Part shown: piece after piece, positions 1-64,000 of the stretch
How the letters are laid out: each line of letters begins with the position of its first letter
How positions within the stretch are numbered: position 1 is the stretch's first letter
Assembly: GCA_919902505.1 (NCBI GenBank)
Contig: CAKKRE010000020.1
Location: 1-64,000 of the forward strand
Source: Nitrospiraceae bacterium
GTDB lineage: Bacteria; Nitrospirota; Nitrospiria; Nitrospirales; Nitrospiraceae
DNA length: 64,000 nucleotides
Direction: 5' to 3'
The notes under the pieces: model-generated
Databases searched by the model: none
Seen by the model: only the letters and a program-made list of their open reading frames with translations
Told to the model about the DNA's origin: nothing
Made by a program: the position numbers and the translations under genes

Positions 1-8
1 ACGGCCTG

Positions 9-515
9 CTAGAAGGTGGAGATGGGATGGATGACAGCATCCAGCGTGCCGGGACGATGCAACTCCTCGATCCAGACCCTTGCTTGCGCGACGTAAAAGG
101 TATAGTCGCTCTCCGGATAACTCAGCACCACGGCGTAGAGCAGCTGCTCGGCTTCCTGCTCACGTCCGGCGCTCAGGCTCGTCCGGGCCGCCTGCAAGGT
201 GCACGACGCGGCCAGCGCTTTGGGATCAACAGTCGTGCGAACCGGCTGTCGCGTGACAAACCGGTCAAGACTCTTGGGAACATCCGGAGCGGGAACCACA
301 TGCGTATCAGCGGACTGCTGCAGCTGTTTCGCTGCCGACAAGACCGTCTCGACATCGCCGCTCGATTGGCAATGCCGGTACAATTCCCACATCGACATCA
401 CGGAAGCCGAGCGAGGTGCCGGCTGACGCGTCGAGGAATCGAAGAGCTGACAGCCGGTCAGGAACAACCCGGCGGACAGGAGTGCGACAATTGTGACGGA
501 TTTGTGCTGGCGCAT
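9..515 (-). CDS. Small exported lipoprotein, function unknown
   Basis: 168-residue protein with a short basic start (MRQHKS), a hydrophobic stretch and a lipobox (LTGC) near residue 20, so it is probably lipid-anchored outside the inner membrane. The remainder is soluble. The C-terminal third (about residues 100-155) is helical, with a TPR-like pattern of small residues and a 'YPESDY' turn, as in lipoproteins that pair with assembly or secretion complexes. The start at 515 is preferred over an upstream in-frame start at 599 because the signal peptide begins there and GGATAAGGAAG lies directly before the ATG. No specific family recognised; the TPR resemblance is weak. Confidence 0.7.
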   Translation of the reverse strand: MRQHKSVTIVALLSAGLFLTGCQLFDSSTRQPAPRSASVMSMWELYRHCQSSGDVETVLSAAKQLQQSADTHVVPAPDVPKSLDRFVTRQPVRTTVDPKALAASCTLQAARTSLSAGREQEAEQLLYAVVLSYPESDYTFYVAQARVWIEELHRPGTLDAVIHPISTF

Positions 516-657
516 CTTCCTTATCCTTACCGGATCGCTTCTTTGGCTGTCAAGATTTCCGGAGCAGAATCTGGAAGGAACGTGACAAGACAGGAGCACT
601 CACGCGCTCATGTCAGCATGGAACCGGCAATTGATGAAGGAACCGCAACGTCACAAT
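516..657. other. Intergenic gap, nothing recognised
   Basis: 142 bases between two minus-strand genes. The reverse-strand reading before position 515 gives a ribosome binding site for the lipoprotein gene; no convincing terminator or promoter was seen. Confidence 0.4.
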
Positions 658-2643
658 TCAGCGCGGGCTCGATGATCGCTCATGAACCGCGCCGAGATCT
701 TCAATGAGCGCGCGCAAGGGTTCGGCCACGGACCAGGCCTGCGCCACGCAGCCACGCGCTCGATGCGGATGCTGACCATCGAAGATCTCCGACACCTGGC
801 CCAGGCAGGCTTCGTGTAAATGTTGGTGCAACCCGTCGAGAAACATGCGCGCCTCCCGCCGCACCGCCGGACTCTCGCCATAGGTTTTCACCCAGGCAGT
901 CACGAACGGGCCGAGCAGAAACGGCCATACGGTGCCTTGATGGTACGCGCCATCCCGCTCGGAGACCCCGCCCTCGTACGAAGCACAGAATCGGATGTCC
1001 TCCGGTGCCAACGTGCGTAAGCCCAGCGGCGTGAGCAATCGCTCCTTCACGAGTTGCAAAATGTGTTTGGCCTGCGCCTCCGTCACCAGCTGATCATCCA
1101 ACGCCAGGGCATAAATCTGGTTCGGACGGAGCGAGGCATCGTCTCCGGTCGGCCCATCCACCACATCGAAGAGATAGCCCCCGGTTCGATACCAGAAGCG
1201 GGCTCGAAACGACTCGGTGGCCCTGGCACGATCCTGCCGGCATTGTCCCGCGTACGCCGGTTCCCCGAATTGCACCGCCAATTCGGCCGCCACCGCCAAT
1301 GCCCGCACCCAGAGCGCTTGAATCTCGACCGGTTTCCCGTGCCGGGGAGTCACCACCCAATCGCCGATTTTGACATCCATCCAGGTGAGCTGAACACCCT
1401 CCGCGCCGCCGGTAATCATCCCGTCGTCATCCATGTGAATGCCGAACCGCGTGCCTCGACGGTATCCGTCCACAATCTGCTTGATCGCGGGCCAGGCGAT
1501 CCGGCGTACTCCGTCGAGGTCGCAGCTATAGTGGAGATAGCGCTCCACGGCGTGGATAAACCATAACGACGCATCGATCGTGTTGTACGCAGGCTGTTCG
1601 CCGATGTCGGGAAATCGATTCGGCACCATCCCTTGCGACACATGAGACGCAAACGCCTCGATCACCTGCCGGGCCACGTCGTAACGACCCGTCACCAGGC
1701 AGAGCCCCGGCAAGGCGATAAATGTGTCTCGCCCCCAATCGGCAAACCAGGGATACCCGGCGATCACCGTCTGCCCGTTTCCCCGCCGGACAAGATACGC
1801 GCGGCTCGCAGCCCAGAGTTCCTGCGCCAACGCATCGTCGGACGGCGCCGATACCGGACACTCTGCACGCCGCCGCCGCTCCGCCTCTACAACCGGCGTG
1901 ACATCGACGGACTCAAGCTGTTCGGTCGTGAACAGAAGTTCCGCCACCGATCCCGGCGTGAGCGTGAATTCGCATTCACCCGGCGACCACCAGTCCTCCG
2001 TATGGTCCAGGCCACGTTCGCGCTCGATCCGATAGTGAATGTGGCGGTACCAATCCGGCCCCTGGTGGTACTGCCCGTTGTGGAACGCCAGCACGGCAGG
2101 GAGCGCATCGTAGGGTTGCCACGTGACACGGCCCTCGTGAACCGTGGCCTGACTGCGCACCCCGGCGTTCTCCTGATGCAGCGCATGGAAGTCGCGACCC
2201 GAGAGCATCGGTCTGACCCGCAGCACCACAGCAGACGGTGCGTCGCCAAGCAACCGCCACCGCACGACGACCATATCGCGGCCATCCGGACAGAGCAGTT
2301 CACGCTCCAGGCGGATTCCATGGGAGGCGTAACGCCAGGTCGGCCATGGCAGGGCGGAAAACCCATCGCAATACCGATACCCTTCGGGATGAACCGCGCC
2401 GCTATACAGATTTGTCGAGAGCGGAAAAGATTGGCCGCCGACCTCCACCCATTCTTCGAGATGATTCACCAGGACCACACGATCGACCGGCGGGCGTCTG
2501 GCCACCAGCAGCAACGCATGGTAGCGTCGGGTATTCGCGCCGGCGACGGTGCCCGAAGCATACCCGCCCCTCCCGTTCGTCTCCAGCCATTCCAGACTGA
2601 GTGCCCGGTCAAGATCCTGGCAGCGCCTCGAATCGATGGTCAT
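658..2643 (-). CDS. Amylo-alpha-1,6-glucosidase (glycogen debranching enzyme type)
   Basis: 661 residues, the usual length for the bacterial amylo-alpha-1,6-glucosidase family. The N-terminal beta domain (about 15-240) opens with the family motif 'LEWLETNGRGGYASGTVAG', and the (alpha/alpha)6 catalytic domain (about 270-640) has 'AGYPWFADWGRDTFIALPG', with an acidic residue in the active-site barrel, and 'YHQGTVWPFLLGPF' near the end. It is expected to hydrolyse alpha-1,6 branch linkages of glycogen-like glucan in the cytoplasm. It lies 14 bases downstream of the GH63-like glucosidase and is almost certainly cotranscribed with it, which points to a storage-glucan or compatible-solute breakdown unit. 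Family assignment is firm; the exact substrate is inferred. Confidence 0.9.
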   Translation of the reverse strand: MTIDSRRCQDLDRALSLEWLETNGRGGYASGTVAGANTRRYHALLLVARRPPVDRVVLVNHLEEWVEVGGQSFPLSTNLYSGAVHPEGYRYCDGFSALPWPTWRYASHGIRLERELLCPDGRDMVVVRWRLLGDAPSAVVLRVRPMLSGRDFHALHQENAGVRSQATVHEGRVTWQPYDALPAVLAFHNGQYHQGPDWYRHIHYRIERERGLDHTEDWWSPGECEFTLTPGSVAELLFTTEQLESVDVTPVVEAERRRRAECPVSAPSDDALAQELWAASRAYLVRRGNGQTVIAGYPWFADWGRDTFIALPGLCLVTGRYDVARQVIEAFASHVSQGMVPNRFPDIGEQPAYNTIDASLWFIHAVERYLHYSCDLDGVRRIAWPAIKQIVDGYRRGTRFGIHMDDDGMITGGAEGVQLTWMDVKIGDWVVTPRHGKPVEIQALWVRALAVAAELAVQFGEPAYAGQCRQDRARATESFRARFWYRTGGYLFDVVDGPTGDDASLRPNQIYALALDDQLVTEAQAKHILQLVKERLLTPLGLRTLAPEDIRFCASYEGGVSERDGAYHQGTVWPFLLGPFVTAWVKTYGESPAVRREARMFLDGLHQHLHEACLGQVSEIFDGQHPHRARGCVAQAWSVAEPLRALIEDLGAVHERSSSPR

Positions 2644-2657
2644 CCCGTGCCTCCGGC

Positions 2658-5333
2658 TTACTCGCCCGACTGCTGAATCAACTTGGCCACCAGCCCGGTC
2701 CAGCCGGTTTGATGGCTCGCGCCGATCCCGGCGCCGTTGTCGCCATGAAAATATTCATAGAACAAGATGAGATCGCGCCAGTGCGGATCCTGCTGAAACT
2801 TTTCGGCACCGCCGTAGACGGGACGCCGACCATCGGGCCCACGCAGAAAGGTATGCGTGAGCCGCCGGGACAGCTCAGCCGCAACGTCGGCGAGAGTGCG
2901 CTTCTGCCCGGATCCCGTCGGGTACTCGACCGTGAAGCTGTCGCCCAGATAATAGTGAAACTTCTGAAGTGATTCGATCAGGAGGTAGTTCACGGGAAAC
3001 CAGACCGGCCCCCGCCAATTCGAATTCCCCCCGAAGAGACCGTTGGTGGATTCCGCCGGTTGATAGTCGACGCTTTGGCTCGTACCCATCATCGAGAACA
3101 CGTAGGGATGATCCTTGTGATAACGAGACAGGGCCCGCACGCCATACGGCGACAAAAACTCCTGCTCATCCAACATGTACCGCAGGACCTTGGGCAGCCG
3201 GTGACGGTTGACGAGCGATAAGAACCGGCGCACCTCCCCGTCCTGCGACTGGGTTTCAATGTGCAGACTGAAATCCGGCCGGTTTTCGATGAACCATTGC
3301 ATCCGGTGCTTAAAACGGGGCAACCGGTCGATGAGCTCGGAATCCAGCGTCTCCACCGCAAACAACGGAATCAACCCCACCATCGACCGCACCTTCATCG
3401 GAAACGTCTTCCCGTCCGGCAGGTGCAGCACATCATAGAAAAACCCGTCGTCTTTGTTCCAGAGTTCGATTTTCGCGTTGCCGATGTTGTTCATCGCCCG
3501 GCAGATATAGACAAAATGCTCGAAGAACTTGCTGGCGACATCTTCATAGGCCCGGTCTTCCCGCGCAAGTTCCAGCGCGATGGACAACATGTTCAGGCAA
3601 TACATCCCCATCCAGCTGGTCGCGTCGGATTGCTCGATGTGTCCGCCGGTGGGCAACGGCTTGCTGCGATCGAACACGCCGATGTTGTCCAGCCCCAGAA
3701 ATCCGCCCTGAAAAATATTCTTCCCCTCGGCATCCTTCCGATTCACCCACCAGGTAAAGTTCAGCAGGAGCTTGTGGAATACCCGCTCCAGAAAAATGCG
3801 GTCGCCGACGCCTTTCCGTTTCTTCTCGATCTTGTACACCCGCCAGGCCGCCCAGGCATGCACCGGCGGATTCACGTCGCCCAAGGCCCATTCATAGGCA
3901 GGAATCTGCCCGTTGGGATGCATGTACCATTCACGCAGCATGAGGACGAGCTGATCCTTGGCAAAACGCGGATCGACAAGCGCGATCGGCAGGCAGTGAA
4001 ACGCCAAGTCCCAGGCGGCATACCAGGGGTATTCCCACTTATCAGGCATGGAAATGACGTCCGCATTGTAGAGATGCGTCCAGTCGGCGTTCCTGCCCTG
4101 CAGCCGCTCCTTGGTGGGCTCCGGTCCCGCCGGGTCGCCCTTCAGCCAGCGATCGACGTCGTAGTGATAAAACTGCTTGCTCCACATGAGCCCGGCGAAG
4201 GCCTGCCGCTGCACGAGTCGCGCATCCTCGGACAGGTCCGCCGGGGCCAATGCGGCATAAAACTCATCCGCCTCCTTCAGACGCGCAGCAACGATCGCAT
4301 CGAATGCCTGCGGATCGAGCGCCCCTTCGGCAGACCCGTTCGTGAACCGCACTCGAATCGTCACCGGCCGTCCGGGCAATGCGGTCACCACATAGTGCGC
4401 GGACGCCTTCGACCCGACCTGGTCGGGATTAAGCGCACCCTTGTCGCCCTGCACGACGTAGTCATTGATCCCGTCTTTCACATACCGTGCGCCATCCACA
4501 TCGCCGTAGAGACGACGGGTATTGGTTTCGTTTTCGGTGAACAGCAGATCCGGCCCACCCTCGCAGAGCAACCGTCGCGGCCCGTAATACTCATGGTCGA
4601 ACTCCACAATACTGACCGACGGCGCCGATTCGCCTTTCCGCATCCGCGGGCGGCGCACATCGAGTCCCCACGACCAGGTGTTGCGGAACCAGATGGTCGG
4701 CAGCACTGTCAGCTGCGCCGGATCCGGACCGCGATTGACGATCTGGATCCGCATGAGCAAATCCTCCGGCGAGGCCTTGGCATATTCGACGCCGACATCG
4801 AAGTAGCGATCGTCAGCGAACACCCCCGTATCGAGCAGCTCGAATTCCGGATCGGTCCGGCCGCGACGGCGGTTTTCTTCGATGAGTTGCGTATATGGAA
4901 ATGCCGCCTGCGGATACTTGTAGAGAAACTTCATGTAGGAATGCGTGGGCGTGGAGTCGAGGTAGAAATAATATTCTTTGGGATCCTCCCCGTGATTGCC
5001 TTCGTTTCCGGTGAGGCCGAACATCCGTTCTTTGAGAATCGGGTCCCGTCCGTTCCAGAGCGCCAGCGCGAGACAGACGAACTGGTGCCGATCACAAATG
5101 CCGGCCAATCCGTCTTCATTCCAACGGTAGGCTTTCGAGCGGGCATGGTCGTGGGGAACCGATTCCCAGGCCGTCCCATACGGGCTATAGTCTTCGCGGA
5201 CCGTTCCCCAAGCCCGTTCACTGACATAGGGCCCCCAGCGTTTCCAGTGTTTCCGGCGTAGGTCGTCTTCATCCAGGCGCTGCTGCTCAGCGGACCCCGG
5301 AGAAACAGCCTCCTCTCCCGGCGATGTCGACAT
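2658..5333 (-). CDS. GH63-like glucosidase (MGH1-like glycoside hydrolase)
   Basis: 891 residues from the ATG at 5333; a longer frame starts at 5441, but the extra 36 residues look random and CAGGAGACC precedes the 5333 ATG. The early block '[20 protein letters not shown]' followed by '[20 protein letters not shown]' is typical of large bacterial proteins annotated as glucosidase, with a GH63/mannosylglycerate-hydrolase-like (alpha/alpha)6 barrel in the C-terminal half ('[14 protein letters not shown]', '[18 protein letters not shown]'). No signal peptide, so probably cytoplasmic. First gene of a two-gene operon with the amylo-alpha-1,6-glucosidase. Likely substrates are alpha-glucosides or glucosylglycerate/mannosylglycerate-type solutes; the sequence alone does not decide. 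Confidence 0.85.
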
Positions 5334-5571
5334 AGCACGAGGTCTCCTGCCTGAATGCGCAGAGGTCGCAGCAGGCGCCAGCATGCGCCGGGCCCGAAAA
5401 AGATTCAACTGAGATTCGAAGGCGTCAGGATAGGAAACCAATCAGCGTCCACCGCGCCCGACAGGCGTCGAGTCGGCAGATCGATCTTGCGGGGTCAGGC
5501 CCCAAAATAGGGCATGATGACAAGGGATGGAACAGGAATGGGGAAAGAGAGTCAGCGGGAAGGCACAGGCC

Positions 5572-5757
5572 CTAGCTCCAGACAACGCCTTCTTGATTCA
5601 TGAGGTAGTCGATGACTTCAATGCTGTCACGCAACTGGAGCTGCGCTTGCTCGGACATCGGCAAAATCGCCCCAAGAAGCTTGCCGGATTCCATTTCCGC
5701 CAGGTTGGGGATCCCGTCGGTACTCCGCTTTTCCAGGTCGAATCGAAAGCTGGCCAC
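5572..5757 (-). CDS. Small conserved-looking protein of 61 residues
   Basis: A 61-residue protein with a GTG start at 5757, supported by a strong ribosome binding site (GGATTGGAGGTAACAA directly before GTG). The composition is acidic and amphipathic ('LRDSIEVIDYLMNQEG') with no membrane segment or cysteine. It stands alone between two minus-strand genes, with 238 bases before the GH63 gene's start and 155 bases after the beta-helix gene's stop. Overlapping frames on both strands lack such a site. Function unknown; the ribosome site is the main reason to believe it. Confidence 0.6.
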   Translation of the reverse strand: MASFRFDLEKRSTDGIPNLAEMESGKLLGAILPMSEQAQLQLRDSIEVIDYLMNQEGVVWS

Positions 5758-5912
5758 TTGTTACCTCCAATCCCTTGTCGGTCGTAGTGCAGCAATTCTT
5801 GAGCCACACCGGAGACACCTGAATGCCATGCGCTCGCTGAAGCATAGCACAGGGAATCTTTCGGCTGAGTGGATGCGCTAACCGCTCAATTTGTTACTGC
5901 TTTCTTCGGCAG

Positions 5913-6971
5913 TCAGTGTGACTCCGCAAGGGGGGGCAAGGCACCAAGGTAAGGAAAGCCACCGATTTTGACCAGCGCCGTATCCGCACGCAATCTGAAA
6001 TCATCCCGGGCGGTGTCAACAAATCGTGGATCCACCGTCAAATCCGAATCGGGCTTCAACTCGGGAGCGGGCTGATTGGGAGTTCCATGCCGGAGGTAGT
6101 TCGATCCGGAATTCTGCATGGCATTGTAGGATAAGAGCACCCGGCTGGAGGGCGCCACGACAAACCCGTAGGCATTGAGGCTGACAATGTTGCCCGACGC
6201 TTCATTCTGGGAGGTCCCGAGAAACGCCGCGCCGCCCCCGTTTTTCACAAAGGTATTGCCGACCAACGCGGCCTTCGATTGATCGTTCACGATCACCGCC
6301 TCGAACAGGCTTCTGGTGATCACGTTTCGCTCCAGGCGTACTGTAGATTTGCCCGCGACGCTCACCCCATGGTCATTGTCGTGGATGAAATTGCTCCGCA
6401 TGACCGCCTGGGAATTGGCAAATTGGACACCGGTGGTTTCACTGCCGCCGATAATACAGTCCTCGATGCGCACATCCTCCACCTGCTGCGTAAACAACAT
6501 CCCTTTGACCCGCACATGGTGCAGGGTGATACCACGCCCGTTGAACATCCCCATCGCGTGGCCGCCATGTTCGTTGATCGTGAGGCCGGAGATCTCGATG
6601 TTGGTCGCGCCGTAGGGCCACTTCCCGACATGGAACACGCCGACGCGTTCGCGCCCCAGGATCGTGACCTGATCCATGCCCGCCCCGACCAGTCGGACGT
6701 TTTCCTTGCTGTGAATGGTCACATCCTCGGCATAGGCGCCGGGCCGAATGAGAATGGTGTCACCCTTCTTTGCGGCATCCACCGCCTCCTGAATCGAGTG
6801 GTACTGACCTGAGTCATCCAAGGCGACCACCAGCGGCTGCCGTTCGACGGTCACCGGCGCTTCAGCCTGAGCGATGGATAAGCTCAAGACCCCGACTGAC
6901 AGACACAGAAGGAGGGCGGCGAATAGATATTTTTCCATGTTCTTCATACGAATGGTCATACCGCCGGGCAT
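5913..6971 (-). CDS. Exported right-handed parallel beta-helix protein (NosD/pectate-lyase-like fold)
   Basis: 352 residues. A hydrophobic signal sequence (about residues 13-36, ending AQAEA) precedes 'YHSIQEAVDAAKKGDTILI', the classic entry of NosD-like and pectin-lyase-fold proteins, then repeated short beta turns with periodic Asn and Gly ('NFIHDNDHGVSVAG', 'NVITRSLFEAVIVND', 'GNTFVKNGGGAAFLG') from about 60 to 300. Export to the periplasm or surface is expected. Four in-frame ATGs lie in the first 12 codons and none has a clear ribosome site, so the exact start is open. Divergent from coaE. No enzymatic residues can be assigned; carbohydrate binding or a structural role is the usual guess for this fold. 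Confidence 0.75.
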   Translation of the reverse strand: MPGGMTIRMKNMEKYLFAALLLCLSVGVLSLSIAQAEAPVTVERQPLVVALDDSGQYHSIQEAVDAAKKGDTILIRPGAYAEDVTIHSKENVRLVGAGMDQVTILGRERVGVFHVGKWPYGATNIEISGLTINEHGGHAMGMFNGRGITLHHVRVKGMLFTQQVEDVRIEDCIIGGSETTGVQFANSQAVMRSNFIHDNDHGVSVAGKSTVRLERNVITRSLFEAVIVNDQSKAALVGNTFVKNGGGAAFLGTSQNEASGNIVSLNAYGFVVAPSSRVLLSYNAMQNSGSNYLRHGTPNQPAPELKPDSDLTVDPRFVDTARDDFRLRADTALVKIGGFPYLGALPPLAESH

Positions 6972-7031
6972 GGCGAGAAGTCAATCGAGCGTCATTGCGA
7001 GCACTCGCCCCCCATGGTATCTTCCCGCGTT

Positions 7032-7634
7032 ATGATCCTTGTGGGCCTCACCGGCGGCGTCGCGACCGGCAAAAGCACGGTGGCGAAGATGTTCGAGCGA
7101 TGCGGGGCGCTCGTCATCGATGCCGATGCGCTGGCCCACCAGGTGGTGGAACCGGGTAAACCGGCCTGGCGCGCCATCATCAAGACCTTCGGCAAGGCCG
7201 TTCTCAATCCCGATCGTACCCTCAATCGCCAGGCCCTGGGCGCCATCGTCTTCCGGAACCGGTCCAAGCTGCGCCGGCTGGAACAGATCATCCACCCCCG
7301 TGTCGCGCGTGAGCAGGCCAGAGTGACCAGGCAAGCCGCGCGCAACGATCCCAAGGCCGTCGTCATGTACGACGTTCCGCTCCTCTACGAAGCCGGCATC
7401 GACAAGCGCGTGGATAGGGTCATCGTCGTCACCGCCGACCGGGAAACCCAAATCACCCGCCTGCACAAACGCAACGGATTCACCCGCGCCGAAGCCGTCC
7501 GACGCATTCGCAGCCAAATGCCGCTCAAGGAGAAGGTTGCAGCCGCGGACTACCTGCTCGACGGCACCACGCCCCGACCACGCCTGCTGACGCTGGTCAA
7601 ACGGGTCTACCGCCAGCTCCACACCCTGGCTTAG
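7032..7634 (+). CDS. coaE: Dephospho-CoA kinase
   Basis: Phosphorylates the 3'-hydroxyl of dephospho-CoA, the last step of coenzyme A synthesis. The P-loop 'GLTGGVATGKSTVAKMF' sits at the N terminus, followed by 'VIDADALAHQVVEPG', which matches the family's substrate region, and the lid/CoA region 'RIRSQMPLKEKVAAADYLLD' at about 160-180. From the ATG at 7032 the protein has 200 residues, the normal size, and begins like other CoaE proteins; an in-frame ATG at 7014 would add six residues. 44 bases upstream of trxB on the same strand. Confidence 0.95.
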   Translation: MILVGLTGGVATGKSTVAKMFERCGALVIDADALAHQVVEPGKPAWRAIIKTFGKAVLNPDRTLNRQALGAIVFRNRSKLRRLEQIIHPRVAREQARVTRQAARNDPKAVVMYDVPLLYEAGIDKRVDRVIVVTADRETQITRLHKRNGFTRAEAVRRIRSQMPLKEKVAAADYLLDGTTPRPRLLTLVKRVYRQLHTLA

Positions 7635-7678
7635 ATCGCCGCTTTTCCCTCGCGGCTTCGGTGTGTTAGCATCCGCGC

Positions 7679-8605
7679 ATGCACAACGTGGTCATTATCG
7701 GATCCGGTCCGGCCGGCCTCACCGCCGCCATCTATGCAGCCAGAGCCAATCTTTCGCCACTGCTCATCGAAGGCTGGCAGTCCGGCGGGCAACTGACGAC
7801 GACCACCGAAGTCGAAAACTATCCCGGATTTTCCAAGGGCATCATGGGCCCTGAGCTCATGAAGGAGATGCGCGCCCAGGCGGAGCGCTTTGGCACGACA
7901 TTCCTCACCGGCGATGTCTCAGCCGTGGATCTCACGCAGCGGCCGTTTCGCCTGACCATCGACGGGGAACAGACGGTGAAAGCGGCGACCTTGATTCTGG
8001 CCACGGGCGCATCGGCCATTCCGCTCGGCCTGCCGAATGAATCTCGGTTGATCGGACACGGCGTCTCGACTTGCGCAACCTGCGATGGGTACTTTTTTCG
8101 CGGGAAAGACTTAGTGGTCGTGGGCGGCGGCGACAGCGCGCTGGAAGAGGCCAATTTTCTGACGAAATTCGCCCGAACGGTCACCGTGGTCCACCGGCGG
8201 GACAAACTGCGGGCCTCGAAAATCATGCAGGACCGCGCCATGAAGAATGAAAAAATTTCGTTCGCATGGAATTCCGTCATCGAAGACATCCTTGGAACTG
8301 ACCTGGCAACGGGGGTTCAGCTCAAGAACCTCGTGACAGGGGTCACAACCGAATTGGCTTGCGACGGCGTCTTCGTCGCCATCGGCCACCGCCCCAACAC
8401 CGATCTCTTCAAGGGCCAACTGGCTATGGATGAAAAGGGGTATCTGCTGACCTCGCAAGGCACGGCCACCAGCGTCAGCGGCGTGTTTGCCGCAGGCGAT
8501 GTCCAGGATACGAAGTACCGTCAGGCCATCACCGCTGCCGGCTCCGGCTGCATGGCCGCCATCGACGCCGAGCGGTTTCTGGAGTCGACTCTGCATCACC
8601 TCTAA
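7679..8605 (+). CDS. trxB: Thioredoxin reductase
   Basis: NADPH:thioredoxin reductase, 308 residues, normal for the low-molecular-weight type. The FAD-binding '[20 protein letters not shown]' is at the N terminus, the redox-active CxxC ('CATCDGYFF') near residue 125, the NADPH-binding '[16 protein letters not shown]' just after, and the second FAD motif '[21 protein letters not shown]' near the end. Cytoplasmic. It precedes thiI on the same strand, but a 128-bp palindromic element fills the gap between them, so the two are probably not one tight transcript. Confidence 0.96.
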
Positions 8606-8612
8606 ATCCCGC

Positions 8613-8740
8613 GCAGGATGCTCAAAATGGTCGTCCAACAAGGCCGCAGGCGAGACAGATACCGGAGGCGTACCCTCAGGGGTACGTTGAGGATATCGTC
8701 GAGCCGAGAACGAAGTTGGCGGCCATTTTCAGCATCCTGC
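8613..8740 (+). repeat. Palindromic intergenic element, copy A
   Basis: About 128 bp starting 8 bases after the trxB stop. Outer arms GCAGGATGCTCAAAATGG (8613) and CCATTTTCAGCATCCTGC (to 8740) pair perfectly apart from one C facing C. The centre has a small hairpin, GTACCC/GGGTAC (around 8676). The inner segment carries the family words 'CAAGGCCGCAGGCGAG' and 'GAACGAAGTTGGCGGCC'. It shares its architecture with copies B, D and F and, partially, with C and E. Confidence 0.85.
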
Positions 8741-8747
8741 TAACGCT

Positions 8748-9926
8748 ATGCATTGCGCCATTGTCCATTACCACGAACTCGCCCTCAAAGGCCGCAACCG
8801 CGACTTCTTCGAGCAACGGCTCGTCCGCAATCTCAGCCTGGCGCTGAAAGATCTGAAGATCCGGCGGATCGAATCGCTGCAGGGGCGCATCCGGGTGACG
8901 ATTCCCGATGAGGTAACGCCGGACCTGGTGACTGAGCGACTCCGCCGCACCTGCGGAGTCTCAAACTTTCTGCTGACCGAATCCGTACCGTTGAACCTCA
9001 CGGCGCCGGATCTGACGACCATCAAGCAAGTCGCCGAGCGGCAACTCTCCGAACAGATCTTCAACTCATTCCGGGTGACGGCCAAACGAGCGGATAAACG
9101 CCTGCCTCTGACCTCCATGGATGTCGAGCGCGAAGTCGGCGGCTATTTGCACGAAGCTACGGGCAAAGCCGTAAAGCTCAAACAACCGGACCTGACCCTC
9201 TACATCGAGCTGCTCACCAAAGAAGCCCATATCGCGGCACAAAAAATTCAGGGCCCGGGCGGCATGCCGGTGGGCACCAGCGGAAAAGTGGCCTGCTTGA
9301 TTTCCGGCGGTATCGACTCCCCCGTGGCAGCCTACCGGATGATGAAACGCGGCTGCAAAGCCGTCTTCGTGCATTTCTCGGGACGCCCGTTGGTGAGTCG
9401 CGATTCGGAGGAGAAGGTCCAAGAGCTGGTCCAGCTGCTGACGGCCTATCAATACCATTCGCAGCTCTACATTGTGCCCTTCGGCGAGATTCAACGGGAG
9501 ATCGTCGCGAACGCCCCGGCGGCTTTTCGTGTCGTCTTGTATCGGCGGATCATGGTGCGCATCGCGGAAGAACTCGCGCGGCGTCACAACTGCTGGGCGC
9601 TGGTCACCGGCGATAGCCTCGGCCAAGTGGCCTCCCAAACGCCTGAGAACCTCTCTGTGGTGGAAGCAGCCGCGGAACTCCCGCTTCTGCGCCCGTTGAT
9701 CGGCATGGACAAGATCGAAATTACCGAGCAGGCGCAGCAGATCGGAACCTTCACGACATCGATTGAACCGGATCAAGACTGCTGCAAACTCTTCGTGCCG
9801 TTACACCCGAGCACCAGAACCAAACCCGACGATATCCTGCGCATCGAACGGGGCCTGGAGATCAGCACGTTCGTCAAGCAGGGCGTCGAAAAGGCCGAGC
9901 TGTCGACGTTCACCTTTCCTTCGTAA
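8748..9926 (+). CDS. thiI: tRNA 4-thiouridine synthase ThiI
   Basis: 392 residues. An N-terminal ferredoxin-like/THUMP region (about 1-170) is followed by the PP-loop 'LISGGIDSPVAAYRMMKRG' (about 183-202) that adenylates tRNA U8 before sulfur transfer; 'VTGDSLGQVASQTPENL' is the second family block. It ends at the length of ThiI proteins without a C-terminal rhodanese domain, so sulfur must come from a separate carrier or desulfurase, and a role in thiazole synthesis is less certain. Its last 17 bases overlap the convergent SRPBCC gene. Confidence 0.93.
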   Translation: MHCAIVHYHELALKGRNRDFFEQRLVRNLSLALKDLKIRRIESLQGRIRVTIPDEVTPDLVTERLRRTCGVSNFLLTESVPLNLTAPDLTTIKQVAERQLSEQIFNSFRVTAKRADKRLPLTSMDVEREVGGYLHEATGKAVKLKQPDLTLYIELLTKEAHIAAQKIQGPGGMPVGTSGKVACLISGGIDSPVAAYRMMKRGCKAVFVHFSGRPLVSRDSEEKVQELVQLLTAYQYHSQLYIVPFGEIQREIVANAPAAFRVVLYRRIMVRIAEELARRHNCWALVTGDSLGQVASQTPENLSVVEAAAELPLLRPLIGMDKIEITEQAQQIGTFTTSIEPDQDCCKLFVPLHPSTRTKPDDILRIERGLEISTFVKQGVEKAELSTFTFPS

Positions 9927-10512
9927 CCCGATCCAGCGCCCGTTCCCGAACCAGTCGAAAGTGGGTATTGAGCTCGCGCTCCATGGCGACGGCGACCAGC
10001 CAATCCGGGACGAGGGTCTTCACCTCGACCAACAAGTCGAATTCCGCGCGCGTTTGCGTCCCGTCGCCGGCCGGTTGCAGCCGCCACTCCCGATGGTACC
10101 GCGTGAAATCTCCCCCCTTGAGATGCGTGATGAGCCCACCTCCCGGCAACGCCTGCGATTCACACAGCAGCCGTTGTTCGCCGGGCAACAGCGCATGTGA
10201 AATATAGATGTCGGTGAGGACCCGCCCGTCCCGCTCTTCAACCTGTGCCACCCGCATCCGGGTTTCAAATAGTTCAGGCCATTTGTGATACTCGGACAGA
10301 ATCGACTGGAGCACCGCTGGGCCGCCGGGAAACAGCAGAGTGGCCGTTGCCCGCACACCGCCGTCGGGATCGGGCTGCACCACGAGGGCTCGTAGCAGAT
10401 GGGCTGAACCGACCTCTCCTGCTGTCGCGCTCCCGACAGGCACGGTCACCAGAGCGAGCAGGCAACCGGATACCAACCAAACCAATCTCACCACGAATTG
10501 TAGCCTGTGCAT
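9910..10512 (-). CDS. Exported SRPBCC (START-like) domain protein
   Basis: 200 residues from the ATG at 10512 (a GTG lies one codon upstream). It has a signal peptide or N-terminal anchor (about 1-32, ending SATAGE), then one alpha/beta helix-grip domain resembling the polyketide cyclase/coenzyme Q-binding SRPBCC families: 'GGPAVLQSILSEYHKWPELF' is the helix after the first strand and 'WLVAVAMERELNTHFRLVRE' the long C-terminal helix. It probably binds a hydrophobic ligand outside the cytoplasm. Convergent with thiI and overlapping its end. Ligand unknown. Confidence 0.75.
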   Translation of the reverse strand: MHRLQFVVRLVWLVSGCLLALVTVPVGSATAGEVGSAHLLRALVVQPDPDGGVRATATLLFPGGPAVLQSILSEYHKWPELFETRMRVAQVEERDGRVLTDIYISHALLPGEQRLLCESQALPGGGLITHLKGGDFTRYHREWRLQPAGDGTQTRAEFDLLVEVKTLVPDWLVAVAMERELNTHFRLVRERALDRVTKER

Positions 10513-10774
10513 CACAGTATAACGGTGGGGGTCGTGAACCCGACCAGATTGCGCTCCTCAGACGGACGTAGAACCCGAAAAATTACGACTCATGCGTGCC
10601 TCCACACCTTGAAGCCGTCTCAACTCGGGCGACCGGCATCGCTCGCCGGCCTTCAGCGGTACTCAAGAAGTATACTCATTGAATGCGCCCAGTGCGAGCG
10701 CAACGGCGGGACGAACACGAATAGGCCTGCCGACCGGATGATCGCACGGTTGAAAACGGCGGAAACCTGAACGG

Positions 10775-11536
10775 CTACGCAGAGGCAGGTCGAAAAACCA
10801 GCACAACTCCTGACGGGTCTCCCCGCTCATCACGGATCATGGCCGCGCTGTCGCTGATCCGATACTCGTGCCCGTTGCGACTCACGAGAAGAAACGGGCG
10901 GCCGCCAAGATCGGCGGACGTTCCTTTCCGCAACATCTGTACGGCGGGATTCAGCGCGGGCCTCCGACTCTCCGGATCCACCACCACCATCACTTCCTGA
11001 ACGGCCTTCCCCAGCGCATCGGGCTGCGCCCAGCCGGTCAAACCTTCAGCCGCCGGATTGAGCATGGTCACCCGTCCCTGCTGGTCGACCGTCACAACCG
11101 CATCTTCCATCGACAGCACGACAGCCTCCAACCACCGCCCGCGTTGTTCACTAATACGCGACACACGCTGGCGGAAAAGCGCAAGTTCCAGCGCGGCGCG
11201 CAAATCGCTGCTGACAAACGGCTTAATCAAATAGGCCAACGGCAGGGTTTCCCTCGCCCGCTCCAGTGTCTCCTCATCCGAAAAGGCCGTCAGGTAGATC
11301 ACCGGTGCGCCATACCGGGTTTGGATGATCCGGGCCGTGTCGATACCATCCATCGACCCCTTCAGCTTAATATCCATGAGAACCAAATCCGGCCGATGCT
11401 CCCCGGCCAACCGTACAGCCTCATCCCCGGATGCCACCACACCCACGACCAGATACCCGAGTGCGCGCAGCTGACGGCTGATGTCTTCAGCCACGACCAC
11501 TTCGTCATCGACGATCAGAATTTTTGCCTGCGCCAT
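10775..11536 (-). CDS. Response regulator with receiver and PAS domains
   Basis: 253 residues from the ATG at 11536, where 'AKILIVDDEVVVAEDISRQL' begins a typical receiver; the 61 codons upstream in the same frame look non-coding and CAGGTTGC precedes the ATG. The receiver (about 1-120) has the phosphorylatable Asp in 'LVLMDIKLKGSMDG' and the Lys in 'LIKPF'. A PAS domain follows (about 135-250; 'VVLSMEDAVVTVDQQGRVTM', 'LNPAAEGLTGW'). There is no output domain, so it probably works by protein contact with an unlinked kinase or cyclase. No cognate kinase is adjacent. Confidence 0.88.
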   Translation of the reverse strand: MAQAKILIVDDEVVVAEDISRQLRALGYLVVGVVASGDEAVRLAGEHRPDLVLMDIKLKGSMDGIDTARIIQTRYGAPVIYLTAFSDEETLERARETLPLAYLIKPFVSSDLRAALELALFRQRVSRISEQRGRWLEAVVLSMEDAVVTVDQQGRVTMLNPAAEGLTGWAQPDALGKAVQEVMVVVDPESRRPALNPAVQMLRKGTSADLGGRPFLLVSRNGHEYRISDSAAMIRDERGDPSGVVLVFRPASA

Positions 11537-11855
11537 CGTGCAACCTGATGAAACGAGATCGAAAAATGGGGATCGCCGATCACACCACGCACCGCTCGAG
11601 CGCACTACACACGTATCCGCACGGCGCTCGATACCCCACGGCAACGCAACTAACATGCCATCCGCCCTTCCCTGTACTGGCATCATGTTACGCCGGGCGG
11701 GATTCTTGCCCTCACACACCGACGGTGGTTTTTGAACAGTCTTTGAACAGAATCGGCAGAAAACAAGGCTTGCGTGGACCAGGCGCTCCGGGGAAGATTC
11801 GCTGCGGAAATGACCGCTGTGCTACCATGCCGCTCTTTAACGGAGTTGATCCAAC
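11537..11855. other. Intergenic region between divergent genes, nothing firm
   Basis: About 320 bases between the receiver-PAS gene (minus) and the small exported protein gene (plus). No recognisable RNA, repeat or sigma-70 promoter with good spacing. The direct word 'TTTTTGAACAGTCTTTGAAC' near 11731 contains two TTTGAAC-like copies, which could be a binding site, but I cannot assign one. Confidence 0.35.
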
Positions 11856-12230
11856 ATGTCTTGGCTGATTCGTCCGATTCTCCCGCTCCTACTCGGCTGT
11901 GCCCTCGCATGGGCCTCTGTTCCCGACGAGGGGCAGGCCCAAGCGCCGCCTGACTCCTCCGCGACGACCGAACAATCCTGCAGTTTCGGCATGGCGAAGG
12001 GCGATCCCACTCACCAGTGCCAGGTGCCGATTCCCGCCGGCTGCGTCATCGCCCGCTTCCCGGGAACCGACAAACCGTGGACGACCATCTCCAAAGCCGG
12101 TCGCACGTTTTGCACCTTCGATCAGAAAGGCACGGACTGGAAGACGCGCATTACCGGCCAATGCACTCGCTGCGATTCCGGCCATTGCACCGGGCAGTTC
12201 ATGGTGCGATTCGAGTGCGCGAAGCCGTAA
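11856..12230 (+). CDS. Small exported cysteine-rich protein, function unknown
   Basis: 124 residues. Signal peptide about 1-29, then a mature domain with seven cysteines (including 'CSFGMAKGDPTHQCQVPIPA', 'FCTFDQKG', 'CTRCDSGHC'), probably disulfide-bonded in the periplasm. No family recognised. The stop codon overlaps the queG ATG by one base (TAATG), implying translational coupling although the functions look unrelated. Confidence 0.7.
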   Translation: MSWLIRPILPLLLGCALAWASVPDEGQAQAPPDSSATTEQSCSFGMAKGDPTHQCQVPIPAGCVIARFPGTDKPWTTISKAGRTFCTFDQKGTDWKTRITGQCTRCDSGHCTGQFMVRFECAKP

Positions 12231-13261
12231 TGTCCGCGTCCCTCACAATCGCCATCAAACAAGCCGCCCGCGAACTCGGCTTCGACGCCGTCGGTATCAG
12301 CCTCCTTCCTACGCAAACGAACCCAGCCGCACACCTGAATCACCAGGCCTCGGCCGGTGACCTGCTGGACCGGCTCCAAGAATGGCTCAGGCGCGGATAC
12401 CACGCGACCATGGCCTGGATGGTCCGTGATCCCGAGCGGCGAGCCGATCCCACCCGAGTACTGCCGGGCTGCCGATCGATCATTTCTGTCGGCATGAACT
12501 ATTGCACGGACTATCGGGCCGACGAACGCCAGGGAAACGGGCGCATTGCCCGCTATGCCTGGGGCCTCGACTATCACAAGATCCTTGGTGACAGGTTGGC
12601 CCAACTCGCCGAGCGCATCGGCACCCTGGCTCCACAGAGCCTCAACCGGACCTATGTCGACACGGGGCCGGTCATGGAGAAGGCCTGGGCCCAACAGGCC
12701 GGACTCGGCTGGATCGGCAAACATTCCAACCTCGTCTCGACAGACTTCGGCTCCTGGCTGCTCCTGGGAGAAATTCTGACGACCCTGGAGCTGGAGCCGG
12801 ATGAGGCGGGAACCGATCTCTGCGGAAGCTGCACGCTCTGCATCCAGACCTGTCCGACCGGCGCCATTACCGAACCCTACGTCGTCGATGCCGGACGCTG
12901 CATCTCCTACCTGACCATCGAACTTCGCGGCACCGAACCGCCGATCGCGGAGGACCTCCGGCGAAAGCTGGGTAACCGGATTTTCGGCTGCGACGATTGT
13001 CTGGACATCTGCCCCTACAACGTCCAGGCCAGACCAACTACCGAACCTGGCTTCCAACCTTCCTCACTCACCGGGGCCCCGTCGCTGCTGGCCCTGACGA
13101 AGATGGACGAGCAGGCCTTCGCCACCACGTTCAAACACAGTCCCATCCGCCGCGCAAAATACGCCGGACTCCAACGCAATCTCTCCTGGGCGCTCTCCAA
13201 TGAAACCGCCCCCACCGATCGGCACAGCACCACACCTCCGCCGAGCGCCGATCCCCGCTAA
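12230..13261 (+). CDS. queG: Epoxyqueuosine reductase
   Basis: Cobalamin- and Fe-S-dependent enzyme that reduces epoxyqueuosine to queuosine in tRNA. 343 residues from the ATG at 12230; an in-frame upstream extension runs inside the previous gene and is discarded. N-terminal block 'ARELGFDAVGISLL', the DUF1730-like domain with 'GRIARYAWGLDYHKILGDRL' and 'DTGPVMEKAWAQQAGLGWIG', then two ferredoxin-type 4Fe-4S motifs, 'CGSCTLCIQTCPTGAI' and 'CDDCLDICPYN'. The C-terminal HEAT-like tail of longer QueG proteins is largely absent. Cytoplasmic. Confidence 0.94.
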   Translation: MSASLTIAIKQAARELGFDAVGISLLPTQTNPAAHLNHQASAGDLLDRLQEWLRRGYHATMAWMVRDPERRADPTRVLPGCRSIISVGMNYCTDYRADERQGNGRIARYAWGLDYHKILGDRLAQLAERIGTLAPQSLNRTYVDTGPVMEKAWAQQAGLGWIGKHSNLVSTDFGSWLLLGEILTTLELEPDEAGTDLCGSCTLCIQTCPTGAITEPYVVDAGRCISYLTIELRGTEPPIAEDLRRKLGNRIFGCDDCLDICPYNVQARPTTEPGFQPSSLTGAPSLLALTKMDEQAFATTFKHSPIRRAKYAGLQRNLSWALSNETAPTDRHSTTPPPSADPR

Positions 13262-13355
13262 GCCCCACCCACTGTTTCTCCCCGGCCGATAGTGGTAGGC
13301 TACGGTCTCATGTCCTCCCCCCTTGTGAGGACCCACCTCAGCCGGTTGCAAGGCC

Positions 13356-14741
13356 ATGCACGCACCCACCCTCCTGATCGTCGAAGATGAAGAACGCATG
13401 CGGCGGCTCTTCGAGCTGGTGCTGAAACCTGCCGGGTATCAGCTGCTCCTGGCCCGCTCGGGGGACGAAGCCCTCCGCATGATCCAGGAACACGACTCCC
13501 TCGACATGATCATCACGGATCTCCAATTGGGCGCCGTCTCGGGCATGGATGTGCTGGAAGCAGCCCGGCAACAGGCGCCCGATGTGCCGGTCCTTATCGT
13601 GACCGGATACGGCACCGTCAAGTCGGCCGTCGAGGCCATGCAGAAAGGCGCCTACGACTACATCTCCAAGCCCGTCGACAATGAAGAGTTGAAGATCGTC
13701 ATTGCCCGCGCGCTGCAGGTCCGCCAGCTCGCCCGGGACAATCGCATCCTGCGCGCAGGGTTGCACGAACAGTTCGGCTTCGACCGCATTGTCAGCGTCT
13801 CCAAAGAGATGGAACTTATAAAGCGGCTCGCCCGGGAAGTGGCGCAGACCGACGCCACGGTGCTCATCACAGGCGAAAGCGGAACGGGCAAGGATCTGCT
13901 CGCGCGCGCCATTCACCTCGTCAGCCCGCGCGCCCAAGGCCCGATGGTGGCCCTCAACTGCGCCGGCATTCCCGAGCACCTGTTGGAATCCGAACTGTTC
14001 GGGTATGAGAAGGGCGCGTTTACCGACGCGAGGAAGTCCAAACCGGGACGCTTTCAAATGGCGGATCGAGGCACGTTGTTCCTGGACGAAATCGGCGAAC
14101 TGAGTTTGACGGCACAGGCCAAACTCCTGCGCGTCCTCGAACAGCATGTCGTGGAACCGTTGGGCGGAGTGCGCAGTGTCGCAGTCGATATTCGGGTCAT
14201 CGCCGCGACCAACCAGGAATTACCCGATCTCATCAAAGCCGGCCGTTTCCGCCTCGATCTCTACTATCGCCTGAACGTCTACCAACTCCGGATGCCGCCC
14301 CTGCGGGAACGACCGGAGGACATCGAGCCGATTCTGACTCAGTTCCTCGGCCAGGCCCGTCGTGAACGCGGCAGCCGCATCAAGGGAATCAGCCCCGAGG
14401 CGCTCGCGATCCTCAAGCAGTATCCCTGGCCGGGCAACGTGCGAGAACTGCACAATGTCGTGGAGTGGCTGACCATCACCTGCAAACAGGACGAGATTAC
14501 GCCCGAGCATCTGCCGGCCTCGTTCAAGACCGCACCGCCACCAAGCGAAGAGAAGCCGGTCGGCACACCGTCGCTCCTCGCGCTGGGACTCTCCGTTGAA
14601 GAAGTCGAAAAGACGATGCTCCAGGAGGCGTTGCGCAAAACCGGGGGGAACGTGTCTGAAGCCAGCCGTCTGCTCAAAATCACACGCAACACGCTGCGGT
14701 ATCGAATGGCCAAACACAACCTGTCGCTGCCCCCAGGCTGA
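13356..14741 (+). CDS. Sigma-54-dependent response regulator, NtrC family
   Basis: 461 residues: receiver (about 1-120; 'LLIVEDEERMRRLFELV', Asp in 'MIITDLQLGAVSG'), AAA+ domain (about 140-375; Walker A 'GESGTGKD', Walker B 'GTLFLDEIGEL', arginine finger region 'RLDLYYRLNVY') and a Fis-type helix-turn-helix (about 420-460; 'GGNVSEASRLLKITRNTLRY'). The sigma-54 contact loop reads GAFTDA instead of the textbook GAFTGA; this variant occurs in other family members. Its TGA overlaps the ATG of the histidine kinase gene, its evident partner. Targets should have -24/-12 promoters. Confidence 0.95.
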   Translation: MHAPTLLIVEDEERMRRLFELVLKPAGYQLLLARSGDEALRMIQEHDSLDMIITDLQLGAVSGMDVLEAARQQAPDVPVLIVTGYGTVKSAVEAMQKGAYDYISKPVDNEELKIVIARALQVRQLARDNRILRAGLHEQFGFDRIVSVSKEMELIKRLAREVAQTDATVLITGESGTGKDLLARAIHLVSPRAQGPMVALNCAGIPEHLLESELFGYEKGAFTDARKSKPGRFQMADRGTLFLDEIGELSLTAQAKLLRVLEQHVVEPLGGVRSVAVDIRVIAATNQELPDLIKAGRFRLDLYYRLNVYQLRMPPLRERPEDIEPILTQFLGQARRERGSRIKGISPEALAILKQYPWPGNVRELHNVVEWLTITCKQDEITPEHLPASFKTAPPPSEEKPVGTPSLLALGLSVEEVEKTMLQEALRKTGGNVSEASRLLKITRNTLRYRMAKHNLSLPPG

Positions 14742-16681
14742 TGCGTCGCCTACGACGAACCGGCGGACTCCAGAGAAAATTTTTCGTCGCGCTGCTCATT
14801 GTCGGCATCGTGCCCGGCATGGTCGCGCTCTGGGCGACCTACCGCTCCAGCACCGCCACCCTCAAGCAAGCCATCGGTGAAGGGTTCCAGGAGATCGCGC
14901 GGTCCACCTCCATTCGCCTGGCGACCGTCGTCGACAATGAAATCGATCGCGCCATCCGGCTGGCGCTCGTCCCCCTGCACGTCCGTCAACCGGTCGTCCT
15001 CGCCAACCAACAGGCCGGTGCCACAGCCGACAAGACACAACATCAGCCGTCGCCGGCCCATCCGAAATCCAACAGCCCGCCCGCGATGGACCAGGACACC
15101 ACAGGCTACCTCGACGAATGGGCGCGCGAGTCCCGGCACTATGTGCGTGTCACCATTGCCGACCGGCAGGGCCGGGTCGTCGCTTCGACAGATCCGCTGC
15201 TGCCGCCGCAACAGGCGGGCGAAGTCTGGTGGCGTGAAGCCATACAGGCGCCCCCCGGCACCTCCTACGTCAGCAATGTGGCGTTTGACCCCCAGGTCAA
15301 CGACATGGTCTTCCATGTTGCCGTCCCGATCCTTGACGACACCCGCCGGACCGCCATCGGCGTCGTCGGCCTCGTCATCCGTCGCAATCTGCTGACTCAA
15401 ATGATCCTCCCCATCCAGATCGGGAACACGGGTCACGCCATGCTGCTCGACACGCAAGGCACGCCATTGATCTGCCCGGTCCTGCCGCCCACCGCCCATT
15501 TGATCCCATCGACCTTGATGAACCGACTGACATTGGATCGCCCTCTGTGGTTGGTCGCAGACGATGATGCACACGGCGGCCGCGATGCGATCGTCGGGGC
15601 GGCGCCGGTCCAGCTGACTCATCCGCTGACGCCGGGGAGCCTCGACGGCAACCGATGGTATGCGTTTATCCGGCAGGCGCCCGAGGAAACCTATGCGCCG
15701 ATCTATTCCTTGCTGCTGACGGTCGGCGTGATCGGGTTCGGGCTGGTGATCGTGCTCTCCGCCTTCGGGTTCCTCGTCGGATACCGCATCGTGAAACCGA
15801 TCGTGGCACTCCAGCGCGAAGCGGAGGGCCTTCGCTTCACGCTGGCCTTACCGGAGAAGGGCAGCGCGAACCGACCCCTGACCCCGTTGCTTTCGCCGGG
15901 CTATCAGACCGGTGATGAAATTGAAGACCTGGCCACGAGCTTCGCCGCCATGCGGGAGGTGCTGGAGGAAAATCTGCGGACGATCCGGTCACAGCAACAT
16001 GAGCTGATCCGGCAGGAAAAGCTGGCGTCGGTGGGACAACTGCTCGCCGCCCTCGCCCATGATCTGCGGAACCCCCTTGGCGTCATCCGGAGTTCCGCAC
16101 AAGTCGTGCTGGAGGGGCCGCAGGAAGAACCCATCCGCCAGGAAATGGCCCGCTATATCATCGATGAAGTCGACAAACTTTCACTCCGACTCCACGACTT
16201 TCTCCGGTATGCCAGACAGAAGCCGCCGGACTTCAAGGTGGAACCTGCGGAAGCCGTCGTCCGCGCTGCGCTGAGACAGTGGAAAGCACAGGGTGGCCAT
16301 GAACGCATCCGGGTGGAGCAGCGATTCGGAAATGCCCTGCCCTCGATTCAGGTCGACCCGGAGCAGGTCAAGGAGGCCCTGATGAACCTCCTGATCAATG
16401 CGCGGGAAGCGATGCCGGAAGGGGGAACCCTGACCTTCACGACCAGAGCCGGACATGGCAACGAGGTGGAAATTGAGGTGGCCGATACCGGAAGCGGCAT
16501 CGCTCCGGAACACCTCTCACGAATCTTCGAGCCCTTCTTCACGACCAAAGCCTATGGAACCGGCCTCGGCCTCACCAACGTCAAACGGCTTGTCGAAGAC
16601 AACGGCGGAACCCTGGTCGTGAACAGCAACGCAGGAGCGGGAACATCCTTCACCCTGCGCTTTCGTGCGGCGGCAGGCTGA
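14741..16681 (+). CDS. Sensor histidine kinase with extracytoplasmic dCache-like sensor
   Basis: 646 residues. One N-terminal membrane helix (about 12-35), a roughly 290-residue periplasmic sensor of Cache type ('HYVRVTIADRQGRVVASTDP', 'VSNVAFDPQVNDMVFHVAVP'), a second membrane helix near 325-350, a HAMP-like linker, a coiled coil with the typical 'QEKLASVGQLLAALAHDLRN' carrying the phospho-accepting His, and an HATPase domain ('NLLINAREAM', 'DTGSGI', 'GTGLGLTNVKRL'). Translationally coupled to the NtrC-type regulator upstream; they form one two-component system. Ligand not predictable. Confidence 0.93.
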   Translation: MRRLRRTGGLQRKFFVALLIVGIVPGMVALWATYRSSTATLKQAIGEGFQEIARSTSIRLATVVDNEIDRAIRLALVPLHVRQPVVLANQQAGATADKTQHQPSPAHPKSNSPPAMDQDTTGYLDEWARESRHYVRVTIADRQGRVVASTDPLLPPQQAGEVWWREAIQAPPGTSYVSNVAFDPQVNDMVFHVAVPILDDTRRTAIGVVGLVIRRNLLTQMILPIQIGNTGHAMLLDTQGTPLICPVLPPTAHLIPSTLMNRLTLDRPLWLVADDDAHGGRDAIVGAAPVQLTHPLTPGSLDGNRWYAFIRQAPEETYAPIYSLLLTVGVIGFGLVIVLSAFGFLVGYRIVKPIVALQREAEGLRFTLALPEKGSANRPLTPLLSPGYQTGDEIEDLATSFAAMREVLEENLRTIRSQQHELIRQEKLASVGQLLAALAHDLRNPLGVIRSSAQVVLEGPQEEPIRQEMARYIIDEVDKLSLRLHDFLRYARQKPPDFKVEPAEAVVRAALRQWKAQGGHERIRVEQRFGNALPSIQVDPEQVKEALMNLLINAREAMPEGGTLTFTTRAGHGNEVEIEVADTGSGIAPEHLSRIFEPFFTTKAYGTGLGLTNVKRLVEDNGGTLVVNSNAGAGTSFTLRFRAAAG

Positions 16682-16757
16682 GCGGAAGGTCGTCGCTCAT
16701 CGTTCGTCTCTCGTCGGAAAATCGCACCCGTGATCAGGCAAGAGAGGACGACACCCC

Positions 16758-16880
16758 TGGGATGCTCAAACAGGTCGCCCAGCAAGGCCGCAGCGAGTGA
16801 AGGACCGAGTCGTACCCTTGCGGTACGGTGAGGGCAGGAACGAAGCGAGAACGCCGCTGGCGGCCTGTTTCAGCATCCCA
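16758..16880 (+). repeat. Palindromic intergenic element, copy B
   Basis: 123 bp between a plus-strand kinase gene and a convergent minus-strand peptidase gene. Arms TGGGATGCTCAAACAGG (16758) and CCTGTTTCAGCATCCCA (ends 16880) pair with one C facing C. The apical hairpin is GTACC-CTTGC-GGTAC near 16812. The right end touches the stop codon of the peptidase gene (TAA read on the minus strand, from 16883). On the plus strand the right half reads CGCCGCTGGCGGCCTGTTT, terminator-like. Confidence 0.88.
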
Positions 16881-17753
16881 TTAGACGCGTTTGGTCATGC
16901 GGGAGAACCGTTCCTGCAACACCAAGCCGTTCGATACAAGACGCTTGGTGCGAATGGTTTTCTGCACCGCCTCGATCCGCGCGGAAAAGTTGGGATGGGT
17001 CTTAAACAGCGCACGGTCATCGCCCTTGAGGTCGCGCAACCGCATCAGTAGGCCCACATAGGCCTCCGCATCGTACCCGACCCGCGCGGCGAACACTTCA
17101 CCGACCGTATCGGCATCCGTTTCTTTCTCCTGATCCAGACCTTCATCGAGGAGCTTCTTGACGGCGCCGTCGATCACGCCCTTGAACGCAGCCGGATTAC
17201 TCGTCGCATAGGAAAGGCCGGCTTCGGTCACCCCGGCCAGGCGCTTGCTGCGTTGAATCACATCAAGAATGTGCTTTTCGCTCACGTGCGCAATTTCATG
17301 CCCCAAGACGGCGGCGAGTTCCGCCTCATTCTTGATTTGCCTAAGCAGGCCCCGGGTCACAAAAATATATCCGGCGGGCGCGGCAAACGCGTTGATCGAC
17401 TCGTGATCCAGAATCGCGACACGGTACGGAATGTCGGGCCGGTCGGACGTGTTGGCTACCGCCCTCCCCACCAGGTTCACATAGCGAACTAATTCGGGCT
17501 GGTCCACAACACCGCCGTACCGTGCCACGACTTGCAGGGCTATCGCCTGCCCGATCGACGATTCTTCCTCGTAGCCGATGGGAAACAGACTGCCGACGAC
17601 ATTGCCTACGCCATGGATCGCACCGGCCAATCGGGGATTGCCGGACTGTCGTGCGACATCCTCGGCAGCCCGCTGCACCTCTGCACACCCCGCCACAGTC
17701 ATCGAGAGCGCCATCAGGCTCGCCATCCAGATCCTGTTATTTCGCATATTCAC
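16881..17753 (-). CDS. M48-family metallopeptidase lipoprotein
   Basis: 290 residues. A lipoprotein signal with lipobox 'TVAGC' near residue 22 places it at the outer membrane periplasmic face. Zinc site 'LGHEIAHVSEKH' (HExxH) near residue 150 and the third ligand Glu in 'DADTVGEVFAARVGYD' near 220 identify a Ste24/BepA/LoiP-like M48 peptidase, a class that degrades or helps fold outer-membrane proteins. Its start overlaps the end of the SH3 gene by 17 bases, so the two are cotranscribed and probably coupled. The stop lies directly at the end of repeat copy B. Confidence 0.9.
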   Translation of the reverse strand: MNMRNNRIWMASLMALSMTVAGCAEVQRAAEDVARQSGNPRLAGAIHGVGNVVGSLFPIGYEEESSIGQAIALQVVARYGGVVDQPELVRYVNLVGRAVANTSDRPDIPYRVAILDHESINAFAAPAGYIFVTRGLLRQIKNEAELAAVLGHEIAHVSEKHILDVIQRSKRLAGVTEAGLSYATSNPAAFKGVIDGAVKKLLDEGLDQEKETDADTVGEVFAARVGYDAEAYVGLLMRLRDLKGDDRALFKTHPNFSARIEAVQKTIRTKRLVSNGLVLQERFSRMTKRV

Positions 17754-18249
17754 CGAGCCCCCCTTCCCGCATGAACTCTTCGACGTCCTGGTCGGGGATT
17801 TGATAGGCCGTCATGCGATCCACTACCTCCCGATCCCGCGCGGACACGCCGGCCCGGTTGGCATAACCCTCGGACGCCTTGTCCAGCCCTCTGGCACCCG
17901 CCGATGCGGTGGTCGCGGACGCGTCGCCGCCCCGCATGCTCTGGCCAAGCCGGGCCAGGGTGTCATTGCCTCCGGACGGTTTCGATGTCGATGTCTTGTT
18001 GGCGAAGATCCATCCACGCGCGCCGGCTGAAGTCTTGACCTCCATCCAGCTTCCATCGCGACCGACCACCTCCAGCGCGTCGCCGAACTTCACGTTCCCG
18101 ACCACGGCATCCAGCGAGGTTTTTCCTGCGCGAAGTTGAGCCGTCTTGGCTTGCACGTAGACGGTGTCGGCCCAGGCTTCCGTCCCCCAGACGAACAGAC
18201 CGATCCACAGGGCGATGAGCGGAATCCAAAACGATCGTGGTGGTATCAC
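17737..18249 (-). CDS. Exported bacterial SH3-domain protein
   Basis: 170 residues. Signal peptide about 1-27 (ending AWAD), then one SH3b domain ('VYVQAKTAQLRAGKTSLDAV', 'GDALEVVGRDGSWMEVKT', 'ARGWIFANK') of the sort that binds peptidoglycan or protein partners in the periplasm, followed by a low-complexity Ser/Gly/Ala tail and a C-terminal helix ('DVEEFMREGGLGEYAK'). Overlaps the M48 peptidase gene downstream and starts 26 bases after the CHASE2 cyclase gene, so the three probably form one transcript. The SH3 protein may localise or regulate the peptidase (inference). Confidence 0.82.
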   Translation of the reverse strand: MIPPRSFWIPLIALWIGLFVWGTEAWADTVYVQAKTAQLRAGKTSLDAVVGNVKFGDALEVVGRDGSWMEVKTSAGARGWIFANKTSTSKPSGGNDTLARLGQSMRGGDASATTASAGARGLDKASEGYANRAGVSARDREVVDRMTAYQIPDQDVEEFMREGGLGEYAK

Positions 18250-18275
18250 AGCTTCCTCCCCCTCGGCACTGCCAC

Positions 18276-20414
18276 TTATTTTGAGGTCATTTCATAGACG
18301 CCGTCCCACTCTCCAGGCGGGGGCATCTGTCGATAATTCGTGGATCGCTCCAGGTAGACCCGCGAAGGCCCATCCGACGGATCCAGGGCAACGGCTTCTG
18401 AAAACCTCGCACAGGCCGTTGAGAAATTCCGCATCTTATAGGCCGCCAGCCCTTCCAGATACACGTCGATCACCTGCCGTTTCTTGTCATCCAGCTGCCC
18501 TTTGCGGGCCAACAGTTCGAACACGACGACCGGCTCTTTTTTCCCTTTCACTCGTAGCAGATCGATCTCCCGCACTTCAACGTCGTTCTTCGCCAGTTCG
18601 GCCGTCCGCTGGCCGATCAGAATCAGCGTGTCGTAATACTTGCTGGCTCCCTCCAGACGCGAAGCCAGGTTCACACTATCCCCGGTCACCGTGTATTCCA
18701 TTCGCTCCTCGGACCCCATGTTGCCGACGATGCAGGGGCCGGAATTGAGGCCGATCCTGGCGCCGATCTCCGGAAGCCCCTCCCGCTTCCAGACCTCCCG
18801 CAGGCGGGCCAGCTCGGCCTGGCAGTCCAGCGCCGCGTAACAGGCCAGCGACGCATGCTTCGGATCGTCCAGCGGCGCGCCGAACAGCGCCATGATCCCG
18901 TCACCGAGATACTTGTTCACATTGCCACGATGGGTGGTCTTGATGATGGTCGTCATCGCCGACAGGTAGCGATTGAGCAATGCCACAAGATCTTCGGGGG
19001 ACATCTTCTCTGAGATCGTCGTAAAGCCTGCGATGTCGGAAAAAAAGATCGTGATTTCTTTCTTCTCCCCGCCGAGCTTGATGGCCTCGGGATTCCGCAT
19101 GATCTCTTCGACCACCTCGGACGACATGTACTTGTCGAAGGCCGCCCGCATGAGACGGCGCTGCTTGCCTTCGGTCACATACTCGACGGTCGCGGCCGTG
19201 CCGAACGTCAACGCCAGCGCCGCTTCCGGAAACACCAGTTCCAGCCACCGCTCGTGCCCGGCAAACGCGTGCACGACCAATCCATAGTAGGCCACCGCCA
19301 GTCCGATGGTGACGCCGAACTTGACTGGGTAGGAACGGAACAACATGAACGTGCCGGCAGAAGCCAGACAGAGCAGCAGGAGGGTCGTCAGCGAGAACCA
19401 CCTCGGAGCTGCCTGCAAACCCTGCCCGTGCAGGAGATTGTCCAACGCCGCCATATGAATGAGCACACCCGGCGTCGCGGCAGAGAATGGCGTGACACGA
19501 AGATCGTAGAGCCCCGCCGCCGTGCCGGCGACAAACACAATCTTATCCTTGAACAGTGCGGAATCGAGCGACGGCCGTTCGCCTTTCTCCTGCTGCGCGA
19601 AGGCCTGCAACACCCGTCCGATCGAATACCTCTTCGCATGGTAGGTCTGCTCCAGGGATCCATGCCAGTCAATCAACAGGTTGCCGTCGGCGCCCAATGG
19701 AACGTGGTGGGTGCCGATCTGCAGACGCCCGTCACGCATCGAGAGCCGGTCCGCGCCGAGCAAGTATTGCGCCACCGCCAGGGAAAGATGCGGCACGACA
19801 TTGCCGTTGACCTGCCCCAACAGAGGAACCCGCCTCGTCGGGCCGTCGGCGTCGGCGGACAGGTTGATGACACCCAGCCCGCGCGCCTGCTGTGCCAGCA
19901 CCGGAATCGGCAGTTTCACTCCGGCATGAGTATCCGGCGCTTGTCCCGCATCCGACGACTCCACCGTGACCGTGGCACGAGGCTGCGCCTCAGACGGGAC
20001 CGCAGCTGGCTCAGCCTGGAACAGCATCGGCAGAAACACATTGCCTGCCGCCTTCAGGTCATCGGCAAACGACTGGTCGAATTCTTCCGCATTCTCGTCC
20101 GCCTCGAAGAACATCACATCGAACACGACGGCTCTGGCGCCCGCCTGCTTGAGATACCGGACGACGTAGCCGAACCGATCGCGAGGCCAGGGCCAGCGCC
20201 CGAATGCCTCGAGGCTCGATTCATCGATGGCGAGTAACACAAGATTCGAATCGGCTTTGGCAGGATCCGCATAGCGTCGGACCAAATGATCCAGCGATTT
20301 AAGTTCTGCGACCTCGAACCAGCGGGAGGTGCTAAGCCCGGCCACCAGGGCGAAGACCGTCAGGCCCACCGCGACCGCCGACAGGATTTTCTTTCGAAAG
20401 GGAGTGGAGGTCAT
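18276..20414 (-). CDS. CHASE2-domain adenylate/guanylate cyclase
   Basis: 712 residues. An N-terminal membrane helix, a large periplasmic CHASE2 sensor (about 35-320; 'ARAVVFDVMFFEADENAEEF', 'DKIVFVAGTAAGLYDLRVTP'), three further membrane helices (about 335-410), then a class III cyclase domain (about 440-630) with both metal Asp residues in 'FFSDIAGFT' and 'KYLGDGIMALFGAP', and 'TVTGDSVNLASRLE' carrying the base-selecting Asp and transition-state Asn and Arg. A short TPR-like tail ends the protein. Predicted to make cAMP (or cGMP) in response to an external cue. First gene of a probable operon with the SH3 and M48 genes. Confidence 0.93.
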   Translation of the reverse strand: MTSTPFRKKILSAVAVGLTVFALVAGLSTSRWFEVAELKSLDHLVRRYADPAKADSNLVLLAIDESSLEAFGRWPWPRDRFGYVVRYLKQAGARAVVFDVMFFEADENAEEFDQSFADDLKAAGNVFLPMLFQAEPAAVPSEAQPRATVTVESSDAGQAPDTHAGVKLPIPVLAQQARGLGVINLSADADGPTRRVPLLGQVNGNVVPHLSLAVAQYLLGADRLSMRDGRLQIGTHHVPLGADGNLLIDWHGSLEQTYHAKRYSIGRVLQAFAQQEKGERPSLDSALFKDKIVFVAGTAAGLYDLRVTPFSAATPGVLIHMAALDNLLHGQGLQAAPRWFSLTTLLLLCLASAGTFMLFRSYPVKFGVTIGLAVAYYGLVVHAFAGHERWLELVFPEAALALTFGTAATVEYVTEGKQRRLMRAAFDKYMSSEVVEEIMRNPEAIKLGGEKKEITIFFSDIAGFTTISEKMSPEDLVALLNRYLSAMTTIIKTTHRGNVNKYLGDGIMALFGAPLDDPKHASLACYAALDCQAELARLREVWKREGLPEIGARIGLNSGPCIVGNMGSEERMEYTVTGDSVNLASRLEGASKYYDTLILIGQRTAELAKNDVEVREIDLLRVKGKKEPVVVFELLARKGQLDDKKRQVIDVYLEGLAAYKMRNFSTACARFSEAVALDPSDGPSRVYLERSTNYRQMPPPGEWDGVYEMTSK

Positions 20415-20530
20415 GAAGGCGATTGCACGATCAAAGACGCGCTGACCATCGGACTATCGTACGTGAGAATGAACCGGAGGGAAAGGGGGCTGGCTGGTAT
20501 GAGCTCAGACGAACGGACAGTCACCCAAGG

Positions 20531-20646
20531 AATCCTCAAAAAAGCCGTCCGGCAAGGCCGCAGCACGCGAGGAGGCCGAGCGAGAAAAGCTCCGCCGGGC
20601 GAGAGGATCGGGCGGCGGAGCAGGCAGTCAGGAATCTTCCGGGCTA
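20531..20646 (+). repeat. Degenerate palindromic intergenic element, copy C
   Basis: Left half AATCCTCAAAAAAGCCGTCC and 'GGCAAGGCCGCAGC' match the family; the right half is eroded (AGTCAGGAATCTTCC and the terminal GGGCTAG remain). The terminal CTAG supplies the TAG stop of the minus-strand protease gene, as in copies D and F. The centre 'CTCCGCCGGGCGAGAGGATC' differs from other copies. Confidence 0.55.
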
Positions 20647-22257
20647 GGGAACGTCGGTCGCGCAACGAAACCCGAGCGTCGGCCCCCAGTACGTCATCTC
20701 GTCCCAGCCCCGGTAGCCGGCGCGCAACTCGAGAGGCCGCTCCACCCAACTGCCGCCTCGCAAGACACGAAACGTCCCGCGCAACGGCCCCTGCGGATCC
20801 CGGGCCGGCGAGGTGCGGTAAAAATCCTCCGCATACCAGTCCTTCACCCATTCCGACACCATCCCGATCATGCCGAATACGCCGTAGGGTGACGCGGAGA
20901 CTGAGGCCAGGCCCAACGGATCGACGCCATTGGCAGAATTCCCGTCCGTCAGCTTAACCCTGCTTTTCTGAATAACCTCGTCGCTGTTGCCCCAGGGATA
21001 GCGCCGGCCATCGATTCCCCTCGCCGCCTTCTCCCATTCCGCCTCCGTCGGCAATCGTTTCCCGACCCACTGACAGTAGGCCCTGGCTTGAGACCAGGTG
21101 ACATTGGCCACCGGCCATTGGGCTCGCTGCGGATCATCGAAGGCATCGCGCACTTTCGGAATCAGGCAGGCGCCTCCATCCACACAGGCCCGGTACTGCC
21201 CGTTCGTCACGCCCTGCCGGTCGATCCAATAGGCACTCACATACAACCGATGGATCGGACGGGCATCGGGCAGACCATCCTCCATGCCCATGAGGAACTC
21301 GCCGGCAGGTATCAACACCATCTCGCCGGGAGGTGTCAGTCCTTGATCGACGAGTCGCTTGAGCTCTTCCTGCTGGCTTGCCAAAAGTTGCGCATTCACG
21401 CGATCAATAGATTCGTCTCCGGCCAAGGGAACCGGCTCATGGACAGGAGCGGGCGGCAGCGGGACACGGGTGACGGACGGCTGGGCACTGTGCCGGCCGT
21501 CGGAAGACGGAGGCATCGGCGCGGGGTGAATGACCGTGGCCGGCCCTTCGGACATGCGCACGGTTTCGATCCGCACAGACGTCCGCGTGAGTTCCGTGAC
21601 CAGATCACCGTTGCCCTTTCCCTTGGGCGACTCCCTTCTACCCCTGCCGATGGCGGAGAAATCGAAATCCGGGATGTTGGCTAACAGGGGCGTGGCGTAA
21701 CTGATCGGCACGGCAAAGGCCATCCCTTCCGGCACGATCCCGGACGGATGGGTAAACTTCGTGGTGAGGATGCCCACGACTTCGCCCTTCCGGTTAAACA
21801 CCGGGCCTCCGCTGTTGCCGGGATTCACCGCGGCATCGACCTGAAAGACCCGTTGCACTCCCTTGGTCCTGACGGCAGCCACGTGGCCGCGGGTGATGGT
21901 GATTTCGCGCAGGCCGAACTGATACCCGACGGCAATGACCTCTTGGTCCAGCTTCACCGCGCCGGCATACCCGAGCAGCGCCTCGGAGAGCCCCACCGTC
22001 TCCACCTTGAGCAAGGCGAGATCATGTTCCGCATCCACGCTCACCAGCACGGCGGGCGCCCGAAATTCCCCGGATGTCACGATCGTGATCCGCTTCGCAT
22101 TGGCCACGACATGATGGGCCGTGAGGACATACCCATCACGATGCACAATGACGCCGCTGCCGGCCGGCTTTTCTACCGGCGATGGCGGACGCTCGTTCGC
22201 CCGTCCACTTTCGACAGGCGCGAACAACAGGACCAGCAGGACCAGGTAGATCTTCAT
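20644..22257 (-). CDS. Exported trypsin-like serine protease fused to a formylglycine-generating-enzyme-like domain
   Basis: 537 residues. Signal peptide about 1-21. The N-terminal HtrA-like (S1C) protease domain (about 30-195) has catalytic His49 ('TAHHVV'), Asp79 ('HDLALLK') and Ser149 ('NPGNSGGPVF'). A Pro-rich linker (about 200-300) follows, without a PDZ domain, then an FGE-sulfatase/SUMF1-type domain (about 310-535; 'MVLIPAGEFLMGMEDGLPDA', 'GKRLPTEAEWEKAARG', 'VLRGGSWVERPLELRAGYRG'). The two cysteines that true formylglycine-generating enzymes carry after GGS are absent, so this half is probably a binding or other non-FGE domain. Starts with an ATGA overlap with the DUF3365 gene. Confidence 0.88.
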   Translation of the reverse strand: MKIYLVLLVLLFAPVESGRANERPPSPVEKPAGSGVIVHRDGYVLTAHHVVANAKRITIVTSGEFRAPAVLVSVDAEHDLALLKVETVGLSEALLGYAGAVKLDQEVIAVGYQFGLREITITRGHVAAVRTKGVQRVFQVDAAVNPGNSGGPVFNRKGEVVGILTTKFTHPSGIVPEGMAFAVPISYATPLLANIPDFDFSAIGRGRRESPKGKGNGDLVTELTRTSVRIETVRMSEGPATVIHPAPMPPSSDGRHSAQPSVTRVPLPPAPVHEPVPLAGDESIDRVNAQLLASQQEELKRLVDQGLTPPGEMVLIPAGEFLMGMEDGLPDARPIHRLYVSAYWIDRQGVTNGQYRACVDGGACLIPKVRDAFDDPQRAQWPVANVTWSQARAYCQWVGKRLPTEAEWEKAARGIDGRRYPWGNSDEVIQKSRVKLTDGNSANGVDPLGLASVSASPYGVFGMIGMVSEWVKDWYAEDFYRTSPARDPQGPLRGTFRVLRGGSWVERPLELRAGYRGWDEMTYWGPTLGFRCATDVP

Positions 22258-23033
22258 TTTCCGACCGGCAACAGCACGCTAATGGCACCGGCGTTTTGCC
22301 CCAACGTGAGGCCTTCCCGTGGATAGCCCGTGCGATCGAGTCCACCCTTCGGACCGCCATGGCAATCGAGGCACTGTCTCGTCGCATAGAGCGGAAACAT
22401 CAGGCGTAGCGACGAACTGTTGGCCGCCATTTCACTGATGACTTTTTCACGAGGGTAGGCGGAGTCCGCAAAGGCTTCCAATGCGACCCGTTCGTACGAG
22501 TCGGGCCGATTGGCAGGATTCCGGGGATCCAAGGCAGTCTGTTTGAGCCGTACACCCGTCACAGCGGTGAAGCGCGTGGACACGCGCGCTCCGAACACGG
22601 CCGGAATAAACCCCTTGAACCCGGCCCCCTGCCGATTGAGTTCCGCTTGAGCATCCGCAATCACCTGCTTGCTCACCGTCACCAGCTGCTGAAGCAGATG
22701 ACGGCTCCTCGGGGATAGCGTACCGCCGGCCAACTCATCCAAGTCGATGCCGGCTCGGCCACGGAACATATCGCGTAGTTGTCCTTCAAAAGCCTCCGGC
22801 GTGAAGCCCTTGTGCGCCTTGGTCGGGTCATCTAGTAAAGCTTGATTGTCATTCACGACTGCGCGGCCGGAGTCGAGCAGGATGGCCAGCAGACGGGCCG
22901 TCTGCTCCAGTTCGAGAATGGTATGGAAGGGAATAGTCGACCGGTCGGAGGACTCAAGTCCCCAGGCAGACGGCAAGGCCGAGAGCCACCCTGCTGCTAC
23001 CAGGCACGCCAGCATCCACGGCAGACGTCGCAT
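22254..23033 (-). CDS. DUF3365 (Tll0287-like) protein with a c-type heme motif
   Basis: 259 residues from the ATG at 23033, chosen because AGAGGCGG precedes it at good spacing (an ATG 18 bases upstream lacks one). Signal peptide about 1-25. The Tll0287-like domain covers the rest; near residue 230 'RQCLDCHGGPKG' contains CxxCH for covalent heme, so it is probably a periplasmic monoheme sensor or electron-transfer protein. 'YPREGLTLGQNAGAISV' near the end is typical of the family. Its TGA overlaps the ATG of the protease-FGE gene, suggesting the two act together. Confidence 0.85.
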   Translation of the reverse strand: MRRLPWMLACLVAAGWLSALPSAWGLESSDRSTIPFHTILELEQTARLLAILLDSGRAVVNDNQALLDDPTKAHKGFTPEAFEGQLRDMFRGRAGIDLDELAGGTLSPRSRHLLQQLVTVSKQVIADAQAELNRQGAGFKGFIPAVFGARVSTRFTAVTGVRLKQTALDPRNPANRPDSYERVALEAFADSAYPREKVISEMAANSSSLRLMFPLYATRQCLDCHGGPKGGLDRTGYPREGLTLGQNAGAISVLLPVGK

Positions 23034-23175
23034 GAGCCGCCTCTGGTGCATTCGCGTTGCGGACTGCGGGAACCGCGCGCTCCTGCTCCTGATTGCCTGG
23101 CAGGAGCGCGCGTCAGTGAAAATCGTACGAGCCTCTCACGATGAAGTCAAGGCGACGACACGTGCAACAGTCACA
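23034..23175. other. Intergenic gap of 142 bases, nothing recognised
   Basis: Lies between two minus-strand genes. No hairpin with a T-run and no good promoter hexamers were seen; AGAGGCGG at its lower end is the ribosome site of the heme-protein gene. Confidence 0.3.
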
Positions 23176-23685
23176 TTACCGACCAGGCTGGATGTCGATC
23201 ATCACGTTGTCGGAATCCAGCTCGATCGTCACAGGCATCCCCTCCTGAAATACCGACAGCTTGCTTCCCGCCAGCGCGTCGACTTCAAACCGTTCGAATC
23301 CCTCAGGAGTCGAGATCTGAATCTCCCCCCAGAAGGGGTCCGCATAGTGGATCCGGCCGGCCACGACCTTGTGATTGGCAAAGTGTTCACCGCCCGGCCT
23401 GGCCGCGTCCAGCAACACGTTCCCTGAATCGATCAGTAACCACACTTCATCGCCGGGCCGAGCATTGTGCAGCCCCACCCGATCGGCCTTGTTCGGACTG
23501 ATTGTCCGGAATTGCAACCCATAGGGAGTTTTGACAAACAGGAGCCCACTCTCGATTTTGACGATCTGCCCGTTCACCGCCGAACGCACACCCATCAGGA
23601 GGCTGTCGGTCGAATCAGCCCATCCTGATGCCACCGGGAAGAAAACCCCTATCGCAGCGACGGCTAGGCACGCCTTCCACCTCAT
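23176..23685 (-). CDS. Exported beta-rich protein, function unknown
   Basis: 169 residues from the ATG at 23685; AAAGGAGG sits six bases before it, which rules out the longer frame from 23721. Signal peptide about 1-24 (ending SGWADS). The mature part is mostly short beta strands alternating with Gly and Asp ('GQIVKIESGLLFVKTPYG', 'RPGDEVWLLIDSGNVLLDA'), resembling small OB- or SH3-like barrels. No cysteines in the mature part and no catalytic motif. Second of three tandem small exported-protein genes with strong ribosome sites. Confidence 0.75.
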   Translation of the reverse strand: MRWKACLAVAAIGVFFPVASGWADSTDSLLMGVRSAVNGQIVKIESGLLFVKTPYGLQFRTISPNKADRVGLHNARPGDEVWLLIDSGNVLLDAARPGGEHFANHKVVAGRIHYADPFWGEIQISTPEGFERFEVDALAGSKLSVFQEGMPVTIELDSDNVMIDIQPGR

Positions 23686-23725
23686 AACGGCCTCCTTTCG
23701 CACCAACTCAAACCCAGGCAACTAC

Positions 23726-24121
23726 TCAATAGCCCGGCTCGGTGCCTCCGCCGGGCGCCGGTGGAATCGTGATACCGTATTCCAGGATCGGCGTGACCAT
23801 CAACGCAAAGTTGAACAACTCGTCGGCAGCGACATCGTGAATACCCTGCTCACGGGCCCTGAGCATCTTGAACCACTTGCCCATTTCTGACTTGACCGTC
23901 CGGGTATCTGCACGATCCACCGCCTCTTTCACGGTCTGCAGCCGCTGGCTGTAGGGTTCCCAATTCGAACCGGGATAGCTGGCCTTGTAGAAGTTGAGGG
24001 AGTTATTGATTTCATCGACCCACGACTGCTGGGCAAAGGCAGACCCTGTAAGCAATGCCACGCCGACACACAACCCGAAAACCACTGCACAGATCCCATA
24101 TCCTCTGTTCTGAATCGTCAT
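23726..24121 (-). CDS. Small exported helical protein, function unknown
   Basis: 131 residues with a signal peptide about 1-30 (ending SAFAQ). The mature part is helical ('VDEINNSLNFYKASYP', 'RTVKSEMGKWFKMLRAREQG') and ends in a Pro/Gly-rich tail. GAGAGGAGGCGCACC before the ATG is a strong ribosome site. Lies 40 bases upstream of the beta-rich protein gene and 36 bases downstream of another small exported protein gene. No family recognised. Confidence 0.75.
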   Translation of the reverse strand: MTIQNRGYGICAVVFGLCVGVALLTGSAFAQQSWVDEINNSLNFYKASYPGSNWEPYSQRLQTVKEAVDRADTRTVKSEMGKWFKMLRAREQGIHDVAADELFNFALMVTPILEYGITIPPAPGGGTEPGY

Positions 24122-24157
24122 GGTGCGCCTCCTCTCAATGACACGATCCCCCTAGGA

Positions 24158-24487
24158 TCAGAAGGAGACCGACGACTGACGGTCCGACTCGCGCGCATTC
24201 TCCGCATCGGTGGCGTCCGGCGTCTTCAGCTTATTCATGTCCATGCTTCCGGATGCGCCGCCCTCCGGAACCATCATGTGACGATCAAACCCCTTCTCCA
24301 TGTCACTTGCCGCCGGCTCGGAGGATATCGGACTCTCCCCGGAACCGATCTCCGTTTGCGGCAAGGGAACTCCGATCATCTGGTCGGGATGGATCACTTG
24401 CGCCTGCCCCCCGGACGCAATGAACAGCCCCAGGCCCAACCCGACGATAATGCAGCACACAGACTTGATACATGATTCCGCTTCCAT
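24158..24487 (-). CDS. Small exported or anchored protein, function unknown
   Basis: 109 residues from the ATG at 24487 (GGAGGGAGACATC directly before it; the frame upstream lacks such a site). A hydrophobic segment (about 9-28, 'VCCIIVGLGLGLFIASGG') acts as signal peptide or anchor; the rest is short, Met- and Pro-rich and probably disordered. First gene of the three-gene run of small exported proteins. Function unknown. Confidence 0.65.
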   Translation of the reverse strand: MEAESCIKSVCCIIVGLGLGLFIASGGQAQVIHPDQMIGVPLPQTEIGSGESPISSEPAASDMEKGFDRHMMVPEGGASGSMDMNKLKTPDATDAENARESDRQSSVSF

Positions 24488-24720
24488 GATGTCTCCCTCC
24501 TCCATGAAGGATGACCGCATTGCACAGGCACTCTGCGGTAACATCTAGAACAGTACTGGAAGCGGGACACGGGGCCTATTGCCTGGAGGGTGGATTTTCC
24601 CTCCACCCTTCGAGTGAGGACGTTGCGGGAATGAACGGGGATCTACCAGGCTGCGGAAAAACTCGATTGTTGCGTATACGCTATGATCAACTCGTGCGCC
24701 GTCTCGGTATCAAAATACTC
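24488..24720. other. Intergenic region with a hairpin and a possible lone element arm
   Basis: A 7-bp stem GGGTGGA/TCCACCC at 24588-24608 with a 7-base loop is visible. At 24646 the word CCAGGCTGCGGAAAAACTCG resembles the outer arm of the palindromic element family (compare copy F, GCAGGCTGTTCAGAAAGG), suggesting the remnant of another copy next to copy D. No gene supported. Confidence 0.4.
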
Positions 24721-24957
24721 AGCAGGATGCGCAAAAAGGCCGTCCCCTCGTCCGTTGTTCGTGAAACGTCGTTCGTCTCTCGTCCGCAGAAAAGAGCTTA
24801 TGGCTGATAGCGTATGGCCAGAAATCGAGAGTGGGCGTCTCTACTCTCAGCTATACGCCACGAGCCATACGCTCTGCCCCCGACGAGATACGCTTCACGA
24901 TTCACGCTTCACGGGTGTCGAGAACGCCGCTGGCGGACTTTTTCCGCATCCTGCTAG
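24721..24957 (+). repeat. Palindromic intergenic element, copy D, with an inserted central segment
   Basis: Arms AGCAGGATGCGCAAAAAGG (24721) and CTTTTTCCGCATCCTGCT (ends 24955) pair with the family's C facing C mismatch. At about 235 bp it is nearly twice the usual length: the middle holds another structured segment with the 10-bp inverted pair AGCGTATGGC (24809) and GCCATACGCT (24864), a nested GAGAGT/ACTCTC pair (24827, 24843), and CTTCACG-type direct repeats near 24892-24912. The end CTAG supplies the stop codon of the minus-strand NarL-type regulator. Confidence 0.8.
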
Positions 24958-25598
24958 CGGCTCTGCAGATAGGTGAGTACGGCTTCCACCCGGCCGCTCA
25001 CACGTAGCTTCTGATAAATATGGTGCAGATGGGTCTTGACGGTATCGAGGGACACGCACAATTGATCGGCGATTTCTTTGTTGCTCCGTCCGGCAGCTGC
25101 GCAGGCGAGGATTTCATGCTCGCGATCGGTCAAGAGCGACAACCCGCCCCCGCTCGACTCCTCCTGTTTATTCACCAACGCGACCGCCTGCTTCGCAAAC
25201 CCATCGGGCATGAAAGGCGACCGCACCGGTTCACCCTTGTCGGTGGCGCGAATGATCCGCAGAAACTCCTGGTGGTCGGCATCCTTAAGGATGTACCCGC
25301 AGGCGCCCGCTTGCACGGCTGCCACGATCCGGGCGTCGTCGTCATGCACCGACAGCATCAACACCTTGCTGTCCGGCACGCAGCTGCGGATCAATCGCGT
25401 GGCGGTGATGCCGTCCAATCTGGGCATGTCCACATCCATGAGGACGATGCCCGGCTTGTGTGCCACCGCGAGATCGAACGCCTGCCGGCCATCCATCGCT
25501 TCCCCTACCACAACGAGATCCCGCTCATGTTCCAGCAGCAGGCGCAGGCTCTGCCGGAACAACCGTTGATCTTCGGCAATCACGATGGTGATGGGCAT
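24954..25598 (-). CDS. NarL/LuxR-type response regulator
   Basis: 214 residues. Receiver (about 1-120; 'IVIAEDQRLFRQSLRLLLEH', Asp in 'IVLMDVDMPRLDG', Lys in 'ILKDADH') and LuxR-type helix-turn-helix (about 145-212; 'LLTDREHEILACAAAGRSNK', 'LCVSLDTVKTHLHHIYQKL'). It overlaps the kinase gene upstream by 19 bases and is its evident partner. The stop codon TAG is formed by the end of repeat copy D. A DNA-binding transcription factor; the small exported-protein run just downstream is a plausible target (inference). Confidence 0.95.
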   Translation of the reverse strand: MPITIVIAEDQRLFRQSLRLLLEHERDLVVVGEAMDGRQAFDLAVAHKPGIVLMDVDMPRLDGITATRLIRSCVPDSKVLMLSVHDDDARIVAAVQAGACGYILKDADHQEFLRIIRATDKGEPVRSPFMPDGFAKQAVALVNKQEESSGGGLSLLTDREHEILACAAAGRSNKEIADQLCVSLDTVKTHLHHIYQKLRVSGRVEAVLTYLQSR

Positions 25599-27976
25599 AC
25601 CTGCTCCTGCCTGACCGGCAACGCGACCGTAAAGACCGCGCCGCCTTCGGGACGATTCGCCGCCTTGATCTGCCCGCCATGGGCGTCCACCACCAGCTGA
25701 CAGAAGTGCAGCCCCAGGCCGCGGCCGATCCGGTAATCCTGCCCGTCTTTTTTCCTAAAAAACATCTCGAAGAGATGCGGCAGGTCCTCCGGCGTAATTC
25801 CAGGCCCCTCATCCTGGATCTGAATCGTCACGATCGAACAAGCATCTGGCCCGGCGACAGTTTCTCCCTGTGAGACCTGTCCCCCATTCACCTGCACGCT
25901 AATCATGATGGCGCCCCGTGCCGGCGAATACTTCAACGCGTTGTGGATCAAATTGATCAGCACCCGCTGCAAGCGCCGGCCGTCCCCCATGATCCACACC
26001 GCCTCCGAGGGAACCTGCACGTTGAATCGCACCTCTTGCGCCTCGGCCTCGGAGCGAAAGAGTCGCAACACTTCGTTCATCAACAGACTTGGCGACACCG
26101 GTGACGTACTTAACGGCAGTCCCGAATAATTCTCCTGATAGACATCCAACATGTCGTTGATCATACCCAGCAGGAGATCAGTGGTGAAGCGCAAGTCCTC
26201 CAGACAGCGACGCGGTGGATCCTGGCCCATCTCAGGGCACCCTCCAAGCCACTCCAGCGTCTTCTTGATCCCGGCCAGCGGATTCCTGATGTCGTGGGCA
26301 AACATCGAAGCAAATTGGCTCAACGAAGCCAGCCGCTCGGACCGAACTACTTGCCGCTCAAGCGCCTTCTGCTCGGTGAGGTCGCGGAGTTGGATCATGA
26401 TCGATTCAATGCGGCCCGCTTTCTTGACCGGCACCCAATCAACCTCCATCGTCAGATCACCGGTGGGTATCGGGACGTGCATTGCCCCACCCGACAGGTC
26501 CGCCCCGCTCCGAATCACTGACTCCAACTGCTCCAGCAAGCGAGGCTGCTCTGACCCAGCGACAAGGTCCGTGAACGGGCGCCGGGCGAGGGTCGAGGCC
26601 GGCCGCCCGAGTATGACCTCCCCTCGCCGATTGATGTCCAGGATGGAGCCGAACGGATCGATCAGAATTTTGGTATCGACCGAATGGTTCCACAGGAGCC
26701 GGTAATGCTCCTCCGACGTGGCGAGATCAAGATTCACCTGCTCCAACCGGCGGACGTACTGCGCCTTCACTCGGGACGCCTGTTCCAATCGTTGCGCGAG
26801 ATCGTCGAAACTCGCGGCCAGCGCATCGATCTCGACAATCCCGCTGGGCCGGGAGGAGGCCTGGGACGGCAGCGGTTCCGACGGCCATGCGCCGCCGAAG
26901 ACATTGACCCGCTGAATCAAATCGCCGAGGGGACGCACGATGCGTCGGGCCAGCCGCCAGCGCAGCCACACGATGAACGCGACGGCTCCGACCCAGAACG
27001 CCCCCAGTTTCCCCATGAGGGCCAGCAACGGCTCGAACGTCTCCGACGGATCCTGCTGCATCAGGATGAACCAGCCACGGGCTTGCTCGATCTGCGCCGG
27101 CAGGACGACCCGGGCCAGACCGATGATGCTCTGGTTCCCGCCATGAGTATCCTGCTCCAACTGAAGCCATCGAGCGGCGGGAGCATCCGTTGGTGCCTGC
27201 ATAGATTGTGTCTGGAGGGTCGCGTGAAGATTGGGGGCACGCATGGAACAGGCGAGCACCACGCCGTCCTCGGCCAGCAGCATCATGTGTCCTGTCTGGC
27301 CGATGCGGCTTCCCACAATCGAGGACAGGATGCGGTCCGTCCCGATCACAGCCTTCAGGGCCCCTCGTACCGGCTGCCCCTGTCCGCCGATCGGCACTGC
27401 GACTTCCCAAAAACCCCGGCCATTGTCGTCTACAGTCAGCGGACCGGCCCAGGCGCGTTGAGCCGAGAACACCACCGGCCACCATGGTTGCTGCGCATAA
27501 AACGTCCGTGCAGATTCGCTCTGCCGGCCTCCGACCAATTGGCCATCCCACCGGACAATCACCAGCGAGTGAAAATAACGATGCTGCTCCTCTCGCCACT
27601 GCTCGAACTGCAGCGTAGGCTGGTTCGCAGAGGACGCCCCTTCCACGGATGCTCGAATCTCAGGAAGGGCACTGAGCCGTTGCATCCATTCGAGTTCCTG
27701 GGCAAGCAACAGGGCCGCTTTGTCTGCGCTCTGGCGGGCTATTTCCTGGAAAGTTATGCCGACGGTGGTGTGAAGTGACTGCGTGGCATGCCAGTAGGCA
27801 TACACGAGACCGACTGTGCCGGAAAGAATCCCTACCGACAGCACAGAGAGGGTAATCAAACTCTGGAGACTGACCCGCTGACGCATGGCGGCAGGCCATT
27901 GGGAGGAGCGACTCGACCGGCTCCTTGGACCAGGCAGCGAGTTCTGCCGGGAGGGAATGCCCGCCGGATCGCACAT
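25580..27976 (-). CDS. Sensor histidine kinase with dCache-like sensor, HAMP and PAS
   Basis: 798 residues as drawn. A membrane helix at about 38-60, a periplasmic Cache-type sensor (about 65-320; 'RYFHSLVIVRWDGQLVGG', 'VDDNGRGFWEVAVPIGGQG'), a second helix (about 325-345), HAMP, PAS ('YRLLWNHSVDTKILIDPFGS'), phospho-accepting His in 'MFAHDIRNPLAG' and an HATPase domain ('NLIHNALKYSP', 'DEGPGI', 'GRGLGLHFCQLVVDAHGG'). No clear ribosome site marks the start; an ATG at 27886 would remove 30 Arg/Ser-rich residues and may be the real one. Upstream of and overlapping its response regulator. Confidence 0.92.
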   Translation of the reverse strand: MCDPAGIPSRQNSLPGPRSRSSRSSQWPAAMRQRVSLQSLITLSVLSVGILSGTVGLVYAYWHATQSLHTTVGITFQEIARQSADKAALLLAQELEWMQRLSALPEIRASVEGASSANQPTLQFEQWREEQHRYFHSLVIVRWDGQLVGGRQSESARTFYAQQPWWPVVFSAQRAWAGPLTVDDNGRGFWEVAVPIGGQGQPVRGALKAVIGTDRILSSIVGSRIGQTGHMMLLAEDGVVLACSMRAPNLHATLQTQSMQAPTDAPAARWLQLEQDTHGGNQSIIGLARVVLPAQIEQARGWFILMQQDPSETFEPLLALMGKLGAFWVGAVAFIVWLRWRLARRIVRPLGDLIQRVNVFGGAWPSEPLPSQASSRPSGIVEIDALAASFDDLAQRLEQASRVKAQYVRRLEQVNLDLATSEEHYRLLWNHSVDTKILIDPFGSILDINRRGEVILGRPASTLARRPFTDLVAGSEQPRLLEQLESVIRSGADLSGGAMHVPIPTGDLTMEVDWVPVKKAGRIESIMIQLRDLTEQKALERQVVRSERLASLSQFASMFAHDIRNPLAGIKKTLEWLGGCPEMGQDPPRRCLEDLRFTTDLLLGMINDMLDVYQENYSGLPLSTSPVSPSLLMNEVLRLFRSEAEAQEVRFNVQVPSEAVWIMGDGRRLQRVLINLIHNALKYSPARGAIMISVQVNGGQVSQGETVAGPDACSIVTIQIQDEGPGITPEDLPHLFEMFFRKKDGQDYRIGRGLGLHFCQLVVDAHGGQIKAANRPEGGAVFTVALPVRQEQVCPSPS

Positions 27977-28076
27977 CGGTTACGTCATGTCACACTCCAC
28001 TGCTTTCGAGCGTACTCTCGCCACCCCTTCAGCATACAAAATTCAGGCGGCCAAACATAGGCCTCATATTTCACGG

Positions 28077-30509
28077 TCATCGCAACTCGACAATGGTGAC
28101 ACCGTCGCCCCCTTCCGCGCGATCACCGGGGCGAAAACTCACGACGTAGGGAGACGCCTTCAAGTAGTCCCGGAGTACGGTCCTCAGTCGGCCGGTCCCG
28201 TGCCCGTGAATGATGCGCACAAACGGGCTCCCGCCGAAGATGGCCCGATCGAGCCCGGCCACCACGATGTCCAATGCGTCGTCTGCGGCCTGGCCTCGCA
28301 CATCCAACGTCTCCTGGATCTCCTCGGGGGCCAGGGTCTGATTGGTTCGCCTGGACGTCACCGCCGTCGTCTTACGAGGCTCGCTTCGAACGGGCTGATG
28401 GGGTCGCGCGAGGCCTACCAGACTTCCCACGTTCGCCAGAATTTCGCCTTCCCCGACTTTCAGGCGCACACGTTTTTTCCCCTGCGGGCTTTCGAGCAAG
28501 GTTCCCGTCAGGCCTAACCCGACCACCTCCACCGCATCTCCCACCGACAGCTGATCCACGGGAATCGGCTCCTGCGCCGCTCCCACTTCACGACTGACTG
28601 CTTGCTCCAGTTCGATGAGCCGGACTTTGGCTTCCTTGGCCTTGAGCAACTTTTGGTCGCGCTTCAGGTCGTCGAGCGTGGCTTGGACCGCGGCCCGGGC
28701 ACGCTGAAATTCCTGGGACAGCTTTTTCTTCAGTCCTTGTCGCTCGTCCTGCTCCGACTCCTGCAGGAAGGCCAGCAGTTCCTGAGACTCGCGCGCCGCC
28801 TGCTCGGCACTCTGCTTGGCAGCCGTTGCGGCAGCGAGGTCCTCGCTCATACGCCGCTGTTTGTCCTGCAAATCATTCAGCAGGGTCTCCAGTAGCCGAT
28901 TATCGCCCTGCAGTCGGGCACGGGCATCCTGCAGCAACGACTCATCCATCCCGAGACGCCCGGCAATTTCGATAGCCGCCGACCCTCCCGGCTGCCCCTG
29001 GATCAGCCGATAGGTCGGGGAGAGGGTGTCGATGTTGAACTCCACACTCGCATTGGCGAAGCCCGGCGTCTCTTGCGCCAATCCTTTCAACAAGCTGTAG
29101 TGCGTGGTGGCGACCACCTTCACGCCCGCTGCCGCCAACCGGCACAGCAGCGCGCTCGCCAATGCCGCGCCTTCAGCCGGATCCGTGGACGTGACCGGCT
29201 CATCGAGCAATACCAATGCCCGTCCCGGGTGTATCGGCGAGGGCGAAGGGCCGACGTCGGTTCCTTCAGACACCTCTTTCAGCAATTGCACCATCTGCAT
29301 GATATGGGCCGAAAAACTGGACAGATCCCGCGCCAGATCCTGCGCGTCGCCGATATCCGCATAGACCGAAGGGAACATCGCCATCTCCGACTCGGGCGCA
29401 CAGGGAAGATGCAGACCGCAGCGCACCATCAATGCGAACAATCCCAGCAGTTTCAGCGTGACGGTTTTTCCGCCCGTGTTGGGTCCGGAAATGATGAGGA
29501 CTCGCACGGTTTCATCGAACACCAGGTCATTCGGCACTACCTGTTCCTTGGTCAGGACCAGGAACGGGTGCCGCGCGCGGTTGAGCAGGATACGCCCCTG
29601 CTCATTGAGACGCGGCGGAACGGCCTGCAGCCGCTGGCTCAGCCCGGCCTTCGCGGAAATGGCATCAAGCTCGCCGAGCAACGCCACACTGCCGGCAAGC
29701 GCCGGCTGATGAGGCGCCACCATCGCCGACAGTTCCCGCAGAATTCTCCGCACCTCACGCTCAACATCCAAATCCACGACTTTGATGGAGTTATTGAGAT
29801 CCACCAGCTCGCGAGGCTCCAGAAACACCGTGGCTCCGCTCGACGAGACGTCATGCACAATGCCGGGAATCCGGCCCTGCATCTCGGCCTTGATCGGGAC
29901 CACGTAGCGCCCTTCCCGTTGCGCAAAATAGTGTTCCTGCAGCACCTCCTCATACCGGCGCGAGTGGAGAATCTGGTCGAGGCGATGCCGCATCTGCTGC
30001 TTGAGGTCATTGGCGCGCTGCATCAACCTATGCAGTTCGGGGCTGGCTGACTCCCTCATCGATCCGTCGGGATCGATGGCGGCATGTAAGGCAATGGTCA
30101 GCCGGCGATACTCCTCGACCGGTCCAAGCTGCGCCGCCATCGCACCCACGGCCGGGGCATCGGCCTGATGACGCAGGAGATACCGCTGCACGTCATCGAT
30201 CAATCCCAAGACCGACGCAATGTCCCTCAACTCGTGCGCCTCAAGACAGGCACCCTTGGCGACCCGGCCTAACCACTCCGCCACATTGGGAAATCGGAGG
30301 ACCGGAAAAGGATCGACCCCGGACCTCAATCGAAGCATGTCCGACGTTTCCTGCTGGCGCATTTGGGCTTGCGACAGGTTGATTTCCAGAACCAGCGATC
30401 GACAGCGCTCCGCCCCGATTGCAGACTGGGCATAGGAGGCCAGGTGATCCAGCAGCTTGGCCCATTCCAGCACATTGCACGATTCGGACTGTAAGGTTTC
30501 AGATTGCAT
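28077..30509 (-). CDS. mutS2: MutS2-family ATPase/endonuclease
   Basis: 810 residues, normal for MutS2. MutS core and coiled-coil lever (about 1-310), ATPase with Walker A 'ISGPNTGGKTVTLKLLGL' (about 340-360) and Walker B region 'RALVLLDEPVTSTDPAEG', the long MutS2-specific coiled coil (about 530-650) and a C-terminal Smr nuclease domain ('LDVRGQAADDALDIVVAGLD', 'VRIIHGHGTGRLRTVLRDYL'). Unlike MutS it lacks the mismatch-recognition domain; members suppress recombination or act on collided ribosomes. Divergent from gap. Confidence 0.95.
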   Translation of the reverse strand: MQSETLQSESCNVLEWAKLLDHLASYAQSAIGAERCRSLVLEINLSQAQMRQQETSDMLRLRSGVDPFPVLRFPNVAEWLGRVAKGACLEAHELRDIASVLGLIDDVQRYLLRHQADAPAVGAMAAQLGPVEEYRRLTIALHAAIDPDGSMRESASPELHRLMQRANDLKQQMRHRLDQILHSRRYEEVLQEHYFAQREGRYVVPIKAEMQGRIPGIVHDVSSSGATVFLEPRELVDLNNSIKVVDLDVEREVRRILRELSAMVAPHQPALAGSVALLGELDAISAKAGLSQRLQAVPPRLNEQGRILLNRARHPFLVLTKEQVVPNDLVFDETVRVLIISGPNTGGKTVTLKLLGLFALMVRCGLHLPCAPESEMAMFPSVYADIGDAQDLARDLSSFSAHIMQMVQLLKEVSEGTDVGPSPSPIHPGRALVLLDEPVTSTDPAEGAALASALLCRLAAAGVKVVATTHYSLLKGLAQETPGFANASVEFNIDTLSPTYRLIQGQPGGSAAIEIAGRLGMDESLLQDARARLQGDNRLLETLLNDLQDKQRRMSEDLAAATAAKQSAEQAARESQELLAFLQESEQDERQGLKKKLSQEFQRARAAVQATLDDLKRDQKLLKAKEAKVRLIELEQAVSREVGAAQEPIPVDQLSVGDAVEVVGLGLTGTLLESPQGKKRVRLKVGEGEILANVGSLVGLARPHQPVRSEPRKTTAVTSRRTNQTLAPEEIQETLDVRGQAADDALDIVVAGLDRAIFGGSPFVRIIHGHGTGRLRTVLRDYLKASPYVVSFRPGDRAEGGDGVTIVELR

Positions 30510-30649
30510 CGCACCCCGACTGCCGGTTGATGGTTACGAAAAAACAGACTCTACCCGACCGCCCGTGCACAGGCAAGGCAAGCCCGGACCGTGTGAATGA
30601 CGACCGGCCACTAGCCAACAACCACACTCCATTTCCTCTTTTTGTATGC

Positions 30650-30678
30650 TTGACACATAGAAAGTCGGTCAGTACTAT
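30650..30678 (+). promoter_or_regulatory. Sigma-70-type promoter for gap
   Basis: TTGACA at 30650-30655, a 17-base spacer, and TACTAT at 30673-30678. Predicted transcription start near 30685, giving a leader of about 45 bases before the gap ATG at 30730, with TTGAGGA as ribosome site. This is one of the best consensus promoters in the window and probably drives the gap-pgk-tpiA-secG cluster. Confidence 0.75.
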
Positions 30679-30717
30679 CGCCCCAGACTCAATCAATTCC
30701 ACCCGTTTAATTCTTGA

Positions 30718-31737
<1,020 letters not shown>

Positions 31738-31833
31738 GCCGACTCTTGCACAACGGGCGTTTCTGACGTGCAGCGCAAATCGGCGTGAATATCGCCTAGG
31801 CTGCACACACCAGACGAGGAGTGAAGGTCTGTC

Positions 31834-33033
31834 ATGAATATTCGCAAACGCATCATCGAGGATGTCCAGCTTCGCGGGAAACGCGTGATCATTCGCGCCG
31901 ACTACAACGTTCCGCTCGATGATTCATTGCAGATCACCGACGACACCAGAATTCGATCCACGCTTCCCACCATCAATCGTGCCGTCGATGAGGGAGCAAA
32001 AGTCATCCTCTGCTCCCACCTCGGCCGGCCGAAGGGCAGATTCGATCCGAAATTCAGTCTGGCCCCCGTCGCAAAACGTCTCCAGCGCCTGCTCGGCAAA
32101 GCAGTGATTTTTGCCCCGGATTGCATCGGGGCGGCTGTCGAAGGTCTCGTCGCCAAAATGCAGCCCGGCGACGTCATGCTACTGGAAAATCTCCGTTTCC
32201 ATCCTGAAGAGGAGAAGAATGACGACGGATTTTCCAAGGCCCTGGCATCCCTCGCCGATGTGTACATCAATGACGCGTTCGGTGCCGCCCACCGCGCGCA
32301 TGCCTCTACGGTCGGCATCACCAAATACATTCCTGAAGCCGCCGCCGGGTATCTGCTCAAGAAAGAAATCGAATATCTCGAAGGCGCCGTAGAAAATCCG
32401 GTGCGACCGTTCGTCGCAATTCTCGGCGGAGCCAAAGTGTCCGGCAAAATCGGCGTGATCGAGAACCTCGGGAAAAAAGTCGACAAAGTCATCATCGGCG
32501 GCGGCATGGCTTTTACCTTCCTCAAAGCCATGGGGCTGGAGATCGGCCAATCGCTGGTTGAAAACGACATGCTCGACTTCGCCAAGGGCGTGCAAGAGCA
32601 TGCCTTTTCGAGCGGCGTCAAATTCTATCTCCCGGTGGACTGTGTTGTCGCAGCCAGCCGTGAACCGGGAGCCGAAACCAAGATCGTTCCGGTTCAGGAA
32701 ATTCCCAAAGGCTGGTACGGACTGGATATCGGTCCCGCCTCGGTCAAACTATTCTCAGAAGCAGTGCAGGATGCCAAGACCATTCTCTGGAACGGTCCCA
32801 TGGGCATGTTCGAAGTCGATGCCTTTGCCAGAGGGACCCTCGCGATGGCCCATTCCGTCGCCAATGCCTATGCCTTGACCATCGTCGGGGGAGGCGAAAC
32901 CGCCCTCGCCATCCATCGGGCCGGTGAGTCCGAAAGTATCTCGTTCATTTCAACCGGCGGTGGAGCGGCGCTGGAATTACTCGAGGGAAAAACCCTTCCG
33001 GGACTCGCAGCCCTTCCCAACCGTGCAGCATAA
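31834..33033 (+). CDS. pgk: Phosphoglycerate kinase
   Basis: 399 residues. Substrate-binding 'VIIRADYNVPLDD' and 'SHLGRPKG' in the N-terminal domain, hinge block 'FVAILGGAKVSGKIGVIENL', ADP site 'GGGMAFTFLKAMG' and 'ILWNGPMGMFEV', with the C-terminal 'FISTGGGAALELLEGK'. Transfers phosphate between 1,3-bisphosphoglycerate and ADP. GAGGAG lies before the ATG. Second gene of the glycolytic cluster. Confidence 0.97.
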   Translation: MNIRKRIIEDVQLRGKRVIIRADYNVPLDDSLQITDDTRIRSTLPTINRAVDEGAKVILCSHLGRPKGRFDPKFSLAPVAKRLQRLLGKAVIFAPDCIGAAVEGLVAKMQPGDVMLLENLRFHPEEEKNDDGFSKALASLADVYINDAFGAAHRAHASTVGITKYIPEAAAGYLLKKEIEYLEGAVENPVRPFVAILGGAKVSGKIGVIENLGKKVDKVIIGGGMAFTFLKAMGLEIGQSLVENDMLDFAKGVQEHAFSSGVKFYLPVDCVVAASREPGAETKIVPVQEIPKGWYGLDIGPASVKLFSEAVQDAKTILWNGPMGMFEVDAFARGTLAMAHSVANAYALTIVGGGETALAIHRAGESESISFISTGGGAALELLEGKTLPGLAALPNRAA

Positions 33034-33072
33034 CGACAACGTCCACCGGCTCCTTTCCACAATAGAGGCTCC

Positions 33073-33852
33073 GTGAGAACTCGCTTCATCGTCGGCAACT
33101 GGAAAATGAATAAGACCGCCTCTGAAGCCCGGGCATTCGTTCATCGTCTATCGCAGGAATTGCCCCACCATGCCGGCATTCAGATCGGCCTGACACCGCC
33201 ATTTACGGCCCTGCACGCCGTACGCGAAGCGCTGGGCCCTGCCCCGACCTTTCTCCTTGGTGCACAAAATCTCTATTGGGAAGATACAGGAGCATTCACC
33301 GGCGAAGTGTCCGGGGCGATGCTGAAAGACATCGGTTGCCGGTTTGTCCTCGTCGGCCATTCGGAGCGGCGACAGTATTTCGGCGACCAGGACAGCTGGA
33401 CGAATAAAAAAGTTCTGGCCGCCCTCCGGCATGGACTTCAACCGATTCTGTGCGTGGGAGAAACACTCCAGGATCGTGATTCGGGACAGACCGACCTCGT
33501 CATTCAACGACAGCTTCGCGCCGGGCTTGCCGGGATCGAGGCACACACGCTTCCAACCGTGACGATCGCCTATGAACCTGTGTGGGCCATTGGAACCGGG
33601 CGGGCCGCGTCACCGGAACAGGCGGTCCCAGTCCATCGGCTCATCCGTCGCACCATAAACGAACTGAGCGGAACGGACATGGGAAACCACGTCCGCATTC
33701 TCTACGGAGGGAGCGTCACACCGAACAATATCGCCGACTTTTTAGCATCCGAAGAAATCGACGGCGCACTGGTCGGCGGGGCTTGTTTAGACCCGGTCTC
33801 TTTTGCTACACTCGCCAAAGTCGCAATCGGGGCCAAACCCACCACGGTCTAA
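33073..33852 (+). CDS. tpiA: Triosephosphate isomerase
   Basis: 259 residues with a GTG start supported by AGAGG five bases upstream. Catalytic Lys in 'GNWKMNKT', electrophilic His in 'LVGHSERRQYF' and general-base Glu in 'AYEPVWAIGTG', plus the phosphate-binding 'ILYGGSVTPNN' and 'GALVGGACLD'. Interconverts dihydroxyacetone phosphate and glyceraldehyde-3-phosphate. 39 bases after pgk and 9 bases before secG. Confidence 0.97.
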   Translation: MRTRFIVGNWKMNKTASEARAFVHRLSQELPHHAGIQIGLTPPFTALHAVREALGPAPTFLLGAQNLYWEDTGAFTGEVSGAMLKDIGCRFVLVGHSERRQYFGDQDSWTNKKVLAALRHGLQPILCVGETLQDRDSGQTDLVIQRQLRAGLAGIEAHTLPTVTIAYEPVWAIGTGRAASPEQAVPVHRLIRRTINELSGTDMGNHVRILYGGSVTPNNIADFLASEEIDGALVGGACLDPVSFATLAKVAIGAKPTTV

Positions 33853-33861
33853 AGACTCAAC

Positions 33862-34215
33862 ATGTATACATTGCTCACCATCATTCATGTCATCGTCTGC
33901 CTGCTCATGATTGGAGCAATTCTGCTGCAATCCGGTAAGGGCGCTGAAATCGGTGCGGCATTCGGTGGCTCCAGCCAAACCGTATTCGGCAGCCGAGGCC
34001 CGGCTAACTTCTTGAGCAAGTTCACCGTCATCACCGCCTTTGTCTTCATGTTCACCTCATTAACTTTGGCCATCATCGCGAAGGACCGGAATATCTCATC
34101 CACAGTCATCGACCTGAATAAGAAACCAGCCGCCACAACGCCAAGTTCCACGCCGGCAGAAACCACCACAACCCCTGCCGCTGAATCCCATTCATCAGGC
34201 GAAGGATCGCACTAA
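33862..34215 (+). CDS. secG: Preprotein translocase subunit SecG
   Basis: 117 residues. Two membrane helices (about 2-22 and 52-72) flank the conserved block 'SGKGAEIGAAFGGSSQTVFG', diagnostic of SecG, followed by a Thr/Ala/Pro-rich disordered tail rich in Thr repeats. Inner-membrane accessory subunit of SecYEG. Placement directly after tpiA is common in bacteria. The tail is longer than in many SecG proteins. Confidence 0.93.
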   Translation: MYTLLTIIHVIVCLLMIGAILLQSGKGAEIGAAFGGSSQTVFGSRGPANFLSKFTVITAFVFMFTSLTLAIIAKDRNISSTVIDLNKKPAATTPSSTPAETTTTPAAESHSSGEGSH

Positions 34216-34355
34216 GCTTCCTCGCCTCGCAGCACTGACCGCTTCATAGCTATCAGTCGAACACATGACGAAATGAGGTTTACCACAGCCACGAGCTGTA
34301 GCGAATCCGTCTGCGCCTGAGATGGCTAGTGCAGTACTGTGATCGGTGAGACTGC

Positions 34356-35270
34356 TTAGACGGGAGTCAACCACTGCCGGTGAGCGGAATCGGTCCCACC
34401 CACCACGTCAAAGAATGCCTTTTGTAAGGTTTGTGTGATCGGCCCTGGCTTTCCGGTACCGATACGCCGCTGATCGATTTCCGTCACAGGGGTGAGTTCG
34501 GCCGCAGTGCCGGTGACAAAGACTTCTTCGGCCACATACATTTCGTCTCGTGTAAACCGCTCCTCGACCACGGGAATATTACGCTCCTTCGCCAATTGGA
34601 TGATGGAGTTGCGCGTAATTCCCTCAAGAATGGAGGTCAAAGGAGTCGTTTTCAAGACACCACGTCGCACGATGAACACATTTTCTCCCGTGCCTTCAGC
34701 GACATACCCTTCAGGATCCAGCATGATCGCTTCGTCATAGCCATCGGCCTTCACTTCCCGCTTGGCGAGAATGGAATTGACGTAATAGCCGGAGATTTTC
34801 CCGCGCGTCATGGAAACATTCACATGGTGACGCGTAAAGGACGACACTCTGGCTCGAATCCCCTTGGACAAGGCCTCATCGCCCAGATAGGTCCCCCATT
34901 TCCAAGCTGCGATGCTCACCTTGATAGGATTCTCAGCGGGGTACAACCCCATGGCACCATACCCGATGTACACCAACGGACGAATGTAACAAGCCTCCAG
35001 CCGATTGACTCGGACGGTCTCGACAATCGCTTCCGAGATTTGCTTCCTGTCGAAAGGCATTTGAATCAACCCGATATGAGCGGATTCAAAGAGACGATCC
35101 ACATGCTCAGGGAGCCTGAAAATGGCTGACCCGCTTTTCCCCTTGTAGCAGCGAATACCCTCAAATGCGGCCAACCCGTAGTGAAGCGAGTGCGTGAGCA
35201 CATGAACCTGCGCATCAGCCCAGGCCACAAACTTCCCATCCATCCATATTTTTTCGCTGGTTTGTAACAT
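34356..35270 (-). CDS. ilvE: Branched-chain amino acid aminotransferase
   Basis: 304 residues, class IV PLP-dependent aminotransferase. Start block 'KIWMDGKFVAWADAQVHVLT' and 'HSLHYGLAAFEGIRCY', the PLP-linked Lys in 'RGKISGYYVNSILAKREV', and 'EGTGENVFIVRRG'. Final step of Leu, Ile and Val synthesis. The ATG at 35270 has no ribosome site; the promoter hexamers end only seven bases before it, so the mRNA may be leaderless. Confidence 0.95.
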   Translation of the reverse strand: MLQTSEKIWMDGKFVAWADAQVHVLTHSLHYGLAAFEGIRCYKGKSGSAIFRLPEHVDRLFESAHIGLIQMPFDRKQISEAIVETVRVNRLEACYIRPLVYIGYGAMGLYPAENPIKVSIAAWKWGTYLGDEALSKGIRARVSSFTRHHVNVSMTRGKISGYYVNSILAKREVKADGYDEAIMLDPEGYVAEGTGENVFIVRRGVLKTTPLTSILEGITRNSIIQLAKERNIPVVEERFTRDEMYVAEEVFVTGTAAELTPVTEIDQRRIGTGKPGPITQTLQKAFFDVVGGTDSAHRQWLTPV

Positions 35271-35277
35271 GCGCGGG

Positions 35278-35307
35278 ATAATACCAGCGCCTCGCGACGA
35301 CCGTCAA
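35278..35307 (-). promoter_or_regulatory. Promoter of ilvE with almost no leader
   Basis: On the minus strand: TTGACG (35307-35302), an 18-base spacer, and TATTAT (35283-35278). The predicted start falls at about 35271, next to the ATG at 35270. No Shine-Dalgarno sequence lies between, consistent with leaderless translation of ilvE. Confidence 0.6.
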
Positions 35308-35479
35308 GACAACCGCACGTAGACATTTCGATACAGAGTGTTCAGAAATTCCGCCGCTCCGGCCCTCCTTCACACAGCGGTACTTTCAGCCAGCCTCGTT
35401 CACGGACGCACTAATTCTTGACACCCTCCGCACCGCTATGATAAACACCCACGTTCTGCTGACGAGGAGAAAGACGCAC

Positions 35480-35794
35480 ATGTACGCTATTATCGAGACA
35501 GGCGGAAAACAGTATCGAGTGGAAACCGGAACCGTGCTCCAAGTGGAGTCACTCCCGGGTGATGTCGGGCATTCTGTGCAGATCGACAAGGTCAAGCTGC
35601 TGCATGGCGAGGGCGGACTGGTAGTCGGTCAGCCGGTGGTGGCGGGGGCAACCGTGACAGCGGAAATCATCCGCCAGGGTCGCACCAGATCGATTACGGT
35701 CTTCAAGAAGCACCGTCGCAAGAATTATCGCCGTACCAGAGGCCACCGGCAGGGCTTTACGCAGCTGCGGGTTACTGGGATCGAAACGAAGTAA
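35480..35794 (+). CDS. rplU: 50S ribosomal protein L21
   Basis: 104 residues from the ATG at 35480, preceded by GAGGAGA; a longer frame from 35438 adds 14 non-conserved residues. Family start 'MYAIIETGGKQYRVETGT' and C-terminal 'KHRRKNYRRTRGHRQGFTQL', the RNA-binding tail. Component of the large ribosomal subunit. Heads rplU-rpmA-obgE-proB, a widely conserved order. Confidence 0.97.
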   Translation: MYAIIETGGKQYRVETGTVLQVESLPGDVGHSVQIDKVKLLHGEGGLVVGQPVVAGATVTAEIIRQGRTRSITVFKKHRRKNYRRTRGHRQGFTQLRVTGIETK

Positions 35795-35815
35795 CGACTC
35801 GAAGGGGAGTTTGCC

Positions 35816-36079
35816 ATGGCAACAAACAAAGGCGGCGGTTCGACAAGGAACGGCCGTGACAGTAACCCACAATACCTCGGCGTCAAAGCCTATGGCGGAG
35901 AGACGATCAAGGCAGGCTCCATCATTGTGCGCCAGCGGGGAACGAAGTTTTTCCCAGGCCTCAACGTCGGTTTGGGTCGGGATCACACCCTCTATGCCTA
36001 TGTGTCCGGTGTCGTGAAGTTCGAAGGTGGCCGCGGCCGACAGAAGGTCAGCGTCTATCCCGTCACAGCGAAGGCCTGA
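35816..36079 (+). CDS. rpmA: 50S ribosomal protein L27
   Basis: 87 residues. '[20 protein letters not shown]' is the conserved N-terminal block (the N terminus reaches the peptidyl transferase centre), followed by '[19 protein letters not shown]'. 21 bases after rplU, with AGGGGAG before the ATG. Confidence 0.97.
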
Positions 36080-36136
36080 TCCCTCCTCAGTCCATACCTT
36101 TGTTCCTACGGAACAGGTGCCTTCCGTTACAGCATC

Positions 36137-36195
36137 CCCCATGAGCCGGCGAATACGCTATACTGCTGTTTCTGAATAACCACGCCGGCTCGGGG
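36137..36195 (+). promoter_or_regulatory. Inverted repeat in the leader before obgE
   Basis: Left arm CCCCATGAGCCGGCG (36137-36151) and right arm CGCCGGCTCGGGG (36183-36195) pair over 13 bases with a two-base bulge. The loop is about 31 bases and contains TATACT (36159-36164). The arm ends nine bases before the obgE ATG at 36205, so folding could affect initiation. Function is inferred only. Confidence 0.45.
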
Positions 36196-36204
36196 ATCGC
36201 TGCA

Positions 36205-37236
36205 ATGTCTACCTTTGTCGATCAAGTCCAAATCCTGGTGAAGGCTGGTCACGGCGGCAACGGCGCCTGCAGCTTTCGACGGGAAAAGTTCGTCCCTCGC
36301 GGCGGCCCTGACGGCGGTGACGGCGGTGACGGCGGCAGCGTCGTGGTTGAAGCCACCACTCGCCTCAGCACCCTGCTGGACCTTCGTTACCAGAAACATT
36401 ATGAGGCCCAAAAGGGCGAGACCGGAGGCGGCAGCAACTGCCATGGACGCCGGGGCACCGACGTGCGTATTCCCGTCCCGGTCGGCACCATGGTGTTCGA
36501 CGAGAACACCCAAGAACTCCTGGCCGATCTCACGAAAGACGGAGAAACCTGCGTCATTGCCAAGGGCGGTCAGGGAGGCCGAGGCAACACCCAATTCGCC
36601 ACATCGACCAACCGGGTGCCGACACAATTCGAGCCAGGCACTCCCGGCGAAGAGCGATTGCTTCGACTCGACCTCAAGCTCCTGGCCGATGTCGGATTAG
36701 TGGGCTATCCGAACGCCGGAAAATCGACACTCATCGCCGCCGTGTCCGCCGCTCGCCCGAAAATTGCCGATTACCCCTTCACCACCCTAACGCCCAACCT
36801 AGGCGTGGTACGCTGGACCGGCGAGCAGACCTTTGTCATCGCCGACATTCCAGGATTGATCGAAGGGGCACATGAAGGCAAGGGGCTGGGATTTCAATTT
36901 CTTCGCCACATTGAGCGAACCAGTCTTCTACTCCATGTGATCGACATTTCAGAATGGGCCACCGAAGACCCGGTCACGAGCTTTGAAGTCATGCGCCACG
37001 AACTGACCGCCTACGATGACATGCTGGCAGCACGCCCCTTTGCCGTCGTGGGCACGAAACTCGACGTCAAAGGAGAAGGCGAGCGGCTCGAACGGCTCCG
37101 GAAGTACTGCCAGCGACGCAAGATTCCGTTTTTTGCGATTTCGGCAGCCACGCGAGAAGGACTGGACGAGTGCATACGCTACATGGGCCAGCAAGTGGAA
37201 CTGCTTCGGAAAACCCCGTGCGAGACGAACTCCTAA
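36205..37236 (+). CDS. obgE: Obg-family GTPase, ribosome assembly
   Basis: 343 residues. N-terminal Obg domain (about 1-158, glycine-rich, 'GHGGNGACSFRREKFVPRGG'), then the GTPase domain (about 159-330) with G1 'GYPNAGKSTL', G3 'DIPGLIEGAHEGKGLG' and G4-like 'VGTKLD'. Binds the 50S subunit and participates in its maturation and in stress signalling. 125 bases after rpmA; its stop overlaps the proB start by 19 bases. Confidence 0.96.
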   Translation: MSTFVDQVQILVKAGHGGNGACSFRREKFVPRGGPDGGDGGDGGSVVVEATTRLSTLLDLRYQKHYEAQKGETGGGSNCHGRRGTDVRIPVPVGTMVFDENTQELLADLTKDGETCVIAKGGQGGRGNTQFATSTNRVPTQFEPGTPGEERLLRLDLKLLADVGLVGYPNAGKSTLIAAVSAARPKIADYPFTTLTPNLGVVRWTGEQTFVIADIPGLIEGAHEGKGLGFQFLRHIERTSLLLHVIDISEWATEDPVTSFEVMRHELTAYDDMLAARPFAVVGTKLDVKGEGERLERLRKYCQRRKIPFFAISAATREGLDECIRYMGQQVELLRKTPCETNS

Positions 37237-38339
37237 GACAAGCCAAGCGCGTCGTCATTAAGATCGGGAGCAGCCTGATCGCTTCGCGTGAAACCGGCCT
37301 GAGCGCCGAACGCATCGAGCGCCTTGCCGGCGAAATCGCCGAGGTGCGGGCGCAGGGACGCGAAGTCCTGGTGGTCTCGTCAGGCGCGGTCGTGTCCGGG
37401 ATTAAAAAACTCGGGTTGCGCGAATACCCGAGAAGCCTGCCGCTCAAACAAGCTGCTGCTGCCGTCGGTCAAAGCCTCCTCATGTGGGCCTACGAGAAAG
37501 CCTTCGAACGCCTCACACTCCGCGTCGCACAGGTGCTTCTCACACACGAAGACCTCGCCGATAGGCGACGGTTTCTCAACGCCCGGCACACCCTCACCAC
37601 CCTGATCAAATTCGGGGTGATTCCGATCATCAACGAAAACGATACTGTCGCGGTCGAGGAAATCCGCGTGGGGGATAACGATACGCTGGCGGCGCAAGTC
37701 GCCCACCTCGTCGATGCGGATTTGCTGATCATCCTCTCGGACGTCGACGGGCTCTTTACCGTTGACCCCCGCAAGGATCCGACGGCGGCCTTGATTCCAC
37801 TCATCTCCGAGATTACGGAAGACATCGAACAGCGGGCCGGCATGTCGTCCACTTTCGAAGGCACCGGCGGCATGGCCACCAAGGTACGCGCCGCGAAGAA
37901 GGTGGGGGAATACGGCGTCGCCACCCTGATCCTCAATGGAACCCAGACAGGGCTCCTTCCGAGCGTGCTGTCCGGAAAATCAGGCGGCAGCCTGTTTCTC
38001 GCCCGGGAACGACGCATGAATAGTCGCAAGCACTGGATTGCGTTTACTCTGCGCCCGCGCGGCCATGTGCAGCTGGATCAGGGTGCCGTCGAAGCGCTGG
38101 TACGGAACGGAAAAAGCCTGCTGGCATCGGGCATCCTGGATATTTCAGGGCATTTCGACGCCGGTGACCCCGTCACCTGCGCCGGTCCTGACGGGAAGGA
38201 ATGCGCCAAAGGCCTGGTCAACTTCTCCTCCGAGATCCTAGTACGCATCAAGGGGCTCAAGACCGCCGACATCCAAAAAATCCCCGGCCTTCAGGACTAT
38301 GAAGAGGTCATTCACCGCGACAATCTGGTGATCCTCTAG
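37218..38339 (+). CDS. proB: Glutamate 5-kinase
   Basis: 373 residues from the GTG at 37218, where 'RVVIKIGSSLIAS' begins the kinase domain close to the N terminus as in the family; an ATG at 37170 in the same frame would add 16 unusual residues. Amino-acid kinase core (about 1-260; 'GDNDTLAAQVAHLVDADLLI', 'GTGGMATKVRAAKK') and a C-terminal PUA domain (about 280-365). First step of proline synthesis. Overlaps the end of obgE; proA is not in the window. Confidence 0.93.
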   Translation: MRDELLRQAKRVVIKIGSSLIASRETGLSAERIERLAGEIAEVRAQGREVLVVSSGAVVSGIKKLGLREYPRSLPLKQAAAAVGQSLLMWAYEKAFERLTLRVAQVLLTHEDLADRRRFLNARHTLTTLIKFGVIPIINENDTVAVEEIRVGDNDTLAAQVAHLVDADLLIILSDVDGLFTVDPRKDPTAALIPLISEITEDIEQRAGMSSTFEGTGGMATKVRAAKKVGEYGVATLILNGTQTGLLPSVLSGKSGGSLFLARERRMNSRKHWIAFTLRPRGHVQLDQGAVEALVRNGKSLLASGILDISGHFDAGDPVTCAGPDGKECAKGLVNFSSEILVRIKGLKTADIQKIPGLQDYEEVIHRDNLVIL

Positions 38340-38444
38340 CCGGCTCACAACGTCTATACATAGCTCAGGCGCACATCCACGAGCGCCCGAACTGAATACC
38401 GGTCTGGTGCACACACTCAGACGTTTGCACGGAGCCCGTTCGAT

Positions 38445-39125
38445 ATGCGCCTGGGACTCTTGGGGGGCAGCTTTAATCCGATCCACCGGTGCCACCTCTC
38501 TATTGCCCACTCTGCCCGGCAGCTGCTGCAGTTGGATCGGGTCCTGTTCATCCCGACCGGTGATCCCCCACACAAACAACCGGGCACGCTGGCCACGGGC
38601 TCCCACCGGCACCGGATGGTCCAACTCGCCATCCAGACCACCCCGGAATTCGCACTCACGGATATTGAAATCCGCCGGTCAGGAAAATCCTATTCGATAG
38701 ACACAGTCCGCGCGATCCAGCAGGAATACGGCCCCGACACCGTACTCTTTTTCATCATCGGACTGGATGCATTTCTCGATCTGCCGTCTTGGAAAGAAGC
38801 GGAAACCCTCCTGAAGAGCTGTCACTTCGTCGTCATTTCAAGACCGTCCACTACCTTTCAGGCGATGGCCACAATCCCGCTCTTCCGGGAGGTGCCGCAA
38901 ACCACCCTGACCGCGCTGGACGAAGCGCGACAAGAACGCGCGGACGTGGCCATGACAAACGGGCAGGCACTCACATTCCTGCGGTTGCCCCCCTGCGACG
39001 TGTCCGCCTCGGAGATCAGGGCACGGCTGCGCAGCGGCGCCTCTCTGGCAAATCTGTTGCCCGCTCCTGTCGAATCCTATATACTTCGCGAGGGGTTATA
39101 CAGGGAGGACAGTGAGCGTCTCTGA
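38445..39125 (+). CDS. nadD: Nicotinate-nucleotide adenylyltransferase
   Basis: 226 residues. 'LGLLGGSFNPIHRCHLSIA' at the N terminus is the nucleotidyltransferase motif, 'FIPTGDPPHK' the second block, 'ISRPS' and 'VSASEIRARLRSG' the C-terminal motif. Converts nicotinate mononucleotide to deamido-NAD. The HxGH motif reads HRCH here (Cys16 for Gly), which is unusual. Its last 14 bases overlap rsfS, a common neighbour. Confidence 0.92.
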   Translation: MRLGLLGGSFNPIHRCHLSIAHSARQLLQLDRVLFIPTGDPPHKQPGTLATGSHRHRMVQLAIQTTPEFALTDIEIRRSGKSYSIDTVRAIQQEYGPDTVLFFIIGLDAFLDLPSWKEAETLLKSCHFVVISRPSTTFQAMATIPLFREVPQTTLTALDEARQERADVAMTNGQALTFLRLPPCDVSASEIRARLRSGASLANLLPAPVESYILREGLYREDSERL

Positions 39126-39534
39126 ATCAAAGGCTAAAGCTCTCGCGGTGGCAAGCGCCATCCTGGACAAAAAAGCCACCGATGTTCTCATCCTGCATAT
39201 CGCCACACTGACCTCTGTCGCCGACTATCTGGTCATCGGTTCCGGGGAATCGGAGCGTCAGGCGCGGGCAATGGCGGACCACGTGAGCGACGTGCTCACG
39301 GCGCAAGGTCACCGGCCGCTCAGCACTGAAGGTGCCTCGTCAGCCAAGTGGGTCGTCATGGACTTTGGTGACGTGATCGTCCACATTTTCCAGAAGGATA
39401 TTCGCGAACACTACGCCCTCGAACGACTGTGGGGCGACGCGGGACAAGTTCGGTTGCCGGAAGAGCGGGCCGTGAAAGCCGCTCCCCCGACACGAACCGC
39501 CACACGTCCGGCGCGCACCCGGAAACGGGTCTAG
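39112..39534 (+). CDS. rsfS: Ribosomal silencing factor RsfS
   Basis: 140 residues with a GTG start at 39112, supported by CAGGGAGGACA immediately before. Iojap/RsfS domain (about 5-115): 'SVADYLVIGSGESERQARAM', 'AKWVVMDFGDVIVHIFQ', 'REHYALERLWGDA'. It binds L14 and blocks subunit joining in starvation. A basic Arg/Thr tail (about 120-140) is an addition. Overlaps nadD by 14 bases and precedes the LapB-like gene by one base. Confidence 0.94.
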   Translation: MSVSESKAKALAVASAILDKKATDVLILHIATLTSVADYLVIGSGESERQARAMADHVSDVLTAQGHRPLSTEGASSAKWVVMDFGDVIVHIFQKDIREHYALERLWGDAGQVRLPEERAVKAAPPTRTATRPARTRKRV

Positions 39535-39535
39535 C

Positions 39536-40936
39536 ATGTTTCGGCTCCTCTCCACGATCTTCCTCGTCAGCGTCGGCATCTTTCTCTACAGCTATTTTCG
39601 CGAACTCAACCCCGGCACGATTACGGTGCGAACCAGCCCGGACGCGCTGTTCGAACTAAGCCCCGTCTCGTTAGTCCTGTTCTCGATGGCCCTGGGCGCC
39701 ACACTGGTAGCCCTCATCGTCACGATCAAAGAAACCTCTCATGTGTTCATGAATTGGCGGACCAATCGCCTCGTCCGTCGCAAAGAGAAGGTCGATGCCC
39801 TGCATCGGGACGGGACACACGCCTTTATGTCCAAGCGGACGGCCGATGCGGTGAATCTTTTTGAACGCGCGCTGGTCATCGACCCGAATCGAACGGATTC
39901 GTTGCTCTGGCTGGGGAACATTTACCGGTCCGAGAGCAATTTCACAGAAGCCATCCGCCTCCACCAGCAGGCCCACCGCATTGAAGAACGCAATGTGGAA
40001 GTCCTGCTCGAATTGGCCAAGGATCTGGAAGGCGCCCGGCGATACGAAGACGCGCTCCAAACGCTTCAGAACATTCTCCGCATCGAGCCGGATAACCTGA
40101 TGGCCTTGATCCGCAAACGTGATCTGCAAATCCGGCTGGAGAAATGGAGCGATGCGCTCGAAATCCAACACCGGCTGGTCAAGGCCAACCTCCCTGAAAG
40201 CGAACGGCGCGCCGAATCGAATCTGCTCCTCGGCTGCATGTATGAAGTCGGGCGGCAACTCCTGGAGCGCGGACACCCGGACAAGGCCCGGCGCTACTTC
40301 CGGGGCGCGATCAAGAAAGATCGGACGTTCCTGCCGGCCTACATCGGTATCGGAGAGATTCTGGTCCGTGAAGGAAAAACCAAGAACGCGGTCGAAATTC
40401 TCAAGAAGATCTATGCCAAGACACGCAGCATCATCATCCTGCACCGACTGGAGGAACTCTTTCTAGAGCTGGGAGAGCCGGACGAGATCATCCGCGTCTA
40501 TCAGGAGGCTCTCCAGCAGGACCCTCACAATGCCGTGATCCAGTTCTATCTCGGGAAACTCTACTATCGACTCGAAATGGTCGATGAGGCCTATGACGTG
40601 CTCGCCACACTCGACGGAACGCAGGAACAACTCGTCGATTACCACAAGATCATGGCCAACTTGTACCTGCGTAAGCAGCACATGGACGAGGCCGTGGGAG
40701 AGCTCAAGAAGGCCCTGGGCTTCAAGAAACGGGTCGTGGTGCCCTACCAATGCACCCAGTGCCACCATGAACTGGCCGAATGGTCAGGTCGTTGCCGGCG
40801 ATGCGGACGATGGAACACCTACGTCGCCCTTCCTTGGCGGGACTCGAGCCAGCCTGATACCGACCAGGACGGCCAGGCCTCGCGCATCCCGAGCGTCCCC
40901 TACCAAGGCATTGCATCTCCGTTTGAAACCGTGTAG
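39536..40936 (+). CDS. LapB/YciM-like TPR protein
   Basis: 466 residues. Two N-terminal membrane helices (about 4-20 and 40-62), a basic linker, then TPR repeats from about 80 to 385 ('AVNLFERALVIDPNRTDSLL' and similar), ending in a rubredoxin-type metal site 'YQCTQCHHELAEWSGRCRRC' (about 400-420), the hallmark of LapB. In proteobacteria LapB couples LPS assembly to LpxC degradation; that role here is inferred from architecture. Immediately after rsfS and possibly in the same transcript. Confidence 0.85.
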   Translation: MFRLLSTIFLVSVGIFLYSYFRELNPGTITVRTSPDALFELSPVSLVLFSMALGATLVALIVTIKETSHVFMNWRTNRLVRRKEKVDALHRDGTHAFMSKRTADAVNLFERALVIDPNRTDSLLWLGNIYRSESNFTEAIRLHQQAHRIEERNVEVLLELAKDLEGARRYEDALQTLQNILRIEPDNLMALIRKRDLQIRLEKWSDALEIQHRLVKANLPESERRAESNLLLGCMYEVGRQLLERGHPDKARRYFRGAIKKDRTFLPAYIGIGEILVREGKTKNAVEILKKIYAKTRSIIILHRLEELFLELGEPDEIIRVYQEALQQDPHNAVIQFYLGKLYYRLEMVDEAYDVLATLDGTQEQLVDYHKIMANLYLRKQHMDEAVGELKKALGFKKRVVVPYQCTQCHHELAEWSGRCRRCGRWNTYVALPWRDSSQPDTDQDGQASRIPSVPYQGIASPFETV

Positions 40937-41036
40937 GGTTTCTCCGCCCTTTTTTCTTTTCACAGACACGGCCTCCGCCCACGGGTTTCCCGATCGGGAA
41001 TCAAGGTTCGATCTGTCTTTTCGAGGAGTAGCGTGC

Positions 41037-42068
41037 ATGACTGACTTCACGATCCTGGCCGGCAAGGCCTTGCGGGACGAAATACTCACCCACGAGGAAT
41101 CCCTCGCCGTATTGCAAACACCGGACTCCCGGCTGCTGGAACTCTTGCAGGCGGCCTTCACCGTCCGTGAACGTTACTTCGGCAAGACGGTTCGCCTGCA
41201 AATGCTCTTGAACGCCAAGAGCGGCGCCTGCCAGGAGGACTGCGGCTACTGTTCGCAATCCGCCATCTCCAAAGCACCGATCGAACGCTACGGACTGCTC
41301 ACTCAAGACCAGATGGTCACCGGCGCCCGCCGCGCGGCGGCTGCAAAAGCCCAGCGATATTGTATCGTCATCAGCGGACGCAGCCCGATCGATCGGGACA
41401 TTGCCGATATCGCCTCCGCCGTCCGCTCCATCAAACAGGAAGTTCCGATTCAGATTTGTTGCTCGCTGGGGCTCCTCAACGAACGCCAGGCGAAAGACCT
41501 GAAAGCCGCCGGGGTGGACCGAATCAATCACAACCTGAACACGAGCGAAGCCTATCACCCCGAGATCTGCACGACACACACCTTCCAGGACCGGCTGGCC
41601 ACCATCCGGCACGCGCGGACGGCCGGACTCGAAATCTGTTCCGGTGGCATCGTCGGGATGGGAGAGAGCGATGAAGACCTGATCGATCTCGCACTGGCCC
41701 TCCGTGAGGTCAAGCCGGACTCGATTCCCATCAACACGCTCCACCCGGCATCCGGTACTCCAATGGAGCATTGCGCCCCCCTGACGCCGCAGCGGTGCCT
41801 GAAAGCCCTGTGCCTCTTCCGGCTACTGCACCCGCGAACGGAGATCCGTATCGCCGGGGGCCGCGAACACAACCTGCGCAGCTTGCAGCCGCTCGCGCTC
41901 TATCCGGCGGATTCAGTGTTTGTAAACGGATACCTCACCACACCGGGTCAACCGGCGGCAGAGGTGTGGCGAATGATTGAGGACCTGGGATTCGAAATCC
42001 AGGTGGACGCAGTCCCGACCAAGCAGGGAGTTCCTGCATCAGAGCCAGTCGCGGGCCTTCATTCGTAA
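41037..42068 (+). CDS. bioB: Biotin synthase
   Basis: 343 residues from the ATG at 41037 (CGAGGAG before it); a long upstream extension of the frame lies inside the LapB-like gene and is discarded. Radical-SAM motif 'CQEDCGYCSQS' (CxxxCxxC), 'IERYGLLTQDQMVTGARRAA', and the second-cluster Cys and Asn blocks 'QICCSLGLLNERQAKDLKAA' and 'DRINHNLNTSEAYHPEICTT'. Inserts sulfur into dethiobiotin. No other bio gene in the window. Its end overlaps the convergent permease gene by ten bases. Confidence 0.96.
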   Translation: MTDFTILAGKALRDEILTHEESLAVLQTPDSRLLELLQAAFTVRERYFGKTVRLQMLLNAKSGACQEDCGYCSQSAISKAPIERYGLLTQDQMVTGARRAAAAKAQRYCIVISGRSPIDRDIADIASAVRSIKQEVPIQICCSLGLLNERQAKDLKAAGVDRINHNLNTSEAYHPEICTTHTFQDRLATIRHARTAGLEICSGGIVGMGESDEDLIDLALALREVKPDSIPINTLHPASGTPMEHCAPLTPQRCLKALCLFRLLHPRTEIRIAGGREHNLRSLQPLALYPADSVFVNGYLTTPGQPAAEVWRMIEDLGFEIQVDAVPTKQGVPASEPVAGLHS

Positions 42069-44704
42069 CGGAGTCCCTCGACCAGCGGTTGCCGGCCGGC
42101 CCAACGGGCCGGCCAGAAGCCGGCGAGCAGTGAGGCGATGAGGGCCAGGACGGCCACCTCCGCCATCAACCCTAGGGGCCATGACACCTGGATCGTCCAG
42201 CCGAACGATTGACGATTGATGACCCTGATCAAGATCCACGCCAGCGCCAGCCCTCCAACGAGTCCCATCGCCGTTCCCAACAACCCCAGATAGCCGGCCT
42301 CCCAGAGGATCAGCGCCGTAATCTGCCCCCGGCTGCTGCCCAGCGCCTGCAAGGTGGCCAACTCCCGACGCCGCTCGACTACCGACGTCACCAAGGTGTT
42401 GATGATCCCCAGCATGGCGATAATGACCGCGATAGCCTCCAGCACATAGGTCAACGTGAAGGTCCGGTCGAAAATGCGAAGGATCTCCCGGCGCAATTCT
42501 CCGTTGCTGAACACCGTCGGCAACAGACTCCCGCGGGAGCCATCGGCCAAGGTTTCAAGCAGGGCGACTCTGGCCTGTTCCAGATCGACTCCCGGATCGA
42601 TATACACAGGAAACACCGTCACGCCGTCATCGTTCCACCAGTGCTGGTACAGAGACCGGTCGATGACAATCTTCCCGCCATCGGTCGCGTAGTCGTAAAA
42701 GACTCCCAAAACCGGCAACGATTTCGCCCCCGCCGGCGTCGAAATCGATAACTGACTGCCCCTGACCATATGCAGGTGATTGGCCACCACCTCCGAGAGG
42801 ATAGCCCCTTCTCCTGCTGCGGCACGAGTCAGGATTGCTGCCGAGTCACCCTCGAGAAACAGATATCGGCTTCGTGCCGCATGGAGCGCCAGATCTCTGG
42901 AGACCAACGCGATCGGCCGCCCCTCCAGTTCGATGTGTACATCGCGGTACGCATCGACCGCCGACACATGCGCTGTCCCGGCCAGGCGAGTTCGCCAGGC
43001 ACCAGGCAAAGCTTGGCTCGACGACCCGCCTCGAACCGCATGCGGCCACCCGGCCGGAGCCACGATGAAATCGGCCATGACCGTCTGGTCGATCCACATC
43101 TCGACCGTGTCGCGAAAACTCCGAATCATCACCATCACCCCGACCATAATCGCGACCCCGACGAGAAAGGCAGAGACGGTCACTGCATTCCGGCCGATTC
43201 CCCGCGTCGTCTGCTCCCGCGCAATGTGGCGAATGGCGCCCCCCAACGAAGGCGAAGCGGAAGCGGCGCCCAACTCTCGGGTGCGGCAGACCCACTGCAT
43301 GAGGATCGGAACCAGGCAGGAGAGACCGGCAAGCAGACAGAACGTCGCCAGATACCCGAAGACCGGAACCCCGCCGACTGGTCCGGCTAGCGCGCATCCC
43401 AGCGCGAAGAGCAGCAAGCCTCCACCCACCACCCCCAATGAGGCAGCACGAACTCGCTGAGCAACATCATATTCCCCGGGGGCAAGGGCCGCGACCACCA
43501 GGGTACGTCCGGCATCCAAGCTGGGCCCCAACGCGCCCAGGATTGACACCCCGCTACCGATCACAACCGCTTCGATTAACAGCCGGACAGATCCCGGCAA
43601 AAAACCGAAGGTTCTTGGCGCATCAGCCATCGGGACATAGAGGTCCTGGATGGTCCGACCGACCAGCCCGACGAGTACATTCCCCAGCACCAGGCCGAGA
43701 CTCCCCCCCAGGACCCCTCCAGCCACACCGAACACTCCCGCCTCCGCGAGGAACAGGCCCACGACCATCGGCTCCGACATTCCGATCGCCCGCAGGATTC
43801 CCACCTCCCGCCGGCGTTGCGCCACGGTGAAGGACACGGTGTTGTATATCAGGAACATCCCGACCAGCAGCCCCACCATACTCAGCACGGAGAGATTCAA
43901 TTGGAATGCGCCCACCATCGACTCGACTTGCTGACTGCGTTGGATCGGACGGCGCACTGTGACAGCCGGAGGCAGGATCCTTGCGATCGCCTCGGCCACC
44001 TGTTCCACCGACGCGGAGGGCTGCGTCACCACGTCGATTCGATCCAACCGGCCGCTCAAACCGAAGGTCCGTTGAAAGGCCGCAATATCCATCACGGCCA
44101 GACGGTCCCACGCCGACAGCCCCTCGGCCCGACGACCCATCACCCCCGTGATCACAACGGACACTTCTCGTCCACCGGCTTCAAGGTTCAGCAGCGCCTT
44201 TGGGCCGACTCCCAACTCAGAGGCCAGCCCCTGTCCAAGCAGGAGTCCGCTTGGAGCCAGGAGGCCTTCCATTCCATCCCCCTCACCTGGTCGCCACAGA
44301 GTCTCCACCGTCGCAGGGAGGCGCCCTTGCATGGAATTCAACTCATCCAGCAGGTCCAGTCCAAGGATGAGGAACGATTGAGAACGGCCGGCCACTCGCA
44401 CTCCGATCTCCCCCACCGGTTTAGCTGAGTCCACACCGGCGATACCTCTCACGGAAGCAATCAGCCGCTCATCCATGCCGGTCTCTCCGGCCGACACCTC
44501 CAGGGTGACCGGACCTGCCACGGCTAAGACCGAGTCCTCGAACGATCGCAGGACGTCCACGTTGGCAGTCTGGACCGCAATCGTCGCCGCAACCCCCAAC
44601 CCGACACCGATCACCGTGAGAAGCGCGCGACCGGGATGAGTGGACAAATGTGTCCATCCAAGACGGGCACAGACCTCGAATAGGGCAGGGGAAATCAGTG
44701 GCAT
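42059..44704 (-). CDS. FtsX-like ABC transporter permease (YbbP/LolC-type)
   Basis: 881 residues. A periplasmic MacB-PCD-like domain (about 30-245) lies between the first membrane helix and the first FtsX domain (about 270-400; 'VAQRRREVGILRAIGMSEPM'); a second periplasmic domain and second FtsX domain follow (about 745-870; 'TSVVERRRELATLQALGSSR'). Double-FtsX permeases like YbbP work with a LolD/YbbA-type ATPase in lipid or lipoprotein handling rather than classical import. The likely ATPase gene lies 1.5 kb away at 46252-46950 on the same strand, with pyrD and a regulator gene between. Confidence 0.87.
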   Translation of the reverse strand: MPLISPALFEVCARLGWTHLSTHPGRALLTVIGVGLGVAATIAVQTANVDVLRSFEDSVLAVAGPVTLEVSAGETGMDERLIASVRGIAGVDSAKPVGEIGVRVAGRSQSFLILGLDLLDELNSMQGRLPATVETLWRPGEGDGMEGLLAPSGLLLGQGLASELGVGPKALLNLEAGGREVSVVITGVMGRRAEGLSAWDRLAVMDIAAFQRTFGLSGRLDRIDVVTQPSASVEQVAEAIARILPPAVTVRRPIQRSQQVESMVGAFQLNLSVLSMVGLLVGMFLIYNTVSFTVAQRRREVGILRAIGMSEPMVVGLFLAEAGVFGVAGGVLGGSLGLVLGNVLVGLVGRTIQDLYVPMADAPRTFGFLPGSVRLLIEAVVIGSGVSILGALGPSLDAGRTLVVAALAPGEYDVAQRVRAASLGVVGGGLLLFALGCALAGPVGGVPVFGYLATFCLLAGLSCLVPILMQWVCRTRELGAASASPSLGGAIRHIAREQTTRGIGRNAVTVSAFLVGVAIMVGVMVMIRSFRDTVEMWIDQTVMADFIVAPAGWPHAVRGGSSSQALPGAWRTRLAGTAHVSAVDAYRDVHIELEGRPIALVSRDLALHAARSRYLFLEGDSAAILTRAAAGEGAILSEVVANHLHMVRGSQLSISTPAGAKSLPVLGVFYDYATDGGKIVIDRSLYQHWWNDDGVTVFPVYIDPGVDLEQARVALLETLADGSRGSLLPTVFSNGELRREILRIFDRTFTLTYVLEAIAVIIAMLGIINTLVTSVVERRRELATLQALGSSRGQITALILWEAGYLGLLGTAMGLVGGLALAWILIRVINRQSFGWTIQVSWPLGLMAEVAVLALIASLLAGFWPARWAGRQPLVEGLRYE

Positions 44705-44740
44705 CGGCGGACCTACCGGAACAACACTCTAGTAATTGTT

Positions 44741-44769
44741 TTTACAGATTTACCCAGATATGCTAAGAT
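44741..44769 (+). promoter_or_regulatory. Extended -10 sigma-70 promoter for the orphan LuxR-type gene
   Basis: TTTACA (44741-44746), 17-base spacer, TAAGAT (44764-44769), with TGC just before the -10 giving an extended -10 element. The predicted start near 44776 leaves 27 bases before the ATG at 44803, consistent with that start over the TTG at 44785. Confidence 0.7.
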
Positions 44770-44802
44770 TACGTTCAGTAGAATTTGGGGTACAATATCT
44801 AT

Positions 44803-45138
44803 ATGGCACTACGCAAACGACCTCAAGCCAGGAAGCCCGCGAAGAAGACGAAGGCCGCTTCATCGACCAAGAAGAGAAAACCTGCAAGGGTCGTAAAACC
44901 GGCTCCCGTGCGCACGAAACGATCCGAGGGACTGACACCCAGGCAGAAAGAGATTCTGAAACTGGTGTCCCAAGGAAATACCAACCGCGACATCGCCCGC
45001 CGCCTGGATATCAGCGTGCGAACCGTTGAGGTGCATCGCTTCAATCTGATGCGGCGGTTGAAAGTCCGCAACGTCGCGCAGCTGCTTCGTCAGGCGTTGC
45101 AACAGGGATTCCTTCCGAAGAACTTCGCCTTCCGGTAA
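44803..45138 (+). CDS. Orphan LuxR-type DNA-binding protein with Lys/Ala/Pro-rich tail
   Basis: 111 residues from the ATG at 44803. The N-terminal 46 residues are highly basic and Lys/Pro/Ala-rich ('RKPAKKTKAASSTKKRKPAR'), histone-H1-like. A LuxR/GerE helix-turn-helix follows (about 47-105): 'LTPRQKEILKLVSQGNTNRD' and 'LDISVRTVEVHRFNLMRRLK'. No receiver or other sensor domain. It may act as a constitutive DNA-binding protein or depend on another partner. It has its own promoter and a strong terminator, so it is a single-gene unit. Confidence 0.85.
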   Translation: MALRKRPQARKPAKKTKAASSTKKRKPARVVKPAPVRTKRSEGLTPRQKEILKLVSQGNTNRDIARRLDISVRTVEVHRFNLMRRLKVRNVAQLLRQALQQGFLPKNFAFR

Positions 45139-45145
45139 CACTCTA

Positions 45146-45182
45146 TGCGCCGGTTTCGTGTACGGAACCGGCGCATTTTTTT
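45146..45182 (+). terminator. Rho-independent terminator of the orphan LuxR-type gene
   Basis: Perfect stem TGCGCCGGTT (45146) with AACCGGCGCA (ends 45175) and a short loop, followed by seven T (45176-45182). It is also positioned to stop convergent reading of pyrD, whose stop codon lies at 45181. Confidence 0.9.
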
Positions 45183-46107
45183 ACAGCTCTTTCAGTTTCC
45201 CCCGACATTCCTCAAGCGACTGCTTGCCCCGCATGGCCAACTCAGCCGCCAGCTCACGCTCCAATCGCTCAAACACCGCCACACCTTCTTCGACCAGCGC
45301 CGTCCCCACCTGGACGGCCGACGCACCGCATAACACATGCTCGAAGACATCGACTCCCTGCACGACTCCACCGGTCCCGATGATGGGGATACGTCCCTGC
45401 AACAACTTCCAGAACGCTCGCACATTGGCCAGCGCGACTGGCTTGATCAACGATCCCCCCAACCCGCCGAATCCGCCCTTCGGCTTGATGACCGGCGTTT
45501 CTCGCTTCGGGTCTACAACCAGACCGTTGCCCACAGAGTTGATCAAATTGAGGTAATCGACCCCGCAGCGTCGAATCACGTCCGCCATCACCGCGTGGTG
45601 AGCCGGATCGAAATAAGGCGGCAGTTTTACGCCCATTGGAACGGTGATGAGCGGTCGCACCCGTTTGAGCAACCGTTCCGAATCGACCGGATCGTAGGCG
45701 ATCTGCGGCTTACCGGGAATATTCGGACAGGAGAGATTGACCTCGATGAGATCGGGCCGCGCCTGATTGATTGCACGCGCCATGGTGAGAAAGTCGTCCT
45801 CGCACAGGCCGGCAATGCTGGCGATCACGGGTTTTCCGAACCGGGTGAGTTCGGGGATCATTTCCGCGTAGGCTCGATACCCGAGATTCGGCAACCCCAT
45901 GGAATTGATGGACCCCCCCGGAAATCCGTAATACCGCGGTTCAGGATTACCGACCCGTGGCTCCAGGGTCATCGATTTCGTCACGATGGCACCGGCACGG
46001 GAACGCCCCAGTGCAATGAGTTCCTCCAGCGTCACACAGAGCGCGCCGGAGGCATTCATGAAACAGGTCGGAAATTTGACTCCCGCAAGAGTGACGCTCA
46101 AATCCAT
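45181..46107 (-). CDS. pyrD: Dihydroorotate dehydrogenase, class 1
   Basis: 308 residues from the ATG at 46107 (AAAGGATCAGC before it; the longer frame adds 18 residues). FMN barrel with 'NPEPRYYGFPGGSINSMGLP' and the catalytic-base Cys in 'EVNLSCPNIPGKPQIAYD'. The PGKPQ word resembles class 1A enzymes (fumarate-type) more than the NAD-linked 1B heterodimer, and no pyrK is adjacent. Fourth step of pyrimidine synthesis. Convergent with the regulator gene, sharing its terminator. Confidence 0.93.
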   Translation of the reverse strand: MDLSVTLAGVKFPTCFMNASGALCVTLEELIALGRSRAGAIVTKSMTLEPRVGNPEPRYYGFPGGSINSMGLPNLGYRAYAEMIPELTRFGKPVIASIAGLCEDDFLTMARAINQARPDLIEVNLSCPNIPGKPQIAYDPVDSERLLKRVRPLITVPMGVKLPPYFDPAHHAVMADVIRRCGVDYLNLINSVGNGLVVDPKRETPVIKPKGGFGGLGGSLIKPVALANVRAFWKLLQGRIPIIGTGGVVQGVDVFEHVLCGASAVQVGTALVEEGVAVFERLERELAAELAMRGKQSLEECRGKLKEL

Positions 46108-46251
46108 GCTGATCCTTTCTCCTGACAAGACGTTGAACAACCCCGTCGGCATTCCTCCCACATCATCCTTAAAATTCGCGACCCGTTATTCATAAAGCCT
46201 CTCTCCGAGCGACGAGCCGCCTTCACGAACATAGTACACAACCGTTCGAGG

Positions 46252-46950
46252 CTATTGCCGGACACAATTCACCAATCGTCCGTCCCGCATATGCCACACA
46301 TAGTCGGCTGCGTCGGCCGCACTCTCGCTGTGCGTCACCAACAACACCGAGTGACCAAACCGTTGCGGTAACGTACGGAACAGGCTGACGATGTCCGCCC
46401 CTTGCTTGGAATCGAGATTCCCGGTCGGTTCATCCGCGAGAACAAGTCGTGGCCGATGCACGATCGCCCGGGCAATCGCGACACGCTGCTGCTCCCCTCC
46501 CGACAACTCGCTCGGCCGATGGGTGCGTCGAGTATCCATTCGCACGGCCGCCAAGACTTCCGCGACCCGTTCCGCCACCGCGGCCCCCCGTTCCCCCCTC
46601 AGCAGCAAAGGCAAGGCGACATTCTCCGCAACCGTCAGACCGGGAATGAGGTGGAAGGCCTGAAAGACAATTCCGATCAACTCTCGTCGCATGCGGGTCC
46701 ACTCCGTGGCACTCGCATAGGTCACGGGCCGGTTCTCAATCGCGATGGTTCCCGAAGTGGGCTGATCCAACCCTCCGATCAGATTGAGCAACGTGCTCTT
46801 CCCGCACCCGCTCGGCCCGACGAAGGCACAGAACTCTCCCGCCTTCACGTCGAGGGTCACGTCCTGCAACGCCGACACAAGCGTCTCGCCCCGACGATAT
46901 TCTTTGGAGAGATTCTGCACACTGACGAGCATGGTGGTGGGCTCTTGCAT
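46252..46950 (-). CDS. ABC transporter ATP-binding protein (LolD/YbbA-like)
   Basis: 232 residues from the ATG at 46950; the frame extends further to 47010 and another ATG lies at 46932, and none has a clear ribosome site. Walker A '[16 protein letters not shown]', signature '[14 protein letters not shown]' and Walker B '[13 protein letters not shown]'. It belongs to the group of ATPases that drive FtsX-type permeases, so the 42059-44704 permease is its likely partner despite pyrD and a regulator gene between them. Confidence 0.9.
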
Positions 46951-47150
46951 GAAGGGAACCGACGGCCGTGACAGATTGGTGAGCATCCGGGACGTGAACG
47001 CAACCGGCACGTGGCCGAGCCTCTGGAATCGCCCCGATGCAGGCGAGTGGTCCTATACCACACCCGGTTTGTACCCCACAACCTTGACGGCTGAGGGGTC
47101 TTCCGTACACAATCCCACCGCGCGTCCGTCACGCATCTTGGACCTAGATA

Positions 47151-47963
47151 ATGAGCTCACACGCACTGTTCGCAGGCATCATCAGGCAGGCCACACGACT
47201 CTTGCTCCCGTCGGACTGCACGACCTGTGAACAGCCCCTCACGGACGACCCCACGCCGTTCTTCTGCCGCCAATGCTGGGGACTGATTCGACCGCTACAA
47301 GGGCCCTCTTGCCCACGATGCCACCGCCCTTTCGCCTCCCCTTTCGCGACAACCCATAGCCCGACTCACGAATGCCATGACTGCCGTACCCGCGCACCGC
47401 ACTATTCGCAGGTGTGGGCGGCCTATGCCTACTGCGCACCGCTCCAGGACGCCATTGCCCTCTTCAAATATCGCGGGAAGGTGGCACTGGCAGATACGCT
47501 TGGTACGCTGCTGGCCCAGGCGCTTCCGGCAGACCTAACTGCGGATCTCCTCATGCCGATCCCACTTCACCCCAACCGCCTTCGGCAGCGAGAATTCAAT
47601 CAATCCCTCTTGCTCGCCGACCGCGCCGGACCGGTGCTGGGGAGCCCCGTATCCTATCGGAACTTGATTCGTATCGTCGATACCGATCCCCAGACCACAC
47701 TCCCCCGCTCGGCACGCCTGCAGAACCTTCACCAGGCATTCTCCCTGCGCGCCCCCGTGGAGGTGACCGGCAAACGCATCCTGCTCATCGACGATGTCTT
47801 CACCACTGGCACCACCGCCAATGAATGCGCCAAAGTCCTGCTCAAAGCCGGTGCCAAAGACGTCGCCGTGCTCGCGCTCGCGCGTTCCGTGGATGCCGGC
47901 ATGGTGCCGGATGCGTGGCTTCCGCCATCGGCCTTCGACCAACCGCACGCGCTAAGGATCTAG
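47151..47963 (+). CDS. comF: ComF-family phosphoribosyltransferase-like protein
   Basis: 270 residues. N-terminal zinc ribbon-like cysteines ('CTTCEQPL', 'FFCRQCWG', 'CPRCHRPF') and a C-terminal type I phosphoribosyltransferase domain (about 120-240) with PRPP-binding 'RILLIDDVFTTGTTANECAK'. ComF proteins serve in natural transformation in some bacteria and have an unresolved role in others. Two bases before fmdB, probably cotranscribed. No other competence gene was seen in the window. Confidence 0.87.
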   Translation: MSSHALFAGIIRQATRLLLPSDCTTCEQPLTDDPTPFFCRQCWGLIRPLQGPSCPRCHRPFASPFATTHSPTHECHDCRTRAPHYSQVWAAYAYCAPLQDAIALFKYRGKVALADTLGTLLAQALPADLTADLLMPIPLHPNRLRQREFNQSLLLADRAGPVLGSPVSYRNLIRIVDTDPQTTLPRSARLQNLHQAFSLRAPVEVTGKRILLIDDVFTTGTTANECAKVLLKAGAKDVAVLALARSVDAGMVPDAWLPPSAFDQPHALRI

Positions 47964-47965
47964 TT

Positions 47966-48310
47966 ATGCCGATCTACGAATATCGCTGTCGCCAATGTGG
48001 AACACGAACCACCCGACTGATCCTCAGCATCAGCGCTGCGCCCCAACAGACATGCGGCCACTGTCAGAGTCCCGACTTGGAACGGCTGCTGTCCCGGTTT
48101 GCCTCTCCCAAATCGGACGAAGCACGCCTTGAAGCCCTGTCCGATCCAAGTAATCTGAGCGGATTCGACGAAAACGACCCTCAGAGTATGGCCCGGCTCA
48201 TGAAAAAAATGGGGCAGGAAATGGGAGAAGACCTCGGCGATGACGTCGAAGCGGCGATGGAAGGAGGGGACGCTGCGCCACCCGGGATGGACCAGACCGA
48301 CTTCGAGTGA
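47966..48310 (+). CDS. FmdB-family zinc ribbon protein
   Basis: 114 residues from the ATG at 47966, where 'PIYEYRCRQCGTRTTRLI' begins the family domain (Cys pairs in 'CRQC' and 'CGHC'). Acidic, Met- and Gly-rich tail (about 70-114). Family members are annotated as possible regulators; their molecular role is unclear. Directly follows comF. Confidence 0.88.
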   Translation: MPIYEYRCRQCGTRTTRLILSISAAPQQTCGHCQSPDLERLLSRFASPKSDEARLEALSDPSNLSGFDENDPQSMARLMKKMGQEMGEDLGDDVEAAMEGGDAAPPGMDQTDFE

Positions 48311-48333
48311 CCGCCCCGGTCATGAATATTCAC

Positions 48334-48362
48334 TTGACAGGATTGGCCTTGTCTCCTACCAT
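48334..48362 (+). promoter_or_regulatory. Sigma-70-type promoter before mraZ
   Basis: TTGACA (48334-48339), 17-base spacer, TACCAT (48357-48362). Predicted transcription start near 48369, giving about 90 bases of leader before the mraZ ATG. No TGGG-type repeats, the usual MraZ binding boxes, were seen between promoter and start. Confidence 0.65.
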
Positions 48363-48458
48363 CAGCGAAGAAATGGCTACCCGGCTGATTCCTATGCACC
48401 TACGTACAGCTCCACCGACTCTTCACTGTCGCCGCCCTCACGAGCGAGGTTGCCGATA

Positions 48459-48899
48459 ATGTTTGCCGGCGAATACCTCTGCAAAGTCGATGACAAGGGA
48501 CGCTTCTTGATCCCCTCCCCCCTTCGAGAACGTCTCGAAGCCGAGGGCAATCAGGTCATGTTCGTGAAGAATACCGAGCAGACACTCTGGATGTACTCAG
48601 CCAAGGAATGGGAAAAGGTCCTGGAACGGACCAGGATCACCCTGGATGAGGACCAGAGCCGCCTGTTCATGCACCATGTGATGTCGCAAGCCGGCACCTC
48701 GGATATCGACAAGGCCGGCCGTGTGCTGATCCCGAGCCGTCTTCGTAAGCTCGTCCCGATGGATGAAGATCAGGAAATCTTCCTCGTGGGAATGTATCAC
48801 CGCCTGGAAGTCTGGGGTCCGTCGGAATGGCGACGGTATCTCACCAGGACGGAAGACCGATACGAGCAGGATATGGCCAAGATCCAAAATCTCCTCTAG
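48459..48899 (+). CDS. mraZ: MraZ transcriptional regulator
   Basis: 146 residues from the ATG at 48459. Two SpoVT-AbrB-like halves: 'FAGEYLCKVDDKGRFLIPSP' and 'QAGTSDIDKAGRVLIPSRLR'. MraZ normally is the first gene of the dcw cell-division cluster and represses it; here the next genes are a RusA-like nuclease and an HD-GYP protein, so it is separated from mraW and ftsL. The frame is open further upstream but those residues are inside fmdB. Confidence 0.95.
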   Translation: MFAGEYLCKVDDKGRFLIPSPLRERLEAEGNQVMFVKNTEQTLWMYSAKEWEKVLERTRITLDEDQSRLFMHHVMSQAGTSDIDKAGRVLIPSRLRKLVPMDEDQEIFLVGMYHRLEVWGPSEWRRYLTRTEDRYEQDMAKIQNLL

Positions 48900-49025
48900 T
48901 TGATAGGCAGGCCCTTGCGCCGCGTGTCCCGCCCTCGACAATCCCCCATCCCGATCCGGACGACCTCCTTCAGACCTCCGGCTCAGAAGGAGCCGCTTAC
49001 TGCGCAGGAGCCAGTTCCGCCGCGC

Positions 49026-49517
49026 ATGGCCATCCGCACCCGCCGCCTTGTGACAGCCATCACCTCCGCCCCACCGTCCGTTCGAGTGACCGCAGATTCC
49101 ATCGCACTCACGTTACCCGTCCCACCCAGCGTCAATCACCAATATGCCACCGTCAATGGGCGCCGCCTGCTCTCCGCCAAAGGCCGTGCGTTCAAGGAAC
49201 TAGTCGGGCAACAAATTCTGGTTGCGCTTGCCCAATCGCCTCATCGTGGTACTCTAAGCCGAACCTTGAATCAGGCGAGCCTCTCGTTATCGATTCAATT
49301 CTTCTTCGCCTCAGCACTGCGCCGGGATACCGACGGAGGACTCAAGATTGCACAAGACGCATTATGTGAGAGCCTGGGACTGAACGACAATCGAGTGGTC
49401 GAAACTCACCTCTACAAGTATCAGGATCGCGACAATCCTCGCATGGAAATACGGTTGTCGGTGGTGCCACCGGCAGCATCCGGTGCCGCTTGCGGTGATC
49501 CCGAACCGTCGATCTGA
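49026..49517 (+). CDS. RusA-like crossover junction endonuclease family protein
   Basis: 163 residues from the ATG at 49026; the frame is open from a TTG at 48900, just after mraZ, and the true start is uncertain because no good ribosome site precedes either. RusA-like core about 20-145: 'LPVPPSVNHQYATVNGRRLL' and 'RRDTDGGLKIAQDALCESLG' with the acidic metal-binding residues, then 'NDNRVVETHLYKYQDRDNPR'. RusA resolves Holliday junctions and is often phage-borne, but no phage genes are nearby. Confidence 0.78.
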   Translation: MAIRTRRLVTAITSAPPSVRVTADSIALTLPVPPSVNHQYATVNGRRLLSAKGRAFKELVGQQILVALAQSPHRGTLSRTLNQASLSLSIQFFFASALRRDTDGGLKIAQDALCESLGLNDNRVVETHLYKYQDRDNPRMEIRLSVVPPAASGAACGDPEPSI

Positions 49518-49587
49518 CAGCCGGCGAAACCGATAGCACAGAGCGGGGAGATCGCAAAGAGCGGTAGACCTTCAACGCTCATACGTT

Positions 49588-50826
49588 ATGGCATACCGAC
49601 CCATCACCATCGATGCGTTGCAAATCGGCATGCACGTCGCCAAGCTGGGCGTGGCCTGGTTCCGTTCGCCCTTCATGCGGCATTCGTTCCTGATCCGGAC
49701 CGACGAACAGATCGAGAAATTACGACGCGCGGGAGTGAAACACCTCTCCATCGATCCCGCCAAGGGACTGGATCTCCCGGGAACGGCCGCTGCGCCGCAG
49801 GATGAACCGGGCGCCATGGGGCAGCCTTCGGTCCCACCTGCGCAGAGCACATCGGAGGTGCGTTCGCTCGCCACGATGACGCAGGAACTGCTAACGGCGA
49901 GAACCGCCCGTGCCCAACTCGAAGTGTCGGTGCAGGCCACCTTCTCACGCATTGCCCAAACGGGCATCGTCGATCCGGAAGAAGCGACACATACCGTGCA
50001 TGCGATCAGCGCTGTCGCTCAAGCACTGAATACCCATGCCCTCTTTATGGCCTTCAGCCAGGGACGTGATGGGCATGCGCCTCTCAGCCAACATGCCCTC
50101 GCCGCCTGTAGCTTTTCGATGATTCTGGCGCACGCGGCAGACTACAACCTCTTGGCCATTCAAGAGTTAGCCACCGGCGCGCTCCTCCACGACATCGGAC
50201 TCATGCAGGTCCCGCCGCACATTCTTCAACGGATTCACGATACCTCAACCACCCTCTCTGCACAGAACCGGCGGGCCTATGAAGTTCACGCGCGCGCAGG
50301 CGCGATTCTCCTGGAACGCCGGGGGGGATTCGCACCGGCAGTGGAGCAGATCGTGGCGGAGCATCATGCCTATTTGAACGGAAGCGGATTTCCCGCAGAA
50401 ACCGGCGGCGCGTTCACGTCCGACATGACACGGCTCATGATGGTCACCGATCGCTACGACGAGTTGCTGACAGGATTCGGCGGCGCCTCGCCGCTCACCC
50501 CGCACCAGTCGTTGCAGCGGCTCTATCAGGAAGGGCAGGAAGGCAGATACGAAAACCGGCTGATCTCGCTCTTCGTCAAAGTGATGGGGATTTATCCGGT
50601 GTATAGCTATGTTTCACTGACCACCGGCGAGCGGGCCATCGTGTCCGTCATCAATTCAGGCAAGCTGCACCAGCCCATCGTGACCATCACCCAAGATCCC
50701 TCGGGAGAACCCTACATCGTTCCTCTCGTGGTCGACCTTGCCAACCAGGATGAACAGGCCCCGCCCCGGGAGGTTCGTTCCGTATTGGGCGCCATCCCTG
50801 CGGAATTCGAACGGGCGTTTCACTAA
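49588..50826 (+). CDS. HD-GYP domain protein with N-terminal DUF3391
   Basis: 412 residues. DUF3391 (about 1-125; 'ITIDALQIGMHVAKLGVAWF'), then HD-GYP (about 160-330): 'ALLHDIGLMQVPPHIL' carries the HD pair, 'AEHHAYLNGSGFPAE' the HH and the GYP motif, which reads GFP here, and 'MMVTDRYDELL' the later Asp. Probable cyclic-di-GMP phosphodiesterase. GFP instead of GYP is a conservative change and does not by itself imply inactivity. No membrane segment. Confidence 0.9.
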   Translation: MAYRPITIDALQIGMHVAKLGVAWFRSPFMRHSFLIRTDEQIEKLRRAGVKHLSIDPAKGLDLPGTAAAPQDEPGAMGQPSVPPAQSTSEVRSLATMTQELLTARTARAQLEVSVQATFSRIAQTGIVDPEEATHTVHAISAVAQALNTHALFMAFSQGRDGHAPLSQHALAACSFSMILAHAADYNLLAIQELATGALLHDIGLMQVPPHILQRIHDTSTTLSAQNRRAYEVHARAGAILLERRGGFAPAVEQIVAEHHAYLNGSGFPAETGGAFTSDMTRLMMVTDRYDELLTGFGGASPLTPHQSLQRLYQEGQEGRYENRLISLFVKVMGIYPVYSYVSLTTGERAIVSVINSGKLHQPIVTITQDPSGEPYIVPLVVDLANQDEQAPPREVRSVLGAIPAEFERAFH

Positions 50827-50899
50827 TCCTCGCCAAGTTCCGCTCGCACCCAGCCGGGTGCTATCTCACGGCCCAAGCCCAACGGTTCGGTCTGGAACG

Positions 50900-52135
50900 T
50901 TATTCGTAGCGCAGCGCTTCGATCGGATTAAGTCGCGCGGCTTTGTTGGCAGGATAGAGCCCGAAAAACAGTCCGACGGCTAAGGAAAAGACAAACGCCG
51001 TGGCAATGGCATCGAACGAGATGATGGTCGGCCATCCTGCGATCACCGTCGTGAGTCGTGCGCCGACGATGCCGACGGCCACGCCGATCACCCCGCCGAC
51101 CAGACTCAGCGTGACCGCCTCGATCAGAAACTGCATCAGAATGTGCAGCCGCTTGGCCCCCACCGCCATGCGGACCCCGATCTCCCTCGTCCGTTCCGTC
51201 ACCGACACCAGCAGGATGTTCATGATACCGATCCCGCCGACGAGGAGCGATACCGAGGCGATGGCAAACAGCATGACCGTCAGCGTTTGGCTGGTACTCT
51301 CCTGCACCTTTCCGATATCGACCTGCGTCCGGATAGTGAAATCATCCGCCTGTTCGCCCTGGAGACGATGGCGCGCCCGCAAGACCTCTCGAATTTGCTC
51401 GACCGCCTCGGGCAAATCCGCACTCTGCTCCGTCGACGCAAACAAGGCCCCGACCGATCCCAGGAACTGACTGCCGAACACCTTTCGCTCCGCAGTCGTG
51501 AAGGGAATAAAAATCACATCGTCCTGATCCGAGCCCTGAGCCGATTGGCCCTTGGGAGCCAGCACGCCGACGACCTGAAACGGCACATTCTTGATACGAA
51601 TCGTCGCCCCGATCGCGTCCTCCCCGAAATCAAAGAGGTTTTCCAGCGTGGTCTGCCCGATCAGTGCCACGCGCGCCGCGCTTTCCAGATCGGTGTGCGT
51701 AAACGGCCCGCCGCTGGTGAAGGACCAATCCCGAATGGTGAGATAACTCGGTGAAATGCCGTTGACCGGCCCGTTCCAATTGCGGTTGCCGTTGACAATC
51801 TGCATCACATCCCGCTTCGCCCAGCCGGTGTCCGACAACAGGGGACTCCGTTTCTTGAGTTCAGCCGCATCACCGACGGTCAACGTCACGGCCCCGCCCT
51901 GCCCTCCTCGTACACCACTGACGGTGGTGGAGCCCGGCATGATGATGATCACGTTGGTCCCCATACTGGCCACCTGCGCCTGCACGGCCGCGCGGGCTCC
52001 CTGCCCGATACTCACCATCGCAATCACCGCGCCCACACCGATGACGATGCCGAGCATGGTCAGACCGGCGCGAAGTCGGTTCCGGCTGAGAATACGCAGG
52101 GCGGTCATCACGGTGAGAAGAATAAAAGCGGACAT
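50900..52135 (-). CDS. MacB-type ABC transporter permease
   Basis: 411 residues. One N-terminal membrane helix, a periplasmic MacB-PCD domain (about 45-235), then the FtsX domain (about 280-405; 'TERTREIGVRMAVGAKRLHI'). Third gene of a macA-macB-like set, seven bases after the ATPase gene (both read on the minus strand). Such tripartite systems export macrolides, peptides or other amphiphiles, or move lipoproteins; the substrate is unknown. Confidence 0.9.
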   Translation of the reverse strand: MSAFILLTVMTALRILSRNRLRAGLTMLGIVIGVGAVIAMVSIGQGARAAVQAQVASMGTNVIIIMPGSTTVSGVRGGQGGAVTLTVGDAAELKKRSPLLSDTGWAKRDVMQIVNGNRNWNGPVNGISPSYLTIRDWSFTSGGPFTHTDLESAARVALIGQTTLENLFDFGEDAIGATIRIKNVPFQVVGVLAPKGQSAQGSDQDDVIFIPFTTAERKVFGSQFLGSVGALFASTEQSADLPEAVEQIREVLRARHRLQGEQADDFTIRTQVDIGKVQESTSQTLTVMLFAIASVSLLVGGIGIMNILLVSVTERTREIGVRMAVGAKRLHILMQFLIEAVTLSLVGGVIGVAVGIVGARLTTVIAGWPTIISFDAIATAFVFSLAVGLFFGLYPANKAARLNPIEALRYE

Positions 52136-52142
52136 GGGCTCC

Positions 52143-52853
52143 CTACAGTACGCCGGTCAGATGCGGGGCCCGCCGCACATCCTGCACGATCTGACCGTCC
52201 TTCATGACCAGTTCGCGTGAGGCATAGGCGGCAATATCGGATTCGTGGGTCACGAGGATGATGGTGATACCATCTTCACGGTTGAGCTGTTCGAGAATAC
52301 TCATGATTTCCCGGCTCGATGCGGTATCGAGGTTGCCCGTCGGTTCGTCGGCAAAGAGAATCGAAGGCGCTCCAACTAGGGCCCGCGCAATGGCCACGCG
52401 CTGCTGCTGGCCTCCCGAGAGCTGAGTGGGATAATGCTGTTCCCGACCGGCTAACCCGACGCGCTGCAGGGCCGCAGCAGCCTGCTTCCTCTGTTCCTTG
52501 ATCGAGAGTCCCCGGTAAAACAGCGGCAGCTGAGCGTTTTCCAGGGCGCTGGTTCTCGGGATCAGATTGAAACTTTGGAACACGAAGCCGATCTGCCGAT
52601 TGCGCAAATCTGCCAGGAGATCCGGCTTCGCGGCCCCCACATCCATGCCATCCAGCTCATATCGACCACGCGTGGGTTGGTCGAGACAGCCGAGAATATT
52701 CATCAGGGTCGACTTGCCCGATCCGGACGTGCCCATGACTGCCACAAATTCACCGCGATCGATGGTGAGGTTGATGCCGCGCAATGCCTGCACCTCAACG
52801 TCGCCGACACGATAAATCTTCCAGAGGTCTTCGCAGACGATCAACGAGGCCAT
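52143..52853 (-). CDS. MacB-type ABC transporter ATP-binding protein
   Basis: 236 residues. Walker A 'GTSGSGKSTLMNILGC', signature '[15 protein letters not shown]', Walker B '[12 protein letters not shown]', and the family's 'LRNRQIGFVFQSFNLIPRTS'. Middle gene of the set, 11 bases after the MacA-like gene and 7 before the permease gene, so translation is probably coupled. Confidence 0.93.
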   Translation of the reverse strand: MASLIVCEDLWKIYRVGDVEVQALRGINLTIDRGEFVAVMGTSGSGKSTLMNILGCLDQPTRGRYELDGMDVGAAKPDLLADLRNRQIGFVFQSFNLIPRTSALENAQLPLFYRGLSIKEQRKQAAAALQRVGLAGREQHYPTQLSGGQQQRVAIARALVGAPSILFADEPTGNLDTASSREIMSILEQLNREDGITIILVTHESDIAAYASRELVMKDGQIVQDVRRAPHLTGVL

Positions 52854-52864
52854 GGAGCCTTCCC

Positions 52865-54139
52865 TTAGAGTCCGCGATCCCGCCGGGGACCGCGCTGTTG
52901 CCCGGACCCGAATCCCGGCGGCAGGTCACCGCCCTTGCGATCGCCACGCGGAGAGTCGATCCCGATGATGACCTGGTCCCCCTCGTTGATCGAAGCGGAG
53001 CTGATTTCGGCGTAAGCTCCGTCTGAAATACCCATCTCGACAGGGACTCGCTCTAATGCCTCGTCGGCCTCCTGCTTCCAAACGGCCAACTGGCGGGTCC
53101 CCGGTTCGGCGGCCCCGCCTCCGGAGATACGGCCGCCGCCCTCACCCTTGGCGGGTCTGCCCAAGGCCTGTTCATCGCGCACCGTCTTGGGCGGGGTAAA
53201 GCGCAGGGCCGAGTTCGGCACCTTGAGAATGTCCTCTTTCTTCGCCACGACAATGGAGACGTTCGCCGTCATGCCCGGCTTCAGGCGAAACGCCGGGTTA
53301 TCGAACTCGACCACAACATCGTAGGTCACCACATTCTGAATGTTGATCGGCGCATTTCTCACCTGACGCACCCGGCCTTGAAACTGCTCCCCGGGATAGG
53401 CATCCACCGTGAACGAGGCCGCTTTTCCATCGGCGATCCCGCCGATGTCGGCTTCGCTGACGTTGGTGTCGACCTGCATCTTCGTGACATTTTCGGCGAT
53501 CAAAAACAGCATGGGGATGGTAAAGCTGGCTGCGATCCGCTGCCCGACCTCGACGAGGCGCGAAATCACCACCCCGTCGACCGGTGAACGGATCACCGTG
53601 TACTTCAGATCCAATTCGGCCGCCTGCAGCATGGCTTCCGCCTGCTTGACGGCGGCTTCCGTGACTTTGAGCTGTGCCACCGCGCCTTCGGAGGCGGTCA
53701 ACGCAACGTCCACTTCGTTTTGCGAGATGAACTGTTGACCGATCAGCGACTTGGCCCGATCCAGTTCACGGCGCCGTTGCGCCAGATCGATCCGGGCCTT
53801 ATCGAACGCCGCCTTGGCGTTTGCCAGGCTCGCAACCGCCTGATCGCGTCTGGCCTGGTAAGGAAACGGATCGATACGGGCCACCACCTGATTCGCCGTG
53901 ACCTTGGAATTAAAATCGGCATGGAGGCTCTCGATCATGCCCGACACCTGACTGCCGACCTGAATCGTAGTGATCGGATTGATCGTCCCCGTCGCCGTGA
54001 CCAGCGAGACGATGGTGCCCCGTTCGACAGGAACCGTGCGGTAGCGCACAGGGGTCTTCCGCTCGCCGTTGAAGAACACATAGCCGGCGATGGCAAGGCC
54101 CAGCGCGAGCACTCCGACGATGATCCCGATACGACGCAT
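52865..54139 (-). CDS. Periplasmic adaptor protein, MacA/RND type
   Basis: 424 residues. N-terminal membrane helix (about 5-25), beta-barrel and lipoyl half-motif 'GTIVSLVTATGTINPITTIQ', a helical hairpin rich in Ala, Arg and Glu (about 90-170), second lipoyl half 'IRSPVDGVVISRLVEVGQRI', and a C-terminal beta domain. A glycine-rich insertion (about 325-350) and Gly/Arg-rich end are additions. First gene of the efflux operon; links the inner-membrane transporter to an outer-membrane channel that is not in the window. Confidence 0.9.
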   Translation of the reverse strand: MRRIGIIVGVLALGLAIAGYVFFNGERKTPVRYRTVPVERGTIVSLVTATGTINPITTIQVGSQVSGMIESLHADFNSKVTANQVVARIDPFPYQARRDQAVASLANAKAAFDKARIDLAQRRRELDRAKSLIGQQFISQNEVDVALTASEGAVAQLKVTEAAVKQAEAMLQAAELDLKYTVIRSPVDGVVISRLVEVGQRIAASFTIPMLFLIAENVTKMQVDTNVSEADIGGIADGKAASFTVDAYPGEQFQGRVRQVRNAPINIQNVVTYDVVVEFDNPAFRLKPGMTANVSIVVAKKEDILKVPNSALRFTPPKTVRDEQALGRPAKGEGGGRISGGGAAEPGTRQLAVWKQEADEALERVPVEMGISDGAYAEISSASINEGDQVIIGIDSPRGDRKGGDLPPGFGSGQQRGPRRDRGL

Positions 54140-54253
54140 GGACAGGCCCCTTCTCCCTCGAACAACGCGGCCATTTTAGCAGGAAACGATTTTGCGATGC
54201 AGCACCGCAACACTCGGCCGGGCCCGGCAGAACAGCGCCTGCGAAGAAAGCAC

Positions 54254-54287
54254 GAAGGCCGTTTGCCTGTGACGGCAAACGGCCTTC
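54254..54287 (-). terminator. Perfect 14-bp hairpin, probable terminator
   Basis: GAAGGCCGTTTGCC (54254-54267), loop TGTGAC, and GGCAAACGGCCTTC (54274-54287). It lies downstream of the helix-hairpin-helix lipoprotein gene (minus strand) and before the MacA-like gene. On the minus strand the stem is followed by GTGCTTTCTTC, a weak T-run, so terminator activity is likely but not certain. Confidence 0.65.
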
Positions 54288-54329
54288 CGAACTCATACTG
54301 TCCGCTATGAGCGGACGTTCACGACACGA

Positions 54330-55049
54330 CTAGGGACTGACCGTGATGCGGTCCTTGATATCGTCGAAGATGTCCTTCGGAACCACATTCTTGGCCACCA
54401 ACTCACCCTTCACGCGGTACGGGCGATTGCTCACGATCCGGTCGGCCACATCCTGGCTGACACCCAGCGTCAGAACCAAATCGGTCGACGGCGCTTTATT
54501 GATATTCAGCAACGATACGGACGGAGCTGCCGCTTCCACCGCTCCGCCGAACGCGGCCGACTTCGAGGAAGAACTACCGCCCAACGACGGCGCGGTCAAC
54601 TCCGAGTGCGAAGAGTTCGAGGTCAGCGACCGCGAGCGCTCCTTCATCTCTTTCTGGTACCGCGCGACCAACGACTTCAGTTGCTCATTGTGTCGGCGAG
54701 CTTCGTCATACTCCTGCTTGATGTTTCGATTCTGCGCGCTCAGCTGCTTGACCTTGTCTTCCAATTCCTTGGTCCGGACGTCAATGGTATCCCGCTCCTT
54801 GTCCCGGCCATGCTGAATCCGCTGCAGTTCATCGCGGGCGATCTGGCTTTCCGAACCGAATTTCGCGTTGAGATCCTTCAGCGTCTTGACCTGTTGCTCC
54901 AGCGCATTCTTCTGCGCCCGCGCCCGCTCCAGGTCTCCCCGGACGGTGTCGGCATCGGCAAGCGCCTCATGATATTTCTTGTCACTTACGCACCCGCTGA
55001 CGGCCATCGCACTCATCAGCGCGAGCCCAGCCATCCACACATGCCTCAT
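54330..55049 (-). CDS. Lipoprotein with coiled coil and C-terminal helix-hairpin-helix motif
   Basis: 239 residues from the ATG at 55049 (GGGAGGGTCGC before it; the longer frame to 55241 is not supported). Lipobox 'AVSGC' near residue 20. A coiled coil from about 30 to 145 ('ERARAQKNALEQQVKTLKDL'), a Ser-rich linker, and a C-terminal HhH domain of ComEA/T2SK type ('LNINKAPSTDLVLTLGVSQD', about 185-235). HhH domains of this type bind DNA or protein partners; in a lipoprotein it would sit outside the inner membrane. No function can be assigned. Confidence 0.8.
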   Translation of the reverse strand: MRHVWMAGLALMSAMAVSGCVSDKKYHEALADADTVRGDLERARAQKNALEQQVKTLKDLNAKFGSESQIARDELQRIQHGRDKERDTIDVRTKELEDKVKQLSAQNRNIKQEYDEARRHNEQLKSLVARYQKEMKERSRSLTSNSSHSELTAPSLGGSSSSKSAAFGGAVEAAAPSVSLLNINKAPSTDLVLTLGVSQDVADRIVSNRPYRVKGELVAKNVVPKDIFDDIKDRITVSP

Positions 55050-55100
55050 GCGACCCTCCCCTGTTCGAGCTGGACCGATCGGACCTCTTCTCTCTTGTTG

Positions 55101-55129
55101 TGTGTATGCCATCATCTCAACTTTGTCAA
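55101..55129 (-). promoter_or_regulatory. Possible promoter of the helix-hairpin-helix lipoprotein gene
   Basis: On the minus strand: TTGACA (55129-55124), 17-base spacer, TACACA (55106-55101; three of six consensus bases). Predicted start near 55094, about 45 bases before the ATG at 55049. The -10 is weak. Confidence 0.45.
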
Positions 55130-55302
55130 CAAGTTTGCCGATTGCACGGCACAGGTTGGTGAACGGCTCGCGGTCCATGGCAGCTCCGTAAATTTCGACG
55201 ACGCTTGACTGCCAGGGACCAGTCTGGGAATATGCACTCACCGTTCAGCAGAACCCCGTACCCAACCACCGGCACACTCACACACCATCTAATCCGACTA
55301 TT

Positions 55303-56178
55303 ATGATGAACTGGGGCCCGGAGCTCGCGATCATTCTCGGCATCATCGAAGGACTGACGGAGTTTCTTCCCGTCTCCTCGACAGGCCATCTCATTCTCGT
55401 CGGGCACGCGCTTGGATTCACCGGAGACATCGCCTCGAACGTCGAGATCTCGATCCAGCTGGGATCCATCCTCGCCATCATCGCCTACGAACGCACCAAG
55501 CTGGCCTCGCTGGCCTCGCACGCATTCCGTGAGCAGCGTGACTTCCGGTCGCTCGTGGCCGCCCGGGGGAATGCCTCATGGACAACTCTCATTCAAAAAT
55601 CCATTCAAGCCCAGCCCAATCTCTGGTTTGTCATCGGCCTGGGACTGGCCTTTTTACCCGCGGCGCTCGTGGGATTCCTCGCCCATAAGTCGATCAAGGC
55701 CTACCTGTTTTCGCCGACGACCGTGGCGATTTCGCTGATTGTGGGCGGCATCATCATCCTGGTGGTCGAACGCATGCGGGACCGCGTGCGCGTGAAGGAA
55801 CTACTCCAAGTCACGCCCCGCTTGGCCCTATGGGTCGGCATCGCTCAATGCGCGTCCCTGATTCCCGGCATGTCCCGTTCCGGCTCCACGATTGTCGGCG
55901 GATTGCTGGCCGGCCTCGACCGCCGCGTCGCCACGGAATATTCCTTCTTCCTGGCCCTCCCGACGATGATCATCGCGACCATCTACCAGATGTTGAAATC
56001 TCAGGCCGCCTTCAGCCAGGACGACTACGTCGCGCTCGGCATCGGCCTGGTGGTCTCGTTCGCCGTCGCCTGGGCCGTCATCGCCGCCTTTCTGACCTAT
56101 GTGCAACGCCACAGCCTGAGCGTCTTCGCCTACTACCGCATGGTGTTGGGTGTCATCGTGCTGCTGGTCGTCCGCTAA
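55303..56178 (+). CDS. uppP: Undecaprenyl-diphosphatase
   Basis: 291 residues, multi-pass membrane protein of the BacA/UppP family. Catalytic blocks 'IIEGLTEFLPVSSTGHLILV' and 'SLIPGMSRSGSTIVGGLLAG' face the periplasm. Regenerates undecaprenyl phosphate for cell-wall and other envelope glycans. Followed 29 bases later by the DUF2024 gene. Confidence 0.95.
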   Translation: MMNWGPELAIILGIIEGLTEFLPVSSTGHLILVGHALGFTGDIASNVEISIQLGSILAIIAYERTKLASLASHAFREQRDFRSLVAARGNASWTTLIQKSIQAQPNLWFVIGLGLAFLPAALVGFLAHKSIKAYLFSPTTVAISLIVGGIIILVVERMRDRVRVKELLQVTPRLALWVGIAQCASLIPGMSRSGSTIVGGLLAGLDRRVATEYSFFLALPTMIIATIYQMLKSQAAFSQDDYVALGIGLVVSFAVAWAVIAAFLTYVQRHSLSVFAYYRMVLGVIVLLVVR

Positions 56179-56207
56179 CTACACTCATACCAAGGAGCCG
56201 AGTGACC

Positions 56208-56474
56208 ATGGCAAACCAAATGGACAGCGTCCACGTCTACGATACCTGGGTCAAAGGAAAGAACGGCAAACTCCACTTCGACGTGATGACCACGAATCAG
56301 GAGAAAGCGCTCACGCTCGCCAAGCAATATTTGGAGGGCATCGGCGAACCGACCGCGGTCATCACCGTCAAGGAATGCCAGTTCTGCCACAGCGAACCAC
56401 TCGTGATGTTTACGGAAGAGCAGCAGCGCCAGTTCCTGGAACAGGGTGGCTTCATCGTCACGATGCCGGTCTGA
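56208..56474 (+). CDS. DUF2024-family protein
   Basis: 88 residues. 'VHVYDTWVKGKNGKLHFDVM' is the family opening, followed by 'KQYLEGIGEPTAVITVKECQ' and 'CQFCHSEPLV', a CxxCH-like motif probably not used for heme since there is no signal peptide. AAGGAG lies 11 bases before the ATG and close to an in-frame GTG at 56202, which may be the true start. Function unknown for the family. Downstream of uppP, convergent with lspA. Confidence 0.82.
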   Translation: MANQMDSVHVYDTWVKGKNGKLHFDVMTTNQEKALTLAKQYLEGIGEPTAVITVKECQFCHSEPLVMFTEEQQRQFLEQGGFIVTMPV

Positions 56475-56516
56475 TTGGGAAGAACGAAGCGTACGCTTAT
56501 ACGTTGAGCTACTGGA

Positions 56517-56561
56517 ACGACGCGAGAACGCCGCCGGCGGGCTTTTTCAGCGTCCTGTCAG
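56517..56561 (+). repeat. Half copy of the palindromic intergenic element, copy E
   Basis: Only the right half is present: GACGCGAGAACGCCGCCGGC followed by a CTTTTTCAGCGTCCTG end. It has a GC-rich hairpin (CCGCCGGCGG) followed by CTTTTT, reading as a plus-strand terminator for the DUF2024 gene. The lspA stop codon (TGA on the minus strand) is at 56558-56560, inside its end. Confidence 0.7.
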
Positions 56562-57079
56562 GAGGGAGGGTTGTCGGGAACCACCGGAGTTGGCTCCGGC
56601 TCCTTCTCCAGCGCAAAGTGCAGAATCAGAAACGCCACCCCGACCGTAATCGCCGAGTCAGCGACGTTAAACGCGGGGAAATGGTAGGCGTTGAAATAAA
56701 AGTCCAGAAAGTCGATCACTTCCCCGTACCGCAAACGGTCCAGTAAGTTCCCGATCGCCCCGCCGAGAATCGCCGCCACGCTCAGCCGCCCCATCCAATC
56801 ATCCTTCGGCATGCGGACCAGAATCGTGCCCAGCAAGCCCACGGCGAAGATCGAGGTCACACCGAAAAAGACGAACCGGAACGAGCTGCTGCTGGAGGAG
56901 AGAAACCCGAAGGCCGCGCCGGGATTCCGGATGTAGGTGATGCTGAAGAAGTTCGCCACGACCGGGATGGATTCATGGAGCCGCATGGTCTCCATAACAT
57001 AGATCTTCGTGACCTGATCCAGCACGACAATCGCCAGACTCAGCAACCCGAGCAGGAGATAACGAACGGAGTTGCTCAA
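56558..57079 (-). CDS. lspA: Lipoprotein signal peptidase
   Basis: 173 residues, four membrane helices. Family blocks 'NPGAAFGFL', and catalytic Asp residues in 'GGAIGNLLDRLRYGEVIDFL' and 'FNVADSAITVGV'. Cleaves prolipoprotein signal peptides in the inner membrane. It overlaps the end of ileS by four bases, the classic ileS-lspA arrangement. Several lipoproteins in this window are likely clients. Confidence 0.96.
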   Translation of the reverse strand: MSNSVRYLLLGLLSLAIVVLDQVTKIYVMETMRLHESIPVVANFFSITYIRNPGAAFGFLSSSSSSFRFVFFGVTSIFAVGLLGTILVRMPKDDWMGRLSVAAILGGAIGNLLDRLRYGEVIDFLDFYFNAYHFPAFNVADSAITVGVAFLILHFALEKEPEPTPVVPDNPPS

Positions 57080-59895
57080 CGGACCGCCTCAACGCAACGG
57101 TCACAGAGAGTGGGATGGTCGGAACACGTTCCGACCGACCCGCGATAATTCCAGCATCGTTCGCACTTCACACCCGTCGCCTTCTCCACTGCAATCGCAA
57201 AACCGGGTTTCTCGGGGAAATGCGGCGCCGATTGCAGGACTACATCAGAGACGATGAAAAACGCCGGGAGATCCTGGCCATAAGTTTTCAACAGATCGTA
57301 ATGGGCAGGGTGAGCGTCGATCAGCACCTTCGCCTCCAGCGGCGCTCCGATCACCTTCTCGCGACGTTGCACTTCCAACGCCGCCTGGACTGCCGTTCTC
57401 ACTTCCAGCAACTGCTCCCATCGCTCAGCCAGCGTCGCGTCTGCCCAGCGCGGATCGATTTCAGGGAACATCGCCAGGTGCACGCTGTCGGCTTTCGAAT
57501 CCACCCGTACCGGCTCCGGCAACATCCGCCAGATTTCTTCCGACGTAAAACTCAACACCGGCGCCATCAACTTTGTGAGGGCCACCAGAATGTCGAACAA
57601 CACGGTCTGCGAGCCGCGCCGCAGCGGTGAATCCTTGCGGAAGGTGTAGAGGCGGTCTTTGAGGATATCGAGATAGACCGCACTCAGATCGACGGAACAG
57701 AAGTTATTCAACGCATGGAAGATCGTATGGAATTCGAATTCGTCGTAGCCCTTGCGCACGCGCGGAATCAAATCGCCCAACCGCATCAGTGCCCAGCGGT
57801 CCAATTCAGGCAACTGCTCGAACGGCACGCGATGCTGCGCCGGATCGAAGTCATAGAGATTGCTCAGCAGGAAGCGACAGGTGTTGCGGATCTTCCGATA
57901 GGCCTCGATGAGATGGTTCAGGATCTCCTGGGAAATCCGCAGGTCTTCACGATAGTCCTGGGCAGACACCCAGAGGCGAAGGATCTCTGCGCCCGATTGC
58001 TTGATCACATCTTGCGGCGCGACGACGTTGCCCGCCGACTTCGACATCTTCCGCCCCGCCCCGTCCAACACGAATCCGTGCGTCAGCACGGCTTTGTATG
58101 GCGCGCGCCGGTCGGTGATCACGCCGGCTAACAGGGCGCTATGGAACCAGCCACGATGCTGGTCGGAGCCTTCCAGGTACAGATCCGCCGGCCACCATTG
58201 CCTGGATTTGAGCACAGCCGCATAACTCACGCCCGACTCGAACCACACGTCCAGAATGTCACGCTCCTTTTCAAATTCCGTCCCGCCGCACCCTTCGCAC
58301 TGAGTGCCGGCAGGCAACAATGCGGCAGCCTGGTTGGCAAACCAATAGTCGGTGCCATGTTGTCCGATTAAATCCGCGACATGATCGATCACCCGGGGAT
58401 GGGCCAGCACCTTGCCGCATTTCACGCAGGTGAAGCCGGGGATCGGGGTGCCCCAAACGCGCTGACGCGAGAGGCACCAGTCGGGCCGGTTTTCGATCAT
58501 GCCGTTGATCCGGTCTCGCCCATAGGCGGGAATCCAGCGCACCCGTTCAATCTCCGCCAGTGCTTCCTTCCGCAACTCATTCGTTTCCATCGAAACGAAC
58601 CACTGTTCGGTCGCGCGAAAGATGACCGGCTGCTTGCAGCGCCAGCAATGGGGATAGGAGTGATTCAGGGAACCGTGGCCAAGCAGACGCCCGTTCTCCT
58701 TGAGGCGCTCCACGATTGTAGGATTGGCTTTGAAGACATGCTGCCCGACAAACTCCGGGACAGCGGCCGTGAACTTCCCGCCATTATCCACCGGCGCCAG
58801 GATTTCGAGCCGCTCGCCGACGCTGGCCTTCGCATTGTGATCCAGCACCAGCAGATAGTCTTCCATGCCGTGACCCGGCGCGATGTGCACGCAGCCCGTT
58901 CCCTGTTCCAACGTGACGAAGTCGCCCAGGAGCAGCGGCGAAAGGCCGGTGGTGAGCGGACGTTGCGTCTCCAACCCTTCGAAACCCTCCGCGCCTTTCT
59001 TGACGCCCACGACCTTGTAGGCCGGGAGACTGCACGCCTTCGCCGCCGACTCCACCAACTTTTCAGCGATGACGAGCAGCTCGTCGCCGACCTGCACAAA
59101 TGCATAGTCGATGTCGGCATGCAGACAGACGGCCTGGTTCGCCGGCAGGGTCCAGGGGGTAGTCGTCCAGATCAGCACCGAGGCGCTCTTCACATCCGCA
59201 GGGAACGCAAGCCCGCCGAATCTCTTGCTCAAGACAGCCGGGGGGCTCACCAGCGGAAACTTCACATAGACCGAGGGCGACGTGTGGTCGTCGTATTCGA
59301 CCTCCGCCTCGGCCAGCGCCGTCTGATCCTGCGTGCACCACAAGACCGGCTTCAGCCCCTTGTAGACGCCGCCCCGCTCCACGAAACGCCCGAACTCGCG
59401 GATGATCGTGCCCTCATAGACAGGATTCAACGTGAGATAGGGTTGCTGCCAGTCGCCTAATACGCCTAGCCGTTGAAACTCTTCCCGCTGAATCGAGACA
59501 TATTTTTCTGCATATTCCTTACAGAGCTTGCGGATCGCAAGGGCATCTAAGTCCCGCTTCTTGTCGCCCAGTTCCTTCAACACCTGATGTTCGATCGGCA
59601 AACCGTGGCAATCCCAGCCCGGCACGTAGGGAACTTGATAGCCCGACATCGTCTTCGACTTGATGATGATGTCTTTCAGGATCTTGTTCAGCGCGTGGCC
59701 GATGTGGATCCGCCCGTTCGCGTATGGCGGGCCGTCGTGGAGCACATAGCGCGGGAAGCCCTGGCGGGACTCCTGAATACGTTCGTACAGCTTTTCCTGC
59801 GTCCATCGGGCGAGCATCTCGGGCTCCCGCTGCGGCAGGTTCGCCTTCATCGGGAAGTCGGTCTTGGGCAAGTTGAGGGTCGATTTATAGTCCAT
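57076..59895 (-). CDS. ileS: Isoleucyl-tRNA synthetase
   Basis: 939 residues, bacterial-type IleRS. HIGH motif in 'YANGRIHIGHALNKILKD', editing domain in the middle (about 190-400), 'KMSKSAGN' signature (about 600) and a C-terminal zinc finger ('CERCWNYRG', 'CDRCVEAV'). Charges tRNA-Ile. Overlaps lspA downstream. No T-box leader could be recognised upstream. Confidence 0.97.
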   Translation of the reverse strand: MDYKSTLNLPKTDFPMKANLPQREPEMLARWTQEKLYERIQESRQGFPRYVLHDGPPYANGRIHIGHALNKILKDIIIKSKTMSGYQVPYVPGWDCHGLPIEHQVLKELGDKKRDLDALAIRKLCKEYAEKYVSIQREEFQRLGVLGDWQQPYLTLNPVYEGTIIREFGRFVERGGVYKGLKPVLWCTQDQTALAEAEVEYDDHTSPSVYVKFPLVSPPAVLSKRFGGLAFPADVKSASVLIWTTTPWTLPANQAVCLHADIDYAFVQVGDELLVIAEKLVESAAKACSLPAYKVVGVKKGAEGFEGLETQRPLTTGLSPLLLGDFVTLEQGTGCVHIAPGHGMEDYLLVLDHNAKASVGERLEILAPVDNGGKFTAAVPEFVGQHVFKANPTIVERLKENGRLLGHGSLNHSYPHCWRCKQPVIFRATEQWFVSMETNELRKEALAEIERVRWIPAYGRDRINGMIENRPDWCLSRQRVWGTPIPGFTCVKCGKVLAHPRVIDHVADLIGQHGTDYWFANQAAALLPAGTQCEGCGGTEFEKERDILDVWFESGVSYAAVLKSRQWWPADLYLEGSDQHRGWFHSALLAGVITDRRAPYKAVLTHGFVLDGAGRKMSKSAGNVVAPQDVIKQSGAEILRLWVSAQDYREDLRISQEILNHLIEAYRKIRNTCRFLLSNLYDFDPAQHRVPFEQLPELDRWALMRLGDLIPRVRKGYDEFEFHTIFHALNNFCSVDLSAVYLDILKDRLYTFRKDSPLRRGSQTVLFDILVALTKLMAPVLSFTSEEIWRMLPEPVRVDSKADSVHLAMFPEIDPRWADATLAERWEQLLEVRTAVQAALEVQRREKVIGAPLEAKVLIDAHPAHYDLLKTYGQDLPAFFIVSDVVLQSAPHFPEKPGFAIAVEKATGVKCERCWNYRGSVGTCSDHPTLCDRCVEAVR

Positions 59896-60080
59896 AGGAT
59901 GATCTATCTGAGGAACAAAAGCGTCATGAAGTGCGCGTAAAAAGAGGACTATACCGAAACGAGGCCAGAGGAACCAGTGGTTTGTTAGTACCTGAGCCGC
60001 CTAGCAGTGCGTTGACAAACCTCACACCACATTCAGGAAAGGATTAGAGCGCAAGGTGAGCGGTCGGATCTGGATGCCAC
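59896..60080. other. Region upstream of ileS, nothing firm
   Basis: 185 bases preceding repeat copy F. The plus-strand word 'GTTGACAAACCTCACACC' near 60011 includes a -35-like TTGACA, but no gene starts to its right, so I do not call a promoter. No RNA structure was recognised. Confidence 0.3.
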
Positions 60081-60206
60081 GCAGGCTGTTCAGAAAGGCC
60101 GTCCAGCAAGGCCGCAGCGAGCGAAGAGGCGAATCGTACTCGGTGCCGTACGGTGAGCCTCTGAGCGAAGCGAGAACGCCGCTGGCGGCCTTTCTCAACA
60201 GCCTGC
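60081..60206 (+). repeat. Palindromic intergenic element, copy F
   Basis: 126 bp, the best-preserved copy. Arms GCAGGCTGTTCAGAAAGGCC (60081) and GGCCTTTCTCAACAGCCTGC (ends 60206) pair with the C facing C mismatch. Inner words 'CAGCAAGGCCGCAGCGAGCG' and 'GCGAGAACGCCGCTGGCGGC' match copies B and E; the apical GTAC/GTAC pair is near 60136. The end CTAG supplies the TAG stop of nadA (60206-60208). Confidence 0.9.
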
Positions 60207-61309
60207 TAGCTGAGGGCCATCATGCGGTCCAACGCCACCTTCGCCATCTGCTTTTCGTCATCCGGGACCACGATCCGGTTCACGACATGGCCATCGGCAA
60301 GGTTTTCCAGCGCCCAGCAGAGGTGTGGGGCGTCGATCCGGTACATGGTCGCGCATTGGCAGACGGTTGAGGAGAGGAAGAACACCTTCTTGTCGGTCTG
60401 CTCGTGTTTCAGGCGATTGACGAGGTTCAACTCCGTCCCGACCGCCCAGGTGGTGCCCGCCGGCGCCGCGGTGATGGTGCGAATGATGTACTCCGTCGAA
60501 CCGACCAGGTCGGCCTTGTTCACCACATCCTCATGGCATTCGGGATGGACGATGACCTTCACGTCCGGGTACTGCTTGCGGAAATAGTCCACGTGCGACG
60601 GCTGGAACATCTGGTGGACGCTGCAATGGCCCTTCCAGAGGATCAACTTGGCCCGCTGGATCGCCTCCACGGAATTACCGCCGCGCGGCATGTGGGGATC
60701 CCAGACAATCATCTGCTCGCGGGGGATGCCCATCTTGTTGGCCGTATTACGCCCCAGGTGTTCATCGGGGAAAAACAGGATCTTCTCGCGTCGCGCCCAG
60801 CTCCATTCGATGACCTTCCGCGCATTGGACGAGGTACAGGTCAGCCCGCCATGTTCGCCGCAAAACGCCTTCAGGATCGCGGCGGAGTTCACATAGACCG
60901 CCGGCATGACCGTCTCTTCCACCGGCACCACCCGCCCGAGCGCATCCCAGCACTGTTCGACCTGCTCGATCGCCGCCATGTCGGCCATGGAACAGCCTGC
61001 CGCCATGTCGGGGAGAATGACCGTTTGATTGGAGCGACTCAACACGTCGGCCGTCTCCGCCATGAAGTGCACGCCGCAAAACACCACATAGGGCCGATCG
61101 GAACGTTGCTCGGCCACCTGTGCGAGAATCAGGGAATCGCCCCGGAAATCGGCATGCTGAATCACTTCATCGCGCTGATAATTATGGCCGAGGATCATCA
61201 CCCGGTCACCCAGCGCCCGTTTGGCCGCGCGGGTCCGTTCAAAGAGTTCTTCGGCAGACAAGGATTGATAGTCGGTAATGGGACGGGGAAGCGTGGCGAC
61301 CGTTTTCAC
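60206..61309 (-). CDS. nadA: Quinolinate synthase
   Basis: 367 residues. 'MILGHNYQRDEVIQHADFRG', 'VVFCGVHFMAETADVLSR', 'LTCTSSNARKVIEWSW' and 'STVCQCATMYRIDAPHLCWA' contain the three cysteines of the 4Fe-4S cluster. Condenses iminoaspartate with dihydroxyacetone phosphate in NAD synthesis. nadB and nadC are not in the window; nadD is at 38445. Confidence 0.97.
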   Translation of the reverse strand: MKTVATLPRPITDYQSLSAEELFERTRAAKRALGDRVMILGHNYQRDEVIQHADFRGDSLILAQVAEQRSDRPYVVFCGVHFMAETADVLSRSNQTVILPDMAAGCSMADMAAIEQVEQCWDALGRVVPVEETVMPAVYVNSAAILKAFCGEHGGLTCTSSNARKVIEWSWARREKILFFPDEHLGRNTANKMGIPREQMIVWDPHMPRGGNSVEAIQRAKLILWKGHCSVHQMFQPSHVDYFRKQYPDVKVIVHPECHEDVVNKADLVGSTEYIIRTITAAPAGTTWAVGTELNLVNRLKHEQTDKKVFFLSSTVCQCATMYRIDAPHLCWALENLADGHVVNRIVVPDDEKQMAKVALDRMMALS

Positions 61310-61473
61310 CTGCAGCCTTTCGGTTGATTGAAAAAACTATACCACGAGGGAACTTACACTGCCTGATTCTACGACACCCCTTCCCGCACAATCAATGAAA
61401 CCACCGCTGAGAAGAGGGCCTAGGAAGGATTGCAGAGATGGGCCGAAGGGGTCGGGGTAGCAGGCTCTCTTCC
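61310..61473. other. Intergenic gap, nothing recognised
   Basis: 164 bases between nadA and the toxin gene end. A modest purine-rich stretch is present; no promoter, repeat or RNA was identified. Confidence 0.3.
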
Positions 61474-61770
61474 TTAGCGAGGTTTCCAATATCCTGGCCG
61501 GCGGCGACCGTGCGCAAGGGCCACGACCTGAACGCAGTCATTCACGACCCGGTAGACCAACTGGAAGGGAAACCGATGAAAGAGATACCGGCGAGTTCCG
61601 TGCACAAACAGTGGCCACCGTTCCGGAGCAAGAGAGACGGCTTCGATGCCGCGGTCAAGTTCGCCTAGAAACGAATCTGCAGCGGACTGGCTTCGTGCGG
61701 CATACCATTGCCGAGCAGCTTGAGCTTCCTCAACAGCGGCGGGATGAAAAACGACGGATAACCCCGGCAT
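61474..61770 (-). CDS. ParE/RelE-superfamily toxin
   Basis: 98 residues. 'VVFHPAAVEEAQAARQWYAA' and 'GTRRYLFHRFPFQLVYRVVN', then 'VVALAHGRRRPGYWKPR', are typical of the ParE/RelE fold. It follows the antitoxin with a one-base overlap (TGATG) on the minus strand. ParE-like members poison gyrase and RelE-like members cut mRNA; which applies is not decided, and the sequence favours ParE-like. Confidence 0.87.
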   Translation of the reverse strand: MPGLSVVFHPAAVEEAQAARQWYAARSQSAADSFLGELDRGIEAVSLAPERWPLFVHGTRRYLFHRFPFQLVYRVVNDCVQVVALAHGRRRPGYWKPR

Positions 61771-61994
61771 CAGAGGCCGAGTATCTTTCGGCGGGCATCG
61801 TTCCAGGAAACGAGATGGGGATGGGACGAATCGAGGTCCTTAAGGCGGCAGGCGATTTCCTGCTCCCAATCCGTTTCGGCGTCCGCATCAACGGTCGTGT
61901 CCAGGCTGTCCAACAAGGAACCCGCCATGGCCGCGCGGGCTTCGGGCGGAAGCTTCAAGGCTGCTTCTAACAATTTGGTCGCTTCAGATCCCAT
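61770..61994 (-). CDS. Addiction-module antitoxin
   Basis: 74 residues. 'LEAALKLPPEARAAMAGSLL', then 'DWEQEIACRLKDLDSSHPHL' and 'SWNDARRKILG', match the addiction-module component family that pairs with ParE/RelE toxins. Small, acidic and helical with no DNA-binding domain evident. It precedes the toxin gene with a one-base overlap. Confidence 0.85.
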   Translation of the reverse strand: MGSEATKLLEAALKLPPEARAAMAGSLLDSLDTTVDADAETDWEQEIACRLKDLDSSHPHLVSWNDARRKILGL

Positions 61995-62216
61995 GTGGGA
62001 ATTTTAGCAGAAGCAGTGGAAGCAGGAAAGTCTGTCTTACGCACGATGATTGAGCCTGGTCACAAAGTATCCTCATTCCGGATGGGCACGGCTGCATGGG
62101 GAAAGAGGAGAGCGCCTGGTCGGCGGAGAGTGGTGCATATCCCCCCCAGCGTGATCAAAAACACGCAACAACGCAGCACGAACAGCCGGCCTCGTCGTGT
62201 CATGTATCAGAGAGTC
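61995..62216. other. Intergenic gap upstream of two toxin-antitoxin pairs
   Basis: About 220 bases between divergent modules. It probably holds the minus-strand promoter of the antitoxin gene, but no good hexamers were seen. No repeat or RNA recognised. Confidence 0.35.
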
Positions 62217-62246
62217 TTAGACATAGGGCATGTGTCCCGATATAAT
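62217..62246 (+). promoter_or_regulatory. Promoter of the MNT/HEPN pair
   Basis: TTAGAC (62217-62222), 18-base spacer, perfect TATAAT (62241-62246). It lies 20 bases before the TTG start (26 before the ATG) of the nucleotidyltransferase gene. Confidence 0.6.
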
Positions 62247-62266
62247 CAGCGTCAATTGGAGCGTGA

Positions 62267-62599
62267 TTGCGCATGCCCATCGGCGCCAGCGATTCGGTGA
62301 TCGAAACCATCGTGCAACGTCTCGTCACGGCCTTGTCGCCGGAGCGCATCTACCTGTTTGGCTCGCAAGCCAGAGGGGATGCGGGGCCTGACAGCGACTA
62401 CGATTTCCTTGTCGTCGTGCGCACCTCGACGCTGCCGCGGTATCGCCGCGACCAGACGGCCTTCGACGCCCTCCTCGGCGTCGGGGTGTCGAAAGACGTG
62501 CTGGTGCTGACTCGCGATGAGTTTGAACGGCAGCGGACGGTCGTATGCTCGTTGCCGGCCACGGTGGAGCGAGAAGGGCTGCTGCTCTATGCAGCCTGA
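62267..62599 (+). CDS. Minimal nucleotidyltransferase (MNT) of a HEPN/MNT pair
   Basis: 110 residues as drawn from a TTG five bases after GGAG; an ATG at 62273 is the alternative. 'LFGSQARGDAGPDSDYDFLV' holds the GSx10DxD nucleotidyltransferase signature (Gly32, Ser33, Asp44, Asp46). In studied HEPN/MNT systems MNT modifies the HEPN toxin by nucleotide transfer and so neutralises it. It overlaps the HEPN gene start by 11 bases. Confidence 0.86.
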   Translation: MRMPIGASDSVIETIVQRLVTALSPERIYLFGSQARGDAGPDSDYDFLVVVRTSTLPRYRRDQTAFDALLGVGVSKDVLVLTRDEFERQRTVVCSLPATVEREGLLLYAA

Positions 62600-62995
62600 C
62601 ACGGCTGCGGCCGTTCAAGGCTGGCTCAGCAAAGCCGCCAACGACCTGCGAGGCGCCCACATCGACCTGGACGCGGATCCCCGCTGATCGAAGATGCCCT
62701 GTTTCATTGTCAGCAAGCGGCGGGAAAATCGTTGAAAGCCTTTCTCCCCAGCCACGATACACCCTTTAAGAAAACCCATGACCTCGACGAGTTGGGACGC
62801 GCCTGCCTGGCGCTGGATGCCAGCTTGAGCGAAAGCCTGTTGTCCGTCGCCACACTCACGGTCTTCGCGTGGGAGTTCCGCTACCCCGGAGATGCTCAAG
62901 TACCATCCATGCATGAAGTGCGTGAGTATCTCGCCATTGCCAATCGGCTCTATCGAGCGATCCTCTCTCGACTGCCTCAGGCCTGTCATCCGTAA
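62589..62995 (+). pseudogene. HEPN-domain protein with a one-base frameshift
   Basis: The frame starts at the ATG at 62589 (QPDTAAAVQGWLSKAANDLR) and stops at a TGA 32 codons later. The HEPN domain resumes in another frame at about 62684 ('LIEDALFHCQQAAGKSLKAF') and runs to 62995. Adding one C to the run of four C at 62679-62682 restores a continuous HEPN protein (DADP-PLIEDALFHC). Either the gene is inactive, the run slips, or there is a sequencing error. An intact toxin would be expected next to a working MNT; loss fits toxin-gene decay. Confidence 0.75.
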
Positions 62996-63003
62996 TAGAT
63001 CTA

Positions 63004-63300
63004 TCATCGCCCTCCGTCACACGCCCCCATCAGGGCTGCTCCATTCCAAATCGGCGTGAGCGCCGTGATCGTCGGCGCGCCAACGCCGCCGGTGTTGCGC
63101 GTGATCGACAGCAGATTGCCGACGGCGTCGTAGGTATACGTCGCGACATTCCCCGACCCGTCGATGACTTGAGAGAGCCGGCCCAGGTCGTTGTAGATAT
63201 ACTGCGCCTGGTCGGCGACCGTCAGCGTCGGCGCTAACACACAGAGCATCGGTACACAGGCCACAACCGTGAGGATTTTTGAGAACGTCATCTGCTTCAT
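63004..63300 (-). pseudogene. Truncated Rhs/YD-repeat protein
   Basis: 98 residues: signal peptide about 1-30, then one YD repeat region ('YIYNDLGRLSQVIDGSGNVA', 'YTYDAVGNLLSITRNTGG') and 'APTITALTP', the beginning of an IPT/TIG-like segment seen in long Rhs-related proteins, after which the frame ends (NGAALMGACDGGR). Full family members have hundreds to thousands of residues, so this is most likely a stump left by deletion. It could be a short exported protein if expressed; no good ribosome site was seen. Confidence 0.6.
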
Positions 63301-63350
63301 CAACGATCTTTCATCACCGATGACAACTCACTCGTACGTCCATTTCATAG

Positions 63351-64000
<650 letters not shown>

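Follow-up and report, generated by a model that had tools for sequence, protein, structure and literature searches.

The palindromic intergenic repeats of this Nitrospiraceae genome are, with high confidence, a family of IS5-type MITEs that inserts into the tetranucleotide [C/T]TA[A/G] (YTAR), and for this reason many of its copies lie at gene ends. The MITE status follows from the combination of IS5-type terminal repeats, 4-bp [C/T]TA[A/G] duplications, a match to an autonomous IS5 transposon, and precise empty sites. The kind of element, an IS5-type MITE, is already known; the family is new, and no earlier description of it was found in the open-access papers that were searched. Likewise, Rfam searched at gathering thresholds gave no match over the window, by which we mean the whole stretch of 64,000 nucleotides that was analyzed.

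An intact element of about 200 bp consists of a left terminal repeat of 15-18 bp, a spacer of ~58 nt, and a hairpin of 121 nt. The left terminal repeat fully or almost fully matches the one found in a resident or related IS5 transposon, and the 3' arm of the hairpin doubles as the right terminal repeat. Insertion into [C/T]TA[A/G] duplicates the target tetranucleotide. The palindrome of about 125 bp, which the preliminary description took for the entire element, turned out to be only the right-hand part of an element of ~200 bp.

When copies were aligned together with their flanks, CTAG, TTAG, CTAA or TTAA was often found directly after the 3' end. A motif search revealed an inverted second copy of the 3' arm motif upstream of many hairpins. 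Relative to a covariance model derived from 31 of the copies in this genome, one such left terminal repeat (a-type) was located 73-77 nt upstream of the model start in 35 copies, and hardly ever at other distances. The element thus delimited is 198-202 bp long in 29 of these 35 copies, and 233-311 bp long in variants with inserts. The flanking [C/T]TA[A/G] tetranucleotides form an identical pair in 19 of the 35 copies, and most of the others are one base off; YTAR is present at 26 left ends and 30 right ends. As asymmetric flanks agree with each other (CTAA/CTAA, TTAG/TTAG), simple extension of the palindrome is excluded. Of 111 right ends examined in total, 59 are followed by YTAR, compared to a background of 0.21% per position, and the pattern CAGGNTGNNGAAAAA has 59 matches in the genome and none for the reversed control. 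No transposase gene was found within the short element, as is characteristic of MITEs.

A clear a-type left terminal repeat is missing in about two-thirds of the copies. A few of these, including the window copy at 60001, start with a b-type left end that approximates CAG[T/G][C/G]TGTTGACAAAC, and we read the remaining copies as old and decayed. The left arm of the hairpin itself serves as the element end in only three copies. Four copies (L061:2013-2252, L064:5280-5473, L065:1244-1437, and L067:13973-14168) carry an insert of ~65 nt within the right arm, GGTTCACGACGCGC...GGCGGCAGTGTCTT, which itself contains two hairpins.

Palindromic repeats with common inner words are indeed present at all six sites of the window for which they had been reported, and all six are oriented along the plus strand. 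The most complete copy is a b-type element at 60001..60209 (CM score 146.5 bits for 60080-60209), in which CTAG (60001-60004) is followed by the left terminal repeat CAGTGCGTTGACAAACC (60005-60021), a spacer of ~58 nt, the hairpin (60080-60205) with its 3' arm as right terminal repeat, and a second CTAG (60206-60209) that includes the TAG with which the minus-strand gene 60206-61309 ends. The copy at 24643..24957 has the a-type left terminal repeat CAGGCTGCGGAAAAA at 24647-24661, preceded by CTAC, a decayed duplication. It has the outer hairpin arms of the family around a different internal palindrome, and the minus-strand gene 24954-25598 has its stop codon within the right CTAG (24954-24957). 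At 16756..16884 (141.9 bits), the hairpin ends with CCCA, followed by TTAG (16881-16884), in which the minus-strand gene 16881-17726 terminates with TAA; its left end has no recognizable terminal repeat, and we read it as probably an old copy. The hairpin copy at 8602..8743 (110.1 bits for 8612-8743) has CTAA on both sides (8602-8605 and 8740-8743) and no separate left terminal repeat, and here it is the left CTAA that holds the stop codon of the upstream plus-strand gene 7679-8605. The two other sites are degraded. The copy at 20526..20647 (17.7 bits for 20548-20598) retained the left arm and the word CAAGGCCGCAG, its right arm is replaced, and the minus-strand gene 20644-22257 stops within its final CTAG (20644-20647). 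At 56457..56561 (23.2 bits), a remnant of the right half only ends with CCTG and TCAG (56558-56561), the latter holding the TGA stop codon of the minus-strand gene 56558-57079.

Several details of the preliminary description change as a result. The outer limits were incomplete, as the copies placed at 60081 and 24721 begin at 60001 and 24643, respectively. Only three of the six sites, rather than four, are full copies of the same hairpin. The uniform orientation is local to the window, since copies in the rest of the genome use both strands. The location just 3' of a gene was confirmed and can be stated more precisely: at five of the six sites, the neighboring minus-strand gene has its stop codon within the right-end tetranucleotide, and in the copy at 8612 the left-end CTAA holds that of the upstream gene. 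Folding was far stronger than that of shuffled sequences at three of the four window sites tested (z -8.8 at 8602..8743, -4.0 at 16756..16884, and -6.9), but not for the degenerate copy at 20525-20652 (z -0.9).

The covariance-model scan of this genome and its relatives that had been proposed as a check revealed further copies throughout the lineage. In this genome, ~115 copies were found at E ≤ 0.01, a mild lower bound because 150 candidates were scored; this falls short of the hundreds per genome that had been predicted. When genes were called with a home-made hexamer-based gene caller instead of a standard annotation, 98 of 107 copies lay clearly between genes, whereas 75% of random 130-nt segments lie inside them. 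Background counts, here and below, come from ~1.6 of 4.24 Mb, in stretches chosen partly around known copies. Neither an absence of further copies nor a random scatter inside genes was observed. One copy (G000:C37:13128-13339) lies inside the signal-peptide part of an apparent small lipoprotein gene, and this site is empty in relatives.

We then searched for PF01609 transposase genes in six genomes of the genus and scanned their flanks for the ends of the element. One relative has a transposon of 1.3 kb that is flanked by TTAG duplications and whose CAGGCTGCGGAAAAA ends are perfect (15/15); its transposase of 342 aa matches NCBIfam IS5_4 with 278.9 bits. A genus-wide protein search detected further complete IS5 transposon copies in other members; the a-type IS5 itself has no high-similarity match in this genome. 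A second, related IS5 transposon type has the ends CAG[T/G][G/C]TGTTGACAAA and mostly YTAR duplications. Its single copy in this genome (C6:153010-154388, ends CAGTGTGTTGACAAA, duplication ATAG) matches, in its ends, the left end of the b-type window copy at 60001. The known target duplication of IS5 is Py-T-A-Pu, with CTAG as its commonest form (PMC5493358). We infer from the matching ends that these IS5 transposases would mobilize the element. Two other candidates were discarded: the reading of the left spacer of ~58 nt as a transposase C-terminus, as the two IS5 types found differ in sequence there, and an IS-like pair of ends 2.1 kb apart on contig C29, which encloses ordinary genes.

The flanks of six copies, joined at a single tetranucleotide, were searched in the genus. 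Precise empty sites were found at three loci in several species, with a 0-nt gap, one tetranucleotide, and flanks up to 97% identical, indicating that insertion was precise and, for these copies, recent. Such clean empty sites can be used for dating insertions. The insertion at the 60001 site is older, with a family hairpin ending at the same place in ~8 sampled relatives, some with mixed arms or cores. The outer arms at this site are unpaired in some relatives, and relative G004, whose genome contains just two copies, has no element there.

The empty sites and the matching 4-bp duplications also largely refute the proposal of a REP/BIME-type family, in which a RAYT (Y1 HUH) transposase would spread the elements by way of their single-stranded hairpin. 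Long hairpins, an intergenic position, strong covariation of the arms, and two RAYT-like Y1 genes in the genome would fit this proposal. However, both RAYT-like genes (L088 and L089) are flanked by an unrelated repeat, attgcaagacctgacccc, and no copy of the element lies near either of them. Moreover, RAYT elements have neither 4-bp duplications nor IS5 ends, and a 121-nt hairpin within an element of ~200 bp exceeds the few tens of nucleotides of a REP unit. We therefore consider a REP/BIME identity very unlikely; what holds of the earlier comparison is a genome-wide and lineage-wide family of intergenic palindromes at gene 3' ends.

Integron attC sites, imperfect palindromes behind cassettes, are an even more improbable explanation. 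The genome does encode an intact integron integrase (C65:12832-13764, locus L090; 462 bits, above the curated cut-off), and contig C56 has nine copies in ~15 kb, eight of them on the same strand. Nevertheless, no significant copy was found on the contig with the intact integrase, the genes between the clustered C56 copies are ordinary and several lie on the opposite strand, and copies are dispersed throughout the genome. In addition, the ends are duplicated YTAR rather than attC boxes, and empty sites with a target duplication refute this explanation. Further partial integron integrases were found at C28:918-3354 and C62:42358.

The preferred reading, an IS5-type MITE, also accounts for the coincidence with stop codons. 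Of 59 copies with a right-hand YTAR, 28 have the stop codon of a called gene within it. In the background, this applies to 282 of 3247 YTAR sites (8.7%; p = 7e-15), and when only YTAR sites that are non-coding or stop codons are considered, the share is 15% (p = 7e-9). Where a left terminal repeat is present (35 copies), the right duplication carries the stop codon in 7 cases and the left one in 9, indicating no preferred orientation. A target of the form [C/T]TA[A/G] contains TAA or TAG and presents the same degenerate site on both strands. As the genome is GC-rich, many of the harmless targets are stop codons, and the duplication of the target restores the stop codon of the gene at insertion. 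Target choice and restoration of the stop codon together explain why copies lie exactly at gene ends, and target choice likewise underlies the earlier observation of a position 3' of genes. The rule is simple: if the target of a transposase includes a stop codon, its insertions terminate genes instead of disrupting them.

In 64 older copies without an a-type left end, double (compensatory) changes were found in 31 of 37 consensus pairs, and 93.2% of the cells are paired, compared to 77.3% in shuffles (maximum 78.7%). The words CAAGGCCGCAG and GAGAACG are near-invariant in the hairpin. An A tract and a T tract flank the inner stem on its two sides in 79 of 93 copies, suggesting a putative bidirectional terminator or RNA 3' end. 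Convergent gene pairs are over-represented around the copies (30 of 98, 16% expected), and divergent pairs are nearly absent (2 of 98, 20% expected).

These results raise the question of whether the family is instead a host RNA element or terminator family selected at gene ends, its mobility being secondary and its hairpin acting as a bidirectional terminator or stabilizing an RNA 3' end. The compensatory changes, the high degree of pairing, the two-sided A/T tracts, the bias towards convergent gene pairs, and the family hairpin at the 60001-60209 site in ~8 sampled relatives are all consistent with this explanation. On the other hand, target choice and avoidance of promoters already explain the location, and at the 60001 site outer arms are unpaired in some relatives and the element is absent in one. 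None of the elements turns up in a simple terminator scan, although its 8-nt loop limit would miss them and the scan speaks for neither side. Palindrome correction during replication can also give covariation between non-orthologous copies, so that the paired changes may reflect either selection on a hairpin in RNA or DNA or, as a neutral alternative, such correction. Overall, we regard a primarily selected terminator as possible but doubtful. A related idea, which we put forward tentatively, is that selection maintains the hairpin core as an independent functional module inside several unrelated transposon shells, where it would represent a mobile two-way terminator or RNA 3' end installed at stop codons throughout the Nitrospirales. 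A second MITE family of this genome, also flanked by YTAR but with different ends, has the apical GCGTAC...GTACGTTGAGG hairpin as well.

This second family has the ends CCCGCATTATTCATGA / TCATGAATAATGYGGG, ~196 bp apart (e.g., G000:C2:85678-85874), with 48 ends in the genome and none for the reversed control, and it shares the apical GCGTAC...GTACGT hairpin with the main element at loci L149, L152, and L135. The palindrome GAAGAGGCTCAACGTACTTTCTTCGGTACGTTGAGCCTCTTC at G000:C23:70690-70760 has the apical motif and lacks the arms of the element. The attgcaagacctgacccc-type repeats at L088 and L089 are a separate repeat family.

The IS5-type MITE is widespread in the lineage. Every sampled member of the genus has matches (usually 30-56 of 56 scored candidates each). 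A sample across the order gave matches in 60 of 61 genomes, and a sample of the phylum gave them in 76 of 198, being weak outside the class. In a pattern scan of named genomes, nearly all of the matches listed belong to Nitrospira or other Nitrospirota, the complete N. defluvii chromosome among them; the few others are from assemblies of Phycisphaerales, Fimbriiglobus, Desulfobacterales, and Nitrospinota, which may be due to transfer or mis-binning. The genus to which the genome of the window probably belongs was deduced from these matches. One element family is thus found at gene ends across the nitrite-oxidizing Nitrospirales.

Several known systems resemble this family. REP/BIME elements with RAYT are also extragenic palindromes in many copies, E. 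coli REPs being 14-40 nt long (PMC12306157), but the family described here has no link to RAYT and shows precise 4-bp duplications. ERIC, Correia (204 bp), and QMITE2, which is mainly found in 3' untranslated regions, are likewise palindromic, mostly intergenic, and present in dozens to hundreds of copies (PMC10969869); judged by their descriptions there and by general knowledge, they differ in their hosts and ends. SPRITE, RUP, and BOX of S. pneumoniae are also mobile palindromes that insert into one another, and SPRITE is terminator-like (PMC10969869), whereas here the ends are of the IS5 type and terminator action is putative. The closest similarity is to IS5 itself (Py-T-A-Pu duplication; PMC5493358) and to IS5-family MITEs, which are alike in their terminal repeats, the 4-bp [C/T]TA[A/G] duplication, and the NCBIfam IS5_4 DDE transposase of the partner. 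The present element differs in that it has no transposase, that a long covarying hairpin, whose unpaired words are invariant, incorporates its right terminal repeat, and that its insertions coincide strongly with stop codons.
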